Positions 1 to 64,000 of a DNA stretch of 64,000 nucleotides are shown here, one piece after another. Position numbers and translations under genes: made by a program. Location: assembly GCA_015059065.1 (NCBI GenBank), contig SVBE01000005.1, forward strand, positions 19,064 to 83,063, given 5' to 3'. Each line of letters begins with the position of its first letter. Positions within the stretch are counted from its first letter, which is position 1. The notes under the pieces are model-generated. The model saw nothing but the letters and a program-made list of their open reading frames with translations, was not told the DNA's origin and did not search any database. Source of the DNA: Erysipelotrichaceae bacterium (GTDB lineage Bacteria; Bacillota_I; Bacilli_A; RFN20; CAG-826).

Positions 1-3000
1 TTTAATGATATTGATCACTTTATAAACATTGATTCTGAAGCCTTCTATGGCACTGGCGTTACTAGCGTCAACCTTTCTAACGCGAATATCGGATATTACG
101 CATTTGCGAATGCTAAATCCCTCACCAGTGTCCTCTTAGGTAGCAAAGTGACAAGAGTGGGTTCCCAAGCCTTCTCTAACAATAGCCCATCCATCATCTG
201 TAGAAGCTATACTGTTAAAGACGATTTCAATTACAGCAATTATGCCAGCGATTGGTACACCAATCCATTCCCAGCCATCACTCATTATGCTGGTTATATC
301 ACTGATCAAGCAGGCAAGCGTGATGAAAGCACTTATGACTACGCGAACAAATACACCGCTCAATATTATTTAACACAAGATAATAAAGGTAATATTACCG
401 GTGCCTACTTATATTATTTCAGCAATAATTCTGCTGCTGACGCTGTGTCAGAAATAACTATTGACCAATGTTATGAAACATATTCATCTTTAAAGAAAGT
501 ATCCTATACAGTTAAAGGTATTTGTCCAAATGCCTTCGAAAAAGGCAATACTAAGGTTACTAAGGTAACTATTGGCTCTAAAGTGGTGAATCTCGCCCCA
601 GGAGCTTTAAGTGGATTATCCAGATTACAAAACTTAATTATTGAATCTGGTGTCACTAACGTTGTCTCGCTCTTCAATGATGAAGCGAAAGTTGGATATT
701 ATTCAGCAGGTCCTTCTGGCAATAACTATATTCCAAAGACCCTTCTTGAAGTGGAATTATATGGCACTGATTTAACGGGTGATGCTTTATATGGTGCGAG
801 AAGTATTAAAACTCTCATCTTGAATAACGGTACAGAGTCTATCAGCACTTCCACAAATTCGTTCAAAAATACTGATATTAGAGTCATTCACTATGACACC
901 AACTCATATATGAGTGCTTCCGCGATCACTCCAGGTAGCACAAGCTATAACGGTATCGCGAAAAATGCGGAATATGTCTATAGAAATGATGATGCTAACG
1001 AAGCTCCGTTCTCCTATGTTCTCGACCAAGATAGAGATAGCTTTATCATCAGAGTGAATAGTGATGGCAAAGATAGCATCGTCCAATTCATACGCAATTC
1101 CGATTATGTCTTTATCGAAAATATCATCATTGATGAAAACGGTACTAACCGACACATCTTCTCCATCGAACCATATGCCTTCGAAGGATGTGTGAACCTA
1201 GCCAATGTGAAAATTGAAAGCAACTTGCTCGAATCCATCGGTGCTTATGCTTTCAAGAATTGTACTTCGCTTAAATCAATCACCATCCCAAGCAATGTGA
1301 CCAATATTGGTGGTGGCGCCTTTAACGGCTCATTACTATTTAGAGTGTATTTCCAAGGTGGATGTAATATTACCAATGATCCATTCTACGATTCTCGACT
1401 TATCGAAGTAGTGACCGATGATATCAACGATCTCCCATCCGTCATGAGAGATAAATATAAATACGCTTCATCTTTAAGCGCATCCAAAGTGGTGTTCCAC
1501 GACGATGGCTGTGTAAGCTATGAAGATACATTATATTACGCTCCTGAATGCGACGTATTAACAATGCCAGAAGGAGTTACTAAAATCTATAAAATTGAAG
1601 TTCTAACGGAAAATCCACATAATCAAATCATTTTCCGCGATGACTTTGATTTCAGCACCTTGTATTCCACTGATTTCGAACCAGTGAGAAAAATGATGTT
1701 AGAAACAGTAGATGAATATGGAGTTATCTATCTCGGTAACGAAGATAACCCATATCAAATTCTCTATTCCGCTGCTGGTTTAACTGAAGAGTCATATTCT
1801 ATTAATAATAAATGCATTTCGATTTACGCTAAGGCTTTCTGCGATAACACTGATATCGAAACAATCGTCATTCCTAATGGTGTGCGTTACATCAATAGAA
1901 TGGCTTTCGACGGATGTAGCAATCTCAAGGATATCACGATCAGCGATTCCGTTGTCTTAATTGATTATGAAGCTTTCTGTTACTGCAGCAAATTAACAGA
2001 AATAACTCTCCCAACAAACGCTGTATTAGGACAAGATATATTGCTTGGTTGCAGTGGTTTGAAGAAATTAACTTATTCAGGCACTGTTGCCTCTTACTAT
2101 CTCTCTTACCAAGCTCTCGATGTGGAAGAAGTAGTCTTCACAGGTAACTCTATCGTTAGTGAGGCTTGGAGTTATAGAGGAGAATTAAAGAAGATTACCT
2201 TCACTGCTGAAAATACTGTGATTAACTCTAAAGCTTTCTCTAATTGCGGCGGTTTAACTTCTCTCGTCATCCCAGAAAACATTATTTATCTCGGCAAATT
2301 TGCATTTGCAAACTGCAACGGTTTAGTTTCTGTGGTCATCCCAGAAACACTAACAAGTCTAGATTCTCAAGTCTTTGCAGAATGTGAAAACTTAAAAGAA
2401 GTTACTGTCCCTGGTACTGCGGCAATATTCACCAGTGGATTGTTCGACGATTGTAACGCTATTGAGAAGATCACTTTAACTTCTCTCGAAACTGGACATT
2501 ATTTACAACAACTATTTGCTTCAAGTTATCTCGCGAATAAAAATCTTCCAGTATCACTTAAGGAAGTAGTGCTCTCTGAAGGTATTTCCGCCCTCGACAA
2601 CATGTTGTTAACACGCGCTGAAAACGTTGAAAAGGTTACGCTCCCATCCACATTAGAAACTATTGGGGAGCAAGCATTCTACGGCTGTACATCCCTTAAA
2701 TCCATTGTCATCCCTGATAAAGTGGAGACGATCAATTCATTGACATTCAGCAACTGTACTGCTCTTACATCAGTAGTGCTCGGTGAAGGTGTGACTACAA
2801 TAGATACTAAAGCCTTCTATGATTGCACTTCCTTAGAAAAGATCTACTTCCCAAGCAGTCTCTCTTCTGTTGGTGAACTTGCATTCTATAACTGCAACGC
2901 TCTCAGCGAAGTCTATTATGGCGGCACGATCGGTGAGTGGGGTACTATTTCCTACGCCAAAGCGAACGCTAACCCATTATCAACTGGAAATGCTAAATTA

Positions 3001-5853
3001 TATTTACTCGATGAAAACGGCGATGTGGAATTCGCTGGTAAGAAATTCTCGTTATTTACTAGAACAGTGCTCAATGAGGAAGACTTTGCAGGAGTTACTG
3101 CTCTTAAGTCTTATGCTTATGTGGGCTTAGGATTAACAGAAGTCCATATTCCTGACACAGTGACTTCCATGGAAAAATATCTCTTCCAAAACAACACCAC
3201 GATGGTGACTCTTGAATTACCATATTTAGGCTCCTCCCTTGAAAAGGATTACTACTTCACTGGTATGGACGAATTATTCAAAGACGATATTATTCCAGCC
3301 ACATTGACTAATGTGACTATCCGTGGTGGTTATCTCATCAACAACGCCTTTGTTACCAACAACAATGTGAAGAATTTGGTGTTAGGTGATGATGTCATAT
3401 TCGCTCATATTGATGGATATATGTACTACGAAGACTTCATGTCAAGTAAATGTTTATCAGGATGTCAACACATCGAGAAGATTACTCTCAACGTCGATAA
3501 GCTTGGTAGTTTGTCTTACTCCGCCAATTATTACAGATTATCAACTTTATTCTCTGGAACTTCTGGAACTTCTGGAACTCCATCCACATTAACCGAGGTA
3601 GTGGCGACTGGTAATAAGATTCCTGCTAGAGTGTTCCAAAATTCTTCATCTGTGAATAAAATTACACTTTTAGGCGAATTTGAATCGATTGGTGGTAGTG
3701 CTTTCACTGGTACATCCATCACAACTATTACAATCCCTGCTAGCGTTACTAAAATTGACTCATTTGCCTTCTTTGATGCTGATTCTCTTGTTTCCGTCAT
3801 CTTTGAAGAAGGAAGTAACTTAGAAGTCATTGCTTCTAATGCCTTTACATCTTGTGATGTGCTCGCTGAAATTGAAATTCCAGGTAGTGTAGTTGAATTA
3901 GCAAGTGATGCATTTGAATACTGCCCTAACTTAACCAGCATATACTTCGATGATACAGAGACTGGTGCAAGATATATTAAAACTGCTACTAACAAGTATC
4001 ACACTTTAGTGAGCGTTGATAAGAACATTACTTCCTTTGCTTTCAATAAAAATACATTGGGCATTGGTAATAACGCTTTCTATAACTGTAAAAACATCAC
4101 TTCGATCACTATTCCTAATACGATTAGAAGAATTGACGCTAGTGCCTTTGAAGGATGCTCTAACTTAGCAAGTGTGACATTTGAAGATGGTATTCAACTC
4201 TCTTCAATCCCAGCCCTCGCGTTTGGTAATTGTACTAAGCTTACTTCCGTTATCGTTCCTGAAGGAGTAACTAGTATCGGAGAGAATGCTTTCGGCGGAT
4301 GTTCCCTCTTAGAAAACATTTATCTCCCGTCTACTCTTGAAAGCATGTACACCAGTGCACTGAAAAACCATAAGAGTGGAATTAACATCTACTTCAAAGG
4401 TGATTTAGGTGATTGGGTGAGCCTCACATTAACGGATTCATCTTACAATAACTACAATGGCAATGCGAACATCTACTATTATGATGGTAGTGATTATGCT
4501 CTAATTGGTTCAAATCTCGTCATTCCTGGGAAAGTTACTTCCATCAACGATATGACTCTTGGACAATTAGATATTGATACTCTTGATATTTCCGAAGGCG
4601 TGGAGAACATTGGAAAATATGCCTTTGCAGGAGCGAAAATGACAGAAGTCACTCTCCCAAGCTCATTGACACATATCGGCATGAATGCCTTTGATACTTG
4701 TTCCTCATTAGTGGATGTCTATTATAACGGCACGATTAAGGATTGGCTCGGTATTTACTTCGACAGCCCGACTTCTAACCCAATGTATTACGCGACTTAC
4801 TTCTATATCTTAGATGAAAATGGCGATGTGAATCATAACGGTCAAAAGTATTCTTTACTCCGTGATTTAGTCATCCCAGAAGGAACCACTTCGATTAATG
4901 GCTATGCGTTCTACAGCTTTGAATGTTTATATAGCGTGACCATCCCATCTACACTTGCCACTGTTAATAACGCTGCATTCTATGAATGTACTGGTATCGT
5001 TCAAGTGGTGAACAATAATTCACAATTACAGAATCTTGGTGACAATACTAATAACGGTTACATTGCTTATTATGCTGTAACTCATGATCACGTTAGCAGA
5101 ATCTATAAAGATGCTGATAATGGTTTCGTCTACCACATCGTTAGTGGTTTACGTACTGTTCTTGACTATGTAGGAAGCGATCCAGATGTGGTTGTTCCAA
5201 GTGACTATAATGCGCTTAACACTTTAAGTATCGATAAACCGTTTATCGAATCTGTGAAGCTCACTTCTACAAATCAAAGTGTAAGAGTTAACGAAAAAGC
5301 CTTTGGCTTACACGCGACGGGATTAAGAAAGATCTCTTTGACCACTGTGTATAACTACACAAACGGCGTAAGCGATCCAACATTCAGCAAGATGATGTAT
5401 CCTGAAGTTGCTAAGAACTTAACAGAAATCGAACTCACTTCAAATGTCTTCCAAATCAAGAATGGTTCTCTTGCTAATCTCACTTCATTAGAAAAGATTA
5501 CTGTTCCATTTGTGGGAACAGGATCAATCGGATCTGGCACTTCAGTGAGATTCGTTGATATCTTTGATTCCGTTCCATCCACTTTAAGAACTGTGGTAGT
5601 TGCAGAGAACCCATATTCGACAAAATTAGGCTCATATTCATTCGATGGTGGAGCTTCTATGGTCACTTCATTAACCATCCCAAGCACAATCACTCAAATT
5701 GACGGTTATGCTTTTAGTGGTAGTAATTACACAAGCATCAATTTCGCTGGAACTAAAGACCAGTGGAGCAAAATCACTAAGGACGTCAACTGGAAGAGCG
5801 GTTGCTCATCATTAACACAGATCGTGTGTACTGATGAAACAGTTTCAGTCTAG
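1..5853 (+). CDS. BspA-like leucine-rich repeat (LRR_5) surface/secreted protein, 5' end outside window
   Basis: Frame 1 is open from base 1 (FNDIDHFINIDSEAFYGTGVTSVNLSN...) through the listed ORF. Dozens of 'AFxxCxxLxxVxIPxxVxxIxxxAF' repeats. The ORF-track ATG at 148 is internal. Confidence 0.93.
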   Translation, partial: FNDIDHFINIDSEAFYGTGVTSVNLSNANIGYYAFANAKSLTSVLLGSKVTRVGSQAFSNNSPSIICRSYTVKDDFNYSNYASDWYTNPFPAITHYAGYITDQAGKRDESTYDYANKYTAQYYLTQDNKGNITGAYLYYFSNNSAADAVSEITIDQCYETYSSLKKVSYTVKGICPNAFEKGNTKVTKVTIGSKVVNLAPGALSGLSRLQNLIIESGVTNVVSLFNDEAKVGYYSAGPSGNNYIPKTLLEVELYGTDLTGDALYGARSIKTLILNNGTESISTSTNSFKNTDIRVIHYDTNSYMSASAITPGSTSYNGIAKNAEYVYRNDDANEAPFSYVLDQDRDSFIIRVNSDGKDSIVQFIRNSDYVFIENIIIDENGTNRHIFSIEPYAFEGCVNLANVKIESNLLESIGAYAFKNCTSLKSITIPSNVTNIGGGAFNGSLLFRVYFQGGCNITNDPFYDSRLIEVVTDDINDLPSVMRDKYKYASSLSASKVVFHDDGCVSYEDTLYYAPECDVLTMPEGVTKIYKIEVLTENPHNQIIFRDDFDFSTLYSTDFEPVRKMMLETVDEYGVIYLGNEDNPYQILYSAAGLTEESYSINNKCISIYAKAFCDNTDIETIVIPNGVRYINRMAFDGCSNLKDITISDSVVLIDYEAFCYCSKLTEITLPTNAVLGQDILLGCSGLKKLTYSGTVASYYLSYQALDVEEVVFTGNSIVSEAWSYRGELKKITFTAENTVINSKAFSNCGGLTSLVIPENIIYLGKFAFANCNGLVSVVIPETLTSLDSQVFAECENLKEVTVPGTAAIFTSGLFDDCNAIEKITLTSLETGHYLQQLFASSYLANKNLPVSLKEVVLSEGISALDNMLLTRAENVEKVTLPSTLETIGEQAFYGCTSLKSIVIPDKVETINSLTFSNCTALTSVVLGEGVTTIDTKAFYDCTSLEKIYFPSSLSSVGELAFYNCNALSEVYYGGTIGEWGTISYAKANANPLSTGNAKLYLLDENGDVEFAGKKFSLFTRTVLNEEDFAGVTALKSYAYVGLGLTEVHIPDTVTSMEKYLFQNNTTMVTLELPYLGSSLEKDYYFTGMDELFKDDIIPATLTNVTIRGGYLINNAFVTNNNVKNLVLGDDVIFAHIDGYMYYEDFMSSKCLSGCQHIEKITLNVDKLGSLSYSANYYRLSTLFSGTSGTSGTPSTLTEVVATGNKIPARVFQNSSSVNKITLLGEFESIGGSAFTGTSITTITIPASVTKIDSFAFFDADSLVSVIFEEGSNLEVIASNAFTSCDVLAEIEIPGSVVELASDAFEYCPNLTSIYFDDTETGARYIKTATNKYHTLVSVDKNITSFAFNKNTLGIGNNAFYNCKNITSITIPNTIRRIDASAFEGCSNLASVTFEDGIQLSSIPALAFGNCTKLTSVIVPEGVTSIGENAFGGCSLLENIYLPSTLESMYTSALKNHKSGINIYFKGDLGDWVSLTLTDSSYNNYNGNANIYYYDGSDYALIGSNLVIPGKVTSINDMTLGQLDIDTLDISEGVENIGKYAFAGAKMTEVTLPSSLTHIGMNAFDTCSSLVDVYYNGTIKDWLGIYFDSPTSNPMYYATYFYILDENGDVNHNGQKYSLLRDLVIPEGTTSINGYAFYSFECLYSVTIPSTLATVNNAAFYECTGIVQVVNNNSQLQNLGDNTNNGYIAYYAVTHDHVSRIYKDADNGFVYHIVSGLRTVLDYVGSDPDVVVPSDYNALNTLSIDKPFIESVKLTSTNQSVRVNEKAFGLHATGLRKISLTTVYNYTNGVSDPTFSKMMYPEVAKNLTEIELTSNVFQIKNGSLANLTSLEKITVPFVGTGSIGSGTSVRFVDIFDSVPSTLRTVVVAENPYSTKLGSYSFDGGASMVTSLTIPSTITQIDGYAFSGSNYTSINFAGTKDQWSKITKDVNWKSGCSSLTQIVCTDETVSV

Positions 5854-5888
5854 TTAAAAAACACTAAATAACACGTAAAAATGAACTG

Positions 5889-5927
5889 TACCCCAAATCC
5901 TGGACCAACCAGGAGGAGGGGTATTTT
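5889..5927 (+). terminator. Rho-independent terminator after the BspA-like gene
   Basis: taccccaaatcctgg-accaa-ccaggaggaggggta hairpin followed by ttttt. Confidence 0.6.
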
Positions 5928-6033
5928 TCGATAATAATGGTCTTTTGTTTTGTGATTTTATTAATAATGCGAATCGATTTACGGACTTATATATAAAAAA
6001 GACCCTTCTCATAGTTTGAGTCGGGCCAATTCA

Positions 6034-7308
6034 TTATTTATTAAATTTCAGTTTCTCTCTTTTTAATAAATAAGTAGTCAATCCGCTTCCAGCGATTAAA
6101 AAGTCGATTAGAAAGGTAAACAAGTTGATGAATTGCCAATTGCCGGGTTCATTAATAGTGTATTGGTTTTTGAAGCGTTCATGTACTTGGCTATTATTTG
6201 ATGGGGCAAAATGAAGAGTGTCATTTTCGGTGACATTGCTACTTAATCCTAGTAAGAAATTGTTTTCATAATAAATAATGCAACTACGCGCTAGATATTC
6301 AACATAAAAGCCGTTAGATAATTCCTTAGTTATTTTAGGGAGATCTTCACCACCGTTAGGGTTAGTTATATTAGGGAGATATTCTCCGCTAGGGCCGAAA
6401 TATAAATCTAATGTAATATCACCAGTTGGGATATTTTGATACATAGAGCCTTCTTTTGTACTAATTGTATATGAGTAATTATATGCTTTCATCAGAATGG
6501 TTAGCGCGTCATTATTTTTATTGATGTTAAATGTATAAATATATTCTTTTATTTCATTGCTATTATATTTTTTAGCAAATACCCATGGTCCAGCATTAGC
6601 AAAAAATAATCCAACTATTAATACAATTAATCCAGGTAAACCGAAATAGAGGAGATACTTTTTCTTTTTCTTTGCATTATTGTTGATGATATTTTTCTCT
6701 TCATCATTAAGCGAATAATCCGGATTATTTAATAATGTTTTGTTCATTAAAGAATAGAAAAGTGGTGATAAGAGATAGAAAGTATATAAAGATATAAAGC
6801 GTGTATATATGAGTAGTGATTTACGTATATATGGGTTATAGCCATCAATAGTTAATAAATAATTACTTCTTAATACAATTAAAACAATTAATCCTGCAAT
6901 ATAAGTGATTAACGCAATAGTTAAAACAATTATTGCCCATAAAGCTGGCAAGAAAAATATAGATAAAACTGCTAATATAGTAGATATAATCAAAAACAAA
7001 GATGTTAGAAGAAGATTATTTTTAAACCTCAAATAGTTTCTTTTTGCTAGTTGAGAATAAACCTTTTTTTCTTTTTTAGAAATATCTTCCTCATCGATTC
7101 TTTTTTCTCCAATGATTAGTTCTTCAACTGAGACATCAAATATTTCTGCAATAACGGGAAGAATGGATAAATCTGGAGACGATCTATCACTTTCCCAACT
7201 AGATATTGTTTTATTTGAGACGTGAAGAATACTTCCCAGTTGTTCTTGTGTCATCCCTTTTGATTTTCTAAGTGTCATGATGAATTTGCCGATAGACTTC
7301 TTTTCCAT
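6034..7308 (-). CDS. XRE-family HTH regulator with C-terminal multi-TM region
   Basis: N-term MTLRKSKGMTQEQLGSILHVSNKTISSWESDRSSPDLSILPVIAEIFDVSVEELI; later hydrophobic segments. Start MEKKSIGKF preferred over ORF-track start. Confidence 0.85.
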   Translation of the reverse strand: MEKKSIGKFIMTLRKSKGMTQEQLGSILHVSNKTISSWESDRSSPDLSILPVIAEIFDVSVEELIIGEKRIDEEDISKKEKKVYSQLAKRNYLRFKNNLLLTSLFLIISTILAVLSIFFLPALWAIIVLTIALITYIAGLIVLIVLRSNYLLTIDGYNPYIRKSLLIYTRFISLYTFYLLSPLFYSLMNKTLLNNPDYSLNDEEKNIINNNAKKKKKYLLYFGLPGLIVLIVGLFFANAGPWVFAKKYNSNEIKEYIYTFNINKNNDALTILMKAYNYSYTISTKEGSMYQNIPTGDITLDLYFGPSGEYLPNITNPNGGEDLPKITKELSNGFYVEYLARSCIIYYENNFLLGLSSNVTENDTLHFAPSNNSQVHERFKNQYTINEPGNWQFINLFTFLIDFLIAGSGLTTYLLKREKLKFNK

Positions 7309-7551
7309 AGCGTTGCTCCTTACGCTTACACTATACAAATTATAGACTGATTGTTCACCCTACCAAATGTTCAATTTGTCTATATTTTGTAGAATTATGG
7401 AAAAATACCATATAAATATGACGTGAAAATAAATGTTTTTCTAAAGAAACAGTTTTTCCTTTAATAATTTACAATAAGTAAAATATTATAAATAAAATGT
7501 TGCAACTTTACTCATAATTTCATATTATAGATAAGCGACTTAGTTGCGATT

Positions 7552-7627
7552 GCCGACTTAGCTCAATTGGTAGAGCAACTGAATCGTAATCAGTAGGTTG
7601 CGGGTTCAATTCCTGTAGTCGGCACCA
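7552..7627 (+). tRNA. tRNA-Thr (CGT)
   Basis: Acceptor gccgact/agtcggc, anticodon stem actga/tcagt with loop atcgtaa, TpsiC ggttcaattcc, encoded CCA. Confidence 0.95.
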
Positions 7628-7633
7628 ATCCCA

Positions 7634-7710
7634 TGGATATTTAGCTCAGCTGGGAGAGCATCTGTTTGACGTACAGAAGGTCGGGGGTTCGATCCCCTCA
7701 GTATCCACCA
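7634..7710 (+). tRNA. tRNA-Val (GAC)
   Basis: Acceptor tggatat/gtatcca, anticodon stem tctgt/acaga with loop ttgacgt, TpsiC ggttcgatccc, encoded CCA. Confidence 0.95.
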
Positions 7711-7721
7711 AATAGATTATT

Positions 7722-7748
7722 AACTGTTGATTAATCAACAGTTTTTTG
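7722..7748 (+). terminator. Rho-independent terminator after the tRNA pair
   Basis: aactgttgattaatcaacagtttttt palindrome plus T-run. Confidence 0.8.
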
Positions 7749-7784
7749 TTTTTCAAAAACGAATATGTATATAATATAAACATT

Positions 7785-8726
7785 ATGAAAGTCCTCATAT
7801 GTTATTTTACAGGAACGGGTAATACGCGTTTATGCGCGCAATTTTTACGCAACCACTTTATTGAAAAAGAACAAGATGTCACTCTTTATGAAGTGGAAGT
7901 GGGGAATGATAACATCCCAGATCCTAACGATTATGATTTAATCGGTTTTGGCTATCCGATTCACGCATTTAATACCCCTGGACTCTTTGCCTCTTTTATT
8001 AAAAGATTACCAAAAGTAAATAATAAGAAATATTTTATATTTAAGGTCAGTGGTGAACCTTTCTCCTTTAATAATGCTTCAAGCCATCACATCTATAGAA
8101 AGCTAAAAAGAAAAGGCTATGAACTCATCATGGAGAAACATTATTTAATGCCTTATAACATCATCTTCAAATATAAAGATGAACTCCAAAAGCAGATGTA
8201 TTTATATTTAGATCCTCTTACTAAGGTAATGGCGATTAGATTAGTGAATGGAGAAATAGATAAAATTAGATATAATCCATTTCATATCTTCTTATCATTC
8301 TTATTCCGCATTGAATGGCTCGCTCCTAAAATAAATGCTTTATTCCTTCATAACAAAAAGAAAATATGTACGAACTGTATGATGTGTGTAAATAACTGCC
8401 CCACTAAATCGTTACATGTCACTAGGAAAGGGAAGATTAAAACTACCACGAAATGCGCTTTATGTATGCGTTGCTCGCTTAATTGTCCAACTAAAGCAAT
8501 ACATATGGGAATATTCCAACCCTGGATTGTGACAGGTGGTTTCCATTATAAAAAGTTAGTGAAAGACGAATCCAATAATGGCACTTATATCAATTATCAG
8601 ACCAAAGGTTATTTCAAATTATTTAGAAAATATTATCTCAAACAAAACGAATTATTAAGACAGTATAATATTGAAATACCTGTTAAATATAACGAAGAAA
8701 ATAAATTAGAAAATTTAAAGAAATGA
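7785..8726 (+). CDS. EFR1-type flavodoxin-like/ferredoxin fusion protein
   Basis: MKVLICYFTGTGNTRLCAQFL flavodoxin start; two 4Fe-4S motifs CTNCMMCVNNCPTKS and CALCMRCSLNCPTKA. Confidence 0.85.
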   Translation: MKVLICYFTGTGNTRLCAQFLRNHFIEKEQDVTLYEVEVGNDNIPDPNDYDLIGFGYPIHAFNTPGLFASFIKRLPKVNNKKYFIFKVSGEPFSFNNASSHHIYRKLKRKGYELIMEKHYLMPYNIIFKYKDELQKQMYLYLDPLTKVMAIRLVNGEIDKIRYNPFHIFLSFLFRIEWLAPKINALFLHNKKKICTNCMMCVNNCPTKSLHVTRKGKIKTTTKCALCMRCSLNCPTKAIHMGIFQPWIVTGGFHYKKLVKDESNNGTYINYQTKGYFKLFRKYYLKQNELLRQYNIEIPVKYNEENKLENLKK

Positions 8727-8731
8727 TATTA

Positions 8732-9730
8732 TTAAAAATTGGTCTCTTTCATCCAGTTAATAGTATCGATGAGAGACTCTTTTATCGATAATGGTTGATA
8801 GCCGGTTAATGAAGTGATTTTATCGTGACTATAATTCGAATTCTGCGATAAACAATCCATCGAAAAACCTGTAAATAGTGGTTTTTTATGCGCAATTCTG
8901 GCAGATAATTCAATAAACGGGGAGATTAATTTGATGAGCCAATGAGGAATCGTGAAGTTAACTTTTCTCGCTCCAGAAAGCTCGCTTGATAGCCCCATTA
9001 AATCCTTCACAGAGATATATTCTCCTGACAATATATAACTTTCCTTATTTTGTCCTTTTTCAATGAGGTCCACAATTCCTTTTGCGACATCTCTTACGTC
9101 GACAATATCATAACCACCTTTAGTGATCGCTGGTAGTTTGTTCGTTATCGCTTTTTTAATCGCGATGTTTATTGGGGCTCCAAAAGGATCGTTTGGTCCC
9201 ATGATGGCAGAAGGGCAGACGATGATTACTTCAAAATCTTTATTTGCTTGGTCTAATACATAATTGTTAGATATCGCTTTGCTTTTGGAATATACACCGA
9301 TGACTTTATCTTCATCATATCGCTCTTGCTCATAGATTGGCTCATTGCCTTTTCTTCTTGAGATTGCGTCCACGCTGGAGACATATATCATCTTTTTAAA
9401 ACCAAACTTTTTAGCGAGATCAGTAATAATCTTAGTTCCATCAACATTGATTTTCATCGTTAACGGATCATTAGACTTATATACAGATATTCTTCCAGCC
9501 GCGTGAATTAATATTTTTTCTTCATCTGTTTTATAGGAAAGAAACTTCTTAACATCATCTTCGTTTAAGATATTTCCTTCGATATATGCAATATTCCCTG
9601 GTATATCTCTATGGTTGTCATTGGGCAAAACAAAACCGACGATTCTTGCATCAGGTTCTTTTGTTAGCAAATAGGAAATGATGTTTCTTCCTAAAAAGCC
9701 AGTTATTCCCGTTATAAAGTATGTTTTCAT
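8732..9730 (-). CDS. NAD-dependent epimerase/dehydratase (extended SDR)
   Basis: MKTYFITGITGFLGRNII Rossmann GxxGxxG; YSKSKAISN active-site-like YxxxK. Confidence 0.9.
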   Translation of the reverse strand: MKTYFITGITGFLGRNIISYLLTKEPDARIVGFVLPNDNHRDIPGNIAYIEGNILNEDDVKKFLSYKTDEEKILIHAAGRISVYKSNDPLTMKINVDGTKIITDLAKKFGFKKMIYVSSVDAISRRKGNEPIYEQERYDEDKVIGVYSKSKAISNNYVLDQANKDFEVIIVCPSAIMGPNDPFGAPINIAIKKAITNKLPAITKGGYDIVDVRDVAKGIVDLIEKGQNKESYILSGEYISVKDLMGLSSELSGARKVNFTIPHWLIKLISPFIELSARIAHKKPLFTGFSMDCLSQNSNYSHDKITSLTGYQPLSIKESLIDTINWMKETNF

Positions 9731-9768
9731 CACACTTATTATAATATGTTGCTATAATAATTGCACAC

Positions 9769-9842
9769 GCACCGATAGTTTAGTGGTAGAACTTCAGCTT
9801 CCCAAGCTGATCGTGCGGGTCCGATTCCCGTTCGGTGCTCCA
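9769..9842 (+). tRNA. tRNA-Gly (CCC)
   Basis: Acceptor gcaccga/tcggtgc, anticodon stem tcagc/gctga with loop ttcccaa, encoded CCA. Confidence 0.95.
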
Positions 9843-9851
9843 TTTGAATGA

Positions 9852-9879
9852 AAATTCCCCTCATCACTGGGGATTTTTT
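9852..9879 (+). terminator. Rho-independent terminator after tRNA-Gly
   Basis: aattcccctcatcactggggatttttt. Confidence 0.75.
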
Positions 9880-9899
9880 ATGTATAATTGGTATTAGAT

Positions 9900-10577
9900 A
9901 TGAAGAAAGATATAGTCCTCAAGGTTATTGCCCTCATCGCGAATCTTTTTCTTTTCGTGAATAGCGTGGTCATCTGTATTAACGCTCCGATTAATGGATA
10001 TCAATTTGGTAATCTCCATGTTCCTGGTGGTGATCCATCTTACTTCAGATATTTCACCAACCTTAGCAATTTATATACAGGTATCGTTTCTTTTATCATT
10101 TTCATCTATTTAATTAAGAACTTTAAAAAAGATTTCTATTTACCAAAATGGCTACGCATATTAGAACTTACAGGTGTAACTAGTTTGATGCTCACATTCC
10201 TCACGGTCATTTTATTCCTTGTGCCAACTTATGTCGCTAAAGGGAATAGTTTCTGGGATATGTATCTCTATGATATGTTCTTCTTCCATTTCTTTAATCC
10301 ATTGGTGGCTTTATTCATCTTCTTGGTGTTAATAAAAGGAGACAAGCTCACATGGAAAGAAGCTTTATTTGGAATGATTCCAATGGTGTTATATGCAATC
10401 TTCTATACGATATTTGTTCTGACAGGTGGAGAAGATTTCTATGGTTTCACCTTTGGAGGGAAATTCTGGTTACTACCTATTGTCTTACCAGTGATGCTTG
10501 GAGCAACATATCTCATCAGTTTCCTCTCATCGTTTTTATATAATAAAATAAGAATAAAGAAGACAATCATTAATTGA
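9900..10577 (+). CDS. Pr6Pr-like multi-TM membrane protein, copy 1
   Basis: MKKDIVLKVIALIANLFLFVNSVV...YFRYFTNLSNLYTGIVSFI; paralogous to the next ORF. Confidence 0.8.
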   Translation: MKKDIVLKVIALIANLFLFVNSVVICINAPINGYQFGNLHVPGGDPSYFRYFTNLSNLYTGIVSFIIFIYLIKNFKKDFYLPKWLRILELTGVTSLMLTFLTVILFLVPTYVAKGNSFWDMYLYDMFFFHFFNPLVALFIFLVLIKGDKLTWKEALFGMIPMVLYAIFYTIFVLTGGEDFYGFTFGGKFWLLPIVLPVMLGATYLISFLSSFLYNKIRIKKTIIN

Positions 10578-10583
10578 AACTAG

Positions 10584-10608
10584 TTATCCCCTTAATCGGG
10601 GATTTCTT
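10584..10608 (+). terminator. Rho-independent terminator/leader hairpin between the two paralogues
   Basis: tatccccttaatcggggatttct. Confidence 0.55.
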
Positions 10609-10622
10609 ATATAATTGTTTTA

Positions 10623-11270
10623 ATGAAAAAAGAATTGATTATCAAAATCATTGGGCTAATTATTAATCTTTTCCTTTTTGTGAGTAGCTTGGTTGTCTTT
10701 TTTAGAATCATCTTTGCTCCAGAAGGGAATTTAAGATATTTTCAGCAGTTTACTAATCTGAGCAATATCTATATGGGGATTGTCTCTTTTATCATCTTTA
10801 TATTGACCCTAATTCATTTTAAAAAAGATTATGTGCTACCAAAGTGGCTTAGAATTCTTGAATTATCAGGAGTGACCGGAGTGATGCTCACATTCCTTAC
10901 AGTGATTTTATTCCTTGTCCCAACACAGGTGAGGAGTTGGACTGATTTTTATAATATGTATAAAAACGATATGTTCTTCTTTCATTTCCTTAATCCCTTA
11001 TTAGCGTTTTTCACTTTTCTTTTCTTTGTTAAAGGTGATAGGCTCAACCGGAAAGAAGATTTCTTGGGGATGGTACCGATGGTTATTTATTCCATCTTTT
11101 ATGTAATCTTTGTCCTCACTCATACGTGGAGAGATTTTTATGGATTTACTTTTGGTGGAAAATATTGGGCGATGCCATTATCTTTATTAGTGATGTATGC
11201 TGCAGCATATTTGATTAGTTTTTTCACTTCAATTATTTATAATAAGATTAGCTATAAAAAGGAGAAGTAA
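10623..11270 (+). CDS. Pr6Pr-like multi-TM membrane protein, copy 2
   Basis: MKKELIIKIIGLIINLFLFVSSLVVFF...YFQQFTNLSNIYMGIVSFI; aligns along its length with copy 1. Confidence 0.8.
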   Translation: MKKELIIKIIGLIINLFLFVSSLVVFFRIIFAPEGNLRYFQQFTNLSNIYMGIVSFIIFILTLIHFKKDYVLPKWLRILELSGVTGVMLTFLTVILFLVPTQVRSWTDFYNMYKNDMFFFHFLNPLLAFFTFLFFVKGDRLNRKEDFLGMVPMVIYSIFYVIFVLTHTWRDFYGFTFGGKYWAMPLSLLVMYAAAYLISFFTSIIYNKISYKKEK

Positions 11271-11271
11271 G

Positions 11272-11478
11272 ATGGATTGGTCACAAACAAAAAGAGTAGT
11301 GTTAATGATTGTATTTGCGGTATTATGCCTCGGCTTAATCGTCGGCGGTATTATTATGTTTGTGAAATTCCCTGAACAAATTATATATGGTCTACTTTTC
11401 CTATTAGGGGCTTCTATTTGTTTATTCCTCTCTCTATTTAATCTTCCAATTAAAGAGAAGACTAATCGTGGGAGATAG
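11272..11478 (+). CDS. small two-TM membrane protein
   Basis: 68 aa, two hydrophobic segments; start abuts the previous stop. Confidence 0.6.
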   Translation: MDWSQTKRVVLMIVFAVLCLGLIVGGIIMFVKFPEQIIYGLLFLLGASICLFLSLFNLPIKEKTNRGR

Positions 11479-11908
11479 TATTTATTTTTTCTAATAGTTT
11501 ATCTTTTAGATAAATATAGCGTTGTTTCTTTTCTTCTTTATTGAAGTGGTTTTCTCTATTTTGTAAGACGACGTGTTCGTAATCTAGCTTTTGGTCATGG
11601 AATTGCTCTGAAGTTAAGTCAAAAACCACATCGCCAATTATATTGAAGCAGTGGAAGTTGCCGTCTTTTAAGGGCACTCCAAAAACTTCTCCTCCAAAGA
11701 TGTCTTGAACAAGAAAGGCAGTAATTGAGCATTGACCGCATGTCTTATTGTCTTTTGACCAGTTATCTCTCATCCTCGGCGCGCAACTATATTCACACCA
11801 AATATCTGACAATAAATCATAGAGGTGACGTTGATCTTTGATTTTAATAAAGTCTTTGTTAATTGGTGAAATAGGTTTGCTTTCATTACCATAAAACTGA
11901 TATTTCAT
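11462..11908 (-). CDS. YunG-like hypothetical protein
   Basis: 148 aa with 'TCGQCSITAFLVQDIFGGEVFGV...HCFNIIGDVVFDLTSEQF' pattern. Confidence 0.7.
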   Translation of the reverse strand: MKYQFYGNESKPISPINKDFIKIKDQRHLYDLLSDIWCEYSCAPRMRDNWSKDNKTCGQCSITAFLVQDIFGGEVFGVPLKDGNFHCFNIIGDVVFDLTSEQFHDQKLDYEHVVLQNRENHFNKEEKKQRYIYLKDKLLEKINTISHD

Positions 11909-11987
11909 ATAATAATCATAACAACAAATAATATTGATTTCTCATGATATTTCTATTGGAAGGTTATTTGCTATAATTGTAGTTAGA

Positions 11988-13064
11988 ATGGCAAAAGAAA
12001 TAGATTACCAAGTCACTGATTTAGTCGAATTCGATGGATATGGGAGTTTGCATCTTCTCAATCTCCTCACCAAGGATTTTTTAGATATGGGCTATGAACT
12101 CACCGATGTGGTGGAGGTTTCTTTTTTAGATAAAAAGATAATGATGCCAGTCGTGAAAGATTTCAATTACATCGATCTTGGATATGATGGTTTGACTTTA
12201 TCCAATATGGAAGCGAATTATATCAAGTTGATTTCTTTTGGTGATTTATTTGTCCAAAAATATGGTCTAGCAGAACCAGATGATAGCGGTTCTCATCCTT
12301 GGAAATTAAAAGAGGGCTTATCTTTCCCTATCAATATTCATATCAAATTACATCAAAAATATGGTTATAAAAAAGAATATGAAATACTCAGTTTAGATAG
12401 AACGAATAATCGAGGGGATTATGACTATTTCTCTGATTATCAATTCGCGAACTTTAGAGAAGTAGAGTCCTCAAAATTAAAAGAGCATATTCTCTATCGC
12501 GCTTCTTCTCCTATTGACCCCCAGTTAAAAAGACATTTAATCGTCGATAAAGCAATGGAAGAAGCAGGGATTAAAACGATTATTAATGTCGTTAACCATG
12601 GCGATTTAGCCAAACAGTTTTATGGATATGAAAACACTTATTATTCGAAACAGAATATTTTGTTTGCCCCTGCCCCTATATATTTCTTCGGTGATCGCTT
12701 TAATTCAGTAGTGGTAAAAATGGTGAAATATATGATTAGCCATGATGGACCATATTTAATTCACTGTTGGGAAGGCAAAGATCGAACTGGCTATTTAGTC
12801 GCGATTTTATTATGCTTAATCGGCGCGAGTAGAGAAGAAATAGTCAAAGATTATATCGAATCATATGTCAATTTCTTTAAGATAAGCAAAGGAAGTGAAA
12901 CTTATTTCCGCATCGCTTTACGCATCTACCACATGATTCAAAAAGGTTTTGGGGTGAATGATTTTTATAATGTAGATTTATCTAAAGAAGCGTATGATTA
13001 TCTAGTGAGGATTGGGTTAGCCAAAGAAGAAATCGACCGGTTAATTGCTATACTCTCAAAATAA
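11988..13064 (+). CDS. tyrosine/dual-specificity-type phosphatase with extra N-terminal domain
   Basis: CX5R P-loop HCWEGKDRTG; start MAKEIDYQ preceded by TATAAT at 11972-11977. Confidence 0.8.
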   Translation: MAKEIDYQVTDLVEFDGYGSLHLLNLLTKDFLDMGYELTDVVEVSFLDKKIMMPVVKDFNYIDLGYDGLTLSNMEANYIKLISFGDLFVQKYGLAEPDDSGSHPWKLKEGLSFPINIHIKLHQKYGYKKEYEILSLDRTNNRGDYDYFSDYQFANFREVESSKLKEHILYRASSPIDPQLKRHLIVDKAMEEAGIKTIINVVNHGDLAKQFYGYENTYYSKQNILFAPAPIYFFGDRFNSVVVKMVKYMISHDGPYLIHCWEGKDRTGYLVAILLCLIGASREEIVKDYIESYVNFFKISKGSETYFRIALRIYHMIQKGFGVNDFYNVDLSKEAYDYLVRIGLAKEEIDRLIAILSK

Positions 13065-13069
13065 TATAC

Positions 13070-13146
13070 GCCCCTATAATTCAACTGGATAGAATGTCAG
13101 ACTTCGAATCTGAAAGTTGTGGGTTCGAGTCCTACTGGGGGCGCCA
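13070..13146 (+). tRNA. tRNA-Arg (TCG)
   Basis: Acceptor gccccta/tgggggc, anticodon stem tcaga/tctga with loop cttcgaa, TpsiC gggttcgagtcct, encoded CCA. Confidence 0.94.
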
Positions 13147-13158
13147 TTAGAGATAAGT

Positions 13159-13192
13159 ATAGCTGATACGAAAGTATTGGCTATTTTTCTTT
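13159..13192 (+). terminator. Rho-independent terminator after tRNA-Arg
   Basis: atagctgatac-gaaa-gtattggctat stem (two G-U pairs) plus ttttt. Confidence 0.75.
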
Positions 13193-13214
13193 TAAAAATC
13201 TTAATTATTAAAAC

Positions 13215-13270
13215 GGGTCAGTTTAGTTTAAAAATATGGGTCAGTTTTATTGACAAATATGGGTCAGTTT
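13215..13270 (+). repeat. three direct repeats gggtcagttt at exact 23-bp spacing
   Basis: gggtcagttt starts at 13215, 13238 and 13261; flanking 'tatgggtcagttttattgacaaatatgggtcagttt'. Confidence 0.9.
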
Positions 13271-13310
13271 ATTAAAATGTACGTGGACGATATAGAGGAG
13301 TTGTGATGCT

Positions 13311-14600
13311 ATGAAGAAAATAACTAATGATTCTACATACAAAGCAAGAATAGTTGATGAACTAGTAAAAAGAGATTTGAGAATATTCGGTGCTATTTGT
13401 ATTGAAGGGCCTAAATGGTGTGGAAAAACTTGGACATCATCGCATCATGCTAATAGCGAGTTTCTTGTTGGAGATCCAAGTGGTAATTTTTCTAATAGAA
13501 TGCTTGCTGAACTTGAACCTTATACCGTTTTAAAAGGAGATGCTCCTCGCTTAATTGATGAATGGCAAGAAGTTCCAGCATTATGGGATGCAACAAGAGC
13601 TTTTGTTGATGAAAGTGGTAGTAAGGGTCAAATAATTTTAACTGGATCATCAACGCCAGTTAATAAAGGTGTTTTGCATAGTGGTACAGGAAGAATTAAA
13701 AGTATTAGAATGAATACAATGTCATTATATGAATCTGGTGATTCAAGCGGGATTATTTCTTTAAAGGATTTATGTGAAAATAAATTTGAATCAAAAGTGT
13801 TAGAAGAAACAAATCTTGAAAAATTAGCCTATTTAATTGTTAGAGGTGGATGGCCTGGAAATATTGGTGTTAGTGTAAATGATTGTGATGAATTAGCTTT
13901 AGGATACATGGAGAATGTTGCCAAAATAGATTTAAAACAATTAGATAAAGATATTGATTATAATGAGCATAAAGCAAAGCTTATTTTAAAATCACTTGCT
14001 AGAAACGAATCAACAGCTGTTTCTAATCAAAGTATTTTAAATGACATAATAGAAAATGATAATTCATCCATTAGCAAAAATACTTTATCCAAATATTTAG
14101 ATGCGTTTAATAGAATGTTTTTATTTAACAATCAAGAACCCTTTTCATCAAACATAAGATCTTCATTACGTGTTAAACAAATGGAAAAAAGACATTTTTC
14201 TGATCCCGCAATGGCATGTGCAATGCTTAAATTAACTCCAAAGAAAATGATGAATGATTTAAAAACTTTTGGTTTTATGTTTGAAGCAATGGTTGAAAGA
14301 GATTTGTCTATATACGCTCAAGCTATAAACGCCAAATTATTTCACTACCAAGATTATAAAAACAATGAAATTGATGCAGTTATAGAACTTGATGATGGCA
14401 ATTGGTGTGCCATAGAAATAAAATTAGGATTAAACAAAGTAGAAGAAGGCTCAAGCAATTTAATCAAAGTATGCAAAGACATAGTTGATAATGGTGGTAA
14501 AGAGCCTATGATGAAATGCGTTATTTATGGTGTTGGTAATATGGCATATAAAAATACTGATGGAGTTTATATTATCCCGATAACTGCATTAAAAAATTAA
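13311..14600 (+). CDS. AAA-family ATPase, DUF4143 type
   Basis: Walker A GPKWCGKT, LIDEWQEVPALWDATR, ILTGSSTP, C-term NEIDAVIELDDGNWCAIEIKLG (PD-(D/E)xK-like). Confidence 0.88.
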   Translation: MKKITNDSTYKARIVDELVKRDLRIFGAICIEGPKWCGKTWTSSHHANSEFLVGDPSGNFSNRMLAELEPYTVLKGDAPRLIDEWQEVPALWDATRAFVDESGSKGQIILTGSSTPVNKGVLHSGTGRIKSIRMNTMSLYESGDSSGIISLKDLCENKFESKVLEETNLEKLAYLIVRGGWPGNIGVSVNDCDELALGYMENVAKIDLKQLDKDIDYNEHKAKLILKSLARNESTAVSNQSILNDIIENDNSSISKNTLSKYLDAFNRMFLFNNQEPFSSNIRSSLRVKQMEKRHFSDPAMACAMLKLTPKKMMNDLKTFGFMFEAMVERDLSIYAQAINAKLFHYQDYKNNEIDAVIELDDGNWCAIEIKLGLNKVEEGSSNLIKVCKDIVDNGGKEPMMKCVIYGVGNMAYKNTDGVYIIPITALKN

Positions 14601-14835
14601 TGATACTTATTAACTATATAAAATTTTTGTATAAAACATGCATTGAAAACAGTAAAAATACAACAATCTAATAAAAAGCCATTTCTATTAGTGTTCCAAA
14701 AATCCTATTAGTCCATAAAAAATTTTTTTCAAAACACCGAATTATTTCTTTCAAAATTATCCCTTTTTTATTTAAAAAAGTATTTAAAAATAAAATCGAC
14801 TTAACTATAATCTTTAAATGTAGGAGAAATATCAT

Positions 14836-16023
14836 ATGAAAAAAGCATTATCAGAAAACAAAAAAGTGGCCTTATACACTGTTATCGGTATTGTTTTGAT
14901 GTTAATTTCAGTTATTTTTACTGGAGTTATCGGAATTAGCAAACATGTGCAAGGCTTTAAGGCGACAATTGGTGATTATGGTGCAATTTGGGCACCAGTC
15001 AGCAATATGGGCAAAGCTAAATTCTTATTAATGGGTGCGATTTATTTAGATCTCGCAATCTTATTAGTGAATGTAGTTTATGCCTTACTAAAAAAGAAAC
15101 CACTAAGAATTCTTCCAGCTTTATGTTTAGCTTTAGCGGTTGCCTTCCTTCCATTCTTAGCCTTATTAATCAGATATAACTTATCCCATAAGTCCGCTGA
15201 TACATTAGGCTTAGTCTTCTTAGCAATCTTCGCTGTTATTAACGTTTTAGCGATAATTATGTTCCTCATTGCATTATATAGCCCATTCGCTCAACCAGTA
15301 GCTAAACAAGAAGTGAGAGAAGAAAGAGTCCCACTTCGTCAAGTTGCTACAGGCATCAGTGAAGAAAAAGCTCGTCGTATCATTGAAGAATATTTAGCTG
15401 CCCACGTCGATGAATATCATTCTGAAGAAGAAGAGAAAGTCGAACAAGCAAAAGCTGAAGAGCCAGTCAAAGAAGAGCCAGTCAAAGAAGAACCAGTCAA
15501 AGAAGTCGCTCCTGTTGTTGAAGAAGAACTCGATGACGACAATGATGATGAAGAAAAAGAGGAAGAAGAGATTGAAGTCGTCGATGAAAATGGTCAAATC
15601 ATCAAGATTAAAAGAAAGAAGAGAGTTCATTTTGAAACTCGCTTAAGAAATTCTGAATACGACATCAGACATAAATATTATGATTTACGTGATTACCTCA
15701 AATGGTATGGATTAAATAATAGAATTTCTATTCCAGGTGATACATTCTCTTTAAAGAGAAAGAAATACGCCTTTATCACCATCCAAGGTAAACATATCAA
15801 ATTCTACGCTGCGGTTGATCCAAGCAAATATGAAGATAGTCCAATTCCAGTGGAAGTGGCGACTGCCAAGAGATTTATTGACACACCATGCATGCTTAGA
15901 ATCAAATCTGACTTATCATATCGTAGAGCGAAATTAATCGTTGACGAGATGATGAAAGAAGCGGGATTTGAAAAACCTGAAGGACCAGAGCCGAAAGAAA
16001 CTCAACATCCTGAAAATAAATAA
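14836..16023 (+). CDS. membrane protein with acidic/EEPVK linker and conserved C-terminal domain of unknown function
   Basis: About four TM helices, charged linker, then RLRNSEYDIRHKYYDLRDYLKWYGLNNRISIPGDTFSLKRKKYAFITIQGKHIKFYAAVDPSKYEDS. Confidence 0.8.
   Translation: MKKALSENKKVALYTVIGIVLMLISVIFTGVIGISKHVQGFKATIGDYGAIWAPVSNMGKAKFLLMGAIYLDLAILLVNVVYALLKKKPLRILPALCLALAVAFLPFLALLIRYNLSHKSADTLGLVFLAIFAVINVLAIIMFLIALYSPFAQPVAKQEVREERVPLRQVATGISEEKARRIIEEYLAAHVDEYHSEEEEKVEQAKAEEPVKEEPVKEEPVKEVAPVVEEELDDDNDDEEKEEEEIEVVDENGQIIKIKRKKRVHFETRLRNSEYDIRHKYYDLRDYLKWYGLNNRISIPGDTFSLKRKKYAFITIQGKHIKFYAAVDPSKYEDSPIPVEVATAKRFIDTPCMLRIKSDLSYRRAKLIVDEMMKEAGFEKPEGPEPKETQHPENK
15457..15501 (+). repeat. 3 x 15-bp in-frame tandem repeat (EEPVK)
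   Basis: gaagagccagtcaaa / gaagagccagtcaaa / gaagaaccagtcaaa. Confidence 0.95.
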
Positions 16024-16046
16024 TTTCATAACTAAAATATTGGTGG

Positions 16047-16080
16047 AAAGATTGGTAATATGCCAATCTTTTCATTTTTA
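16047..16080 (+). terminator. Rho-independent terminator
   Basis: aaagattggtaatatgccaatctttt plus T-rich tail. Confidence 0.75.
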
Positions 16081-16096
16081 TAAAAATACTCTAGTG

Positions 16097-16120
16097 ATGT
16101 ATGCGCATGCATGATATAAT
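16097..16120 (+). promoter_or_regulatory. palindromic operator candidate followed by TATAAT, upstream of ABC exporter operon
   Basis: atgtatgcgcatgcat (16097-16112, one mismatched pair) then TATAAT at 16115-16120. Confidence 0.55.
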
Positions 16121-16206
16121 CAGTTATTATATTTCTTTTTTTATGGTGATTATTTCATCAAAAATAGAGAAATTGGTAGAACCTACATATTTAAAGGAGA
16201 GAATTT

Positions 16207-17964
16207 ATGTTCAAATTACTTTTCAAAAACATGAAGGCGAAACAGTGGATAGCGGTCGTGGCTATTTTTATTTTGACCCTAGGCCAAGTTTTCTTCATGA
16301 TGACGATTGTAGACTACATCTCTAAACTTACCGGCGCGGTTGCCGCAAGTAGAGATAATGGCGTTGCCGAAATATGGTGGTATGGCTTATATATGGTCAT
16401 TGCTGCTATTTTAATGGCGGTCGTCGAAGTCATCATTCGTTTCGTTGCTAGTGCCACTGCAAGTAGCACAGTTACTTCCATAAGAGAAAAACTCTATGTA
16501 AGAGCTAATGAATTCGCGCTTTCGGATTTCGCGTCCTTCTCAACTGAATCTTTGATTACGAGAACGACAAACGATATTCAAAACGTTCACCTCGCCTGGC
16601 TTACATTCTTAAAGACAGCATTCGTTGCCCCAATCACTATGGTGTGGTCAATCATTCTTTTACTTAGAAATGCGAATGGTTCCTTGACTTTAGTCACAGG
16701 TATTTGGTTATTCTTCTTAATCGCGGTGGTGGTCATCTTATTAATGATGGTTACTCCAAAATATAGAATCGTCCAAAAATTAACTGATTACCTCAACGTT
16801 GCTTCTAGAGAAAACCTCACTGGTGTGCGTGTTGTACGTGCCTTCAATGCTGAAAGCTATCAAGAAGGTAAATTTGAAAAAGTTAACCAACAGTTCACAA
16901 AAGTGCAAATCTTCACTGGTCGTGTTTTATCTTTCTTCACTCCATTTGTCATGATGGTCATGATGGGCTTATCACTTTCCATCCTTTGGGTTAGTGCTTT
17001 TGTCATCAATGGCATGGATCAAGCAGCAGCATCAGCGACATTCAGCTCTACTAACGGATTCGTCATGCTCGCCAACCAAATCGTTATGTCCTTCATCTTA
17101 ATCGTGACTTTAATCGTCATTTGGCCAAGAGCTTCTGTCAGTGCGAAACGTGTGCAAGAAGTCATCTCTCACGAAGTTTCTATCTTAGATACAGATAATC
17201 CAGTTGAATTCAAAGAACAAGGTACTATTGAATTTAAAAACGTCGGCTTCGCTTATCCTGGTTCAGATAAAGAAGCGGTTAGCAATATTTCTTTCAAAGT
17301 CAAACAAGGTGAAACTATTGCCTTTATCGGTGCGACTGGTAGTGGTAAGACAACAATTATCAACATGATTCCGCGTATGGCAGACGCTACTAGTGGTGAA
17401 GTCCTCGTCGATGGTGTTAACGTTAAAGACGTTCGTCAAAAAGATTTAAGAGATAGAATTGGTTATGCTCCACAAAGAGGATTCCTCTTCAAAGGTATTA
17501 TCAGAGATAATATCGCTTTAAAAAATCCTAATATGACCCTTGCCGATATCAGATGGGCAGCGGAAATCGCTGACGCTGATGGCTTCGTCATGAATAAACG
17601 TAACGGATATGATTCTGAGGTTTCACAAGGTGGTTCCAACTTCTCCGGTGGTCAAAAACAAAGACTTTGTATCGCCCGTGCGGTTGCTACTAAACCAGAA
17701 ATCTTAATCTTCGATGACTCCTTCTCTGCTCTTGACTATCGTACAGATAAGACAGTGAGAGGTCGTATCGCGGAAAAACTACCTAACACGACAAGAGTGA
17801 TCATCGCTCAACGTGTTGGCACAATCATGGATGCCGATCAAATCGTCGTCCTTGACCATGGCAAGATGGTCGGTATTGGCAAACACTACGATTTAGTGAG
17901 AAATTGCCCTGTATACCAAGAAATTGCCTTATCTCAATTAAGTAAGGAGGAATTAGGTTTATGA
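16207..17964 (+). CDS. ABC exporter half-transporter (TMD+NBD)
   Basis: Walker A GATGSGKTT, signature FSGGQKQR, ABC-type TMD. Confidence 0.95.
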   Translation: MFKLLFKNMKAKQWIAVVAIFILTLGQVFFMMTIVDYISKLTGAVAASRDNGVAEIWWYGLYMVIAAILMAVVEVIIRFVASATASSTVTSIREKLYVRANEFALSDFASFSTESLITRTTNDIQNVHLAWLTFLKTAFVAPITMVWSIILLLRNANGSLTLVTGIWLFFLIAVVVILLMMVTPKYRIVQKLTDYLNVASRENLTGVRVVRAFNAESYQEGKFEKVNQQFTKVQIFTGRVLSFFTPFVMMVMMGLSLSILWVSAFVINGMDQAAASATFSSTNGFVMLANQIVMSFILIVTLIVIWPRASVSAKRVQEVISHEVSILDTDNPVEFKEQGTIEFKNVGFAYPGSDKEAVSNISFKVKQGETIAFIGATGSGKTTIINMIPRMADATSGEVLVDGVNVKDVRQKDLRDRIGYAPQRGFLFKGIIRDNIALKNPNMTLADIRWAAEIADADGFVMNKRNGYDSEVSQGGSNFSGGQKQRLCIARAVATKPEILIFDDSFSALDYRTDKTVRGRIAEKLPNTTRVIIAQRVGTIMDADQIVVLDHGKMVGIGKHYDLVRNCPVYQEIALSQLSKEELGL

Positions 17965-19754
17965 GTAGCACAGTTGTCGTAACTACAGTTAAAAAAGAAA
18001 AGAATAAATTAGGCAGCCTTGTTAAAGCTTTCCGTAAATATTATGTTCCTTTCGCTTTCTCCATCGCTTTACTTATCGTTTCTGTCGTCTTTACAATTTT
18101 GACTCCAGGAACAATCCGTAGCTTAACTAACGAGATTTCTCCAGTGGGTAAAGAACTCGTCGATGGCAAATTCGTCGTCAACTTTGATAATGTGACTCGC
18201 TTAGCAGTGACATTAGTTATCTATGTTGCCATTTCCTTTGTCACTGGTTTCATCTCTGGTTTTATTCTCAATACTATCATTCAAAAATTCTCAAAAGATT
18301 TAAGAAGAGATATCTCTGCTAAAATCAATAAAATGCCACTCGATTACTTCGACACTACTCAAACTGGTGATATCCTCTCCGTTATCACTAACGATGTCGA
18401 TACATTATCTACTTCACTTCAAAACTCTGTCAGTATGTTAGTGAACTCTGGCGTCATGTTAGTCGGTGTTATCATCGCGATGTTCATCGCTTCATGGCAA
18501 ATGGCTTTAGTCGTTTTAGCTTCTCTTCCAATTATGTTAATAATTGTGATGTTAACATTCAAACGTGCTTTACCATTATTCGATGAAAACCAAAGAATTC
18601 TTGGTGAGGTCAACGCGGTTGTTGAAGAAAACTATTCTGGTCAACTCGTCATCAAAGCCTTCACTGCTGAAGAGATGAAGATTGAAGAATTCAAAAAGAA
18701 GAACAACTTACTCGGCACGATCCTTTATAAGTCCCAAGCCATTGGTGGTCTTATCGAACCAGCGATGTCCTTCGTCTCTTATTTAACTTATGCTGCTGTT
18801 CTTATCGCTGCTGGATTATTATTCGCGAATGGTTCCATCTCCGATATCGGTATCATCACTGGATTTATCGTCTATGTCTCATTATTCCAAGAACCTTTAG
18901 CACAAATTGGTCAAGCTAGCTCAACTATCCAACTTGGTACTGCGGCTTGTAACAGAGTCTTCAACTTCTTGGAAAAACCAGAACTCGATGATGATTCTGC
19001 TAAACCTCAACTTCTCGACCACAAAGCGATCCGTGGTGAAGTCGAATTCAAAGATGTCTGCTTCGGTTATGATCCAAATAAACTCACCATTAAAAACTTC
19101 TCTGGTAAGATTAAGCCAGGTATGAAAGTGGCGATTATTGGTCCTACTGGTGCTGGTAAAACTACTTTAGTCAACTTATTGATGAGATTCTATGAACTCA
19201 CTAGTGGTGATATCTTAGTGGACGGCGTTTCTATTAAAGAAATGTCCCGTGCGGAACTTAGAGATATCTTCGGTATGATCCTTCAAGAGACTTGGGTTAT
19301 CAACGGCTCCTTAAGAGAAAACGTTGTCTATAACTTACAAAATGTCGATGAGAATAGATTAAAAGAAATCCTTGAAGAAACTAATTTATCTCACTACGTT
19401 GCCACTCTTCCAGAAGGTCTTGACACTGTCATTCAAAAAGAAAGTGCTCTCTCTGCTGGACAAAAACAACTTGTCACTATCGCTAGAGCGATGACAGAAA
19501 ATGCGCCAATGCTCATCTTAGATGAAGCGACTAGTAACGTTGATACGAGAACAGAAATTCTCATTCAAAAGGCAATGGATTCCTTAACTAAGGGTAGAAC
19601 GAGCTTCGTCATTGCCCATAGACTTTCAACGATTAAAAACGCTGACCTCATCTTCGTTATGAAAGATGGTAACATTGTAGAAACCGGTAATCATGATTCC
19701 CTCATGAAGCTCGGTGGCTTATATAGCGAAATCTATAATTCTCAGTTCAATTAA
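17961..19754 (+). CDS. ABC exporter half-transporter (TMD+NBD), partner
   Basis: Walker A GPTGAGKTT, LSAGQKQL, ATG overlaps previous stop (ATGA). Confidence 0.95.
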   Translation: MSSTVVVTTVKKEKNKLGSLVKAFRKYYVPFAFSIALLIVSVVFTILTPGTIRSLTNEISPVGKELVDGKFVVNFDNVTRLAVTLVIYVAISFVTGFISGFILNTIIQKFSKDLRRDISAKINKMPLDYFDTTQTGDILSVITNDVDTLSTSLQNSVSMLVNSGVMLVGVIIAMFIASWQMALVVLASLPIMLIIVMLTFKRALPLFDENQRILGEVNAVVEENYSGQLVIKAFTAEEMKIEEFKKKNNLLGTILYKSQAIGGLIEPAMSFVSYLTYAAVLIAAGLLFANGSISDIGIITGFIVYVSLFQEPLAQIGQASSTIQLGTAACNRVFNFLEKPELDDDSAKPQLLDHKAIRGEVEFKDVCFGYDPNKLTIKNFSGKIKPGMKVAIIGPTGAGKTTLVNLLMRFYELTSGDILVDGVSIKEMSRAELRDIFGMILQETWVINGSLRENVVYNLQNVDENRLKEILEETNLSHYVATLPEGLDTVIQKESALSAGQKQLVTIARAMTENAPMLILDEATSNVDTRTEILIQKAMDSLTKGRTSFVIAHRLSTIKNADLIFVMKDGNIVETGNHDSLMKLGGLYSEIYNSQFN

Positions 19755-19777
19755 TCGCTTTACCAAAAAACAAAATT

Positions 19778-19804
19778 AAAAGGCACTTCGGTGCCTTTTT
19801 ATTA
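19778..19804 (+). terminator. Rho-independent terminator
   Basis: aaaaggcacttcggtgcctttttatt. Confidence 0.9.
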
Positions 19805-19824
19805 TATATAATTAAGGATTTATA

Positions 19825-21012
19825 CTAATCGACATCTAAAAGGATTAGTGATTCTTGTCTTGGAGCGACAGATATCGCTTTGTTGTCGTCGATATAAACA
19901 TCGATCTCTTCTCTAAAACCGTATTCGTTAGTGTAGATGCCAGGTTCAATAGAAAAACCGACATGATTTAAGATATGTCTTGTATCGTGAGTTTCGTAAT
20001 TATCGATGTTGACACCTTTACCGTGTGGAGTGTCATCAATTGATATTGAATGACCAACGCGGTGGATTAAATATTGGTCTTGATGATAATTTCTAAGAAC
20101 GCTTCTCACCGCTTCATCAACTTCATATCCAGAGACTGGTCGAAGTGGGAGATTGTTATTTAAAAATTCTAAGCCATAATCTACAGATTCTTTGAGGATT
20201 GCAAACAATTCAATGTATTTTTGTGGTGGTTTTTTACCCGCATAACCCATCCAAGTGATATCAGCATAGACACCGTAATCGACATCTTTTTTGGCCCATA
20301 AATCGATGAGGATGAGGTCACCTTTTTTGATTTCTGTACTATTATTTTCTTTTGGTTCGTAATGAGGATTACCGGCATTGCCGTTTACGGCCACAATTGG
20401 ATTAGAATCATAGACTAATCCGTTATCGGTGAAATGTTTGGTGATTACTTTGACGACATCATATTCATAGACTTTGATATTGTTTTTTAAACAATGCTCG
20501 ATATATTTAAAAGCTAAATTTTTAGCTTCCGCGGTAATCTTCATCGCTTCATACTGTGATTCAAGGGCTTTACCTTCATAAGTAGAAGTGTAGCTGATTA
20601 ATAAATCGCTGGAACTAGTGACTTCAACTCCTAAATCTTTGACCATTTTAATCGTTCCATAATCGCAGTAGGAGGAACGAGGTAGAGCGCCTTGTTCGCT
20701 CATCTCCATGATGACGTGTTTATATCTTTTAAAATGTTGTTCTATTAACGATATGAGTTCATTCCAAGTTTGATAATTGATGAGGTCAAAATCCTTTCTG
20801 ATTTCCTTAACATCTAAATAGGCATTATCTATCTTGTGAGCGATAATGAATGGTTTCTCTTCTTTTGGGATGACCATAAACACTTTTCTCGTGAGCATCT
20901 TTTTACCAATGAACGAGATTAATGCGTCGTTAGAGCATTCATAATCGTAGATTATCCAAGCATCGATATTATTGTTTCTTAGATAATTTTTCGCGATTTC
21001 TAATTTATTCAT
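19825..21012 (-). CDS. M24-family Xaa-Pro aminopeptidase-like protein
   Basis: DLILIDLWAKKDVDYGVYADITWMGY and HRVGHSISIDDTPHGKG, GFSIEPGIY, FREEIDVYI metal-ligand motifs. Confidence 0.85.
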   Translation of the reverse strand: MNKLEIAKNYLRNNNIDAWIIYDYECSNDALISFIGKKMLTRKVFMVIPKEEKPFIIAHKIDNAYLDVKEIRKDFDLINYQTWNELISLIEQHFKRYKHVIMEMSEQGALPRSSYCDYGTIKMVKDLGVEVTSSSDLLISYTSTYEGKALESQYEAMKITAEAKNLAFKYIEHCLKNNIKVYEYDVVKVITKHFTDNGLVYDSNPIVAVNGNAGNPHYEPKENNSTEIKKGDLILIDLWAKKDVDYGVYADITWMGYAGKKPPQKYIELFAILKESVDYGLEFLNNNLPLRPVSGYEVDEAVRSVLRNYHQDQYLIHRVGHSISIDDTPHGKGVNIDNYETHDTRHILNHVGFSIEPGIYTNEYGFREEIDVYIDDNKAISVAPRQESLILLDVD

Positions 21013-21146
21013 AATTTTTTCCTGCCTTATATATTATCTATCGATATTTTCTTCTGGTCAAAATCATAGTTAAATAATACGTATATAGTACGAAAAACAT
21101 ACAATGTTGGCTCTCTATATGGTAAAGTGTATTCGAGGATAAAATT

Positions 21147-23516
21147 ATGAAAAAGTTTAAATTTTTAGCGCTTCTCGTCATTCCGATGCTCCTTAGTGGA
21201 TGCGCGGTGGTTGATCCAGGCAGTTCTTCTTCTGATACATCATCTTCAGAAAGCAGTTCTTCTGATCCAAAGATCATCCCCGGAATGGTGGAGAAAAATG
21301 TGGAAATGGAATTGATTTCCCATTTTAAAGAGCCACTTGGCGAATCGACATATAAAGATAGTTGTCTATATAGCGATTATTGGTTTATCAACGATTCGTT
21401 TGATTTGAATTATCATTTAGCGACTGCTTCCGCGATGATTGGAGCGGTGAGTTATTCTTATTCAAAAGATAATAATGGTACGCGAATCGCTTCTTTCTTA
21501 GAAGATGTTGGCTATTCTAATATCGTGAAGAATTATTATTATGCGAACGGTGAAAAACTTGAAGATTCTATCGGAGGTATCATCGGTAGCAAAAAGATTA
21601 AGAATTACGAAGGAAAAGAATATACATTATTAGCCCTTTTCCCAAGAAACGCTGGTTATGGAGCGGAATGGATGGGCAACTTCAATATTGGAAAAGAAGG
21701 ATTCCATGAAGGATTTTTAGAAGCGAGAGATGAACTCCTTCGTTTAATGAAGAGTTATATCACTTCTAAAAGCATTAGTGGTGATATCAAAGTTTGGGCT
21801 GCTGGTTATAGCCGTGGTGCCGCTGTTATTAATTTAGTAGGTGGCTTCCTCGCTGAAGATAGTGGGTATTTCGGAAGTAATGTTAAGCTTTCTAACCATG
21901 ACTTATTCGTCTATACCAATGGCACACCTCGTGTGGTGCCTGCTGGCATTAATAAAGTCAAGGCTTTGAGCGTCGCTGGTCCACGTGGAGAAGGATTCCA
22001 TGATACCGATGTCGCTAGTTATACCTATAGCGGCAAAGATATGATGATCAATCCACTAGAAGATAATTATAACTGCATTCATAATTTTATCGCAAATGGT
22101 GATTATATCACCAAATTACCACCTTCTTCTTATTCTTTCACTCGTTATGGGGTGAGCAAAATGATCACTTATGGTGGTGAAGAATTCCTTAAAAAATTAG
22201 AAAAATTATCTCCTGATACGGCTGCTAAATTTGCTGATGGATTAACTTATACAAGCGAAGTTCCAGCCAAGACTATCGACATCAATAAAGTAGCGATTGT
22301 GGATGCACAAAATAAGATTTCTGCCGATGAAATGCTTGAAAGCCGTGTTGCTTCTATCGTCTCTATCGCCAAAACTCGCGATGTTTTAGATAAAGATGGA
22401 TATGCCGAATTACTAGGCGCTCTTGTGGCGGCGTATGGCATTGATGGTAGTGCTCTTATCGATAAGCTTTCTGGAGATAAGAATGCGCTCATCAAAGCCG
22501 GCGTTCTCGCTTATCTCACCTATATGATTAGTAATAGAGGTCTTTCAGATAGTGAAGCATTAGGCCAACTCGCGATGGATATCATCGAATTTACTGGTAA
22601 AAAGATTGATGACCGTAAAACATATACCGATCAAGATTTCTTAAAAGATTTATTCGATTTCTTAATCAATGATTATCAGACGAGCAAAGATGCTGAACAA
22701 CGCGTTCTTGCTTTAAGCAAATTAATCCCTGCACCTTATGGTGAATTATATAAGAATGTTCTAGATTACGCGAAGAAACAAGAAATCAAAGCCACATATG
22801 TTGATGATCTTCTCCTCATCCTTGCTGGATATATCACAGAAAATAAGGAAGATAAGACTGTTAAAGAATTGATTGATAAGGCTGCTGGCTTAATTCCTGC
22901 GGATAAGATTAGCATGCTTTCCATGGCTGGAGTTATCACTGGAAAAGATTATAGCGCAATCACTGACCCAAAAACATTAGCCTTAACAGTGATTCTTGAT
23001 GTTATTGAATGTTGTATTAATGGTTCTCCAGCAGGTAATGCTGGCACAATTAGATATTTCATATTCTCGTTTATATTACCTATGGTAGTGGGTACAAGTG
23101 TACAATTCCCAAAAACATTAGACTTAATTCAAAATGGTGCAACTAGCTATGGAGAAAAAGTTGTGAAAGATTCTCATTCATTAGCGGAAATCGCAGAAGA
23201 AATCCTTTCTATCGCGATGCCTAAAGATGAAAAGGGCAATCAACCTAGCATTAAAGAACTCGCTATTTCAACTCTCTCTGATTTATTAGAACTCGCAAGA
23301 AGCGAAGGGATTAGTAAATATCTCGATATCTTAAAAGATAATGTCGAATCGGCAATCTATATGGCTGCTGATCTCTTATTAGCACCTGGTTTAGAGTATG
23401 ATTTACAAAGCGATCTTTCTAACGCTTTAACATTTATCGAAGTCGTTCAATTCGTCTTCCCTGCTCATTTTAGTGAAATGTATATCACATACTTACAAAC
23501 AAAACTCCCAGCTTAA
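21147..23516 (+). CDS. lipoprotein with lipase-like alpha/beta-hydrolase motif
   Basis: Lipobox LLSGC; Ser-rich linker; AAGYSRGAAVINLVGG (GxSxG); long helical C-terminal half. Confidence 0.8.
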   Translation: MKKFKFLALLVIPMLLSGCAVVDPGSSSSDTSSSESSSSDPKIIPGMVEKNVEMELISHFKEPLGESTYKDSCLYSDYWFINDSFDLNYHLATASAMIGAVSYSYSKDNNGTRIASFLEDVGYSNIVKNYYYANGEKLEDSIGGIIGSKKIKNYEGKEYTLLALFPRNAGYGAEWMGNFNIGKEGFHEGFLEARDELLRLMKSYITSKSISGDIKVWAAGYSRGAAVINLVGGFLAEDSGYFGSNVKLSNHDLFVYTNGTPRVVPAGINKVKALSVAGPRGEGFHDTDVASYTYSGKDMMINPLEDNYNCIHNFIANGDYITKLPPSSYSFTRYGVSKMITYGGEEFLKKLEKLSPDTAAKFADGLTYTSEVPAKTIDINKVAIVDAQNKISADEMLESRVASIVSIAKTRDVLDKDGYAELLGALVAAYGIDGSALIDKLSGDKNALIKAGVLAYLTYMISNRGLSDSEALGQLAMDIIEFTGKKIDDRKTYTDQDFLKDLFDFLINDYQTSKDAEQRVLALSKLIPAPYGELYKNVLDYAKKQEIKATYVDDLLLILAGYITENKEDKTVKELIDKAAGLIPADKISMLSMAGVITGKDYSAITDPKTLALTVILDVIECCINGSPAGNAGTIRYFIFSFILPMVVGTSVQFPKTLDLIQNGATSYGEKVVKDSHSLAEIAEEILSIAMPKDEKGNQPSIKELAISTLSDLLELARSEGISKYLDILKDNVESAIYMAADLLLAPGLEYDLQSDLSNALTFIEVVQFVFPAHFSEMYITYLQTKLPA

Positions 23517-23527
23517 CAAAATGACAT

Positions 23528-23577
23528 AAACGCGTTATTTCTTGACATAATCTGTGAGAGAATGACGCGTTTTCATT
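23528..23577 (+). terminator. long imperfect hairpin, terminator candidate
   Basis: aaacgcgttatttct ... agagaatgacgcgttttcattt, roughly 15-16 bp arms with G-U pairs. Confidence 0.6.
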
Positions 23578-23625
23578 TGGATACAATAATACATTATTGA
23601 TATAATAATAAAGCAGGTATTAATT

Positions 23626-26574
23626 ATGGAATATAAGATTAACAAGACTAATTATTGCAACTTTTCTATTTTTGAAGAAAATAAATTACCGGGTAGAAGT
23701 TATTTTATTCCTTATTTAAATAGAAAGGATGCTTCTAAAGTTTCTCTAAAAGAGAAAAGATACCGTTCTTCCAAAGTGATTTGCTTAAACGGGAAATGGG
23801 ATTTCATCTTCTATCCTCGCCCAATTGAAGTACCAGATGTATTAGATACAGATAAAATACGTTTTGATAAGATTGATGTCCCTTCTTGTTGGCAGTTCCA
23901 AGGTTACGATAAACCATTCTATGTTAATACTAGATATCAATTTCCTTTTAAACCACCTTATATTCCAGAAGAAAAAGAAGTGGGGAGAGTCTATTCTTGG
24001 GTTGGCTTTGATCAACACCTTTCTTTAAGGAACAAAAAACCAAAAGACCAATATAATTTCGTTGGTGTTTATCGTCATTTCTTTTCCATTGATGATATTA
24101 AGAAACAATACATCATCTCCTTTTTAGGCGTGGCGTCCTGCCTTGATTTATATATCAATGGTAGTTATGTCGGCTATTCAGAAGGTAGCCATAACACAGC
24201 TGAATTTGATCTCAATGGTTATTTAAGAGAAGGTAAAAATGAATTAGTGGCAGTGGTCCATCGTTGGTGCAACGGCACTTATTTAGAATGCCAAGATATG
24301 TTTAGAAATAACGGTATCTTTAGAGATGTTCTTTTAAGAGTTAACGATCAAACAGATATCTATGATATCGATGTCAAAACTACCAAAGTCCATAATCGTT
24401 ATGATTTAAAAGTCATAGTTAAAACCTTTACGGATACTGAAGTCAGCGTCAGCCTTGAAGGATTTGGCATCGTTAATAAAAGCAGTCAGAAAACAAAAGA
24501 TAAAGAAGTGGAAATTAACTTTATCGGTTTAGCGGTGAAGGAATGGAACGCGGAAGAACCTAATCTCTACGATTTATATATCGAAACTCCGACATGCGCA
24601 GTAAAAGAGAGCATCGGTTTTAAAAATGTGAGAATTGAAGGAGATAAATTCTACCTCAACGATAAACTTGTCAAATTCCATGGTGTCAATCATCATGATA
24701 CATCTCCTACGAATGGTTATACGATGACTCCTGATGAGATTGAAAAAGATGTTTTACTTTGTAAAAGTTATAACATCGATATGATTAGAACTTCCCATTA
24801 TCCACCGGACCCATATCTTCTTGAACTTGCGGATTATCATGGCGTTTATATCGTCGATGAAAACGATTTAGAAACGCATGGGGTGTGGTCGATGAGCTTC
24901 CCACCTAGTGTGCATGGTTATCATCGCATTTCTCATGATGCAAAATGGGAAAACCATTATCTTGATAGAATCAAACGTCTATATCAAAGAGATAAGATAC
25001 ACGGGAATACATCGATAGTGATGTGGTCGCTTGGCAATGAATCAGGTGGATATCGTAACACTGATAAGATGTATGACTATCTCAAGAGCGTATCTTCTTT
25101 ACCGATTCATTATGAAAGCGTCATTCACAGCAAACGTGTCGCTTATGATGTTGGCAGTGAGATGTATCCTTCCGTAGAGAAAGTGGGATTAGTTGGTGAA
25201 CATAAAAGAAAACAAACTCAACTAAATGATCGTCCATATTTTTTATGCGAATATGCGCATGCGATGGGCGTCGGCCCAGGAAACATGGAAGCCTATTGGG
25301 AAAAGATATATCAATACGATAACCTCATCGGTGGTTGCGTTTGGGAAATGGTGGACCACGCGGTTAAAGAAAAAGATGGTGGCTATACATATGGCGGTGA
25401 CCATGATGAATGGGAGCATGATGGCAATTTCTGTGTAGACGGTATCTTCTATCCAGATAGAAAGCCTTCAACAGGCGCTTATATCGTCAAATACGTTTAT
25501 CGCCCAATCAGAGTGAAACATATTTTTGATGATGAATTTGAAATCTTCAATACGCGTAGCTTTATTAACGCGAATCAATATGTTCTTCGTTTCTCTTTTA
25601 ACGATGGTTCGAGCAAAGATTATGTTTTCGATGTTGCTCCTTTGATGAAAAAGAGGGTGAAGATATCGTTAGGAAAAGAAGTGGACTGCAATCTTTCTTT
25701 GGTGGTTACTACTTTAGATAAAAATAAACAGAATATCTTTAGCCAAGAACAGATTATTTTTAAGGATAATTATCCAAAAACTATGGCAAATAAGGGATTA
25801 TTTCCTAATTTTAGATTCGATAGTGGCAAAGTTATCATCGCTTTAAACGATGGCGAGGTATTAGCCTCAAATAATGAATACAATATCCTTTATCGAGCTG
25901 GCACTGATAATGATTTAGATCTTTTCTTCAACCAAAGTGTGAGACCTTATTATCAACAAAGAGAAAAATTCTTATCGATGAAGAAATTGCCGCATGGTAT
26001 CTCTGTTAAATATGAAGTGAAGAATAAAAAGAATAAATATATCATCACCGATAACTATGAAGGGTGTGTAGAAGGGGTTATTGTTTCTAGCAAGATTCAT
26101 CCTCTTAAAAAGAAGGGTGAAATACTTCGCTTTGGTAAATGTTTCTATCTCCCATCTTCCTTTGATGATGTTAAATATATCGGTAGAAATGGTGAATCAT
26201 ATGTTGATATGAAAGAGCAATTCATCATCGAGGAAGTTAATGCGAAGGTCACCGATATGGTAGAACCAAATATCAAACCACAGGAAAGCGGCAATCGCAT
26301 GGATGTACGAGAAGTGAGTCTATCTAGTAACCATAATAAAGTGACTTTTGTGGCGTTAGATAAATCGTTTGAACTCGGCATTAAGCCTTATTCTGATCGC
26401 GATTTGATCAAGATGAAACACAATAAGGATGAAGTAAGAACGGGCACATATGTGACTCTTGAAGCTTTCCAAAAAGGCATCGGTACAGGTTCATGTGGGC
26501 CAAGAACCGCTCCTGAATACTCTTATCCAGCAGATCGCGATTATGAATTTAGATTCCTTATCAAAATTAATTAA
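23626..26574 (+). CDS. lacZ: beta-galactosidase, GH2
   Basis: MWSLGNESGGYRN acid/base motif, FLCEYAHAMGVGPG nucleophile region, WVGFDQHLSLRNKKP..., PRPIEVPD N-terminal features. Confidence 0.93.
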   Translation: MEYKINKTNYCNFSIFEENKLPGRSYFIPYLNRKDASKVSLKEKRYRSSKVICLNGKWDFIFYPRPIEVPDVLDTDKIRFDKIDVPSCWQFQGYDKPFYVNTRYQFPFKPPYIPEEKEVGRVYSWVGFDQHLSLRNKKPKDQYNFVGVYRHFFSIDDIKKQYIISFLGVASCLDLYINGSYVGYSEGSHNTAEFDLNGYLREGKNELVAVVHRWCNGTYLECQDMFRNNGIFRDVLLRVNDQTDIYDIDVKTTKVHNRYDLKVIVKTFTDTEVSVSLEGFGIVNKSSQKTKDKEVEINFIGLAVKEWNAEEPNLYDLYIETPTCAVKESIGFKNVRIEGDKFYLNDKLVKFHGVNHHDTSPTNGYTMTPDEIEKDVLLCKSYNIDMIRTSHYPPDPYLLELADYHGVYIVDENDLETHGVWSMSFPPSVHGYHRISHDAKWENHYLDRIKRLYQRDKIHGNTSIVMWSLGNESGGYRNTDKMYDYLKSVSSLPIHYESVIHSKRVAYDVGSEMYPSVEKVGLVGEHKRKQTQLNDRPYFLCEYAHAMGVGPGNMEAYWEKIYQYDNLIGGCVWEMVDHAVKEKDGGYTYGGDHDEWEHDGNFCVDGIFYPDRKPSTGAYIVKYVYRPIRVKHIFDDEFEIFNTRSFINANQYVLRFSFNDGSSKDYVFDVAPLMKKRVKISLGKEVDCNLSLVVTTLDKNKQNIFSQEQIIFKDNYPKTMANKGLFPNFRFDSGKVIIALNDGEVLASNNEYNILYRAGTDNDLDLFFNQSVRPYYQQREKFLSMKKLPHGISVKYEVKNKKNKYIITDNYEGCVEGVIVSSKIHPLKKKGEILRFGKCFYLPSSFDDVKYIGRNGESYVDMKEQFIIEEVNAKVTDMVEPNIKPQESGNRMDVREVSLSSNHNKVTFVALDKSFELGIKPYSDRDLIKMKHNKDEVRTGTYVTLEAFQKGIGTGSCGPRTAPEYSYPADRDYEFRFLIKIN

Positions 26575-26660
26575 ATGTGTAAATCGCTTGATAGAACAAT
26601 TGTCTGATAATATCTTATAAGCATAAAACAAACATATATTGATGATGGAGGTATAGTTTT

Positions 26661-26822
26661 ATGAGCAAATATCAATGTGGACCTTGTGGTTATATCTATG
26701 ACCCAGAAGTCGGTGATCCAGATAGCGGCATTCCTGCTGGTACACCTTTTGAACTTTTACCAGATGACTGGTGCTGCCCAATCTGCGGTGTCAGCAAAGA
26801 CATGTTTGAAAAAATCGATTAA
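26661..26822 (+). CDS. rubredoxin (not in supplied ORF track)
   Basis: [53 protein letters not shown]: two CxxCG-type knuckles; RBS ggagg upstream. Confidence 0.97.
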
Positions 26823-26855
26823 TTAATTTTAAAAAATTAATCAGCATTATTCCTT

Positions 26856-27983
26856 ATGAAAGCGAATGATTTAAAATTGCGTGAAAAAGGTATTGCCCGT
26901 ACCTCTCTTATCGGAATACTTGGTAACGTTGTTTTAGTGGCTATTAAAGCAACTATTGGTTTTATTGCGGGATCTGTTTCCATCATCATGGATGCTGTCA
27001 ATAACTTAACTGATGCTTTATCTTCTATTATTACCATTATCGGTACGAAATTATCCGGTAAGAAGCCAGATAAAAAACATCCTTTTGGTCATGGTCGTAT
27101 CGAATATATTACTTCCGCGATCATCGGTATCATCATTCTTATCGCTGGTATTACCGCAATTTATGAATCGATCCAGTCCATCATCGACCACTTTAAAAAC
27201 GGGACGATGGCGGATTATTCAACCATTTCACTTATTATCATCGGCATTGCCATATTGATTAAAGCTTCTTTAGGTATTTTCTTTAAATTCCAGGGCAAGA
27301 AATATGAAAGCGATGCTTTAAAGGCTTCTGGTACAGATGCCTTATTCGATGTCTTATTATCTTTAGGCACTTTAGTGGGTGCTTTAGTTTCTAAATTCGC
27401 AAACTTCTACGTTGAAGGATATATCGGTATCGTGATCGGTTTATTCATTCTTAGAAGTGGTTTTGAAGTGATAAGAGGTGCGGTTACTTATATCATCGGC
27501 AGCAAATTTGATGAAAATCTCGCTAATGAGATTAAGTTAGCGATCTCCCAAGTCAAGGGAGTGCATGGTGTCTATGACCTCATCTTAAATAATTATGGAT
27601 ATAACCGTTATATTGGTTCTGTTCATGTTGGGGTGAAAGATGATTTGACTGCAAAAGAGATTCAAGAGATCGAAAGAGCAATCACCTATCTCATGTACAC
27701 CAAATACAATACGATTATGACGACAGGTATATATGCGGAGAATACGAGCAGTCCAATCGCTAAAACGATTAAAGAAGAAGCGATTAAAATCATTCAAAAA
27801 TACCCACATATTACCCAATTACATGGTTTTTATATCGATGAGACACGCAATTTGATTAATTTTGATTTAGTGATTAGCTTTGATGAAAAAAATACTGATG
27901 GTTTGGTCAAACAAGTAACAGATGAATTATCAGCAAAATTTGAAGATTATACATTCTTTGTGAATGTCGATAGAGATTACTAA
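26856..27983 (+). CDS. cation diffusion facilitator (CDF) transporter
   Basis: SIIMDAVNNLTDALSSIITIIG and KKHPFGHGRIEYI motifs. Confidence 0.93.
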   Translation: MKANDLKLREKGIARTSLIGILGNVVLVAIKATIGFIAGSVSIIMDAVNNLTDALSSIITIIGTKLSGKKPDKKHPFGHGRIEYITSAIIGIIILIAGITAIYESIQSIIDHFKNGTMADYSTISLIIIGIAILIKASLGIFFKFQGKKYESDALKASGTDALFDVLLSLGTLVGALVSKFANFYVEGYIGIVIGLFILRSGFEVIRGAVTYIIGSKFDENLANEIKLAISQVKGVHGVYDLILNNYGYNRYIGSVHVGVKDDLTAKEIQEIERAITYLMYTKYNTIMTTGIYAENTSSPIAKTIKEEAIKIIQKYPHITQLHGFYIDETRNLINFDLVISFDEKNTDGLVKQVTDELSAKFEDYTFFVNVDRDY

Positions 27984-28002
27984 AAAATATTTATCATATC
28001 TA

Positions 28003-28031
28003 TTGCAAATATGAACGAGTATTCATATAAT
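28003..28031 (+). promoter_or_regulatory. promoter TTGCAA-17bp-TATAAT with ArsR/SmtB-type operator in the spacer
   Basis: TTGCAA 28003-28008; atatgaa-cgagta-ttcatat 28009-28028; TATAAT 28026-28031. Confidence 0.7.
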
Positions 28032-28048
28032 GTTTTCGGTGAAAATAA

Positions 28049-28375
28049 ATGTACGTCAACGAAAATGCAATTGAAAACATGGAAGTTACTCTCAAGATAG
28101 CCGCGGATAAAACGAGGCTAAAGATTTTGTTTTCTTTGCTTGATGAGATCGATTCACTTAAAGGCGGAAGAGAAGTGGAGAAATGCGTCAACGATATCTC
28201 CGCGCAAATTGGAGCGAGCCAGTCTCTGGTTTCCCATCAATTAAAGGTTTTAAAAGATGGCGATTTTGTGAAGACGAGAAAAGAGGGGACGAAAATTTAT
28301 TATTCACTTTCAGATGAACATGTTCAAGAAATCATAAGAGTGACTTATGAACATGTGATGGAGAAACTATTATGA
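28049..28375 (+). CDS. ArsR/SmtB-family metalloregulator
   Basis: wHTH 'CVNDISAQIGASQSLVSHQLKVLKDGDFVKTRKEGTKIYYSL' and C-term DEHVQEIIRVTYEHVME. Confidence 0.92.
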   Translation: MYVNENAIENMEVTLKIAADKTRLKILFSLLDEIDSLKGGREVEKCVNDISAQIGASQSLVSHQLKVLKDGDFVKTRKEGTKIYYSLSDEHVQEIIRVTYEHVMEKLL

Positions 28376-30510
28376 TAAAGAGAAGTTATACGATTAAAGG
28401 TTTTGACTGTGCACACTGCGCGGCGAAAAGCGAAGCACATCTAAACAAGCATCCGGATATTGAAAAAGCGACCATTGATTTTGCGATGGATAAACTTGAT
28501 ATCGTCTATCGTGAAAAAGAACTATCAATCGATGAGATTAAAGCTTGTATCGCGGAAGTGGAAAGCGATCCATTAACTATTGTTAATTTAGGCGAAAAAA
28601 CAAATAAATATCGCATATTTGATAAGGATTTCTTCATTTTGCTTGGAAGAATCGTCTATGTCTTATTAGTGGTAATTCTTTCTTTTACAGCCTTTAGAGA
28701 TGATTCATTTTTCTGGGTGAATTTTGGATTATATTTATCCGCTATTATCGTGATTTGTTATGACATCTTCTATAAGGTGATTTTAAGAATTAGGCATTTA
28801 GAGAATCCATTAGATGAATATCTATTAATCGTCATAGCGACTGTTGGTGCTTTTGTAATCGCTGTCATTGAAAAAGAGACGCATGAATTCATGGAAGCAG
28901 TGATGGTTTCAACCCTTTTCCAAATTGGACAAGTAATTGAAGGAATCGCGACTAATAAGAGCAAAGAAGCGGTTGTCCAAGCTGTTGATCTACGTGTGGA
29001 ATATGCGAATAAAATCGAAGGGGATTCTATCAATAGAATCACTCCAGAACAATTAGAGGTCGGCGACTTAGTTGTCGTTTCTACAGGTGAAATTGTCCCA
29101 ATTGATGGGGTGGTGACTGAAGGTAATGCTTTAGTTGATATTTCTTCATTGACTGGTGAATATGTGCCGATTACTGTCTCTCAAGATAAAGTCGTTTATT
29201 CAGGATGTTTAATTAGAGAAGGTAGCATCACAGTAAAAGCGACAGAAGAATATTCTAATTCTACTGTGAGCCGTATCATGAACCTCATCACTGAATCGGG
29301 TGAGAATAAATCTAAAACTGATAAATTCGTCACAAAATTTGCCAAATGGTATACTCCAACGATTTTTATCATCTCTCTTCTTGTCGGTTTGATTGGTTCT
29401 TTGATCACTTCGAACTGGAATGAATGGATGTTATTAGCTCTTAAGATGTTAGTAGTGGCTTGTCCATGTGCAATCGTCATCTCGATTCCTCTTGCTTATT
29501 TCTCTGGTATCGGTCTTGCTGGTAAAAACGGCATCGTTATTAAAGGAAGCAATTATCTTGATGAATTAGTGAATCTCGATAAAGTGTTAACTGATAAAAC
29601 AGGTACTTTAACTGAAGGTGATTTTAAAATTCGTCAAGTCGTACCATATAATGTGAATAAAGATGAACTTCTCAACTATTTATTCATCGTTGAGAGCTAC
29701 TCTAATCACCCAGTGGGAAAAGCGATCTGCTTAAGCATTGAAAACCGTCATGAACACATCAAGGTCGATAATTTCATTGAAAGACCAGGATATGGCGTGG
29801 AATGCGATTATAAAGGTGATCATATTGTTGCTGGTAATAAAAAGTTATTTGCAGAACATAACATCACGATTGAAAATCCAGTGGAAGATGGAGTTATCAC
29901 TTACTGTGCAGTAAACGGGAAATATATCGGCTATGTCGTTCTCTCTGATGAGATTAAACGCGATGCCTATGATATGGTCAATCTCTTAGAAAAGAATAAA
30001 GTCGATGTTGTTTTATTAACTGGTGACAAAAAGGAAAATGCAGAGATATTATGTAAAAAACTTGGCATTTCCTCGTTCTATTCTGAACTTTTACCAGAAG
30101 ATAAAGTTACTTATTTAAATAAAGAACAATCCGGTGGTGATGTCGTCGCCTATGTTGGAGATGGTATCAATGACGCGCCGACAATTAAAGGCGCGGATGT
30201 CGGATTTGCAATGGGCGGTATCGGTAGCGATAGTGCGGTGGAAAATGCGGATATCATCTTAATGACAGATAATCCTCGTAAGATCTATGATGCCTTCAAG
30301 ATTGCCAAGATGACAAGAAATACAGCGGTGTTTAATATCGTCTTTGCCTTAACAGTGAAAATTGGTATTGAGGCTGCTGCATTTGTCACTAGTTTATTAG
30401 GTAGACCAGAGATTATTCCAATGTGGGCAGCTGTTCTTGCGGATACTGGTTTAACAGTCTTGTTAGTCCTTAATTCATTGCTTCTTCTATATAGAAAAGT
30501 TAGAAAATAA
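28372..30510 (+). CDS. P1B-type heavy-metal (Zn/Cd) translocating ATPase
   Basis: HMA GFDCAHCAAK, CPCAIVIS, DKTGTLTEG, VGDGINDAP. Confidence 0.94.
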   Translation: MIKRSYTIKGFDCAHCAAKSEAHLNKHPDIEKATIDFAMDKLDIVYREKELSIDEIKACIAEVESDPLTIVNLGEKTNKYRIFDKDFFILLGRIVYVLLVVILSFTAFRDDSFFWVNFGLYLSAIIVICYDIFYKVILRIRHLENPLDEYLLIVIATVGAFVIAVIEKETHEFMEAVMVSTLFQIGQVIEGIATNKSKEAVVQAVDLRVEYANKIEGDSINRITPEQLEVGDLVVVSTGEIVPIDGVVTEGNALVDISSLTGEYVPITVSQDKVVYSGCLIREGSITVKATEEYSNSTVSRIMNLITESGENKSKTDKFVTKFAKWYTPTIFIISLLVGLIGSLITSNWNEWMLLALKMLVVACPCAIVISIPLAYFSGIGLAGKNGIVIKGSNYLDELVNLDKVLTDKTGTLTEGDFKIRQVVPYNVNKDELLNYLFIVESYSNHPVGKAICLSIENRHEHIKVDNFIERPGYGVECDYKGDHIVAGNKKLFAEHNITIENPVEDGVITYCAVNGKYIGYVVLSDEIKRDAYDMVNLLEKNKVDVVLLTGDKKENAEILCKKLGISSFYSELLPEDKVTYLNKEQSGGDVVAYVGDGINDAPTIKGADVGFAMGGIGSDSAVENADIILMTDNPRKIYDAFKIAKMTRNTAVFNIVFALTVKIGIEAAAFVTSLLGRPEIIPMWAAVLADTGLTVLLVLNSLLLLYRKVRK

Positions 30511-30529
30511 TATTATCAATATTAAAATA

Positions 30530-30561
30530 ACCATCTCTCATCCTATGGAGGTGGTTTTTTT
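30530..30561 (+). terminator. Rho-independent terminator
   Basis: accatctctcatcctatggaggtggttttttt. Confidence 0.75.
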
Positions 30562-30571
30562 ATAATAATAT

Positions 30572-30599
30572 TTGACATATTAATAAATAATAATAGAAT
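30572..30599 (+). promoter_or_regulatory. feo operon promoter
   Basis: TTGACA (30572-30577), 16-bp spacer, TAGAAT (30594-30599). Confidence 0.65.
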
Positions 30600-30603
30600 A
30601 ATA

Positions 30604-30667
30604 GTTAGTTATGTCTAACTCATGCGATATAACATTTTATTTTGAAAGGTAGTTAGTGATGACTAAC
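30604..30667 (+). promoter_or_regulatory. pair of near-identical operator palindromes upstream of feo
   Basis: GTTAGTTATGTCTAAC (30604-30619) and GTTAGTGATGACTAAC (30652-30667), start-to-start 48 bp. Confidence 0.65.
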
Positions 30668-30680
30668 CAAGGGTGTTGAT

Positions 30681-30896
30681 ATGCCAATCGTAATTGCTCC
30701 ACAAGATGTGGAATTAACAATCGTCAAAATTCTTGTTACAGACGATAAGACCAAAAAACATTTGGAATCATTAGGGATCATTCCTACTGGCAAAATAAGA
30801 GTTGTCTCCGTCAATGGTGGTAACGCCATCGTGGTGGTAAAAGGTGTGAGATTAGGCCTTAATCGCGATATTGCGACTAAGATACTTGTTGCGTAG
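30681..30896 (+). CDS. feoA: FeoA-domain protein
   Basis: 71 aa SH3-like FeoA pattern, KKHLESLGIIPTGKIRVVSVNGGNAIVVVKGVRLGLNRDIATKI. Confidence 0.85.
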   Translation: MPIVIAPQDVELTIVKILVTDDKTKKHLESLGIIPTGKIRVVSVNGGNAIVVVKGVRLGLNRDIATKILVA

Positions 30897-30905
30897 GAGA
30901 TTGTT

Positions 30906-31142
30906 ATGGAAAAAACATTAGACCAAATCGAGGTCAAAAAATCCGTAAAAGTACTCAAAATTGGAGGAGAAGGACGCATTCGTCATCATCTTTTCGATTT
31001 AGGAGTAACCCCAGGGGTAGAGATTTATGTGAGAAAAGTTGCTCCACTTGGCGATCCAGTGGAAGTGACCATCAGGGGTTATGAACTCACTCTTAGAAAA
31101 AGTGAAGCTCAACTCATATCAGTGAAGGAGGTAGAGGAATAA
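30906..31142 (+). CDS. feoA: FeoA-domain protein, second copy
   Basis: HHLFDLGVTPGVEIYVRKVAPLGDPVEVTIRGYELTLRKSEAQLI. Confidence 0.88.
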   Translation: MEKTLDQIEVKKSVKVLKIGGEGRIRHHLFDLGVTPGVEIYVRKVAPLGDPVEVTIRGYELTLRKSEAQLISVKEVEE

Positions 31143-33385
31143 TGGCGTCAAAAGAAAGAATTACCATTGCTTTAGCGGGTAACCCTAACTGTGGTAAAAC
31201 AACATTGTTTAACTCCCTTACTGGTGCGACTGCTCACGTTGGTAACTGGCCAGGAGTAACTGTCGATAAAAAAGAAGGTACTTATAAGAAATTAAGCGAG
31301 CCTCTTCATATCATCGACTTACCAGGTATTTATTCTCTTTCACCATATACACCTGAAGAAGTGGTTTCGAGAAATTATATTCTCGATGAGAAGCCAAACT
31401 GTGTGATCAACGTCGTCGATGCGACTAATTTAGAGAGAAACCTATATTTAACTACCCAATTATTAGAAATCGATATCCCTGTTGTCGTCGCCCTTAATAT
31501 GGCGGATATCGTGAGAAAAAATGGCGATAAACTCGACGCGAAAGGTTTACAAGAAAAATTAGGTGTCCCTGTCGTGGAAGTGTCCGCTTTAAGAAGCGAA
31601 GGCTTAAAAGAACTTATGGAAGCCGCTTATGATGCTTGTCATCATTACCGCAAGGGAACAACAATTCTTGAAGATAAAGAATTAGCCCATCTCATTAACG
31701 ATGTGGCCATTGCTTTTAGAGGTAAAGGTGTCGAATCTCCTTTATTCCATGCGATTAAACTCGTGGAATTAGACGAAATTGAAACAAAGATGCATCCTGA
31801 TCTCATCCCAATGGTGGATGAATACAAAGAAAGCCATAAAGATGATATCTTTGCGGATGATTTTGAAGCTTTAGTGGCAGATGCAAGATATCAATATATC
31901 GCGAAGCATTATGCGTCTCATTATCAAAAAAATGAAAAATCAGAAAAGAACAGCGATGGTAAACAAGTGACGAGATCCGACAAGATCGATAAAGTCTTAA
32001 CTCATCGTATTTGGGCATTACCAATCTTTGTTCTCATCATGTTCCTCGTTTTCCACTTAACTTTCTCAGAAGACTTATTCTTCTTAAATAGATGGTTCCA
32101 TGTGGAATTCACCCATGAAGGATTTATTAACTTCTGTACTGGTATGGGCTATGAAGGTGAGCCGATGGCTGGTCTTCCTTCTCCAGGTGTCTTCTTGCAG
32201 AACTGGTTTGGTTGGGCGACTGGCTCTTTAATAGATGTAGTTAGCAATGCATTTGAAAATGCTGGAGTAAGAGAAACATGGTATGCCTCTCTTCTTTGCG
32301 ATGGTTTATTAACTGGTTTAGATGCGGTTCTCAGCTTCGTTCCACAAGTGATGGTCCTCTTCTTATTCATCGCGATCTTAGAAGATTCTGGTTATATGTC
32401 TCGTGTCGCCTTTATCTTAGATCGTGCCTTTAGAAAATTCGGTTTATCTGGACGTGCCTTTATCCCAATGTTATCGGGCTTTGGCTGTTCAGTTCCTGCC
32501 ATTATGGCCACGCGTACATTAGAAGATAAAAGAGAAAGAAATAGAGTGATTAGACTCATGACTTGCTTCTCCTGTGGTGCTAAAGCACCAATCTGGGCCC
32601 TTATCGCTGGTATTGGTGCCTTAGCAGGATTTGCGGGTGATATCTTCGTCTTCTCCATCTATTTAGGTGGTATTGCCGCGGCGATTATCTTCGCCTTATT
32701 TATGAAATTATTCTCCAAAGATCAATATGTTTCCCCATTTGTCATGGAACTTCCTGCTTATCACGCTCCACAAGCGAGAAACGTTGGTGCTTACTTATGG
32801 GAAAAATTCAAACATTATATGATCAAAGCAGCGACTATTATTGCGGCCGCGACTATCGTCATTTGGTTCTTATCTAACTTCAACTGGAACTTAACTCTTG
32901 GTTTAGTGGATATTGAACAATCCATTCTTGCTGACTTAGGTAGAGTGTTCGCTTACTTCTATTACCCACTTGGTTGGGCACAAGGTGCGGATGGTTGGAA
33001 ATATACTGTTTCCACAATCACTGGCTTAATCGCTAAAGAACAAGTCGTCGATACAATGGCCGTTCTCGGATTAAATGAAGAAACTGTCTTATTAACTGGC
33101 GCGCAAGCATATTCATTCGCCGTTTATAACTTATTCACCATTCCTTGCTTCGCCGCGATTGGTGCTGCCTTCGGTGAACAAAAAGGCAAAGAATTCTGGC
33201 TCACTATGTTATGGTGGTTTGTGATGAGCTATGCGGTTGCTGCATTAGTCTTCGGTGTTGGAGCATTATATGGTGTGGCTATCTGGGCTGGCATATTATT
33301 AACTCTTGCCATCATCGGATTAGTGGTTGCTGCTGGTATTATTGTTACTAGACGTAATAAAAAGGTGGTTCAACAAGCTGCCTAA
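31142..33385 (+). CDS. feoB: ferrous iron transporter B
   Basis: GNPNCGKTTLFNSLTG G1, DLPGIYSL G3, NMAD G4; GFGCSVPAIMATRTL Feo gate motif. Confidence 0.97.
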   Translation: MASKERITIALAGNPNCGKTTLFNSLTGATAHVGNWPGVTVDKKEGTYKKLSEPLHIIDLPGIYSLSPYTPEEVVSRNYILDEKPNCVINVVDATNLERNLYLTTQLLEIDIPVVVALNMADIVRKNGDKLDAKGLQEKLGVPVVEVSALRSEGLKELMEAAYDACHHYRKGTTILEDKELAHLINDVAIAFRGKGVESPLFHAIKLVELDEIETKMHPDLIPMVDEYKESHKDDIFADDFEALVADARYQYIAKHYASHYQKNEKSEKNSDGKQVTRSDKIDKVLTHRIWALPIFVLIMFLVFHLTFSEDLFFLNRWFHVEFTHEGFINFCTGMGYEGEPMAGLPSPGVFLQNWFGWATGSLIDVVSNAFENAGVRETWYASLLCDGLLTGLDAVLSFVPQVMVLFLFIAILEDSGYMSRVAFILDRAFRKFGLSGRAFIPMLSGFGCSVPAIMATRTLEDKRERNRVIRLMTCFSCGAKAPIWALIAGIGALAGFAGDIFVFSIYLGGIAAAIIFALFMKLFSKDQYVSPFVMELPAYHAPQARNVGAYLWEKFKHYMIKAATIIAAATIVIWFLSNFNWNLTLGLVDIEQSILADLGRVFAYFYYPLGWAQGADGWKYTVSTITGLIAKEQVVDTMAVLGLNEETVLLTGAQAYSFAVYNLFTIPCFAAIGAAFGEQKGKEFWLTMLWWFVMSYAVAALVFGVGALYGVAIWAGILLTLAIIGLVVAAGIIVTRRNKKVVQQAA

Positions 33386-33400
33386 TTAAGGGTAAATAAT

Positions 33401-33583
33401 ATGGAGTGGTTTGAATATCTCATCATCGTCGCAGTGGTCTTATTCGTCGGAAGCGTTACTTTCGTCGCGATTAGAAATAAGATCAAAGGCAAATCTAGCT
33501 GTGGCTGTGGTGGTAACTGCTCTGGATGTAATAAATGCTGCAACGCTAAACAGCATTTAGAAGAATATTTGAAATCAAAGTAA
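33401..33583 (+). CDS. FeoB-associated Cys-rich membrane protein
   Basis: One TM then CGCGGNCSGCNKCC. Confidence 0.85.
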   Translation: MEWFEYLIIVAVVLFVGSVTFVAIRNKIKGKSSCGCGGNCSGCNKCCNAKQHLEEYLKSK

Positions 33584-33599
33584 TAGACCCCCATATAAC

Positions 33600-33632
33600 A
33601 AAAAAGCTAGTTCGTGGTTGGACTAGCTTTTA
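33600..33632 (+). terminator. Rho-independent terminator
   Basis: aaaaagctagttcgtggttggactagctttt. Confidence 0.8.
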
Positions 33633-33654
33633 ATTTTTACTTTTAAGTAATTAA

Positions 33655-34116
33655 TTATTTTTGTTGAAGTTCGGCTCTATGTTTGAAGCAAGCAACAATG
33701 AGTAAGATGTCGATAATTAAACCAACAATACTGATGGTGATTGTTGCCGCGCTTGATTTGTTGGAGATATCGCTGACAACACTATAGATTCCAGAAATAG
33801 CACTGAGGATAGAAACGACAATACAGAAGATGCCCCATCTACCTTTAAGTGAGAACATGAATCCGCCGATGATTTTGAAGACGCTAAAGATACTACCGAG
33901 TACAAAAGCGAAAATGATAACCCCAATAGCGAGACTAACCGCCAAATCGACATCTGCTTGAGGTGTGCCTTGATCAATTGCAGCTTGTCTAGCGGCTGCG
34001 ATAGAAGCTGGTAAACCAACTGCGAGGACGACGATGCTCGCGACTAAAACGATTAAAGAAATGATGGTTGCAACTAAGATTATTGTTGACCATACTGATT
34101 TTTTGTTTTCTGCCAT
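33655..34116 (-). CDS. four-TM small membrane protein
   Basis: Start MAENKKSVW preceded by aaaggag RBS on minus strand; hydrophobic segments. Confidence 0.65.
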   Translation of the reverse strand: MAENKKSVWSTIILVATIISLIVLVASIVVLAVGLPASIAAARQAAIDQGTPQADVDLAVSLAIGVIIFAFVLGSIFSVFKIIGGFMFSLKGRWGIFCIVVSILSAISGIYSVVSDISNKSSAATITISIVGLIIDILLIVACFKHRAELQQK

Positions 34117-34153
34117 ATGAAAACTCCTTTCTCTTTCATTATACATATAAATA

Positions 34154-34182
34154 ATAAAAACTCCCCACAAAAGTGAGGAGTA
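34154..34182 (-). terminator. terminator for the amylase gene
   Basis: minus strand: actcctcacttttgtggggagtttttatt. Confidence 0.75.
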
Positions 34183-34200
34183 TGTGCAATTTATAGTTCC

Positions 34201-36681
34201 TTATTGTTTTACAAAGATGGCAACATTGCCTTGTCCGGAAGCATTGGCTTGGAGAGTGCCGCCATTAACTTGGTAAGTGGAACCGCTATATAAATCCTTA
34301 TAAGTTCCATTTGGTAAGTTATTAAAGCTGCCTCTTCCAGAGATGACAACACAGGCGATGGAATCGACCCCATTAGCGGTATATCTTCTAGTGAATCCAA
34401 TACCGTTACCATTGAAGTTACCATTAGTGTATTGGCCTCTTCTAAGAGCAATACAAGATAATCTTGCTTGATTGAGTTTTTGTAAATGTTTGGATAAAGT
34501 ACCATTTAATGCAGAAGCCATTTTACCAGAAGCATTAGAGTATTTACCGAAGTCAGAGACTTTCACATTACCTTCGATTTCTTCTCCGAAATAGGCTCTA
34601 CCAGAATCCGCTAAAGCGATATTTGGTCCTTCGTCAATCGTTTTACCAGCTTGGAACTGAATCTCACTGCCATAGTAGATACAAGGAATGCCACGGAATG
34701 TGAACATAAGGGACATGTTTTCTTTCCAAGCGCTTTCACCCATATTGAATCTCACTTTTTGAATTCCGTCTGGGCCGTAGTCGTGGGAATCGACATAGAC
34801 AACATTATATGTTGAGTCATTGTAATATTGGTCATTACCCACTGCAACATTATATGCATTTTGAGCGCTTTCAAAGTTCCAGTGCATTGGGAAGTCGATG
34901 ACGCTCATGCCACTTGATTTAGAATGATCTGGAGCATGATATGAAAGATTATCATTTAGTTTATGGTTATAAATAATTGGTTGAGTGGCAGAAGAAGAAT
35001 TATCGTTCCAGTTTTTTAAAGTGGATTCTTCGTTAACTGCTCTAGTACCCCATGGATAATCTTTGCTTTCTTTCCAAGTATAGAATGGAGCAGAATCAGC
35101 TGGGTTATCATGGTTCCAAACCTCTCTTACACGAGTACAGACTTCGCCGAACATGAAGAAGTTTGGATTGCCACATTTAGTAGCGATAGCTTTGAAAGCT
35201 GGTAAGTAATATTTGTTAAATGAGAGACGTGAAATGTGCTTCACTGTATCGATACGGAAGGCATCGACACCCATATGAATGAATTTAGCATATGCTTCTA
35301 CTAAGTAGTTAGCGACAGTTGGGTTTTCGGTGTTGAGGTCAACACAGTCACCTGCCATTTGGCCAGTTTGTTCAATATATTGTTCATAGGCCATATTCTT
35401 TTCGTGGTGATAGATATTCTCTGTATCACCTTCATCGTTTTTCATCGCATCGATACGCATACCATATGGATTAGATGAAGTATCATAACTATCAGGAAGT
35501 TTGCCGTAGTCAGTTCTATTTCTCGTCATCGCCTTCATTGTCGTATTGTTTTTGACATCGTAATAGAACATTGGGAATAAGTTCTCTTCACCGAAGTTAC
35601 CAGTGTGGTTTAAAACGATATCGAGAATGATCTTCATATCGCGTTTATGCGCTTCATTAATCACAGTTTGGAAAGAGACATCTTCTGATTCATAACGTGG
35701 GTCAACTTCTTTGAAGTTAATCGCGTGATAGCCGTGGTAATCAAAGCCAGATGCATTCTTGACGACAGGAGTGATCCAAATCGCAGTAAAGCCTTGGGCT
35801 TTGATATAATCCATCTTTTCGATTAAACCCTTGAAGTCACCTCTCCAGTTTGGATCTGTGGAAGCATCTTGTTTAGCATCCCAACAGTGGGTGTTGTTGC
35901 TCTTATCACCATCATAGAATCTCGTAGTAATAGTGAAATAGATACTCTCATCACGGAAATCATCACGTTTACCATTATATTTGTTGATGACGGATTTCTT
36001 ATCCCAGTTTTTAACGACAGGGAGTTCGGAATAATCGCTCGCGGAGTTTACAGTAGCGTGAACTGGTCTAACAATTTTGCTAGGCTGTTTATAATTCTTA
36101 CCATCTTTATAGATATTAGTGGCTTTTGGATTCCAATCAGTGGAGCCACTTCCTGATGTTTGTTCAGGTTCAGTATCAGTCTTTGTTAATTGACCGTTGA
36201 CGAGCCAGTAGTGGCCAGCTCCGTTAACGACTAAGTCACCAGTTTGTCCTGGGGAATTAAAGATTACATTAAATTCTGTTTTTCCGGCTGGGAAATCAAA
36301 CATTTTCCAACGGGCATTATGATCAGACAATTTAGTGCCAGGCCAATTGCCAAGGAATTTCTCAGCACTTGTCTCGCCTTTTCCAGTCCAAGCATAGACA
36401 TATTCATAATTGGTTGGACAGAAGACTTGAACGTTGGAAACAGGGCTTAAAACTTCAGGCACGAACGTCTCTACAGCTTTTTGTGGTCCATTATCAATCC
36501 AATCCTTGTCCTCATCATAACTGATGTAACTATAATCATGAGGGGTGCTTGCTTGACCACTAGGATCGGAGTCTCCTCCTCCGCCTTCACCTTTACTTGT
36601 AGGATCAGTGCTAGTTGTTCCACAAGCGGCAAGTGAAAATAAAAGTAATAATGAAATACTTGAGAGAGTTTTCTTCTTCAT
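34201..36681 (-). CDS. alpha-amylase family (GH13) lipoprotein with N-terminal starch-binding-like module
   Basis: Lipobox LAACG; GVDAFRIDTVKH, FMFGEVCTR, YVDSHD; Trp/Tyr-rich N-term module. Confidence 0.92.
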   Translation of the reverse strand: MKKKTLSSISLLLLFSLAACGTTSTDPTSKGEGGGGDSDPSGQASTPHDYSYISYDEDKDWIDNGPQKAVETFVPEVLSPVSNVQVFCPTNYEYVYAWTGKGETSAEKFLGNWPGTKLSDHNARWKMFDFPAGKTEFNVIFNSPGQTGDLVVNGAGHYWLVNGQLTKTDTEPEQTSGSGSTDWNPKATNIYKDGKNYKQPSKIVRPVHATVNSASDYSELPVVKNWDKKSVINKYNGKRDDFRDESIYFTITTRFYDGDKSNNTHCWDAKQDASTDPNWRGDFKGLIEKMDYIKAQGFTAIWITPVVKNASGFDYHGYHAINFKEVDPRYESEDVSFQTVINEAHKRDMKIILDIVLNHTGNFGEENLFPMFYYDVKNNTTMKAMTRNRTDYGKLPDSYDTSSNPYGMRIDAMKNDEGDTENIYHHEKNMAYEQYIEQTGQMAGDCVDLNTENPTVANYLVEAYAKFIHMGVDAFRIDTVKHISRLSFNKYYLPAFKAIATKCGNPNFFMFGEVCTRVREVWNHDNPADSAPFYTWKESKDYPWGTRAVNEESTLKNWNDNSSSATQPIIYNHKLNDNLSYHAPDHSKSSGMSVIDFPMHWNFESAQNAYNVAVGNDQYYNDSTYNVVYVDSHDYGPDGIQKVRFNMGESAWKENMSLMFTFRGIPCIYYGSEIQFQAGKTIDEGPNIALADSGRAYFGEEIEGNVKVSDFGKYSNASGKMASALNGTLSKHLQKLNQARLSCIALRRGQYTNGNFNGNGIGFTRRYTANGVDSIACVVISGRGSFNNLPNGTYKDLYSGSTYQVNGGTLQANASGQGNVAIFVKQ

Positions 36682-36862
36682 TTTATGTCTCCTTATAATT
36701 TCATTTTATTGATAAATATATTTTTTGCAATATGCGTACGTACTTAATTTATAGGAAGATGGATATACAAAAATCTATTATTTTCGAAATAAGGTATTAA
36801 TTTAATTAATTAATGTGTATAATAACCACGTTATGTTTTTTAGAAAAAAGAGGAAAAAAGAA

Positions 36863-39055
36863 ATGAAAAAAGTATTCGAACTAGATTTCGAAGGAAAGAA
36901 GTTCGTTGTTGAAGCGGGTGAAATTGCTAAACAAGCGGACGGTGCAGTCCTCGTTAGATTAAACGAAACTGTCGTACTTTCCACAGTGTGTGCCTCAGAT
37001 CTTCCAAAGGAAGGAGATTTCTTCCCATTAACAGTCGGCTATGAAGAGAAACAATACGCCGTCGGTAAGATCCCAGGCTCATTTTTACGTAGAGAAGGTA
37101 GAGCGGGAGAACACGCTACCTTAACTGCCAGATTGATTGATAGACCAATCAGACCAATGTTCTCCGAAGGTTTTAGAAACGAAGTTCAAATCGTCAACAC
37201 TGTGATGTCTGTTGATACAGACTGCACTCCAGAGATGACTGCAATGTTAGGTTCTTCCTTAGCCTTAGGTATCTCCGATATTCCATTTGATGGCCCTATC
37301 GCTGGTGTCTATGTCGGAAGAGTTAACGGCAAATTCATCATCAACCCAACAGTGGAAGAGGATAAACAATCCGATATTCAACTCGCTGTCGCCGGTACAA
37401 AAGAAGCTATCAACATGGTTGAAGCTGGTGCTCAACAAGTCAGTGAAGAAGATATGCTCGATGCTTTAATGTTTGGTCATGAAGCGATTAAGAAATTATG
37501 TGCATGGCAAGAAAAAATCATTAAAGAAATCGGTAAACCAAAAAGAGAAATCGAACTCTATAAATGCGACCCTGTCATCGAAAAAGATATCACTGAAAGA
37601 GCCAATGCTCGTTTAGTGAAAGCCATCTCTATCTTTGATAAATTAGAGAGACAAGATGCTGTCGATGCCATCAAGAACGAAATCATTGAAGATTATGATT
37701 CCCGTACTTATGAAAATGAAAAAGAACATCAAAAAGTTATGCACATGGTCAATGAGACTTTAGAAAACCTCGTTGCTAAAGAAGTGCGTAGACTTATCAC
37801 TGATGAAAAGATCAGACCAGATGGTCGTAAAGTCGATGAGATTCGTCCTTTAGACGCACAAGTTGATTTATTACCACGCACTCATGGTTCTGCGATGTTC
37901 ACTAGAGGTCAAACTCAAGTCATCTCCGTTACTACTTTAGGTGCGAAATCCGATGAACAAATCATCGATAACTTAACTGAAGAAGATACTCGCCACTGGA
38001 TGCATCATTACAATTTCCCACCATATTCTGTTGGTGAAGTTGGTAGAATGGGTTCCCCAGGAAGAAGAGAAATTGGACATGGTAAATTAGGTGAAAGAGC
38101 CTTATCATATGTCATTCCTTCAGTTGAAGAATTCCCATATACAATTAGAACTGTCGCGGAAGTCGTGGAATCTAACGGTTCTTCTTCTCAAGCTTCCATC
38201 TGTGCTTCCTGTATGTCCCTTATGGCTGCAGGTGTCCCAATCAAAGCGATGGTGTCCGGCATTGCCATGGGCTTAATCAGCTCTGGACCATTAGATGGCA
38301 AGCACCCATATACAATCCTTACTGATATTCAAGGTTTAGAAGATCACTTCGGTGATATGGACTTCAAAGTCGCTGGTACTGAAAAAGGTATCACAGCCTT
38401 ACAAATGGATATCAAGATCAAAGGTGTTACTAAAGAAGTGCTACGCGAAGCTTTAGCCCAAGCTCATGATGCTCGTGCGAAAATTCGTGAAGTGATGAAG
38501 CAAGCGATTGCTGAACCAAGACCAGATGTCGGTAAATACGCGCCTAAGATGGATACATTCCACATCGATGTCGATAAGATTAGAGATGTCATCGGTACAG
38601 GCGGCAAAGTCATCAACGAAATCATCGCAGAGTGTGATGATGTCAAGATTGACATTGAAGATGATGGCCAAGTCACTATCTACCATATGGATAGAGAAAC
38701 AATCAACAAAGCCAAGAATATGATTCTTGATATCGTGAAAGAAGCTCAAGTTGGCGAAGAATATACTGGTGAAGTTACCCGTGTTGAAGACTACGGTGCC
38801 TTCGTTAAATTATTCGGTAATGTTGAAGGATTGTGTCACGTCTCAAGACTCGGTTGGGGATTCGTCTCTAGAGCTCAAGATGTCGTCAAAGTCGGCGATA
38901 CATTAAGAGTGAGAGTCATCGAAATCGATGATCACGGTAAAGTCAAAGTCTCCGCGAGAGAATTTATGGAAAAGCCAGCTGATTATGAGGAAAGACCTCA
39001 AAGACAAGCTAAACCAGACCGTTCAATCAAGGGACCAAGAAAGTTTAAAAAATAA
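36863..39055 (+). CDS. pnp: polyribonucleotide nucleotidyltransferase
   Basis: [40 protein letters not shown] domain, C-terminal S1; start MKKVFELDF after aggaaaaaag. Confidence 0.97.
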
Positions 39056-39066
39056 CAAAACTAATA

Positions 39067-39101
39067 TAAAAGGGAAGGAATGATAAAATCCTTCCTTTTT
39101 A
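39067..39101 (+). terminator. Rho-independent terminator
   Basis: aaaagggaaggaatgataaaatccttcctttttat. Confidence 0.85.
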
Positions 39102-39140
39102 TGTCCAAAAAATATAAAACAGGTGTATAATAGAAATGCT

Positions 39141-40583
39141 ATGAAAGACATTATTATTATTGGCGCTGGTGTTACAGGCGCTTTAATCGCTAGAGAGTTA
39201 TCCAAATATAATCTAGATGTTTTAGTCTTAGAGAAGGAAAGCGATGTCGGCAATGTTACTTCTTCTGCTAACTCTGCTATCATCCATTCCGGATATGATC
39301 CAAAGCCAGGAACATTAAAAGCAAAACTGAACGTGAAAGGAGCTGCTCTATATCCTGCTTTATGTGATGAACTCGATGTTTCATACTCCATGTGTGGAAC
39401 CCTAACGATTATTGACGATGAATCGCAGTGGCCTATTTTTAAAGAACTATTAGAGAGAAGTAAAGAAAATGGAGTGGAAATGCTCTCTTTAAGCAAAGAA
39501 GAACTCCTTAAATTAGAGCCAAACATTACTCCAAATGCTTTAGGTGCCCTTTATGCGAAAAAAGCAGGCATCGTCAACCCATTTGAATTAGTGGTCAATG
39601 CGATGGAAAACGCAGTTGATAATGGAGTCACTCTCCACATTAACGAAGGTGTTAATGATATTAAAGCAAAAGATAACTATTTTATAGTTAAAACAAATAA
39701 AGGCGAATATGAAACCAAAGTGGTGATCAACGCGGCAGGTTTATATTCTGATAAAATTGCCTCAATGGTTAATGATATCGATTGGCATATCATTCCTCGC
39801 AAAGGCGAATATATCTTATTAGATCACCGCACAGCGGGTTTAGTGCGTAGACCAATCTTCCCTCTTCCTAGTGAAAAGGGCAAGGGCATCTTAGTTGCCC
39901 CAACAACTTCTGGCAATTATTATTTAGGTCCTAGCAGTGAACCTCAAGAAGAAAGAGACGACTATTCTACAGATTCATTAACTTTAGGCAATATTAAGAC
40001 TAATGCTTCTCGATTAGTACCAAATATTCCATACGGCGATACCATTAGAGTGTTCGCCGGACTTAGAGCCACTCCCTCAACTCATGATTTCATCATTGGG
40101 CCAAATGGAAAATATGATAACTTTATCAATGTGGCAGGTATTGAATCTCCAGGTTTAGCTTCCTCTCCAGCAATCGCTCAATATGTCGTTCATGATTTTG
40201 TGGAGAAAGTCCTTCCTTTAAACAAGAAAGACAATTTCAATCCACATATTCGTAAGCATATTAAAATCAAATTATTAAACGAAGAAGAAAGAAATAAGCT
40301 CGTTAAAGAGAATCCAGATTATGGACGTATTGTCTGTAACTGTGAACAAGTCTCTTTAGGTGAACTTAAAGATGTTCTTAATAGAAGCGTTCCTCCTCAT
40401 TCAGTCAAGGGAATGAAGAGAAGAACAAGAGCGGGATTTGGTCGTTGCCAAGGCGGTTATTGCTTAGGTACAGTCTCCTTCTTACTCGCGGAGAAATACG
40501 GCATTGAACTCACTGAAGTCAATTATGATAACGAGGGTTCAAATCTCATTATTGAAAAGATAAAGAAGGTTAACAATGATTAA
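39141..40583 (+). CDS. FAD-dependent glycerol-3-phosphate dehydrogenase-like oxidoreductase with BFD-like [2Fe-2S] domain
   Basis: IIIGAGVTGALIARELSKYNLDVLVLEKE; C-term VCNCEQVS...RRTRAGFGRCQGGYC. Confidence 0.88.
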   Translation: MKDIIIIGAGVTGALIARELSKYNLDVLVLEKESDVGNVTSSANSAIIHSGYDPKPGTLKAKLNVKGAALYPALCDELDVSYSMCGTLTIIDDESQWPIFKELLERSKENGVEMLSLSKEELLKLEPNITPNALGALYAKKAGIVNPFELVVNAMENAVDNGVTLHINEGVNDIKAKDNYFIVKTNKGEYETKVVINAAGLYSDKIASMVNDIDWHIIPRKGEYILLDHRTAGLVRRPIFPLPSEKGKGILVAPTTSGNYYLGPSSEPQEERDDYSTDSLTLGNIKTNASRLVPNIPYGDTIRVFAGLRATPSTHDFIIGPNGKYDNFINVAGIESPGLASSPAIAQYVVHDFVEKVLPLNKKDNFNPHIRKHIKIKLLNEEERNKLVKENPDYGRIVCNCEQVSLGELKDVLNRSVPPHSVKGMKRRTRAGFGRCQGGYCLGTVSFLLAEKYGIELTEVNYDNEGSNLIIEKIKKVNND

Positions 40584-41817
40584 GAAAGATTTAGTGGTTA
40601 TCGGTGGAGGAGCGGGCGGCTTAGCGGCTGCTATTTCCGCGTACGATAATGGTGTTAAAGATATCTTACTCCTTGAAAGAGAAGATCATTTGGGTGGCAT
40701 CCTTGACCAATGCATCCATAATGGTTTTGGACTTACCACATTTAAAGAAGAACTCACTGGTCCAGAATACGCAGATCGTTTCATCAAAGAATTAAAAAAG
40801 AGAAACATCGAATACAAATTATTAACGCAAGTCAGCAAAATAACGAAGAATAAAGAGGTTTTTTACTCAAATAGCGATGAAGGATTCGTCAAAGTTGAAG
40901 CAAAAGCCATCATTCTTGCGACTGGCTCATATGAAAGAACTCCAGGGGCAATTATGGTTCCAGGAGATCGTTGCAGTGGTGTGACTACAGCTGGCACTGC
41001 CCAAAAGATTTTAAACACGACCGGTTATCTCGTCGGTAAAAAAGTGGTGATCTTAGGTAGTGGTGATATCGGCTTAATCATGGCAAGAAGATTAACTCTT
41101 GAAGGGGCAAAAGTCATCTGTGTTGCAGAGATTATGCCTTTCTCAAATGGGTTAAATCGTAACATCGTCCAATGCTTGCAAGATTTCAACATTCCCCTCT
41201 ATTTATCCACAACTGTTAGTAACGTCATTGGTAAGAATAGAGTAGAGAAAGTTGAACTCTCTTCGGTCGATGAAAATTTAAAAGTGATTCCAGGCACAGC
41301 TAGAGAGATTGAATGCGACTGTTTAATTCTCTCTGTCGGTTTATTGCCACAGACAACTTTACTCGAAGAGATGGGTGGAGTGAAATTTGAAAGAAATAGG
41401 GGACCGTCGGTTGATAATAACTTCGAATTACAGATTCCAGGTATTTTCACTTGTGGTAACTGCTTACATGTTCACGACCTCGTTGACTTCGTCTCTCAAG
41501 AAGGTTTAGCTGCTGGCAAATCCGCTGCAGAATATATCGTCAACAATAAAGAAGAAAAAGATAAACTTCCAGTGACTGCTGGAGGACTTATGGGATATGT
41601 TGTTCCTAACTATGTCAATAAGTCTGCTGAAGAATTGAATTTCAAATTCCGCGTTCGCAAACCAACGGAAAAAGCCTTCTTATATATCACTCAAGGTGAT
41701 AGATTATTGAAGAAGCAAGTTTTGACCCTTCTTTTACCAAGTATCATGGTGGAAGGTAAGGTCAAATTAACGGACTTGACAAATGAGCCAATTGAAATGA
41801 GGGTGGATTATGAATAA
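40576..41817 (+). CDS. FAD/NAD(P)-dependent oxidoreductase (GlpB-like partner)
   Basis: VVIGGGAGGLAAAISAYDNG, ATGSYERTPGAIMVPGDRCSGV; overlaps previous gene. Confidence 0.88.
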   Translation: MIKKDLVVIGGGAGGLAAAISAYDNGVKDILLLEREDHLGGILDQCIHNGFGLTTFKEELTGPEYADRFIKELKKRNIEYKLLTQVSKITKNKEVFYSNSDEGFVKVEAKAIILATGSYERTPGAIMVPGDRCSGVTTAGTAQKILNTTGYLVGKKVVILGSGDIGLIMARRLTLEGAKVICVAEIMPFSNGLNRNIVQCLQDFNIPLYLSTTVSNVIGKNRVEKVELSSVDENLKVIPGTAREIECDCLILSVGLLPQTTLLEEMGGVKFERNRGPSVDNNFELQIPGIFTCGNCLHVHDLVDFVSQEGLAAGKSAAEYIVNNKEEKDKLPVTAGGLMGYVVPNYVNKSAEELNFKFRVRKPTEKAFLYITQGDRLLKKQVLTLLLPSIMVEGKVKLTDLTNEPIEMRVDYE

Positions 41818-42154
41818 AGAATTTACATGCATCGTTTGCCCACGTGGTTGCCATATCACTGTTGATGAACAAAATAATGTTTCTGGAAACTTTTGTCCTA
41901 GGGGCAAGAATTATGTCCTTAAAGAGATGAGCGCTCCAGAGAGAACTTTAACTTCTTCTATTAGAATTACTAATAGAAAAAACTGTGTTGTTTCCGTGAA
42001 AACTTCTAAACCAATTCCAAAAGGAAAGATTTTTGAGATGATGGAAGTGGTCAACTCTTTACATGCGGAAGCTCCAGTCCATGTCGGTGATGTTGTCCTT
42101 CATAATCCGTTAGGGATTGATACGGACATCGTCATTACAAAAAACATTCTTTAA
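41810..42154 (+). CDS. DUF1667-type Cys-rich protein
   Basis: CIVCPRGCHITV...GNFCPRGKNYV; third gene of a known trio. Confidence 0.87.
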   Translation: MNKEFTCIVCPRGCHITVDEQNNVSGNFCPRGKNYVLKEMSAPERTLTSSIRITNRKNCVVSVKTSKPIPKGKIFEMMEVVNSLHAEAPVHVGDVVLHNPLGIDTDIVITKNIL

Positions 42155-42216
42155 TGTTTGTTATTTAAAAAACACTATTTTATTGATATACTATTCATAT
42201 TCTAAGGAACATAGTA

Positions 42217-43914
42217 ATGTCTGATCAAATCAAAATCGTTGCTTTAGGCGGTCTTGATGAATCTGGTAAAGACTGTTATGTCGTGGAAATCAATAATGAC
42301 ATCTTTGTCTTAGAAGCTGGATCATCTGTCCCAAACAAAACCATCCCTGGTGTTGATTTCATGCTCCCAAATTTCGATTATCTAATCGCAAATAAGGAGA
42401 GAATCGCCGGGTATTTTATGACGCACGGTCACGATGAGAACATGGGCTGTTTGCAGTATGTCTATAAAGATGCACCCGCACCAGTATACTGCACAAATGC
42501 AACCCGCATTATTATGGAGAGCGAAGCAAAACGTCTTGGCTTAAAGCCAAATTTCAATTACCGCATCATCAATTTAAAAGATAATATCTTCCAAGTTGCG
42601 GGTAGAGAAGTGAGGGTTTTCCAAACTGTTCATAACGCTGCTTATTCCTATGGATTAGCAATTTATACTGATAGAGGATATATCGTTTATACAGGTGATT
42701 TCATGATCGATTTCACAACTGAAGACGAAGGATATTATTTTGATTTAGATACGATTGAGGAATTATCACATGAGAACACCCTTCTTTTGATGAGCGTTTC
42801 TAAAGCCGCTAATAAGAGTGGATACTGTGCTCCTAAACATATGGTTTACGATAGGTTATACCGCAAATTTAAAGATGGGCATAAGCGTATTTTCATCGCT
42901 TGTTTCTGGCAGAATTTCTATCGTATCAATGAGATTTGTAAATTAGCAAAAGACACTCATAAAAAGATATATTTCTATAATGATTACACTAAAAGTGTAA
43001 TGGAAGAACTGATGCAGGCAGATAAATCCATCTGCTTGACGAGAAATGATATTCTCGATAATCAAGATATTTTAAGAGTGAGAGGAGAAGATGTTGTCAT
43101 CTTAATTCTCGGTAGAGGGGAAAAACTTTATAAAGAGTTCCAAAAACTCGTTTATCGTACTAACGATGATAAGCGTATCGTCCTTGGTGAAAACGATATC
43201 TTTATCAATGTGGCTTTACCAACCCCACCTTTAGAAGTTTTAGCGACGAGATCAATGGATGCTTTATATCGCGTGAACTGTGAAGTGGTTTGGATTAAAT
43301 CCAAAGAGCTCACCTCAATGCATGCACGTCAAGACGACCTCAAATTCTTTATTTCAAGATTAAGACCTCATTATTATCTTCCGGTAAGAGGTAATTATGT
43401 CAATTTAGTCGCTAATGCGATACTCGCTTTAGATATGAATTCTGGACTATCGCATAACAATATCTTTATTTTAGATAATGGTATGCAGCTTGTCTTTGAT
43501 GATAAACCACGTCCTCATGTGGTCACTAACGATGAAAACGGTATTAACATTTCTCCTGTTTTAGTCGATGGTATGGGCATTTCAAAAATTGCAGATAAAG
43601 TGATTGAAGAACGCCAAAAACTTGGCGTTGATGGAGTGGTGATCGTGGCTGCGACAGTCTCAAGAGCGAGTCGTTCTATCGTCTCTGGACCTGACTGTCA
43701 AATGCGTGGATTTGTCTATTCTAAAGAAGCAGAGCCAATCTTAAAAGCCATCAATCAAATCTTCACTGAAGAAGTCAAATTAGCATTGATGAGCGATACG
43801 ATTAACTTCGATCCAGCAATGACGAATATCAAAGATCGCTGTAAAAAATTCTTCCGTCGTGAAAACGGACGAGACCCATTAGTGATTCCGATTATCATCC
43901 CGGTGAACAATTAA
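42217..43914 (+). CDS. RNase J-family protein (RNase J2-like, diverged active site)
   Basis: LGGLDESGKDCYVVE, GVDFMLPNFDYL, THGHDENMG, RGFVYSKEAEPI: full RNase J layout. Confidence 0.9.
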   Translation: MSDQIKIVALGGLDESGKDCYVVEINNDIFVLEAGSSVPNKTIPGVDFMLPNFDYLIANKERIAGYFMTHGHDENMGCLQYVYKDAPAPVYCTNATRIIMESEAKRLGLKPNFNYRIINLKDNIFQVAGREVRVFQTVHNAAYSYGLAIYTDRGYIVYTGDFMIDFTTEDEGYYFDLDTIEELSHENTLLLMSVSKAANKSGYCAPKHMVYDRLYRKFKDGHKRIFIACFWQNFYRINEICKLAKDTHKKIYFYNDYTKSVMEELMQADKSICLTRNDILDNQDILRVRGEDVVILILGRGEKLYKEFQKLVYRTNDDKRIVLGENDIFINVALPTPPLEVLATRSMDALYRVNCEVVWIKSKELTSMHARQDDLKFFISRLRPHYYLPVRGNYVNLVANAILALDMNSGLSHNNIFILDNGMQLVFDDKPRPHVVTNDENGINISPVLVDGMGISKIADKVIEERQKLGVDGVVIVAATVSRASRSIVSGPDCQMRGFVYSKEAEPILKAINQIFTEEVKLALMSDTINFDPAMTNIKDRCKKFFRRENGRDPLVIPIIIPVNN

Positions 43915-43919
43915 GAATA

Positions 43920-43942
43920 CAAAGCACTTCGGTGCTTTTTTC
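43920..43942 (+). terminator. Rho-independent terminator
   Basis: caaagcacttcggtgctttttt. Confidence 0.9.
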
Positions 43943-43976
43943 TTATAATTTGTTAGACTATATAAATAACTATATG

Positions 43977-43982
43977 TATAAT
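43977..43982 (+). promoter_or_regulatory. -10 box 7 nt before the ftsK start
   Basis: TATAAT 43977-43982, gap tacatat, ATG 43990. Confidence 0.5.
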
Positions 43983-43989
43983 TACATAT

Positions 43990-46599
43990 ATGGATGATGT
44001 TAAATACAATCACAAATTGTTCTATATAGCAAGTGGCATATTATTAATTCTTCTATCGGTGAGCTGTTACCTCAATATGGGATATGTGGCTCGCGCTTTA
44101 TCATTTCCATTTTTATATTTGTTTGGTTTTGGCGCATATTTCTTATTTGCTTTCTTCATTATTCAAGGATTTGCTTTGATGATTAAGAGCAAATGGTATT
44201 TCCCAAAATCATTTTTGTTCAACTTTGGTCTTGGCCTTGCTATTGTTGGTGGACTTTTTATCTATTCAGTTGCCGTCCAATATAACGGTAATCCATTACA
44301 GTCAATCAATGATTACAATAGTCGTTTCTTTGGTCTTCAACCAGATTATTTTAACACTGGCTTTATCAACATTTTTGATATCCAATTAGCTGGTGGATTC
44401 TTCGGATTCTTATATGTCTTTTTGTTCGGCAACTGGCTCAATCAGACCTTAGCGTTAACAATCGCTATTATCGTCGCAAGCGTCGGTGCTATTTTGATTT
44501 TAATCAAACCTACAATTAAGTTAGTTGGTTTCTTAAGAGTGAAGATCAGAAACATGCCTCCAAGAGAGAAAAAACAAAGAAGAGTGAGGAAAAAACCAGA
44601 CACTATTGATGAATTTGATAGTTATGTTGGTAGCAATATTTATTCTCAAGCAAAAATCGTGGGACGCGATGAGATTAATGTGAACAATCAAGTCAGCGAA
44701 GTCAAACCAGTCAGTTTTGACAATCGCGATAATCCCGCTCCATCTATTGAATTTACCCAAAATATCCGCGAAACTGGCGTTATTATTCGTCCAGCATTTT
44801 CATTAACAGGGGAAGTTAAAGAAGAGAAACGTGAACTTCCACCAGAGCCAAAAGAAGAAGTTGTTGAAGAAGTTTTAGCGCCTTTACCTGAAGTAGCAAA
44901 AGAAGAACATCACGAACAAATGAATCTTGATTTTGATGCGCCTCGCGAATTCAATCAAGAATTATTGAGTAAGATGCCAGAGATGGCTCCAGTGACAGAA
45001 CTTCCACCTGTTCAACCTACACCTGTACCTGCACCTATGCCCGCTCAACACGTGCAACAAGTGGTGCAAGAAAGCGTGCCAGCTGCACCTGTTAAGAAAG
45101 CTCCAATCAAATGGATTCCACCTTCTACTGAGCTTTTAACCACTTATCAAACCCAAGAGGCGATTGAAACAAATACAGCCGTTGCTGAAGAGAGAAAAGA
45201 TTTAATCAACAAAGTCTTCCAAGATTTTAATATTGCCGCAAGTTGTACTGGCTATACCATTGGTCCATCTATCACTCGTTTCCACATCAATTATGAATCC
45301 AATGGTTTAGTGAAGAACGTTATGAATTTAGTTCAAGATATCTCACGTCGATTAAGCGGTGTTCCTGTGCGTTTTGAAGCGACTGTCCCAGGATATGATT
45401 ATAGTGGGCTTGAAGTTCCTAACGGCATGGTGACTATGGTCTCCTTTAAAGAGATAGTGGAAAACCTTGAAGATGTGAAAAAGCATCCATTTAATGTCGC
45501 CTTTGGTAAAGATATTACAGGAAAGGTGATCAAAGCCGATTTCAACGAATTTCCTCATATGTTAGTCAGTGGTACCACTGGAAGTGGTAAATCTGTTTTC
45601 GTTAACTCGATTATCACAACCTTAATCATGAGAATGTCTCCAGATCAATTACGTATTGCTCTCGTTGACCCAAAACGTGTGGAAATGAATAAATATAAAG
45701 ATATTCCTCATCTTCTTTGCCCAGTGGTTAATGAACCACATGATGCCTATGTCTTAATGAAGCGTTTAGTGGATGAAATGGAAGATCGATATCGTCGTTT
45801 TGAAATCGCTGATTGTTCAACTAATGTCAAAGAATATAACGAATACGCTGAGGAACATGGCATCGATAAGATGTATTACATCCTCGCTGTTCTTGATGAA
45901 TATGCTGATTTAAATGATAACTGTAAAGAATTAGCTGGACCTGTTCAATCACTCTGTCAAAAAGCCAGAGCGGCAGGTATTCATTTAATGATTGCCACTC
46001 AAAGACCAACAGTCAATGTTATCACTGGTACGATAAAGGCGAACTTATCGACTAGAGTCGCTCTTTCTGCAGCAAGTGCTAATGACTCTATGGTCGTTCT
46101 TGATCAAGGTGGCGCTGAAGACTTAATGGGAAATGGTGATATGCTTGTTAAATCCCCACTCGTATCTCGCTCTGGTCCAATGCGTTTACAAGGTTGTTAT
46201 ATCAAAGGTAAAGAAATCGCTCATGTCGTTTCATATTTAAAAGAACATTATCCAGTTTGCTACGAACCTAAATTCTTAAATTTAGAAGAGAAGATGGATG
46301 AAGGCGCTAATGATTTATTGGGCAGCGAGAAATTCGCTAATGAAGCCGCCAATAGCGATGAAGAGAAATATCAGGCCATTAAAGAATGGGTGATGACTCT
46401 TGACTATGTTTCAATGAGCAAGATTCAAAGAGAATGTGGCGTTGGTTTTAACCGCGCTGGTAGAATCTTTAAAAGATTACAAGAAGAAGGAGTGGTGGCT
46501 AGCACAGCTGAAGCCGCTGCCAAAGGCAATAAAGTATTGGTCAATGATAAGTTCTATGATGGCGGAAATGATGTGACCAGTAATGAGCAAGAAAAATAG
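43990..46599 (+). CDS. ftsK: FtsK/SpoIIIE DNA translocase
   Basis: SGTTGSGKSVFVNSII Walker A, RIALVDPKRVEMNKYKDIPHLL, IATQRPTVNVITG, C-terminal winged helix. Confidence 0.95.
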   Translation: MDDVKYNHKLFYIASGILLILLSVSCYLNMGYVARALSFPFLYLFGFGAYFLFAFFIIQGFALMIKSKWYFPKSFLFNFGLGLAIVGGLFIYSVAVQYNGNPLQSINDYNSRFFGLQPDYFNTGFINIFDIQLAGGFFGFLYVFLFGNWLNQTLALTIAIIVASVGAILILIKPTIKLVGFLRVKIRNMPPREKKQRRVRKKPDTIDEFDSYVGSNIYSQAKIVGRDEINVNNQVSEVKPVSFDNRDNPAPSIEFTQNIRETGVIIRPAFSLTGEVKEEKRELPPEPKEEVVEEVLAPLPEVAKEEHHEQMNLDFDAPREFNQELLSKMPEMAPVTELPPVQPTPVPAPMPAQHVQQVVQESVPAAPVKKAPIKWIPPSTELLTTYQTQEAIETNTAVAEERKDLINKVFQDFNIAASCTGYTIGPSITRFHINYESNGLVKNVMNLVQDISRRLSGVPVRFEATVPGYDYSGLEVPNGMVTMVSFKEIVENLEDVKKHPFNVAFGKDITGKVIKADFNEFPHMLVSGTTGSGKSVFVNSIITTLIMRMSPDQLRIALVDPKRVEMNKYKDIPHLLCPVVNEPHDAYVLMKRLVDEMEDRYRRFEIADCSTNVKEYNEYAEEHGIDKMYYILAVLDEYADLNDNCKELAGPVQSLCQKARAAGIHLMIATQRPTVNVITGTIKANLSTRVALSAASANDSMVVLDQGGAEDLMGNGDMLVKSPLVSRSGPMRLQGCYIKGKEIAHVVSYLKEHYPVCYEPKFLNLEEKMDEGANDLLGSEKFANEAANSDEEKYQAIKEWVMTLDYVSMSKIQRECGVGFNRAGRIFKRLQEEGVVASTAEAAAKGNKVLVNDKFYDGGNDVTSNEQEK

Positions 46600-46608
46600 G
46601 AGATATTT

Positions 46609-48753
46609 ATGAAGAATTCCTTTATTAAAGTTCAACTAACTTCATTAAAAACAATCCAGGTTATGGTTTTTACAAATATACCTCGCCCTAACGATTTGAC
46701 TTTCACTCTTTTTGATAGTCCAAAAGACGAAGGAAAAAAGATGAGAATTATCAAACAAAGCGGTAGTAACTTAGTCAATCTCTTTGAACTCGAAGTGCCA
46801 GAAACTTATGAATTTGGTAAACAGTACTATGTCGGTGTAACTTCCTTCAACGCGCAACCAGTAGATGTTAATAATGCGGTTTATTTCCCAGAATTTGATG
46901 AACTATTTAATTATAATGGCAATGATTTAGGCGCGGTCTATCATAAAGATCATACAGACTTTGCCCTTTGGGCACCTTTAGCAACGCGCGTCGCGCTTAA
47001 GATATGCCATGGGAAAAATGATTTTGAATATCATTCGATGAAAAGAACTGAGAAAGGTGTCTGGAGATTCACATTAGAAGGTGATCAACTCAATCTTCGT
47101 TATTCATATTTAGTGACCAATGACGGCGTCACTAGAGAATCGACTGATCCGTATGCGAAAGGGGCTTCAACAAACAGCTATTTCTCTGCTGTTGTCGATT
47201 ATGAAAGCATTAGAAAGCAACATAAAGTTCAACCTAAAAATGTGGTTAAAAATTATGTTGACGCGGTGATATATGAAGTCGGTATTCGTGACTTTACAGA
47301 ACAAAATAGTAAAGCCACTAATATCGTTAATCGTGGTAAGTACCTCGGCTTTGTCGAAGAAGGTAGAAAAACTCAAGGTGGCCATCCAGCAGGCTTAGAT
47401 TATTTAAAGAATCTAGGCATTACTCATGTTCAACTCAACCCAGTCATCGACTTTGGAACGGTTGATGATGTCGATATGAATAAAAAATATAACTGGGGAT
47501 ATGATCCTATTTCCATGTTTGCTTTAGAGGGTAGCTATTCTCTTCACCCAGATATTCCACAAGAGAGATTAGAAGAATTCCGCACCATGGTCAACAAGCT
47601 TCATAAAGCCAATATCCGTGTGATTATGGACGTTGTTTATAACCACACTTATAACTACTTAACAAGCTGTTATGAAAAGATTGTTCCACAATATTATTTC
47701 CGCAGATGCTATAACGGCAATATGGCCTGTGCTTCTGGATGTGGCAATGATATTGCCAGTGAGAAATATATGGTGAGAAAGATGATTATTGACTCATTAA
47801 AATATTTCGTTGATGTCTTTGACGTCGATGGCTTTAGATTCGACCTTATGGGCTTAAGTGATATTCAAACGATTAATCATAGTTTAAATGAATGCCGCAA
47901 GATTAAAAAAGACATCATGTTCTATGGCGAAGGATGGAATATGGGCGATCTTCCTCACGAGCAAAAAGCTTGTTCTGATAACGCTTATCAAATGCCTGAT
48001 GTTGGTTTCTTTAACGATACATATCGCGACGTTATTAAAGGCGCGACTTTTGATAAAAGCGCAAAAGGATATATCGGTGGCGATATCAACTACGCATATG
48101 GCATGAAATTTGCATTAACTGGTTCAACAATTGATTTAAATTACAATGCGAAATATGCCAACGCAAACCAAAGTATCAACTACGCTGAATGTCATGATAA
48201 CAATACATTATTCGATAAATTAACTTTTTCTAATCCAGATGAAGATGAGGATGTTTTATTAGAGAGAGTGAGATTAACCAATGGTTTAATCGCTTGCTCA
48301 ATTGGAGTTCCTTTCTATCATATGGGACAAGAAATCGGTCAAAGTAAGAAAGGCTTAGATAACACTTATAACGTCTTAGGAATCAATAAAATGGATTGGC
48401 ATCTAGTTGATGAACGATACGAGATGGTCAATTATTTAAAAGCCATGATTGCCTATCGTCGTAATCCAGATATGCCGATTCCGTACGCTAAAGAAGAAAT
48501 AAGTAAGTGGGTTAATATTTACGAGAGAGATGGTGGAATGTTCCTCGAAGCAAATCACCTTAGCCCAAAAAGCATGTATTCCTCTTTTTTAGTTGCTGTG
48601 AATCCAACGACAAAGGTAATTCAAATGAACCCTGAAGATAAATATGAATTGGTGGTTGGCACCCATGGGGCAACAAACCCAAAACAAACGAACAAAAACC
48701 TAATTGTCTCTATCCCGCCTCTATGTACGATAGTGATTGGTAAACAAAAATAA
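46609..48753 (+). CDS. pulA: type I pullulanase (GH13)
   Basis: YNWGYDP pullulanase motif; VDGFRFDLMG; FYGEGWNMG; AECHDNNTLFD. Confidence 0.93.
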   Translation: MKNSFIKVQLTSLKTIQVMVFTNIPRPNDLTFTLFDSPKDEGKKMRIIKQSGSNLVNLFELEVPETYEFGKQYYVGVTSFNAQPVDVNNAVYFPEFDELFNYNGNDLGAVYHKDHTDFALWAPLATRVALKICHGKNDFEYHSMKRTEKGVWRFTLEGDQLNLRYSYLVTNDGVTRESTDPYAKGASTNSYFSAVVDYESIRKQHKVQPKNVVKNYVDAVIYEVGIRDFTEQNSKATNIVNRGKYLGFVEEGRKTQGGHPAGLDYLKNLGITHVQLNPVIDFGTVDDVDMNKKYNWGYDPISMFALEGSYSLHPDIPQERLEEFRTMVNKLHKANIRVIMDVVYNHTYNYLTSCYEKIVPQYYFRRCYNGNMACASGCGNDIASEKYMVRKMIIDSLKYFVDVFDVDGFRFDLMGLSDIQTINHSLNECRKIKKDIMFYGEGWNMGDLPHEQKACSDNAYQMPDVGFFNDTYRDVIKGATFDKSAKGYIGGDINYAYGMKFALTGSTIDLNYNAKYANANQSINYAECHDNNTLFDKLTFSNPDEDEDVLLERVRLTNGLIACSIGVPFYHMGQEIGQSKKGLDNTYNVLGINKMDWHLVDERYEMVNYLKAMIAYRRNPDMPIPYAKEEISKWVNIYERDGGMFLEANHLSPKSMYSSFLVAVNPTTKVIQMNPEDKYELVVGTHGATNPKQTNKNLIVSIPPLCTIVIGKQK

Positions 48754-50046
48754 TTAGAACAATATTTCTTTTTTACGCAGTTTTTTCGGATAATGATTTT
48801 TAATTATATTTCCGTTTATTTTTGAAAAATCTAGTGGAATTCCTTGATATTTTATTAAGATATTGCCTTTGTTTTTATTTCCGTTAATAATTATTTCTTC
48901 GCCATTAAGATATTTTGTTATTTCTTCTTTATTTAAATCGACTTCGTTAACAAAAGAAGATAAATAGTGAGAGAGATGATAATCGTAATTAGTGCCTTTA
49001 GAGAATATTTCTCCAATCTTTAATCCGTATTGAATGATATTTAGTTTTTTATATGTAAAAAGCGTGGGTAAACCAAATAAAACGTTATTGAAATTTTTGA
49101 TATCAAAAGCGCTTATGTCTTTTGGCAATTCCTTATTCTTGTAGGTTGCTATTTTATTATGGTATTTGATTTCTCCTGGTTTTTTTATTAAGCAGATATA
49201 ATGTCCTTCTCCAGAAAATAAATGTGGGAATAAATGTATGCCTAAATGATCTTTGCTTTCATAATATTGTTTCCTACTTGGGATAGGGATAATCTCTGCA
49301 TCGGTATGCTCTAATAGATGCTTAATAACCATTTCATCTTCTTCGTATGAATAAGAACAAGTGGAATAAACCATTGTCCCACCTATAGCAAGCATTTCAT
49401 AACATGTGTCGATTAGTTGACACTGGGTCAACGAGAATTTATAGACTTTATTAAGCGACCAATCATCAACCATCTTATCTTCTTTTCTAAACATTCCAGA
49501 ACCAGAACAAGGAGCATCGAGAATGATTTTAGTAAAGTAATTAAGATAATGCTGATAGATATTAACAAAATCGTTATTAGTGATCACTATATTGCTTCTA
49601 CCCATTCTCTGTACATTTTCTTGAAGAATAAAGGTGCGGTCTCTTGCTAAATCGTTAGAAATGATGAGTCCTTTGTTATCCATTAGTAAAGACGCCCCAA
49701 TGGTTTTTCCTCCTGGAGCAGCACATAAATCTAAAACAGTATCGTTTTCATTTGGATTAAGAAGATAGCTCACTAATATCGCAGAAGGTTCTTGAATATA
49801 AAAACAACCGAGTTCATGATAAATGCTCTTTCCTAATTGATATTCATCCTTATCGAAAATATAAGCGTATGGCACGATAGGATGCTTTTTGATATTTGGA
49901 AATAAAGATAATAATGTTTCTTCATCCATCTTTTCTTTGTTTAGGATTAATCCATTAACATTTTTCTCTTTAAAAGAATCTAATAATGAATTGATATCGT
50001 TTTCTGATAAATATGAACGGAGATGGGAGATGAATTCTTGCTTCAT
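48754..50046 (-). CDS. RsmF/NOL1-type rRNA (cytosine-C5) methyltransferase
   Basis: DLCAAPGGKTIGASLLMDNKGLIISND, LDAPCSGSGMFRKE, YSTCSYSYEEDE. Confidence 0.92.
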   Translation of the reverse strand: MKQEFISHLRSYLSENDINSLLDSFKEKNVNGLILNKEKMDEETLLSLFPNIKKHPIVPYAYIFDKDEYQLGKSIYHELGCFYIQEPSAILVSYLLNPNENDTVLDLCAAPGGKTIGASLLMDNKGLIISNDLARDRTFILQENVQRMGRSNIVITNNDFVNIYQHYLNYFTKIILDAPCSGSGMFRKEDKMVDDWSLNKVYKFSLTQCQLIDTCYEMLAIGGTMVYSTCSYSYEEDEMVIKHLLEHTDAEIIPIPSRKQYYESKDHLGIHLFPHLFSGEGHYICLIKKPGEIKYHNKIATYKNKELPKDISAFDIKNFNNVLFGLPTLFTYKKLNIIQYGLKIGEIFSKGTNYDYHLSHYLSSFVNEVDLNKEEITKYLNGEEIIINGNKNKGNILIKYQGIPLDFSKINGNIIKNHYPKKLRKKEILF

Positions 50047-50120
50047 TCTTCTATCATAACTGAAGCGAAAGTAAAAATTAATGTTTTATTCTTTTTCTTT
50101 CCTTTATAATAAGGAAGAAA

Positions 50121-51356
50121 ATGAATCGACCATTAGCAGACATTATGAGACCCGCTTCCCTTGAAGAGATGGTGGGGCAAGAGCACCTTTTAAAAGAAGG
50201 TAGTGTATTTCGTAACGCTTTAAATAATAAAAAAGTTCCTAATATGATATTCTATGGTCCACCTGGAACAGGGAAGACCACAATTGCAAATATCATCGCA
50301 AAACAATCGAATTTAACTCTTTATAAATTAAATGGGACTAATGCATCTACCGATGATATTAAAAAAGTGATTGGTGAAATAGATTCATTACTTAATGGTA
50401 ACGGTATCCTTTTATATTTAGATGAAATTCAATATTTAAATAAAAAACAACAACAATCATTATTAGAATTCGTGGAAAGTGGAGATATCACTTTAATTGC
50501 TTCCACAACAGAAAACCCATATTTCTATATCTATCCTGCGTTGATATCGCGATGCGTCGTTTTTGAATTTAAAGCGATTAGTAGTAAAGAGATTGAAAAA
50601 GGTATCTTAAGAGCCTGTAAATCATTAGATATCGGTATTGAGGAAGAAGCATTACATAAATTAGCGATTGCCTCTAATGGTGATATGCGTAAATGCTTAA
50701 ATAATCTAGAATTTTTAACTTCCTCTTTGGAGGATAATAAAATCACTTTAGCAAAAGTCGAAGAATTAATCGATAAAGCAAATATCGTTTACGATAGAGG
50801 TGAAGATAAGCATTTTGACAATTTAAGCGCGTTGATGAAATCATTAAGAGGATCTGATCCTGACGCGGCTTTATTTTATATGGCAAAACTCCTTGAAGGG
50901 GGCGATTTAATCGCTGTATGTCGTCGATTATTATGTTCTGCAAGTGAAGACATCGGTTTAGCTTATCCACAGATTATTCCAATTGTCAAAGCCGCAGTAG
51001 ATTCTGCTTTGCAGTTAGGAATGCCAGAAGCAAGACTTCCGCTTGCTAACGCCGCTATTTTGTTAGCGACTGCTCCAAAGAGCAATGCCGCTTGTTTAGC
51101 AATTGATGCCGCATTAGCGGATGTCCATAATGGTTTAGGAATCAATGTTCCTCGTCAACTTCAAAATACCCATTTCGATGGGAAAGATGCAAAAGTAAGA
51201 GGACAACACTATAAATATCCTCATGATTTTGCTAATCACTGGGTGGATCAGCAATATCTTCCAGATGATATCAAAGACCATAAATATTATGTCTATCAAG
51301 ATAATAAATATGAACAATCGTTAAAAGAATATTGGAGTAAGGTGAAAAAGAAATGA
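50121..51356 (+). CDS. rarA: replication-associated recombination protein A (AAA+ ATPase)
   Basis: RPASLEEMVGQEHLL, FYGPPGTGKTT, LYLDEIQYLNKKQQQSLL. Confidence 0.95.
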   Translation: MNRPLADIMRPASLEEMVGQEHLLKEGSVFRNALNNKKVPNMIFYGPPGTGKTTIANIIAKQSNLTLYKLNGTNASTDDIKKVIGEIDSLLNGNGILLYLDEIQYLNKKQQQSLLEFVESGDITLIASTTENPYFYIYPALISRCVVFEFKAISSKEIEKGILRACKSLDIGIEEEALHKLAIASNGDMRKCLNNLEFLTSSLEDNKITLAKVEELIDKANIVYDRGEDKHFDNLSALMKSLRGSDPDAALFYMAKLLEGGDLIAVCRRLLCSASEDIGLAYPQIIPIVKAAVDSALQLGMPEARLPLANAAILLATAPKSNAACLAIDAALADVHNGLGINVPRQLQNTHFDGKDAKVRGQHYKYPHDFANHWVDQQYLPDDIKDHKYYVYQDNKYEQSLKEYWSKVKKK

Positions 51357-51808
51357 GAGTAGTGTTAACAACTGTCAATCACGCGAGTGTGACCATTAAA
51401 GAAAAAGTAGTGGGCCAAATTAATCGTGGCTTTCTTTTATTAGTTGGTTTTACTCAAGGGGACGATAAAACTATTGTCGAGAAGATGGTTGATAAACTTT
51501 TATCTTTACGCGTATTCCCTGATGAACATGGACAAATCAATATTTCTTTAAACGATGTGAATGGGGAAATTCTTTCCGTCTCTCAGTTCACTTTATATGG
51601 TGATGTGAGAAAAGGAAGAAGACCATCTTTTATCGATGCGCTTCGTCCTTTTGACGCGGAAGAATTATACGACTACTTTAACCTATTAATTGAACAAAAA
51701 CACGGTAGAGTATCCACGGGTGTTTTCGGTGCGGATATGAAAGTTAATAGTGAGAATGATGGACCTTTTACGCTTATCCTTGATAGCAAGGAGCTTTTCC
51801 CATTATGA
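51353..51808 (+). CDS. dtd: D-aminoacyl-tRNA deacylase
   Basis: SQFTLYGDVRKGRRPSF; DGPFTLILDS; ATGA overlap with rarA. Confidence 0.95.
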   Translation: MRVVLTTVNHASVTIKEKVVGQINRGFLLLVGFTQGDDKTIVEKMVDKLLSLRVFPDEHGQINISLNDVNGEILSVSQFTLYGDVRKGRRPSFIDALRPFDAEELYDYFNLLIEQKHGRVSTGVFGADMKVNSENDGPFTLILDSKELFPL

Positions 51809-52935
51809 AAAAAGTATTATTAGGTTTATCAGGCGGAGTTGATTCTGCGGTCGCTTTATATCTACTTAAAAAACAAGGCTATGATGTCACTTGTTGCTTT
51901 ATGCGTAACTGGGATGCTCTAGCGAATAATGATTATTTAGGCAATCCTACTCTTAACGGAGATCAATGCCCACAAGAAAAGGACTGGGATGATGCTAGAA
52001 AAGTTGCAGATTTGCTAAAAACACCGCTGATTCGCTTAGATTTTATCAAAGAATATTGGGATGATGTCTTCACTTATTTGATTAGAGAATATGAGGTTGG
52101 AAGAACTCCAAATCCTGATATCTTCTGCAATAAATATATTAAGTTTGGACCATTTTTAAAATATGCGAAAGAACATGGTTTTGATTATATTGCCATGGGC
52201 CATTACGCCAAAAGAATTGAAGGGGAACCTGTTAGAATGATGAAGGCAAGCGATCGCAATAAAGATCAAACATATTTCCTTTCGCAAATCGATTATGAAC
52301 AGCTTTCTTCTTGTTTATTCCCATTAGGTGATATTAAAAAAGAAGACGTGAGAAGAATAGCTCATGAACTTAACCTATCTTCTGTGATGGATAAAAAGGA
52401 TTCAACAGGCATTTGTTTCATTGGAGAAAGAAACTTTAGAGAATTTTTAAAGAACTATATTCCTGCTAAAAAAGGAGATATTGTTGATATTGAAAATAAT
52501 CGCGTTGTCGGACGTCATGATGGAGTGATGTATTATACGATTGGTCAAAGAAAAGGCTTAGGTATCGGAGGTATTTCTGGAGAAGAAGCTAAAGGTTGGT
52601 TTGTTGCTAAAAAAGATGTAAAGAAAAACATTTTATATGTCGCTAGTGGAGATGATTCAGCTTATTTATTATCTGATAGTTGTACTGTGGATACTCTAAA
52701 TTTCATCAGCGGAAAGATTCCTGAAGGAACACATATGCAGGCCAAATTCAGATATCGCCAACAGGATAATAATGTCACTTTATATTATGTGAATGAAAAT
52801 GAAGTAAAACTTGTCTATGATGAACCGATTAAAGCGGTAACTCCTGGACAAGCCGCTGTCTTCTATCTTGATGATATATGTCTTGGTGGTGGACTAATAA
52901 AGAACACCTACTACAAAGATAAATTGGTAAATTAA
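51805..52935 (+). CDS. mnmA: tRNA-specific 2-thiouridylase
   Basis: LGLSGGVDSAVALYLLK PP-loop; GRTPNPDIFCNKYIKF; DSTGICFIGERNFREFL; ATGA overlap with dtd. Confidence 0.97.
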   Translation: MKKVLLGLSGGVDSAVALYLLKKQGYDVTCCFMRNWDALANNDYLGNPTLNGDQCPQEKDWDDARKVADLLKTPLIRLDFIKEYWDDVFTYLIREYEVGRTPNPDIFCNKYIKFGPFLKYAKEHGFDYIAMGHYAKRIEGEPVRMMKASDRNKDQTYFLSQIDYEQLSSCLFPLGDIKKEDVRRIAHELNLSSVMDKKDSTGICFIGERNFREFLKNYIPAKKGDIVDIENNRVVGRHDGVMYYTIGQRKGLGIGGISGEEAKGWFVAKKDVKKNILYVASGDDSAYLLSDSCTVDTLNFISGKIPEGTHMQAKFRYRQQDNNVTLYYVNENEVKLVYDEPIKAVTPGQAAVFYLDDICLGGGLIKNTYYKDKLVN

Positions 52936-52957
52936 AAAGCGCCGAAGCGCTTTTTTA
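52934..52957 (+). terminator. Rho-independent terminator
   Basis: taaaaagcgccgaagcgcttttttaa. Confidence 0.9.
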
Positions 52958-53019
52958 ATGATTTTATAATTGATTATTCGTTTTGAAAGCCTTTTTTACA
53001 AACTGTGATTCGCTATTAA

Positions 53020-53310
53020 TTATTGTTCGTTCATCGTTGATTCGACAATTAATAAGATACCGCCGACTAAACTTACAAAGAGCAAGGTGCAGATTGCGAA
53101 ACCGATAGAGGCTTTTTCTTCGCCTTGATAGCATTTATAACAGTGAATAGTCATTGGAATACACCATGCGAGTGGAATTAAAAGGATGCCTAAACCCACA
53201 GTGCCGAGAATCATGAAAATGAAGGCGATTAATAATAATGTCTTCTTCATATCGTTTTCATATACTGGTTTTGGTTCTAATTCGTCTGCCATATTTTTAT
53301 CCTCCGTCAA
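53020..53310 (-). CDS. small membrane protein
   Basis: 96 aa, two TM, ggag RBS on minus strand. Confidence 0.6.
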   Translation of the reverse strand: MTEDKNMADELEPKPVYENDMKKTLLLIAFIFMILGTVGLGILLIPLAWCIPMTIHCYKCYQGEEKASIGFAICTLLFVSLVGGILLIVESTMNEQ

Positions 53311-53341
53311 TATTATAGTAGTTTTATTTATAAAATAAATA

Positions 53342-53950
53342 TTAAGCTTTATATCTAATTGATCTAATGAACATGATCACTGGGATGATGAGCAAAACTG
53401 CTCCAACCCCTAGAGGAACATAAGCATCGACTGTATTCATTATTGGTAGTTCATAATATTTTTGAATGATGCGTGAGACGAATTGCTCGATGATCACAAG
53501 ATCTGTTAAAGCGGATAAAAAGGTTATTTCTTTTAAACCGATGACCATGATATCAGTTTTTTCTAACGCTCCTTTTAAATTGATTAAGGAGAGGATAAAC
53601 ATGAGTAATAAGAATCCGATGAATAATAATTCGATCCATCCTTGATAAATGTTTGTTCGAGAAATATCGATGTTATTCACTTTTAATACCGCGAATAAGA
53701 CGAAGATTAAAGAATAGATAAAGGCAGTGATTGCCATTGCAATATAGGCTTTCTTCTTACTTTCTCTACTCGCGGTGACATTTTTCACGAATATAATCTT
53801 ACAGATGAAAACACAGAGAGTAGAGATAGAGGCGATGATCATCACAAGCGACATCGTATATATGCCTAATCCTGCTTTATAGATAAAACTTAATAATGAG
53901 ATTATCGCAGAGAATAATGTCGATCTGCGCATCTTAACTTTGCTTGCCAT
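53342..53950 (-). CDS. multi-TM membrane protein of unknown function
   Basis: 202 aa, five to six hydrophobic segments. Confidence 0.65.
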   Translation of the reverse strand: MASKVKMRRSTLFSAIISLLSFIYKAGLGIYTMSLVMIIASISTLCVFICKIIFVKNVTASRESKKKAYIAMAITAFIYSLIFVLFAVLKVNNIDISRTNIYQGWIELLFIGFLLLMFILSLINLKGALEKTDIMVIGLKEITFLSALTDLVIIEQFVSRIIQKYYELPIMNTVDAYVPLGVGAVLLIIPVIMFIRSIRYKA

Positions 53951-54012
53951 ACATTTATTATAAAATAAAAGACCCTGATATTCTCAAGGTCATTATTGAT
54001 TGTTTGGTTGCG

Positions 54013-54060
54013 GTGGCCAGAAATGATACAATGGGCCACTTTGTCTAATTGTGGGCCACC
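54013..54060. repeat. short array of GTGGCC/GGGCCAC repeats
   Basis: ggtggcca, then tgggccac at 54032 and 54052 (20-bp spacing). Confidence 0.75.
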
Positions 54061-54065
54061 AATAG

Positions 54066-54827
54066 TTAATGTCTTCTTTTAAACAATATTAATTCTGGAT
54101 TTGCGCCTTCAACACCATATGTGCAAATCAATATTATTTCAGCATTTGCCACTATTCCAAAGCATCTATTATTATCTATTTCAAGTTGATTGCCTAAATA
54201 AGTCACATTATCATCTAAAAATTTGGCTTTCATACCTGAAGGTAAGTGATATTCGAGATTGACATATGCTCCAACAAGTGCACTTAGACTTTCTAATTTT
54301 GGCATGCCTTCGATGTTTAAATTATTTATTTCTTCGATTAATTGTTTTTTAAAGGCATCGAATTTTCCATGATCGCTTAGTTCTTTATGCCTTTTCCAAT
54401 AGTCAAGATTTGGAAGCATACCTCTCATATACTCTTTTGCTTGTTCTTCAGAAAAACCTTGAGCAACCATATGAGGAATGCAAACATTAATCAAATCATC
54501 CATATCATTATATGTATAAGTTCCATCTGCATAGCACCACTTGCAATACTCTTCATTCATTGAACCATCTTTATTTCTTCCGATGATTTCATCTTCGAGT
54601 GGCATTCCACAGCATTGGCAAATAAGTTTATTAGGCGAACCCAAAAGTGTATTGATTGACACGTTATATAGCCTTGAAAGCAGTTTTAAAGTTTCTGTAT
54701 TTGGCATTGTTTCACCCGCTTCCCAGCGTGACACTGCTTGTCTTGTAACAAAAACCTTTTCCGCTAATTCCTTTTGCGAATAACCATTTTTAATTCTAAG
54801 TTCCCGTAGCACTAGTTTTGTTTCCAT
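54066..54827 (-). CDS. XRE-family regulator with zinc-ribbon domain
   Basis: LRELRIKNGYSQKELAEKVFVTRQAVSRWEAGE; CQCCGMPLEDEIIGRNKDGSMNEEYCKWCYADG. Confidence 0.9.
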   Translation of the reverse strand: METKLVLRELRIKNGYSQKELAEKVFVTRQAVSRWEAGETMPNTETLKLLSRLYNVSINTLLGSPNKLICQCCGMPLEDEIIGRNKDGSMNEEYCKWCYADGTYTYNDMDDLINVCIPHMVAQGFSEEQAKEYMRGMLPNLDYWKRHKELSDHGKFDAFKKQLIEEINNLNIEGMPKLESLSALVGAYVNLEYHLPSGMKAKFLDDNVTYLGNQLEIDNNRCFGIVANAEIILICTYGVEGANPELILFKRRH

Positions 54828-54880
54828 AAATAATTACCTCAATTCACTAAAATAATACCATTTGCTTCAGGGAGTGCTAA

Positions 54881-54895
54881 GCAACACGTTGTTGC
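54881..54895. promoter_or_regulatory. perfect dyad upstream of the XRE gene
   Basis: gcaaca-cgt-tgttgc, perfect 6-bp arms. Confidence 0.5.
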
Positions 54896-54960
54896 ACTAA
54901 ATCAAATTCAAAGAAAAGTTAAAAAACAGTCCTGAATGTATCAGAACTGTAGTTTACATC

Positions 54961-55037
54961 TGGTAGCTGCGGGGGGACTTGAACCCTCGACAGGCCGGGT
55001 ATGAACCGACTACTCTAGCCAACTGAGTTACGCAGCC
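54961..55037 (-). tRNA. tRNA-Met (CAT)
   Basis: minus strand ggctgcgtaactcagttggctagagtagtcggttcatacccggc...gcagctacca; loop ttcatac. Confidence 0.95.
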
Positions 55038-55040
55038 AAG

Positions 55041-55116
55041 TGGTGGATCTGAAGAGGCTCGAACTCTCGACTTCCTGAATGCAAATCAGGTACTCTCCCA
55101 ACTGAGTTACAGACCC
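55041..55116 (-). tRNA. tRNA-Ala (TGC)
   Basis: minus strand gggtctgtaactcagttgggagagtacctgatttgcattcagg...cagatccacca; loop tttgcat. Confidence 0.94.
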
Positions 55117-55176
55117 ATTTTTGCTCACCTTAAGAAAAATTGAGCATTATTATTATACACAAGAAAAATAAAACTA

Positions 55177-55860
55177 CTACAAAATCTTTTTGAAAGTGGA
55201 GTTATTTATAACTATATAGAGAAGAATTGAACCTAAAGAATTGCCTAAAGTCGCCACTAAGATGGATAGAATTGCATTAAGTGGATTGATGCCATACATA
55301 TTGCCGACGGCAAAATAATACATATTCGCGATACAGTGTTCCATGCCCATCATCACAAAAGTGGTGATGCAGACTAAGATGCCACCTATTTTTAATAAAT
55401 GATTCTTATTCTTTCTAAAGATATCAACGCATAGAAAGACGAGATTACCACAGAAGAAGCTCATCGCTAACATATGGATAATAGATTGTCCAGGATCTCC
55501 AGACCAGGAGATTAATTTGTTATAACAAATAGAAGTGACGGTTTCTTTTAAGGAAGGAATTAATCCGACGAGATAACCCGCGCCGACTGCCCCAACAACG
55601 TTTCCGATATACATGAAGAATAAGGAGATGATAAAAGTCTTTTTATTCTCTAAAACATATCCAATCTTTCCAGTATATAAATGGAAACCTAGGTAACAAA
55701 TGGTTAATAAACCCGCGCAGAAACTGACTGCACCCCAAAACTTTTGACCAATGGAAACGAGGAGAAGGAAGAAAGTTCCACCCATTGCAATAGCAAGTCC
55801 AGCTAGTATTCCTAGTAGGAAGTTATCAAGATATAGTTTTCCAGTAATCTTTTTAATCAT
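55177..55860 (-). CDS. formate/nitrite transporter family protein
   Basis: FLLGILAGLAIAMGGTFFLLLVS; 6-TM FNT layout, GMEHCIANMYYFAVG. Confidence 0.9.
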   Translation of the reverse strand: MIKKITGKLYLDNFLLGILAGLAIAMGGTFFLLLVSIGQKFWGAVSFCAGLLTICYLGFHLYTGKIGYVLENKKTFIISLFFMYIGNVVGAVGAGYLVGLIPSLKETVTSICYNKLISWSGDPGQSIIHMLAMSFFCGNLVFLCVDIFRKNKNHLLKIGGILVCITTFVMMGMEHCIANMYYFAVGNMYGINPLNAILSILVATLGNSLGSILLYIVINNSTFKKIL

Positions 55861-55951
55861 GCGATTTATATTTTATATAAGAAGAAAGATATTGTTAAGG
55901 ATATTTTGTGATGATAATTACACAAAGAAATTTGAGTAATATGCCTATAAG

Positions 55952-57310
55952 TTATTTATGGGGAATGGTGATGAGAATGGTGAAACGATCTTTTTCGATT
56001 TGGAATCCAAGATTTCCCTGGTGTTCAGTGATGATGTAATTGAGACTTTTTATTCCAAATCCATGTTTAGACTTCTCGATTTTAGAAGTTTCGATATCGT
56101 TGTTGTCGTTGAGGTGAATTTGCCCGGTGAAGAAATTCGTTTCTTCGATAATAATCTTGTCGTTATCTTCTCTGACTGTAAGGGAAATAAAACGTTTTTC
56201 TTCAGGGAGTTTTTTGCTTGCCCTTATGGCGTTATCCATAATGTTACCAAAAACGCTATATATTTGAGTTTGAGTGAGCATATTAAGATTTTTAGCATTT
56301 GCTAAACATGTGAATTTAATATTCAATTGCTGACAGATAATAGATTTCTCACATAATACAATGTCTAAGATATCGTTTCCTGTTTGAATGTTGGAATCAT
56401 AGAATTGTAACGCCCGCTTAAGCTCTTCAGTATCTTGCTTATTTAGTTTATCCTCCACTTTATCGATAATCTTTTTTAAATCGTGAATCTTCGTATTGAT
56501 GACTTCCATATTCGACTTCACATTTTCAAACTGTATTGTCTCTAGATGGAGTAGTTCATTGACCACGATATAGTCTTGTTCTTTTTTGCTTTGTTCAAAA
56601 ATACCTGTTGCTAAAAAGATAATTAAGAAGCAGAAGATAATCGCAAATAGTTTTAATATGATGCTTAATTCCATGCTTTCTTTTTCGTATAATCTAGCTA
56701 CATAAACAATTCCGTGCATCACTATGGTAAAAGAAATGGAAAGAAGAGCGACCTTCTTATTGATGGCTTTATCGCGAGAGAGATTGTTTGGTTTTCTAAA
56801 AAGAAAGGCGAGTAGGAAAATAATTGCAATATTGATGAGCAAATATGGGATGAATTCCCAATTTTGTAATTGTCCTAGATCGCTATGCACTAGAGAGATA
56901 GTGACTGTGTCGTTGATATCAACGATATTTTGAATTAATGCATATGATTTGCCGGCGATGCTTTGCGTGCATATCGTACAACACCATATGAGGCAGATAT
57001 TTGCAGTATTTTCATCGTAACATAGCACCATTACCAAAAATATGTATGAAGAAAGTAAAAGATAACATATGATACGAACAGGAATCACAAAGGCTGTATT
57101 AGTAGCTGTGGTATTTAGCATCGCTAGCCCAAAGGAAACAGCTAATCCGATAATAATTGAAGCAGTTAGTTTAAGATAGAAATACTTTTGTTTCTTTCTT
57201 GCAAACATAAAGGCACACATCGCAAAGATATAGAAAAAGAAGGTGAGGATAAAAGAGAAAACCTCGTATGCATTATTACTTCCGATAATATTTACTATCC
57301 AATTAATCAT
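55952..57310 (-). CDS. GHKL-domain sensor histidine kinase (AgrC-like)
   Basis: Multi-TM N-term; IHDLKKIIDKVEDKL; NIMDNAIRAS; GFGIKSLNYI. Start MINWIVN overlaps regulator stop. Confidence 0.88.
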   Translation of the reverse strand: MINWIVNIIGSNNAYEVFSFILTFFFYIFAMCAFMFARKKQKYFYLKLTASIIIGLAVSFGLAMLNTTATNTAFVIPVRIICYLLLSSYIFLVMVLCYDENTANICLIWCCTICTQSIAGKSYALIQNIVDINDTVTISLVHSDLGQLQNWEFIPYLLINIAIIFLLAFLFRKPNNLSRDKAINKKVALLSISFTIVMHGIVYVARLYEKESMELSIILKLFAIIFCFLIIFLATGIFEQSKKEQDYIVVNELLHLETIQFENVKSNMEVINTKIHDLKKIIDKVEDKLNKQDTEELKRALQFYDSNIQTGNDILDIVLCEKSIICQQLNIKFTCLANAKNLNMLTQTQIYSVFGNIMDNAIRASKKLPEEKRFISLTVREDNDKIIIEETNFFTGQIHLNDNNDIETSKIEKSKHGFGIKSLNYIITEHQGNLGFQIEKDRFTILITIPHK

Positions 57311-58016
57311 ATTCTTTGCGTTCTTTAAATTGTTTGAATTTTGCAAGGAATTCTTTGCGGCGTGGATGGCTAATTAATAAGCGGTCACCTCCGACAACGA
57401 CATCATAGTCAACGATTTCAGATGCGTAAGCGAGATTGACTAAATAACAATTGTTACACCTGACAAAAGATTGTGCAGGAAGTTGATTTTCGATGCTTTT
57501 AATCGTGGTGTATTGACGGAATAATCCGCTTGTGGTGTGTATTTCACATTGATGACCGCGGACATCGACATACATGATATCGTCAGCATCGATTTTGATA
57601 TAGCTGTTCTTGTTTTTAATCATTAATGAGGTCGAATTATTTTTTTGTAATCTGTCCATTGCGCGAAAAAACTTTAAAGCGAATTCATAATATTCAATAG
57701 GCTTAACCAAATAATCAAGAGCTTCTACTTCGTAACCTTTTAAAGCGAACTGCTTAGTTGAAGTGACGAAATAGAGAATGAAATTACTATCTTTTTCTCT
57801 TAGTTTCTTCGCTGCATCTACTCCGTTCATGTATGGCATTAAGATATCGAGAAATATAACATCGTATTCACATTTATAATTCTCGATAAAAGGGACGATA
57901 TTATTATATGTTGAGATATCGAAAGCAATTTTCCTCTCTTCCGCATATCGGTTAAGGTAATCAGCCAGTTTTAAAACGCATTCTTTCTCATCGTCGATTA
58001 TGGCAATTTTAATCAT
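57303..58016 (-). CDS. LytTR-family response regulator
   Basis: IAIIDDEKECVLKLADYL REC domain, DVIFLDILMP; C-term LytTR IKIDADDIMYVDVRGHQCEIHTTSG. Confidence 0.93.
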   Translation of the reverse strand: MIKIAIIDDEKECVLKLADYLNRYAEERKIAFDISTYNNIVPFIENYKCEYDVIFLDILMPYMNGVDAAKKLREKDSNFILYFVTSTKQFALKGYEVEALDYLVKPIEYYEFALKFFRAMDRLQKNNSTSLMIKNKNSYIKIDADDIMYVDVRGHQCEIHTTSGLFRQYTTIKSIENQLPAQSFVRCNNCYLVNLAYASEIVDYDVVVGGDRLLISHPRRKEFLAKFKQFKERKEYD

Positions 58017-58023
58017 GAAAATT

Positions 58024-58071
58024 ATTTTACCATAATTTTATTATTGTGCTAACAAATATTCGTTTGCACAA
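58024..58071 (-). promoter_or_regulatory. promoter with dyad operator for the LytTR/GHKL operon
   Basis: minus: TTAGCA (58052-58047) 17 bp TAAAAT (58029-58024); dyad ttgtgctaac-aaatattc-gtttgcacaa 58044-58071. Confidence 0.55.
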
Positions 58072-58106
58072 ATTGATATATAAATAAGAACAGGAAATCT
58101 AAGTTA

Positions 58107-58132
58107 TAAAAGGGGAGGTTAACTCCCCTTAA
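58107..58132 (-). terminator. terminator for the lipoprotein gene
   Basis: taaggggagttaacctccccttttataa on minus strand. Confidence 0.75.
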
Positions 58133-58144
58133 TTATTGAAGCGA

Positions 58145-59341
58145 TTAAGCTTGCATGAATGTGCCAATGATATTTTGACTAGCAGAGAAGCTGAGATCCT
58201 TATCAACACTTCCTCCACCCCAAGTGATGTGCGTAGCGACGATGAACTGTCCTTCTGAAACTGAGGAGTTATATGGATTTCCACTAGATGGAGTTAAAGT
58301 CACAGTATAATTAGCAAATGACCAAGTGCCTTCTTGTACAGTGAATGTGCCATGTCCGGCAAAAGCGATTTTGATAGTGTATGTTTTGTCTTTATTGAAT
58401 GTTAAAGTCGCGTCATTATCTCCATCTTCTAATTCGACGAGAACGCCTTCAGGGAGAGTCTCTCCCTCTTCGGTCTCAGGTATTTTTGCAAAATCTGCGA
58501 TTGGGAATTCGAACTCTAATTCAATAGTGCTATAACCTGCTAAGCTATATTCATATTCAAACGAACCTTTAGTAGCGGATAAAGTCACAGGAATTTCTTC
58601 ATCATCAATCGTGAGAGTTAAAGAAGTCGCAGTCTTCTTGTAAGTGCCAGAAGCAATATTGCTAGTTGCAACATAGATTAAGACGTTACCATCTTTTTGG
58701 AAATAAGCTGCTCCGTCATTTTCCAAAGATTCTACTTTGAGAACATTTTCAGGCTCGACAAATTCCTTTTTGTAGGCTTGGATGAAGGCATCAGCATTAG
58801 CGTATAAGCTACCTTTTTTGCCTGTCATTTCGGCTGTTCTAGTAAAGGATTGGCCTTTGCTGAGTGGGACTGTTAAGTCAAAAGAATATTCGCCTTCGGA
58901 TTCGTACGCGTAATACGTTTTAGCGTTCGAGCCATTATCAAAAGCTAGTTTGATTTGTAAACAGTCAAGACCTTCTTTTGTGACCTCTTTCCAAGTTCCA
59001 ACCATGAAGGCGGCGGAATAAGAAGTGTTAGTGGCGGCAGGAGAAGCATCATAGGAAGAGAATGCATATTTATCCAATGTGGATTTACCTTCTGCGTCAA
59101 GAGTTAGCAAATAGGCTCCATTGATATATGAAGCATAGCTTCCTTCTTCTTCGATTTTTCCTTCGAATTGATAAGTGTCTTTAGCAGCTTTTGTGCTGCT
59201 AGTGTTTTCTACGACACTGCTTGTTCCTTCAACACTTGAGCTTCCTTCCTCTTTGCTCGAGGCGGAACTTGTGTTACTTGTTCCACAAGCGGCTAGTGCA
59301 AAAGTGGCAAACAGACATAGAGATGTTAGTAATTTTTTCAT
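58145..59341 (-). CDS. lipoprotein of unknown function
   Basis: MKKLLTSLCLFATFALAACG lipobox, Ser/Thr-rich linker, beta-rich domains. Confidence 0.8.
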   Translation of the reverse strand: MKKLLTSLCLFATFALAACGTSNTSSASSKEEGSSSVEGTSSVVENTSSTKAAKDTYQFEGKIEEEGSYASYINGAYLLTLDAEGKSTLDKYAFSSYDASPAATNTSYSAAFMVGTWKEVTKEGLDCLQIKLAFDNGSNAKTYYAYESEGEYSFDLTVPLSKGQSFTRTAEMTGKKGSLYANADAFIQAYKKEFVEPENVLKVESLENDGAAYFQKDGNVLIYVATSNIASGTYKKTATSLTLTIDDEEIPVTLSATKGSFEYEYSLAGYSTIELEFEFPIADFAKIPETEEGETLPEGVLVELEDGDNDATLTFNKDKTYTIKIAFAGHGTFTVQEGTWSFANYTVTLTPSSGNPYNSSVSEGQFIVATHITWGGGSVDKDLSFSASQNIIGTFMQA

Positions 59342-59401
59342 TCAAAAAACCTCCAATTGTTTAACACATATTTTGATATGTTATGTGTGTCACCACCATA
59401 A

Positions 59402-59447
59402 TAAAAGGTTATGCACCTTTGGACAAACTGGTCAGCATAACCTTTTT
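59402..59447 (-). terminator. terminator for the GH78 gene
   Basis: aaaggttatgc...gcataaccttt inverted repeat with T/A tails. Confidence 0.7.
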
Positions 59448-59466
59448 AATTTAATGCGTAAATTAT

Positions 59467-61911
59467 TTATTTAATGATGATAGTGTAAGTCTTAGCTTCA
59501 CTGATAGTAACGACTATTTGGTTACTATTCACTTGTGATTGATATGTTCCTCCGTTAACAGAGATATCGTTACCTAACGAATTAGGGATGATAATATTTC
59601 CTTTACTAGCAATATTTTTAATTGATAATGTTCTGACCCCGTCTTCATAATTCATTTCAAGGTCGATGTTGCCTTTTACTGTGTAATTAGAACATTTATA
59701 TGAATCTAGCAAATCATTAAGAGTTAAGGAATATTCTTCATATCCGGCCTTAGTAGGTTTTAAGCCAACAATATAACGATTGATGATGTAGATTGGTCCT
59801 GAGGTCCAGGCATGGTTAAATGTTCCATCAGTCAAATCGAACTTTTCATAAAGGGTATCACGGCTATCTTTGATCATATCATCATATCTTGATAGCATTC
59901 TTTCTTTCGCTAAATCGACACGGTTCAAATAACAAAGCGCTTCTAGAACATATTTTTCACAGAATGGACTGGCTTGACGAGTGTTGGTTAGGACATTAAT
60001 AATAACATCATAATCGCTAGGTTCTGCAAGTCCTGATAAGGCTAATAGTGCATTAGCGCGGTCATCAATATATTTTGAAGAAGATGATTTGAAACCATTT
60101 TCAGTATAATATGCATTATGATAATTAGCTTTCATATCCGCCATTCTCTCTTCAATGAAGGAGATATCGACATCCATCTCTAATTCTGCGACTAACTGTT
60201 TTGTGAGTCTCAAAGCATAATAATAGAAACCGACCTGTAATAGATTAGCATCAACAGCCTCTCCCCAATCATTCCACGTCCATGACCCGGCGCGGTATTT
60301 TGGCAGACCATTTTGCATTTCAAATAATTTCAAATATTCAATAACAGCTTTAATGTAGGATTTCATAGTCACTTTATCTCCAGAATGCTCATAGTAGTGG
60401 TAAGCACTGGAAAGGAAGGCTAATGATTGGTTGGGGATTTCTTGTGGTTTAACGCTTGGAGCGCGGGAAGGAATCGCATTATCGTTTTTAACCCACCCAA
60501 CGCAAGTTAATATCGTTTTCTTAATCATCTCTAGTCCGCCTTCTCCGTAGCAATATAAGGCAGCGTCGATCTGGTTGGAGGCGTCACCCATATAAGGGCC
60601 TCTTTCTCGATCGGGACAATCCATGAAAGTATCGCGCATACAAACTCTTACCGTATTCTGTGCTTTTTTCCATAAGGTGTCGATTGAACTATCTGATGAT
60701 TCAATGGCACCGAGCAATTCCCCGTTATATTCGCTGAGACGATAAGCGATCTTATTAAATTTCACGCCTGCGGGAGCTTCTATATATAAGTTATAACCGC
60801 TTCTCCATGGATAATTTTCATAATATTGATTGCCGCTTTTAGCAATATAGGTGTCCTTAAAAGATTGCACCCCATCATTATAGACATATGAATCGGTATA
60901 GAATGTCAATCTCTGACCCGCTTCTGCATCGATATCAATAATCCATGAGAACTGCACATCAGTGGGAAGGTTTAGTTCCAAAACAGTGTCATTTTCTAAA
61001 GTTTTTCCCGTATAATCACCAGCGTTTTCAAAATCAGCAACATCATAAAACTTAATAGGTTCAGTAATGGCGAGATACAAATCTCCAAATGGAAGATTGC
61101 CAGCTTTCGCAATCGATTTCGCGTTTTCCCAAGAGGAATCATCATAATCTAATTTACGGTAATCGCCTTCATCAACACGTGCATCATAAAACACATTTCT
61201 CTCGGCAAGCATAGAGGATTGTGGGTAAGAAATATAATCTTTACCCCCACTTATTCTGTTGCGATATGAGGCAACTCTATGCGCTTTAAAGGAAGTGTCA
61301 GATTTAATTAATGTATTTCCAACCTGCATTTCGAAAAGTAGGCCTGCTTGAGAAATCATATCTCCTTCTTCGTCCTCTAATGTTGGGTTGATAGAGCTGT
61401 CACCACTTCGCCCATTGAATGCGACTAATAAGGAAATGATGTTGTCTCCTTTTTTAAGTTTTGAGATATTGACTTCATCATAATAGGAATCATATGGAGT
61501 CGGTCCACGCTTCAAAGAACCATCGATTGTCACGAGTTCTTCATTAACCCACAAACAATATTTTGATTCAGCAGAAATGTAAGCGGTAATGTTCTCAATA
61601 TCTTTATCCAAAGTGAACTTCTTTCTAAATGCGACATAACTATCTTCATAACAGTTTGTTGTCCATATCCAGTGACCCTTCCAATCACTCTTTTTGTAAG
61701 CATCTAATTCTTCGACGTATTTTAAATCACTGCGATCAGCTTTTCCCGTTTCTGGAATATTATCTTTTTCTTCGACACTAGAAATATCGCTATTTTGACT
61801 GCTAAAAGTACTCACGTTATTTGAACTTGGCACGTCGCTGCTATTACCGCATCCGGACAAGCAAAAAGAAAGAATGCAGGTAGATAAAATAAAAAATTTT
61901 TGTCTCTTCAT
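59467..61911 (-). CDS. alpha-L-rhamnosidase-like (GH78) lipoprotein
   Basis: Lipobox LSGCG; DCPDRERGPYMGDASNQIDAAL, SWTWNDWGEAVDANLLQVGFYYYAL. Confidence 0.85.
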   Translation of the reverse strand: MKRQKFFILSTCILSFCLSGCGNSSDVPSSNNVSTFSSQNSDISSVEEKDNIPETGKADRSDLKYVEELDAYKKSDWKGHWIWTTNCYEDSYVAFRKKFTLDKDIENITAYISAESKYCLWVNEELVTIDGSLKRGPTPYDSYYDEVNISKLKKGDNIISLLVAFNGRSGDSSINPTLEDEEGDMISQAGLLFEMQVGNTLIKSDTSFKAHRVASYRNRISGGKDYISYPQSSMLAERNVFYDARVDEGDYRKLDYDDSSWENAKSIAKAGNLPFGDLYLAITEPIKFYDVADFENAGDYTGKTLENDTVLELNLPTDVQFSWIIDIDAEAGQRLTFYTDSYVYNDGVQSFKDTYIAKSGNQYYENYPWRSGYNLYIEAPAGVKFNKIAYRLSEYNGELLGAIESSDSSIDTLWKKAQNTVRVCMRDTFMDCPDRERGPYMGDASNQIDAALYCYGEGGLEMIKKTILTCVGWVKNDNAIPSRAPSVKPQEIPNQSLAFLSSAYHYYEHSGDKVTMKSYIKAVIEYLKLFEMQNGLPKYRAGSWTWNDWGEAVDANLLQVGFYYYALRLTKQLVAELEMDVDISFIEERMADMKANYHNAYYTENGFKSSSSKYIDDRANALLALSGLAEPSDYDVIINVLTNTRQASPFCEKYVLEALCYLNRVDLAKERMLSRYDDMIKDSRDTLYEKFDLTDGTFNHAWTSGPIYIINRYIVGLKPTKAGYEEYSLTLNDLLDSYKCSNYTVKGNIDLEMNYEDGVRTLSIKNIASKGNIIIPNSLGNDISVNGGTYQSQVNSNQIVVTISEAKTYTIIIK

Positions 61912-62121
61912 ATTTGGAAACTCCTTATATGGTTATTTTGCTTTAATATAGTTTTAAAACAATTGTTCAAGCGTATTTTTGTATTTTTAAATCGTAAATT
62001 TATAAATGGAATTATCCTTATCCTACCTCAAAAAGCATTCGACTTATGCACAAGCGTGGTACGCACTTTTATTTATACAAAATACATTTTTTAATGGTAA
62101 AATATAGCCAACAAAAATCAC

Positions 62122-62184
62122 ATGATTATAATTGCTATTGTCGATGACGAAGAAGAACAAGATCAAGTAGCTATTGCTGAATAA
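62122..62184 (+). pseudogene. 20-codon stub resembling the N-terminus of a response regulator
   Basis: MIIIAIVDDEEEQDQVAIAE*; compare MIKIAIIDDEKEC of the regulator at 57303-58016. Confidence 0.45.
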
Positions 62185-62191
62185 TAGTAAC

Positions 62192-62228
62192 AACCCCTTA
62201 TCCATATAACTCGGACTGAGGGGTTTTT
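62192..62228 (+). terminator. Rho-independent terminator
   Basis: aacccctta...tgaggggttttt. Confidence 0.65.
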
Positions 62229-62268
62229 ATTATGGGTATAGTTATATTTTTTGTGATAATATTTCTAT

Positions 62269-62790
62269 ATGTATAATATTGAAAAGAAACTTGATAGTGA
62301 ACTCATCTATGACGGGAAAGTCATACATGTAAGACGAGATAAAGTTCTTTGTCCAAATGGGAAAGAATCATATCGTGAAATAGTGGACCACCATGGAGGA
62401 GTGGGGGTTCTTGCTTTTCTTGATGGTAAAATCGCATTAGTGAAACAATATCGTTATGCTTATCAAGAAGAATTATATGAAATGCCCGCTGGTAAACTAG
62501 AAAAAGATGAAGACCCTTCTGAAGGTGGAAAAAGAGAACTTGAAGAAGAAGTGGGATATGTCGCTGATAAATTTGAATATCTTGGAAAAATGTATCCTTC
62601 TTGTGGTTATACAAACGAAATAATTTATTTATATAAAGCAGAAAATCTCCGCAAAACCCACACGCATTTAGATGAAGATGAATTTGTAGAAGTATTATGG
62701 TTTAGTTTAGAAGAAATAAAAAAGATGGTTAAGGAAGGACAAATTGTCGATGCTAAAACCATCTGTGCTCTTTATTTACTTGATTCGTAA
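62269..62790 (+). CDS. NUDIX hydrolase, ADP-ribose pyrophosphatase type
   Basis: Nudix box GKLEKDEDPSEGGKRELEEEVGY. Confidence 0.93.
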   Translation: MYNIEKKLDSELIYDGKVIHVRRDKVLCPNGKESYREIVDHHGGVGVLAFLDGKIALVKQYRYAYQEELYEMPAGKLEKDEDPSEGGKRELEEEVGYVADKFEYLGKMYPSCGYTNEIIYLYKAENLRKTHTHLDEDEFVEVLWFSLEEIKKMVKEGQIVDAKTICALYLLDS

Positions 62791-63404
62791 TCTTTGATTA
62801 CTTTATATATTTTTTCCGCCAGCAAAAGGTGGCTTTTTTCTGTTAGGTGAATATAGTCACTTCCAGTTTCTAATCCGTTATTATCAACGAACAAACAATT
62901 ATGTTTTTCTGCAATTTTTTGATATTCTTCGTTGAAATATTTGCTTTCGTCAATGACGTCTTTAGATACTTTATCATAACCATCACCAACTACTGATGGG
63001 GCGACGATGATGATTTTTGGAGCATTCTTAATCTTTCCTGCTAATTTCTGTTCAACTTTATAGATGTAGTCTTTTTCAAGCGATTCCGCGCAGTGCTTAG
63101 CAGTATCTTTATGAATGTATTTAAGATCATTACTTCCTAACATAATAAGGATATAGTCGAGAGGAAGAGTGGAGTAGACTGCTCCTCCAAAAGCAAGTTT
63201 TCCGTTACGGTTACCGACTAGTTCTTTTAAATCGTCGCTGCACATCGTCCTTCCTGGTAATCCTTCTTCAATAACTTCATAGTCATTACCTAGTAAGGAA
63301 GCTAAAACGCGTGGGTACCTGATAGAAGCAGGATACCTTTCGGCATCACTGCTAGGGACATAGCCCCAAGTATTTGAATCACCAAAGCATAATATTCTTT
63401 TCAT
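62772..63404 (-). CDS. SGNH/GDSL hydrolase
   Basis: ILCFGDSNTWGY, GRTMCSDD, IMLGSNDLK, DYIHLTEKSH catalytic blocks. Confidence 0.92.
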   Translation of the reverse strand: MKRILCFGDSNTWGYVPSSDAERYPASIRYPRVLASLLGNDYEVIEEGLPGRTMCSDDLKELVGNRNGKLAFGGAVYSTLPLDYILIMLGSNDLKYIHKDTAKHCAESLEKDYIYKVEQKLAGKIKNAPKIIIVAPSVVGDGYDKVSKDVIDESKYFNEEYQKIAEKHNCLFVDNNGLETGSDYIHLTEKSHLLLAEKIYKVIKDYESSK

Positions 63405-63520
63405 ATGTTTTTCTCCAATATATTAGGCTCTTTTTCTACGAAACCTTTAGCTTTATAAAAGGGTTTAGATTCATAATATCTTTCATCTCCTGTATGAATA
63501 GATAGTTTGTTGTATCCTTT
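63401..63520 (-). pseudogene. C-terminal remnant of a GNAT acetyltransferase
   Basis: Frame KGYNKLSIHTGDERYYESKPFYKAKGFVEKEPNILEKNI* opens directly after a TAA; stop TGA overlaps the SGNH ATG (ATGA). Confidence 0.7.
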
Positions 63521-63528
63521 TTACATAG

Positions 63529-63860
63529 CTAGTTAATGTAGTTCACTTTATTAATAAGGTTTATATAGTTTTCGTTTGTTAATAATGATCTGTTCTTATT
63601 TATTATATAACCCTTAAGCAAAAATTCTCTTAATACATTAATTGCCCATTAATCTGACGTGCATTTTTTGCACATGAGGTGCTTTCTTCCAGTTCGCCTT
63701 CTTTAAAAATATTCCTAATGTGTTTTGATACGACAGTTCGATCTCTAGAGAAAAGTTCGGATAGTTGGTCTTTTGTGAGCCAAACTGTTTCTTCTGACGG
63801 AGAAACATTAACCTGTAGTTCAAGACTGTTGTTGGCAAATTTTACAAGTCCATAATTCAT
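63529..63860 (-). pseudogene. decayed RhuM-family gene
   Basis: MNYGLVKFANNSLELQVNVSPSEETVWLTKDQLSELFSRDRTVVSKHIRNIFKEGELEESTSCAKNA then frameshift to WAINVLREFLLKGYIINKNR...*. Confidence 0.8.
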
Positions 63861-63904
63861 AGTGATAAATTATCGCAAGTATTAAATAATCACAATCTTT
63901 TATA

Positions 63905-64000
63905 AGTGACCTACTCCCACCATTTAAAGAAGTGGGGGTTTCTCGTTCGATGGCCCTTACGAGCCAAGCATAGGCGAGCTAACTCCGTGGGTCCCACGGT
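63905..64000 (-). mobile_element. right end/omega-RNA 3' region of an IS200/IS605-group (TnpB) element, truncated by window edge
   Basis: minus strand: accgtgggacccacggagttagctcgcctatgcttggctcgtaagggccatcgaacgagaaacccccacttctttaaatggtgggagtaggtcac; CCCCCACTTC...GGTGGGAG end typical of these elements. Confidence 0.68.

Follow-up and report, generated by a model that had tools for sequence, protein, structure and literature searches.

The final 95 bases of the window, by which we mean the whole stretch of 64,000 nucleotides that was analysed (G000:C6:19064-83063, G000 being the source genome), very probably form the right end of an IS200/IS605-family element that is multicopy and carries tnpB only (IS1341-type), with an omega-RNA scaffold and a guide that would act together with TnpB. 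The anatomy of the element, its recurrence, its conserved RNA structure, its boundaries and the TTTAT at other copies were all observed directly. Contig C6 ends at 83063, which is base 64000 of the window, and the right end of the element is cut off there. On the minus strand, positions 64000-63906 read accgtgggacccacggagttagctcgcctatgcttggctcgtaagggccatcgaacgagaaacccccacttctttaaatggtgggagtaggtcac, followed by ttataaaagattgtgattat. The type of system, TnpB with the omega-RNA of IS200/IS605 elements, is well known. The features of the locus are listed below.

63906-64000, minus strand: right end of a tnpB element from the IS200/IS605 family, which is the 3' part of the omega-RNA scaffold (copies of at least 95% identity in the source genome, one copy in G001, covariance-model match)
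63985-63999, minus strand: helix 1 of the scaffold, CCGTGGGACCCACGG (4 of 5 pairs changed on both sides among 28 sequences, 100% of cells paired)
63957-63998, minus strand: final 13 codons of tnpB, RGTHGVSSPMLGS, with the stop TAA; they overlap the scaffold (frame and peptide as in the C-terminus of the TnpB on C25 of G001, also on C18 and C4)
63942-63978, minus strand: helix 2 (63978-63975 with 63945-63942) around helix 3 (63966-63961 with 63956-63951; 8 of 10 pairs with changes on both sides, pairing in 99-100% of cells)
63917-63937, minus strand: helix 4, the terminal hairpin CCCCACTTCTTTAAATGGTGG (96.3% of cells paired)
63910-63906, minus strand: GTCAC, tip of the right end (from aligned copies and flanks, with divergence of all copies immediately beyond)
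63890-63905, minus strand: candidate guide of 16 nt, TTATAAAAGATTGTGA, adjoining the right end on its 3' side (by the rule of ISDra2 TnpB, PMC8612924)
63544-63860, minus strand: rhuM remnant (tblastn with the RhuM relatives L009, L010, L048 and others)

The 95-bp right end is present at four contig ends of the source genome with at least 95% identity, namely in the window and on C4, C18 and C8. In the latter three, which are further genomic copies of the terminus of the kind that the preliminary description had proposed to look for, the contig end lies 0-22 bases away in the direction of tnpB. Sequence within 150 bp of a contig end makes up only about 0.5% of the genome. The left ends of this subfamily are found at, or close to, the ends of C2, C5 and C13. 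The presence of four such copies at four contig ends therefore indicates an assembly break induced by the repeat at the end of the window, and it is the element that accounts for where the window stops. A search of plasmids with the right end gave one record, a weak one from Ruminococcus albus 7 (82% over 61 bases).

A complete element is present on C25 of G001, the one further genome searched within the genus. It is 1,391 bp in length, extends from just after TTTAT to GTCAC, and its sole gene (L110:2763-3941) encodes a TnpB of 392 aa with the C-terminus ...NRGTHGVSSPMLGS. This protein is matched by the Pfam families OrfB_IS605, Cas12f1-like_TNB and HTH_OrfB_IS605, and aligns to the solved ISDra2 TnpB over residues 2-370, which is near full length (E=2e-75). 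The D, E and D catalytic motifs of RuvC are present in it, as read in an alignment to its nearest relative in the PDB, which is a designed TnpB-like protein equal in length to ISDra2 TnpB. In the window, the visible tnpB consists of 13 codons and the stop inside the scaffold; the body of the gene is beyond the contig end and may be broken. The preliminary description had correctly placed tnpB next to the scaffold on the minus strand but had it lie wholly beyond 64000, whereas its last codons and stop are located at 63998-63957. Coding of the 95 bp in frame 1 (TVGPTELARL...) was also considered and ruled out, as the TnpB of G001 gives the real frame. Elsewhere in the source genome, a 69-codon 5' piece of the tnpB of the element (91% identical) is located at the end of C2, tnpB 3' tails are present on C18 and C4, and a second complete tnpB, 45% identical, is found on C12.

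Relatives of TnpB occur in 67 of the 196 genomes of the family. A Y1 transposase gene (tnpA) is located directly upstream of tnpB in G105, G007, G016, G126 and on C13 of G001, and the family therefore belongs to IS200/IS605. While a Y1 transposase is present in 9 of the 11 genomes searched, none was found in the 90%-complete assembly of the source genome. The intact element of G001, the tnpB 3' codons and the covariance-model match described below all bear out the proposal that the window ends in an IS200/IS605 right end encoding the 3' part of a TnpB guide RNA. IS1341-type elements, surveyed in PMC9956272, are alike in having tnpB without tnpA between IS605-type ends, and the assignment to this type is made here by anatomy only.

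Shorter elements devoid of tnpB are also present in the source genome. One of them, 302 bp in length, is located on C10 (about 17009-17310; L093:about 5010-5311) and retains the left end, the full scaffold and a guide of its own, ctaattagaaccaggataat; an intact TnpB of the same subfamily is encoded on C12 of that genome. Two others of 51 bp, on C4 (L090:about 7268-7318) and on C20 (ending at 7703 on the minus strand; L094), consist of the left tip fused to the terminal hairpin of the right end, and both are preceded by TTTAA. The 51-bp element on C4 provides the final codons of a 99-aa reading frame (L090:7027-7326). It is conceivable, though we consider it rather improbable, that these elements form a small network in which a TnpB from another locus, for example the one on C12, employs the omega-RNAs of tnpB-less elements in trans. 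If this were true, a single nuclease would maintain several non-autonomous elements, and the derivatives with a full scaffold make such use in trans directly testable.

The tnpB-less derivatives of the same genome would also fit a different view of the copy at 64000, namely that it is dead or a tnpB-less relic, the right end of which is only a fossil or a transposase substrate and gives no active guide RNA in cis. A C-A mismatch in helix 4, unique to the window copy among the 28 sequences (CA:1, columns 80-89), and the decay of the adjoining rhuM point in the same direction. However, the assembly breaks inside the window copy, as expected of full-length repeats, while the short derivatives were assembled through. 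In addition, the window copy keeps an intact, in-frame tnpB tail and shares 95-97% identity in the scaffold with the other copies. A relic is therefore unlikely, and we retain the reading of an element whose omega-RNA would act with TnpB.

Right ends from 28 loci, representing three TnpB subfamilies, were aligned. They share a structure of four helices with 23 pairs in total, in which 98.6% of cells are paired and 14 pairs show changes on both sides, and pairing falls to 33-51% in controls with slid partners. RNAalifold, unaided, gives nearly the same structure. Helix 1 is found as CCGUG/CACGG, GGAUG/CAUCC and CCGAG/CUCGG, and helix 2 as CUCG/CGAG, CUUG/CAAG and CCCA/UGGG, with few independent compensatory events overall because the 28 omega-RNAs form only three lineages. 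The elements that the preliminary description had picked out on the minus strand are all in place, i.e. a ccgtg/cacgg hairpin (ccgtggg/cccacgg at 63999-63985), the segment agctcgcctatgcttggctcgtaagggcc and, at about 63937-63917, the hairpin cccccacttctttaaatggtggg. A covariance-model search had also been suggested there. The model made here, built from the other two subfamilies with that of the window left out, yields a single match in the whole 64 kb, at 63906-64000 on the minus strand (80.3 bits, E=5.7e-21, the E-values being rough as the calibration was short), a strength well outside chance expectation. No family of Rfam 15 matched the window end or four related loci at E<=1, and this RNA family seems to have no model in that collection. 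Folding of the 95 nt as a single sequence is unremarkable (z=-1.27), and the structural evidence is comparative. Judged by sequence comparison, there is a conserved structured RNA which overlaps the tnpB 3' end and the right end.

One subfamily (L132, L140 and others) has its tnpB stop codon upstream of the scaffold, in others (the group of the window, L153) the stop falls within the scaffold, and the structure is the same in both cases, which argues for a role as RNA. A structured right end could also be kept only as DNA, to provide hairpin sites for the Y1 transposase TnpA. In IS200/IS605 right ends, a subterminal hairpin is bound by TnpA, and helix 4, near the tip, could serve as such a site. 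However, all four helices covary over 95 nt, tnpB codons included, and the scaffold is retained wherever the stop lies, as a requirement for RNA predicts; no TnpA was seen in the own assembly either. A role confined to DNA is very unlikely, and an omega-RNA scaffold remains the preferred reading of the structure.

Subterminal hairpins are present at both ends of the element, with the helices described above at the right end and a hairpin, atcttgat...atcaagat, at the left end of other copies. TTTAT precedes all four left ends of the subfamily (C2, C5, C13 and C25 of G001). C2 carries the dnaA side (L122/L155) and the start of C4 the rpmH-rnpA side (L090:1-111) of what we infer to be one insertion of the window's element in the dnaA/rpmH intergenic region, near the replication origin. 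When joined, these two flanks align at 80% along the whole of G001:C2:12536-14007, where no element intervenes, which makes this region an empty site. The joint alignment is best with the left flank cut directly after TTTAT, and a single TTTAT is kept in G001. Since the empty site keeps it, TTTAT lies outside the element, and it is likely to be the target and TAM of the window's subfamily. Insertion 3' of a fixed TTTAT without target-site duplication is apparent for the copy near the origin and would apply to the window copy by extension from the other copies; an orthologue of the window's own insertion site was not found in G001 by DNA search. The C12-type subfamily of the source genome follows TTTAA. 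In Sulfolobus islandicus, solo-tnpB elements go with TTTAT and tnpA+tnpB elements with TTTAA (PMC10640517). The same pairing is observed here, with TTTAT at the tnpB-only subfamily of the window and TTTAA where relatives carry tnpA, although the Sulfolobus elements are archaeal and differ in scaffold, and the TTTAA assignment here comes from flanks only.

The exact right end, for which comparison with an empty site had been called for, lies after GTCAC, where all copies diverge. Unique DNA starts right after this tip in every copy, and the guide therefore differs copy by copy. A guide directly 3' of the scaffold had been predicted in the preliminary description and agrees with this boundary. 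Its start has to be moved by one base, as 63906 is the last base of the tip (63910-63906) and the candidate guide begins at 63905. Its length also changes: the earlier 20-nt version runs to 63886, while the last ~16 nt of the ISDra2 RNA derive from flanking DNA (PMC8612924, from which the TAM rule is also taken), a precedent that suggests about 16 nt, 63905-63890. Matches to the guide with 3 mismatches occur at the control rate elsewhere in the own or the same-genus genome, and the lack of a further site beyond chance is expected if the target is the element's own empty site. No guide targets were found in viral contigs. Two matches with one mismatch in other genera were rejected, as TTTAT is not in front of either.

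Beside the guide, the decayed rhuM that had been noticed earlier is recovered by tblastn as a remnant. About 66 N-terminal residues are readable (63857 to about 63645), about 35 are missing and 35 more follow in another frame (63648-63544), while the C-terminal half is lost. The genes beyond it, a GDSL lipase-like, a NUDIX and an alpha-L-rhamnosidase-like gene, are all ordinary. The location of the guide about 25 bp upstream of the rhuM start codon would suit a nuclease-dead, domesticated TnpB repressor (TldR-like) that silences its neighbouring gene, but such a role is hardly credible given that the RuvC D/E/D motifs are kept in related TnpBs (the G001 homologue), that the element is multicopy with varied flanks and that the adjoining gene is a remnant.

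Going by published work on TnpB, the tnpB transcript would be processed to an omega-RNA composed of scaffold and guide. TnpB with this RNA may then cut the empty site TTTAT-TTATAAAAGATTGTGA that is left by excision of the element, and repair from the sister chromosome would restore the element. The Y1 transposase would have to act in trans or to have been lost, as none was seen in the own assembly. We counted against the reading as a tnpB element with a guide RNA this lack of a Y1 gene in the assembly, the lack of an Rfam match, the hairpin mismatch, the small number of lineages and the location of the tnpB body beyond the contig end.

The closest described system is ISDra2 of Deinococcus radiodurans (PMC8612924; structures 8bf8, 8exa, 8h1j), whose TnpB is related over nearly its full length. 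As in ISDra2, the RNA overlaps the tnpB 3' end and the right end, the guide is taken from the right flank, and the element inserts on the 3' side of an AT-rich pentamer and does not duplicate its target. Unlike ISDra2, the pentamer is TTTAT and not TTGAT, the tip is GTCAC, the scaffold has another sequence without a match in Rfam, and the copies are tnpB-only, with no tnpA seen in the assembly. The analysis confirms that 95 bases at the edge of a contig are enough for a correct reading of a guide RNA scaffold. It also defines an omega-RNA family without an Rfam match and provides a likely TAM (TTTAT) taken from a real empty site.

Other ends in the source genome were noted in passing. A third omega-RNA subfamily, of the gatagcccatcgatactg type, is also located at contig ends (C10:67473-67565 on the minus strand, and C21:1-41). 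At the ends of C13 and C5 (L156 and L158), the left ends appear by eye to sit in the T-rich tails (TTTAT) that immediately follow terminator-like hairpins, and one of the two is seen, again by eye, just downstream of a tRNA cluster.
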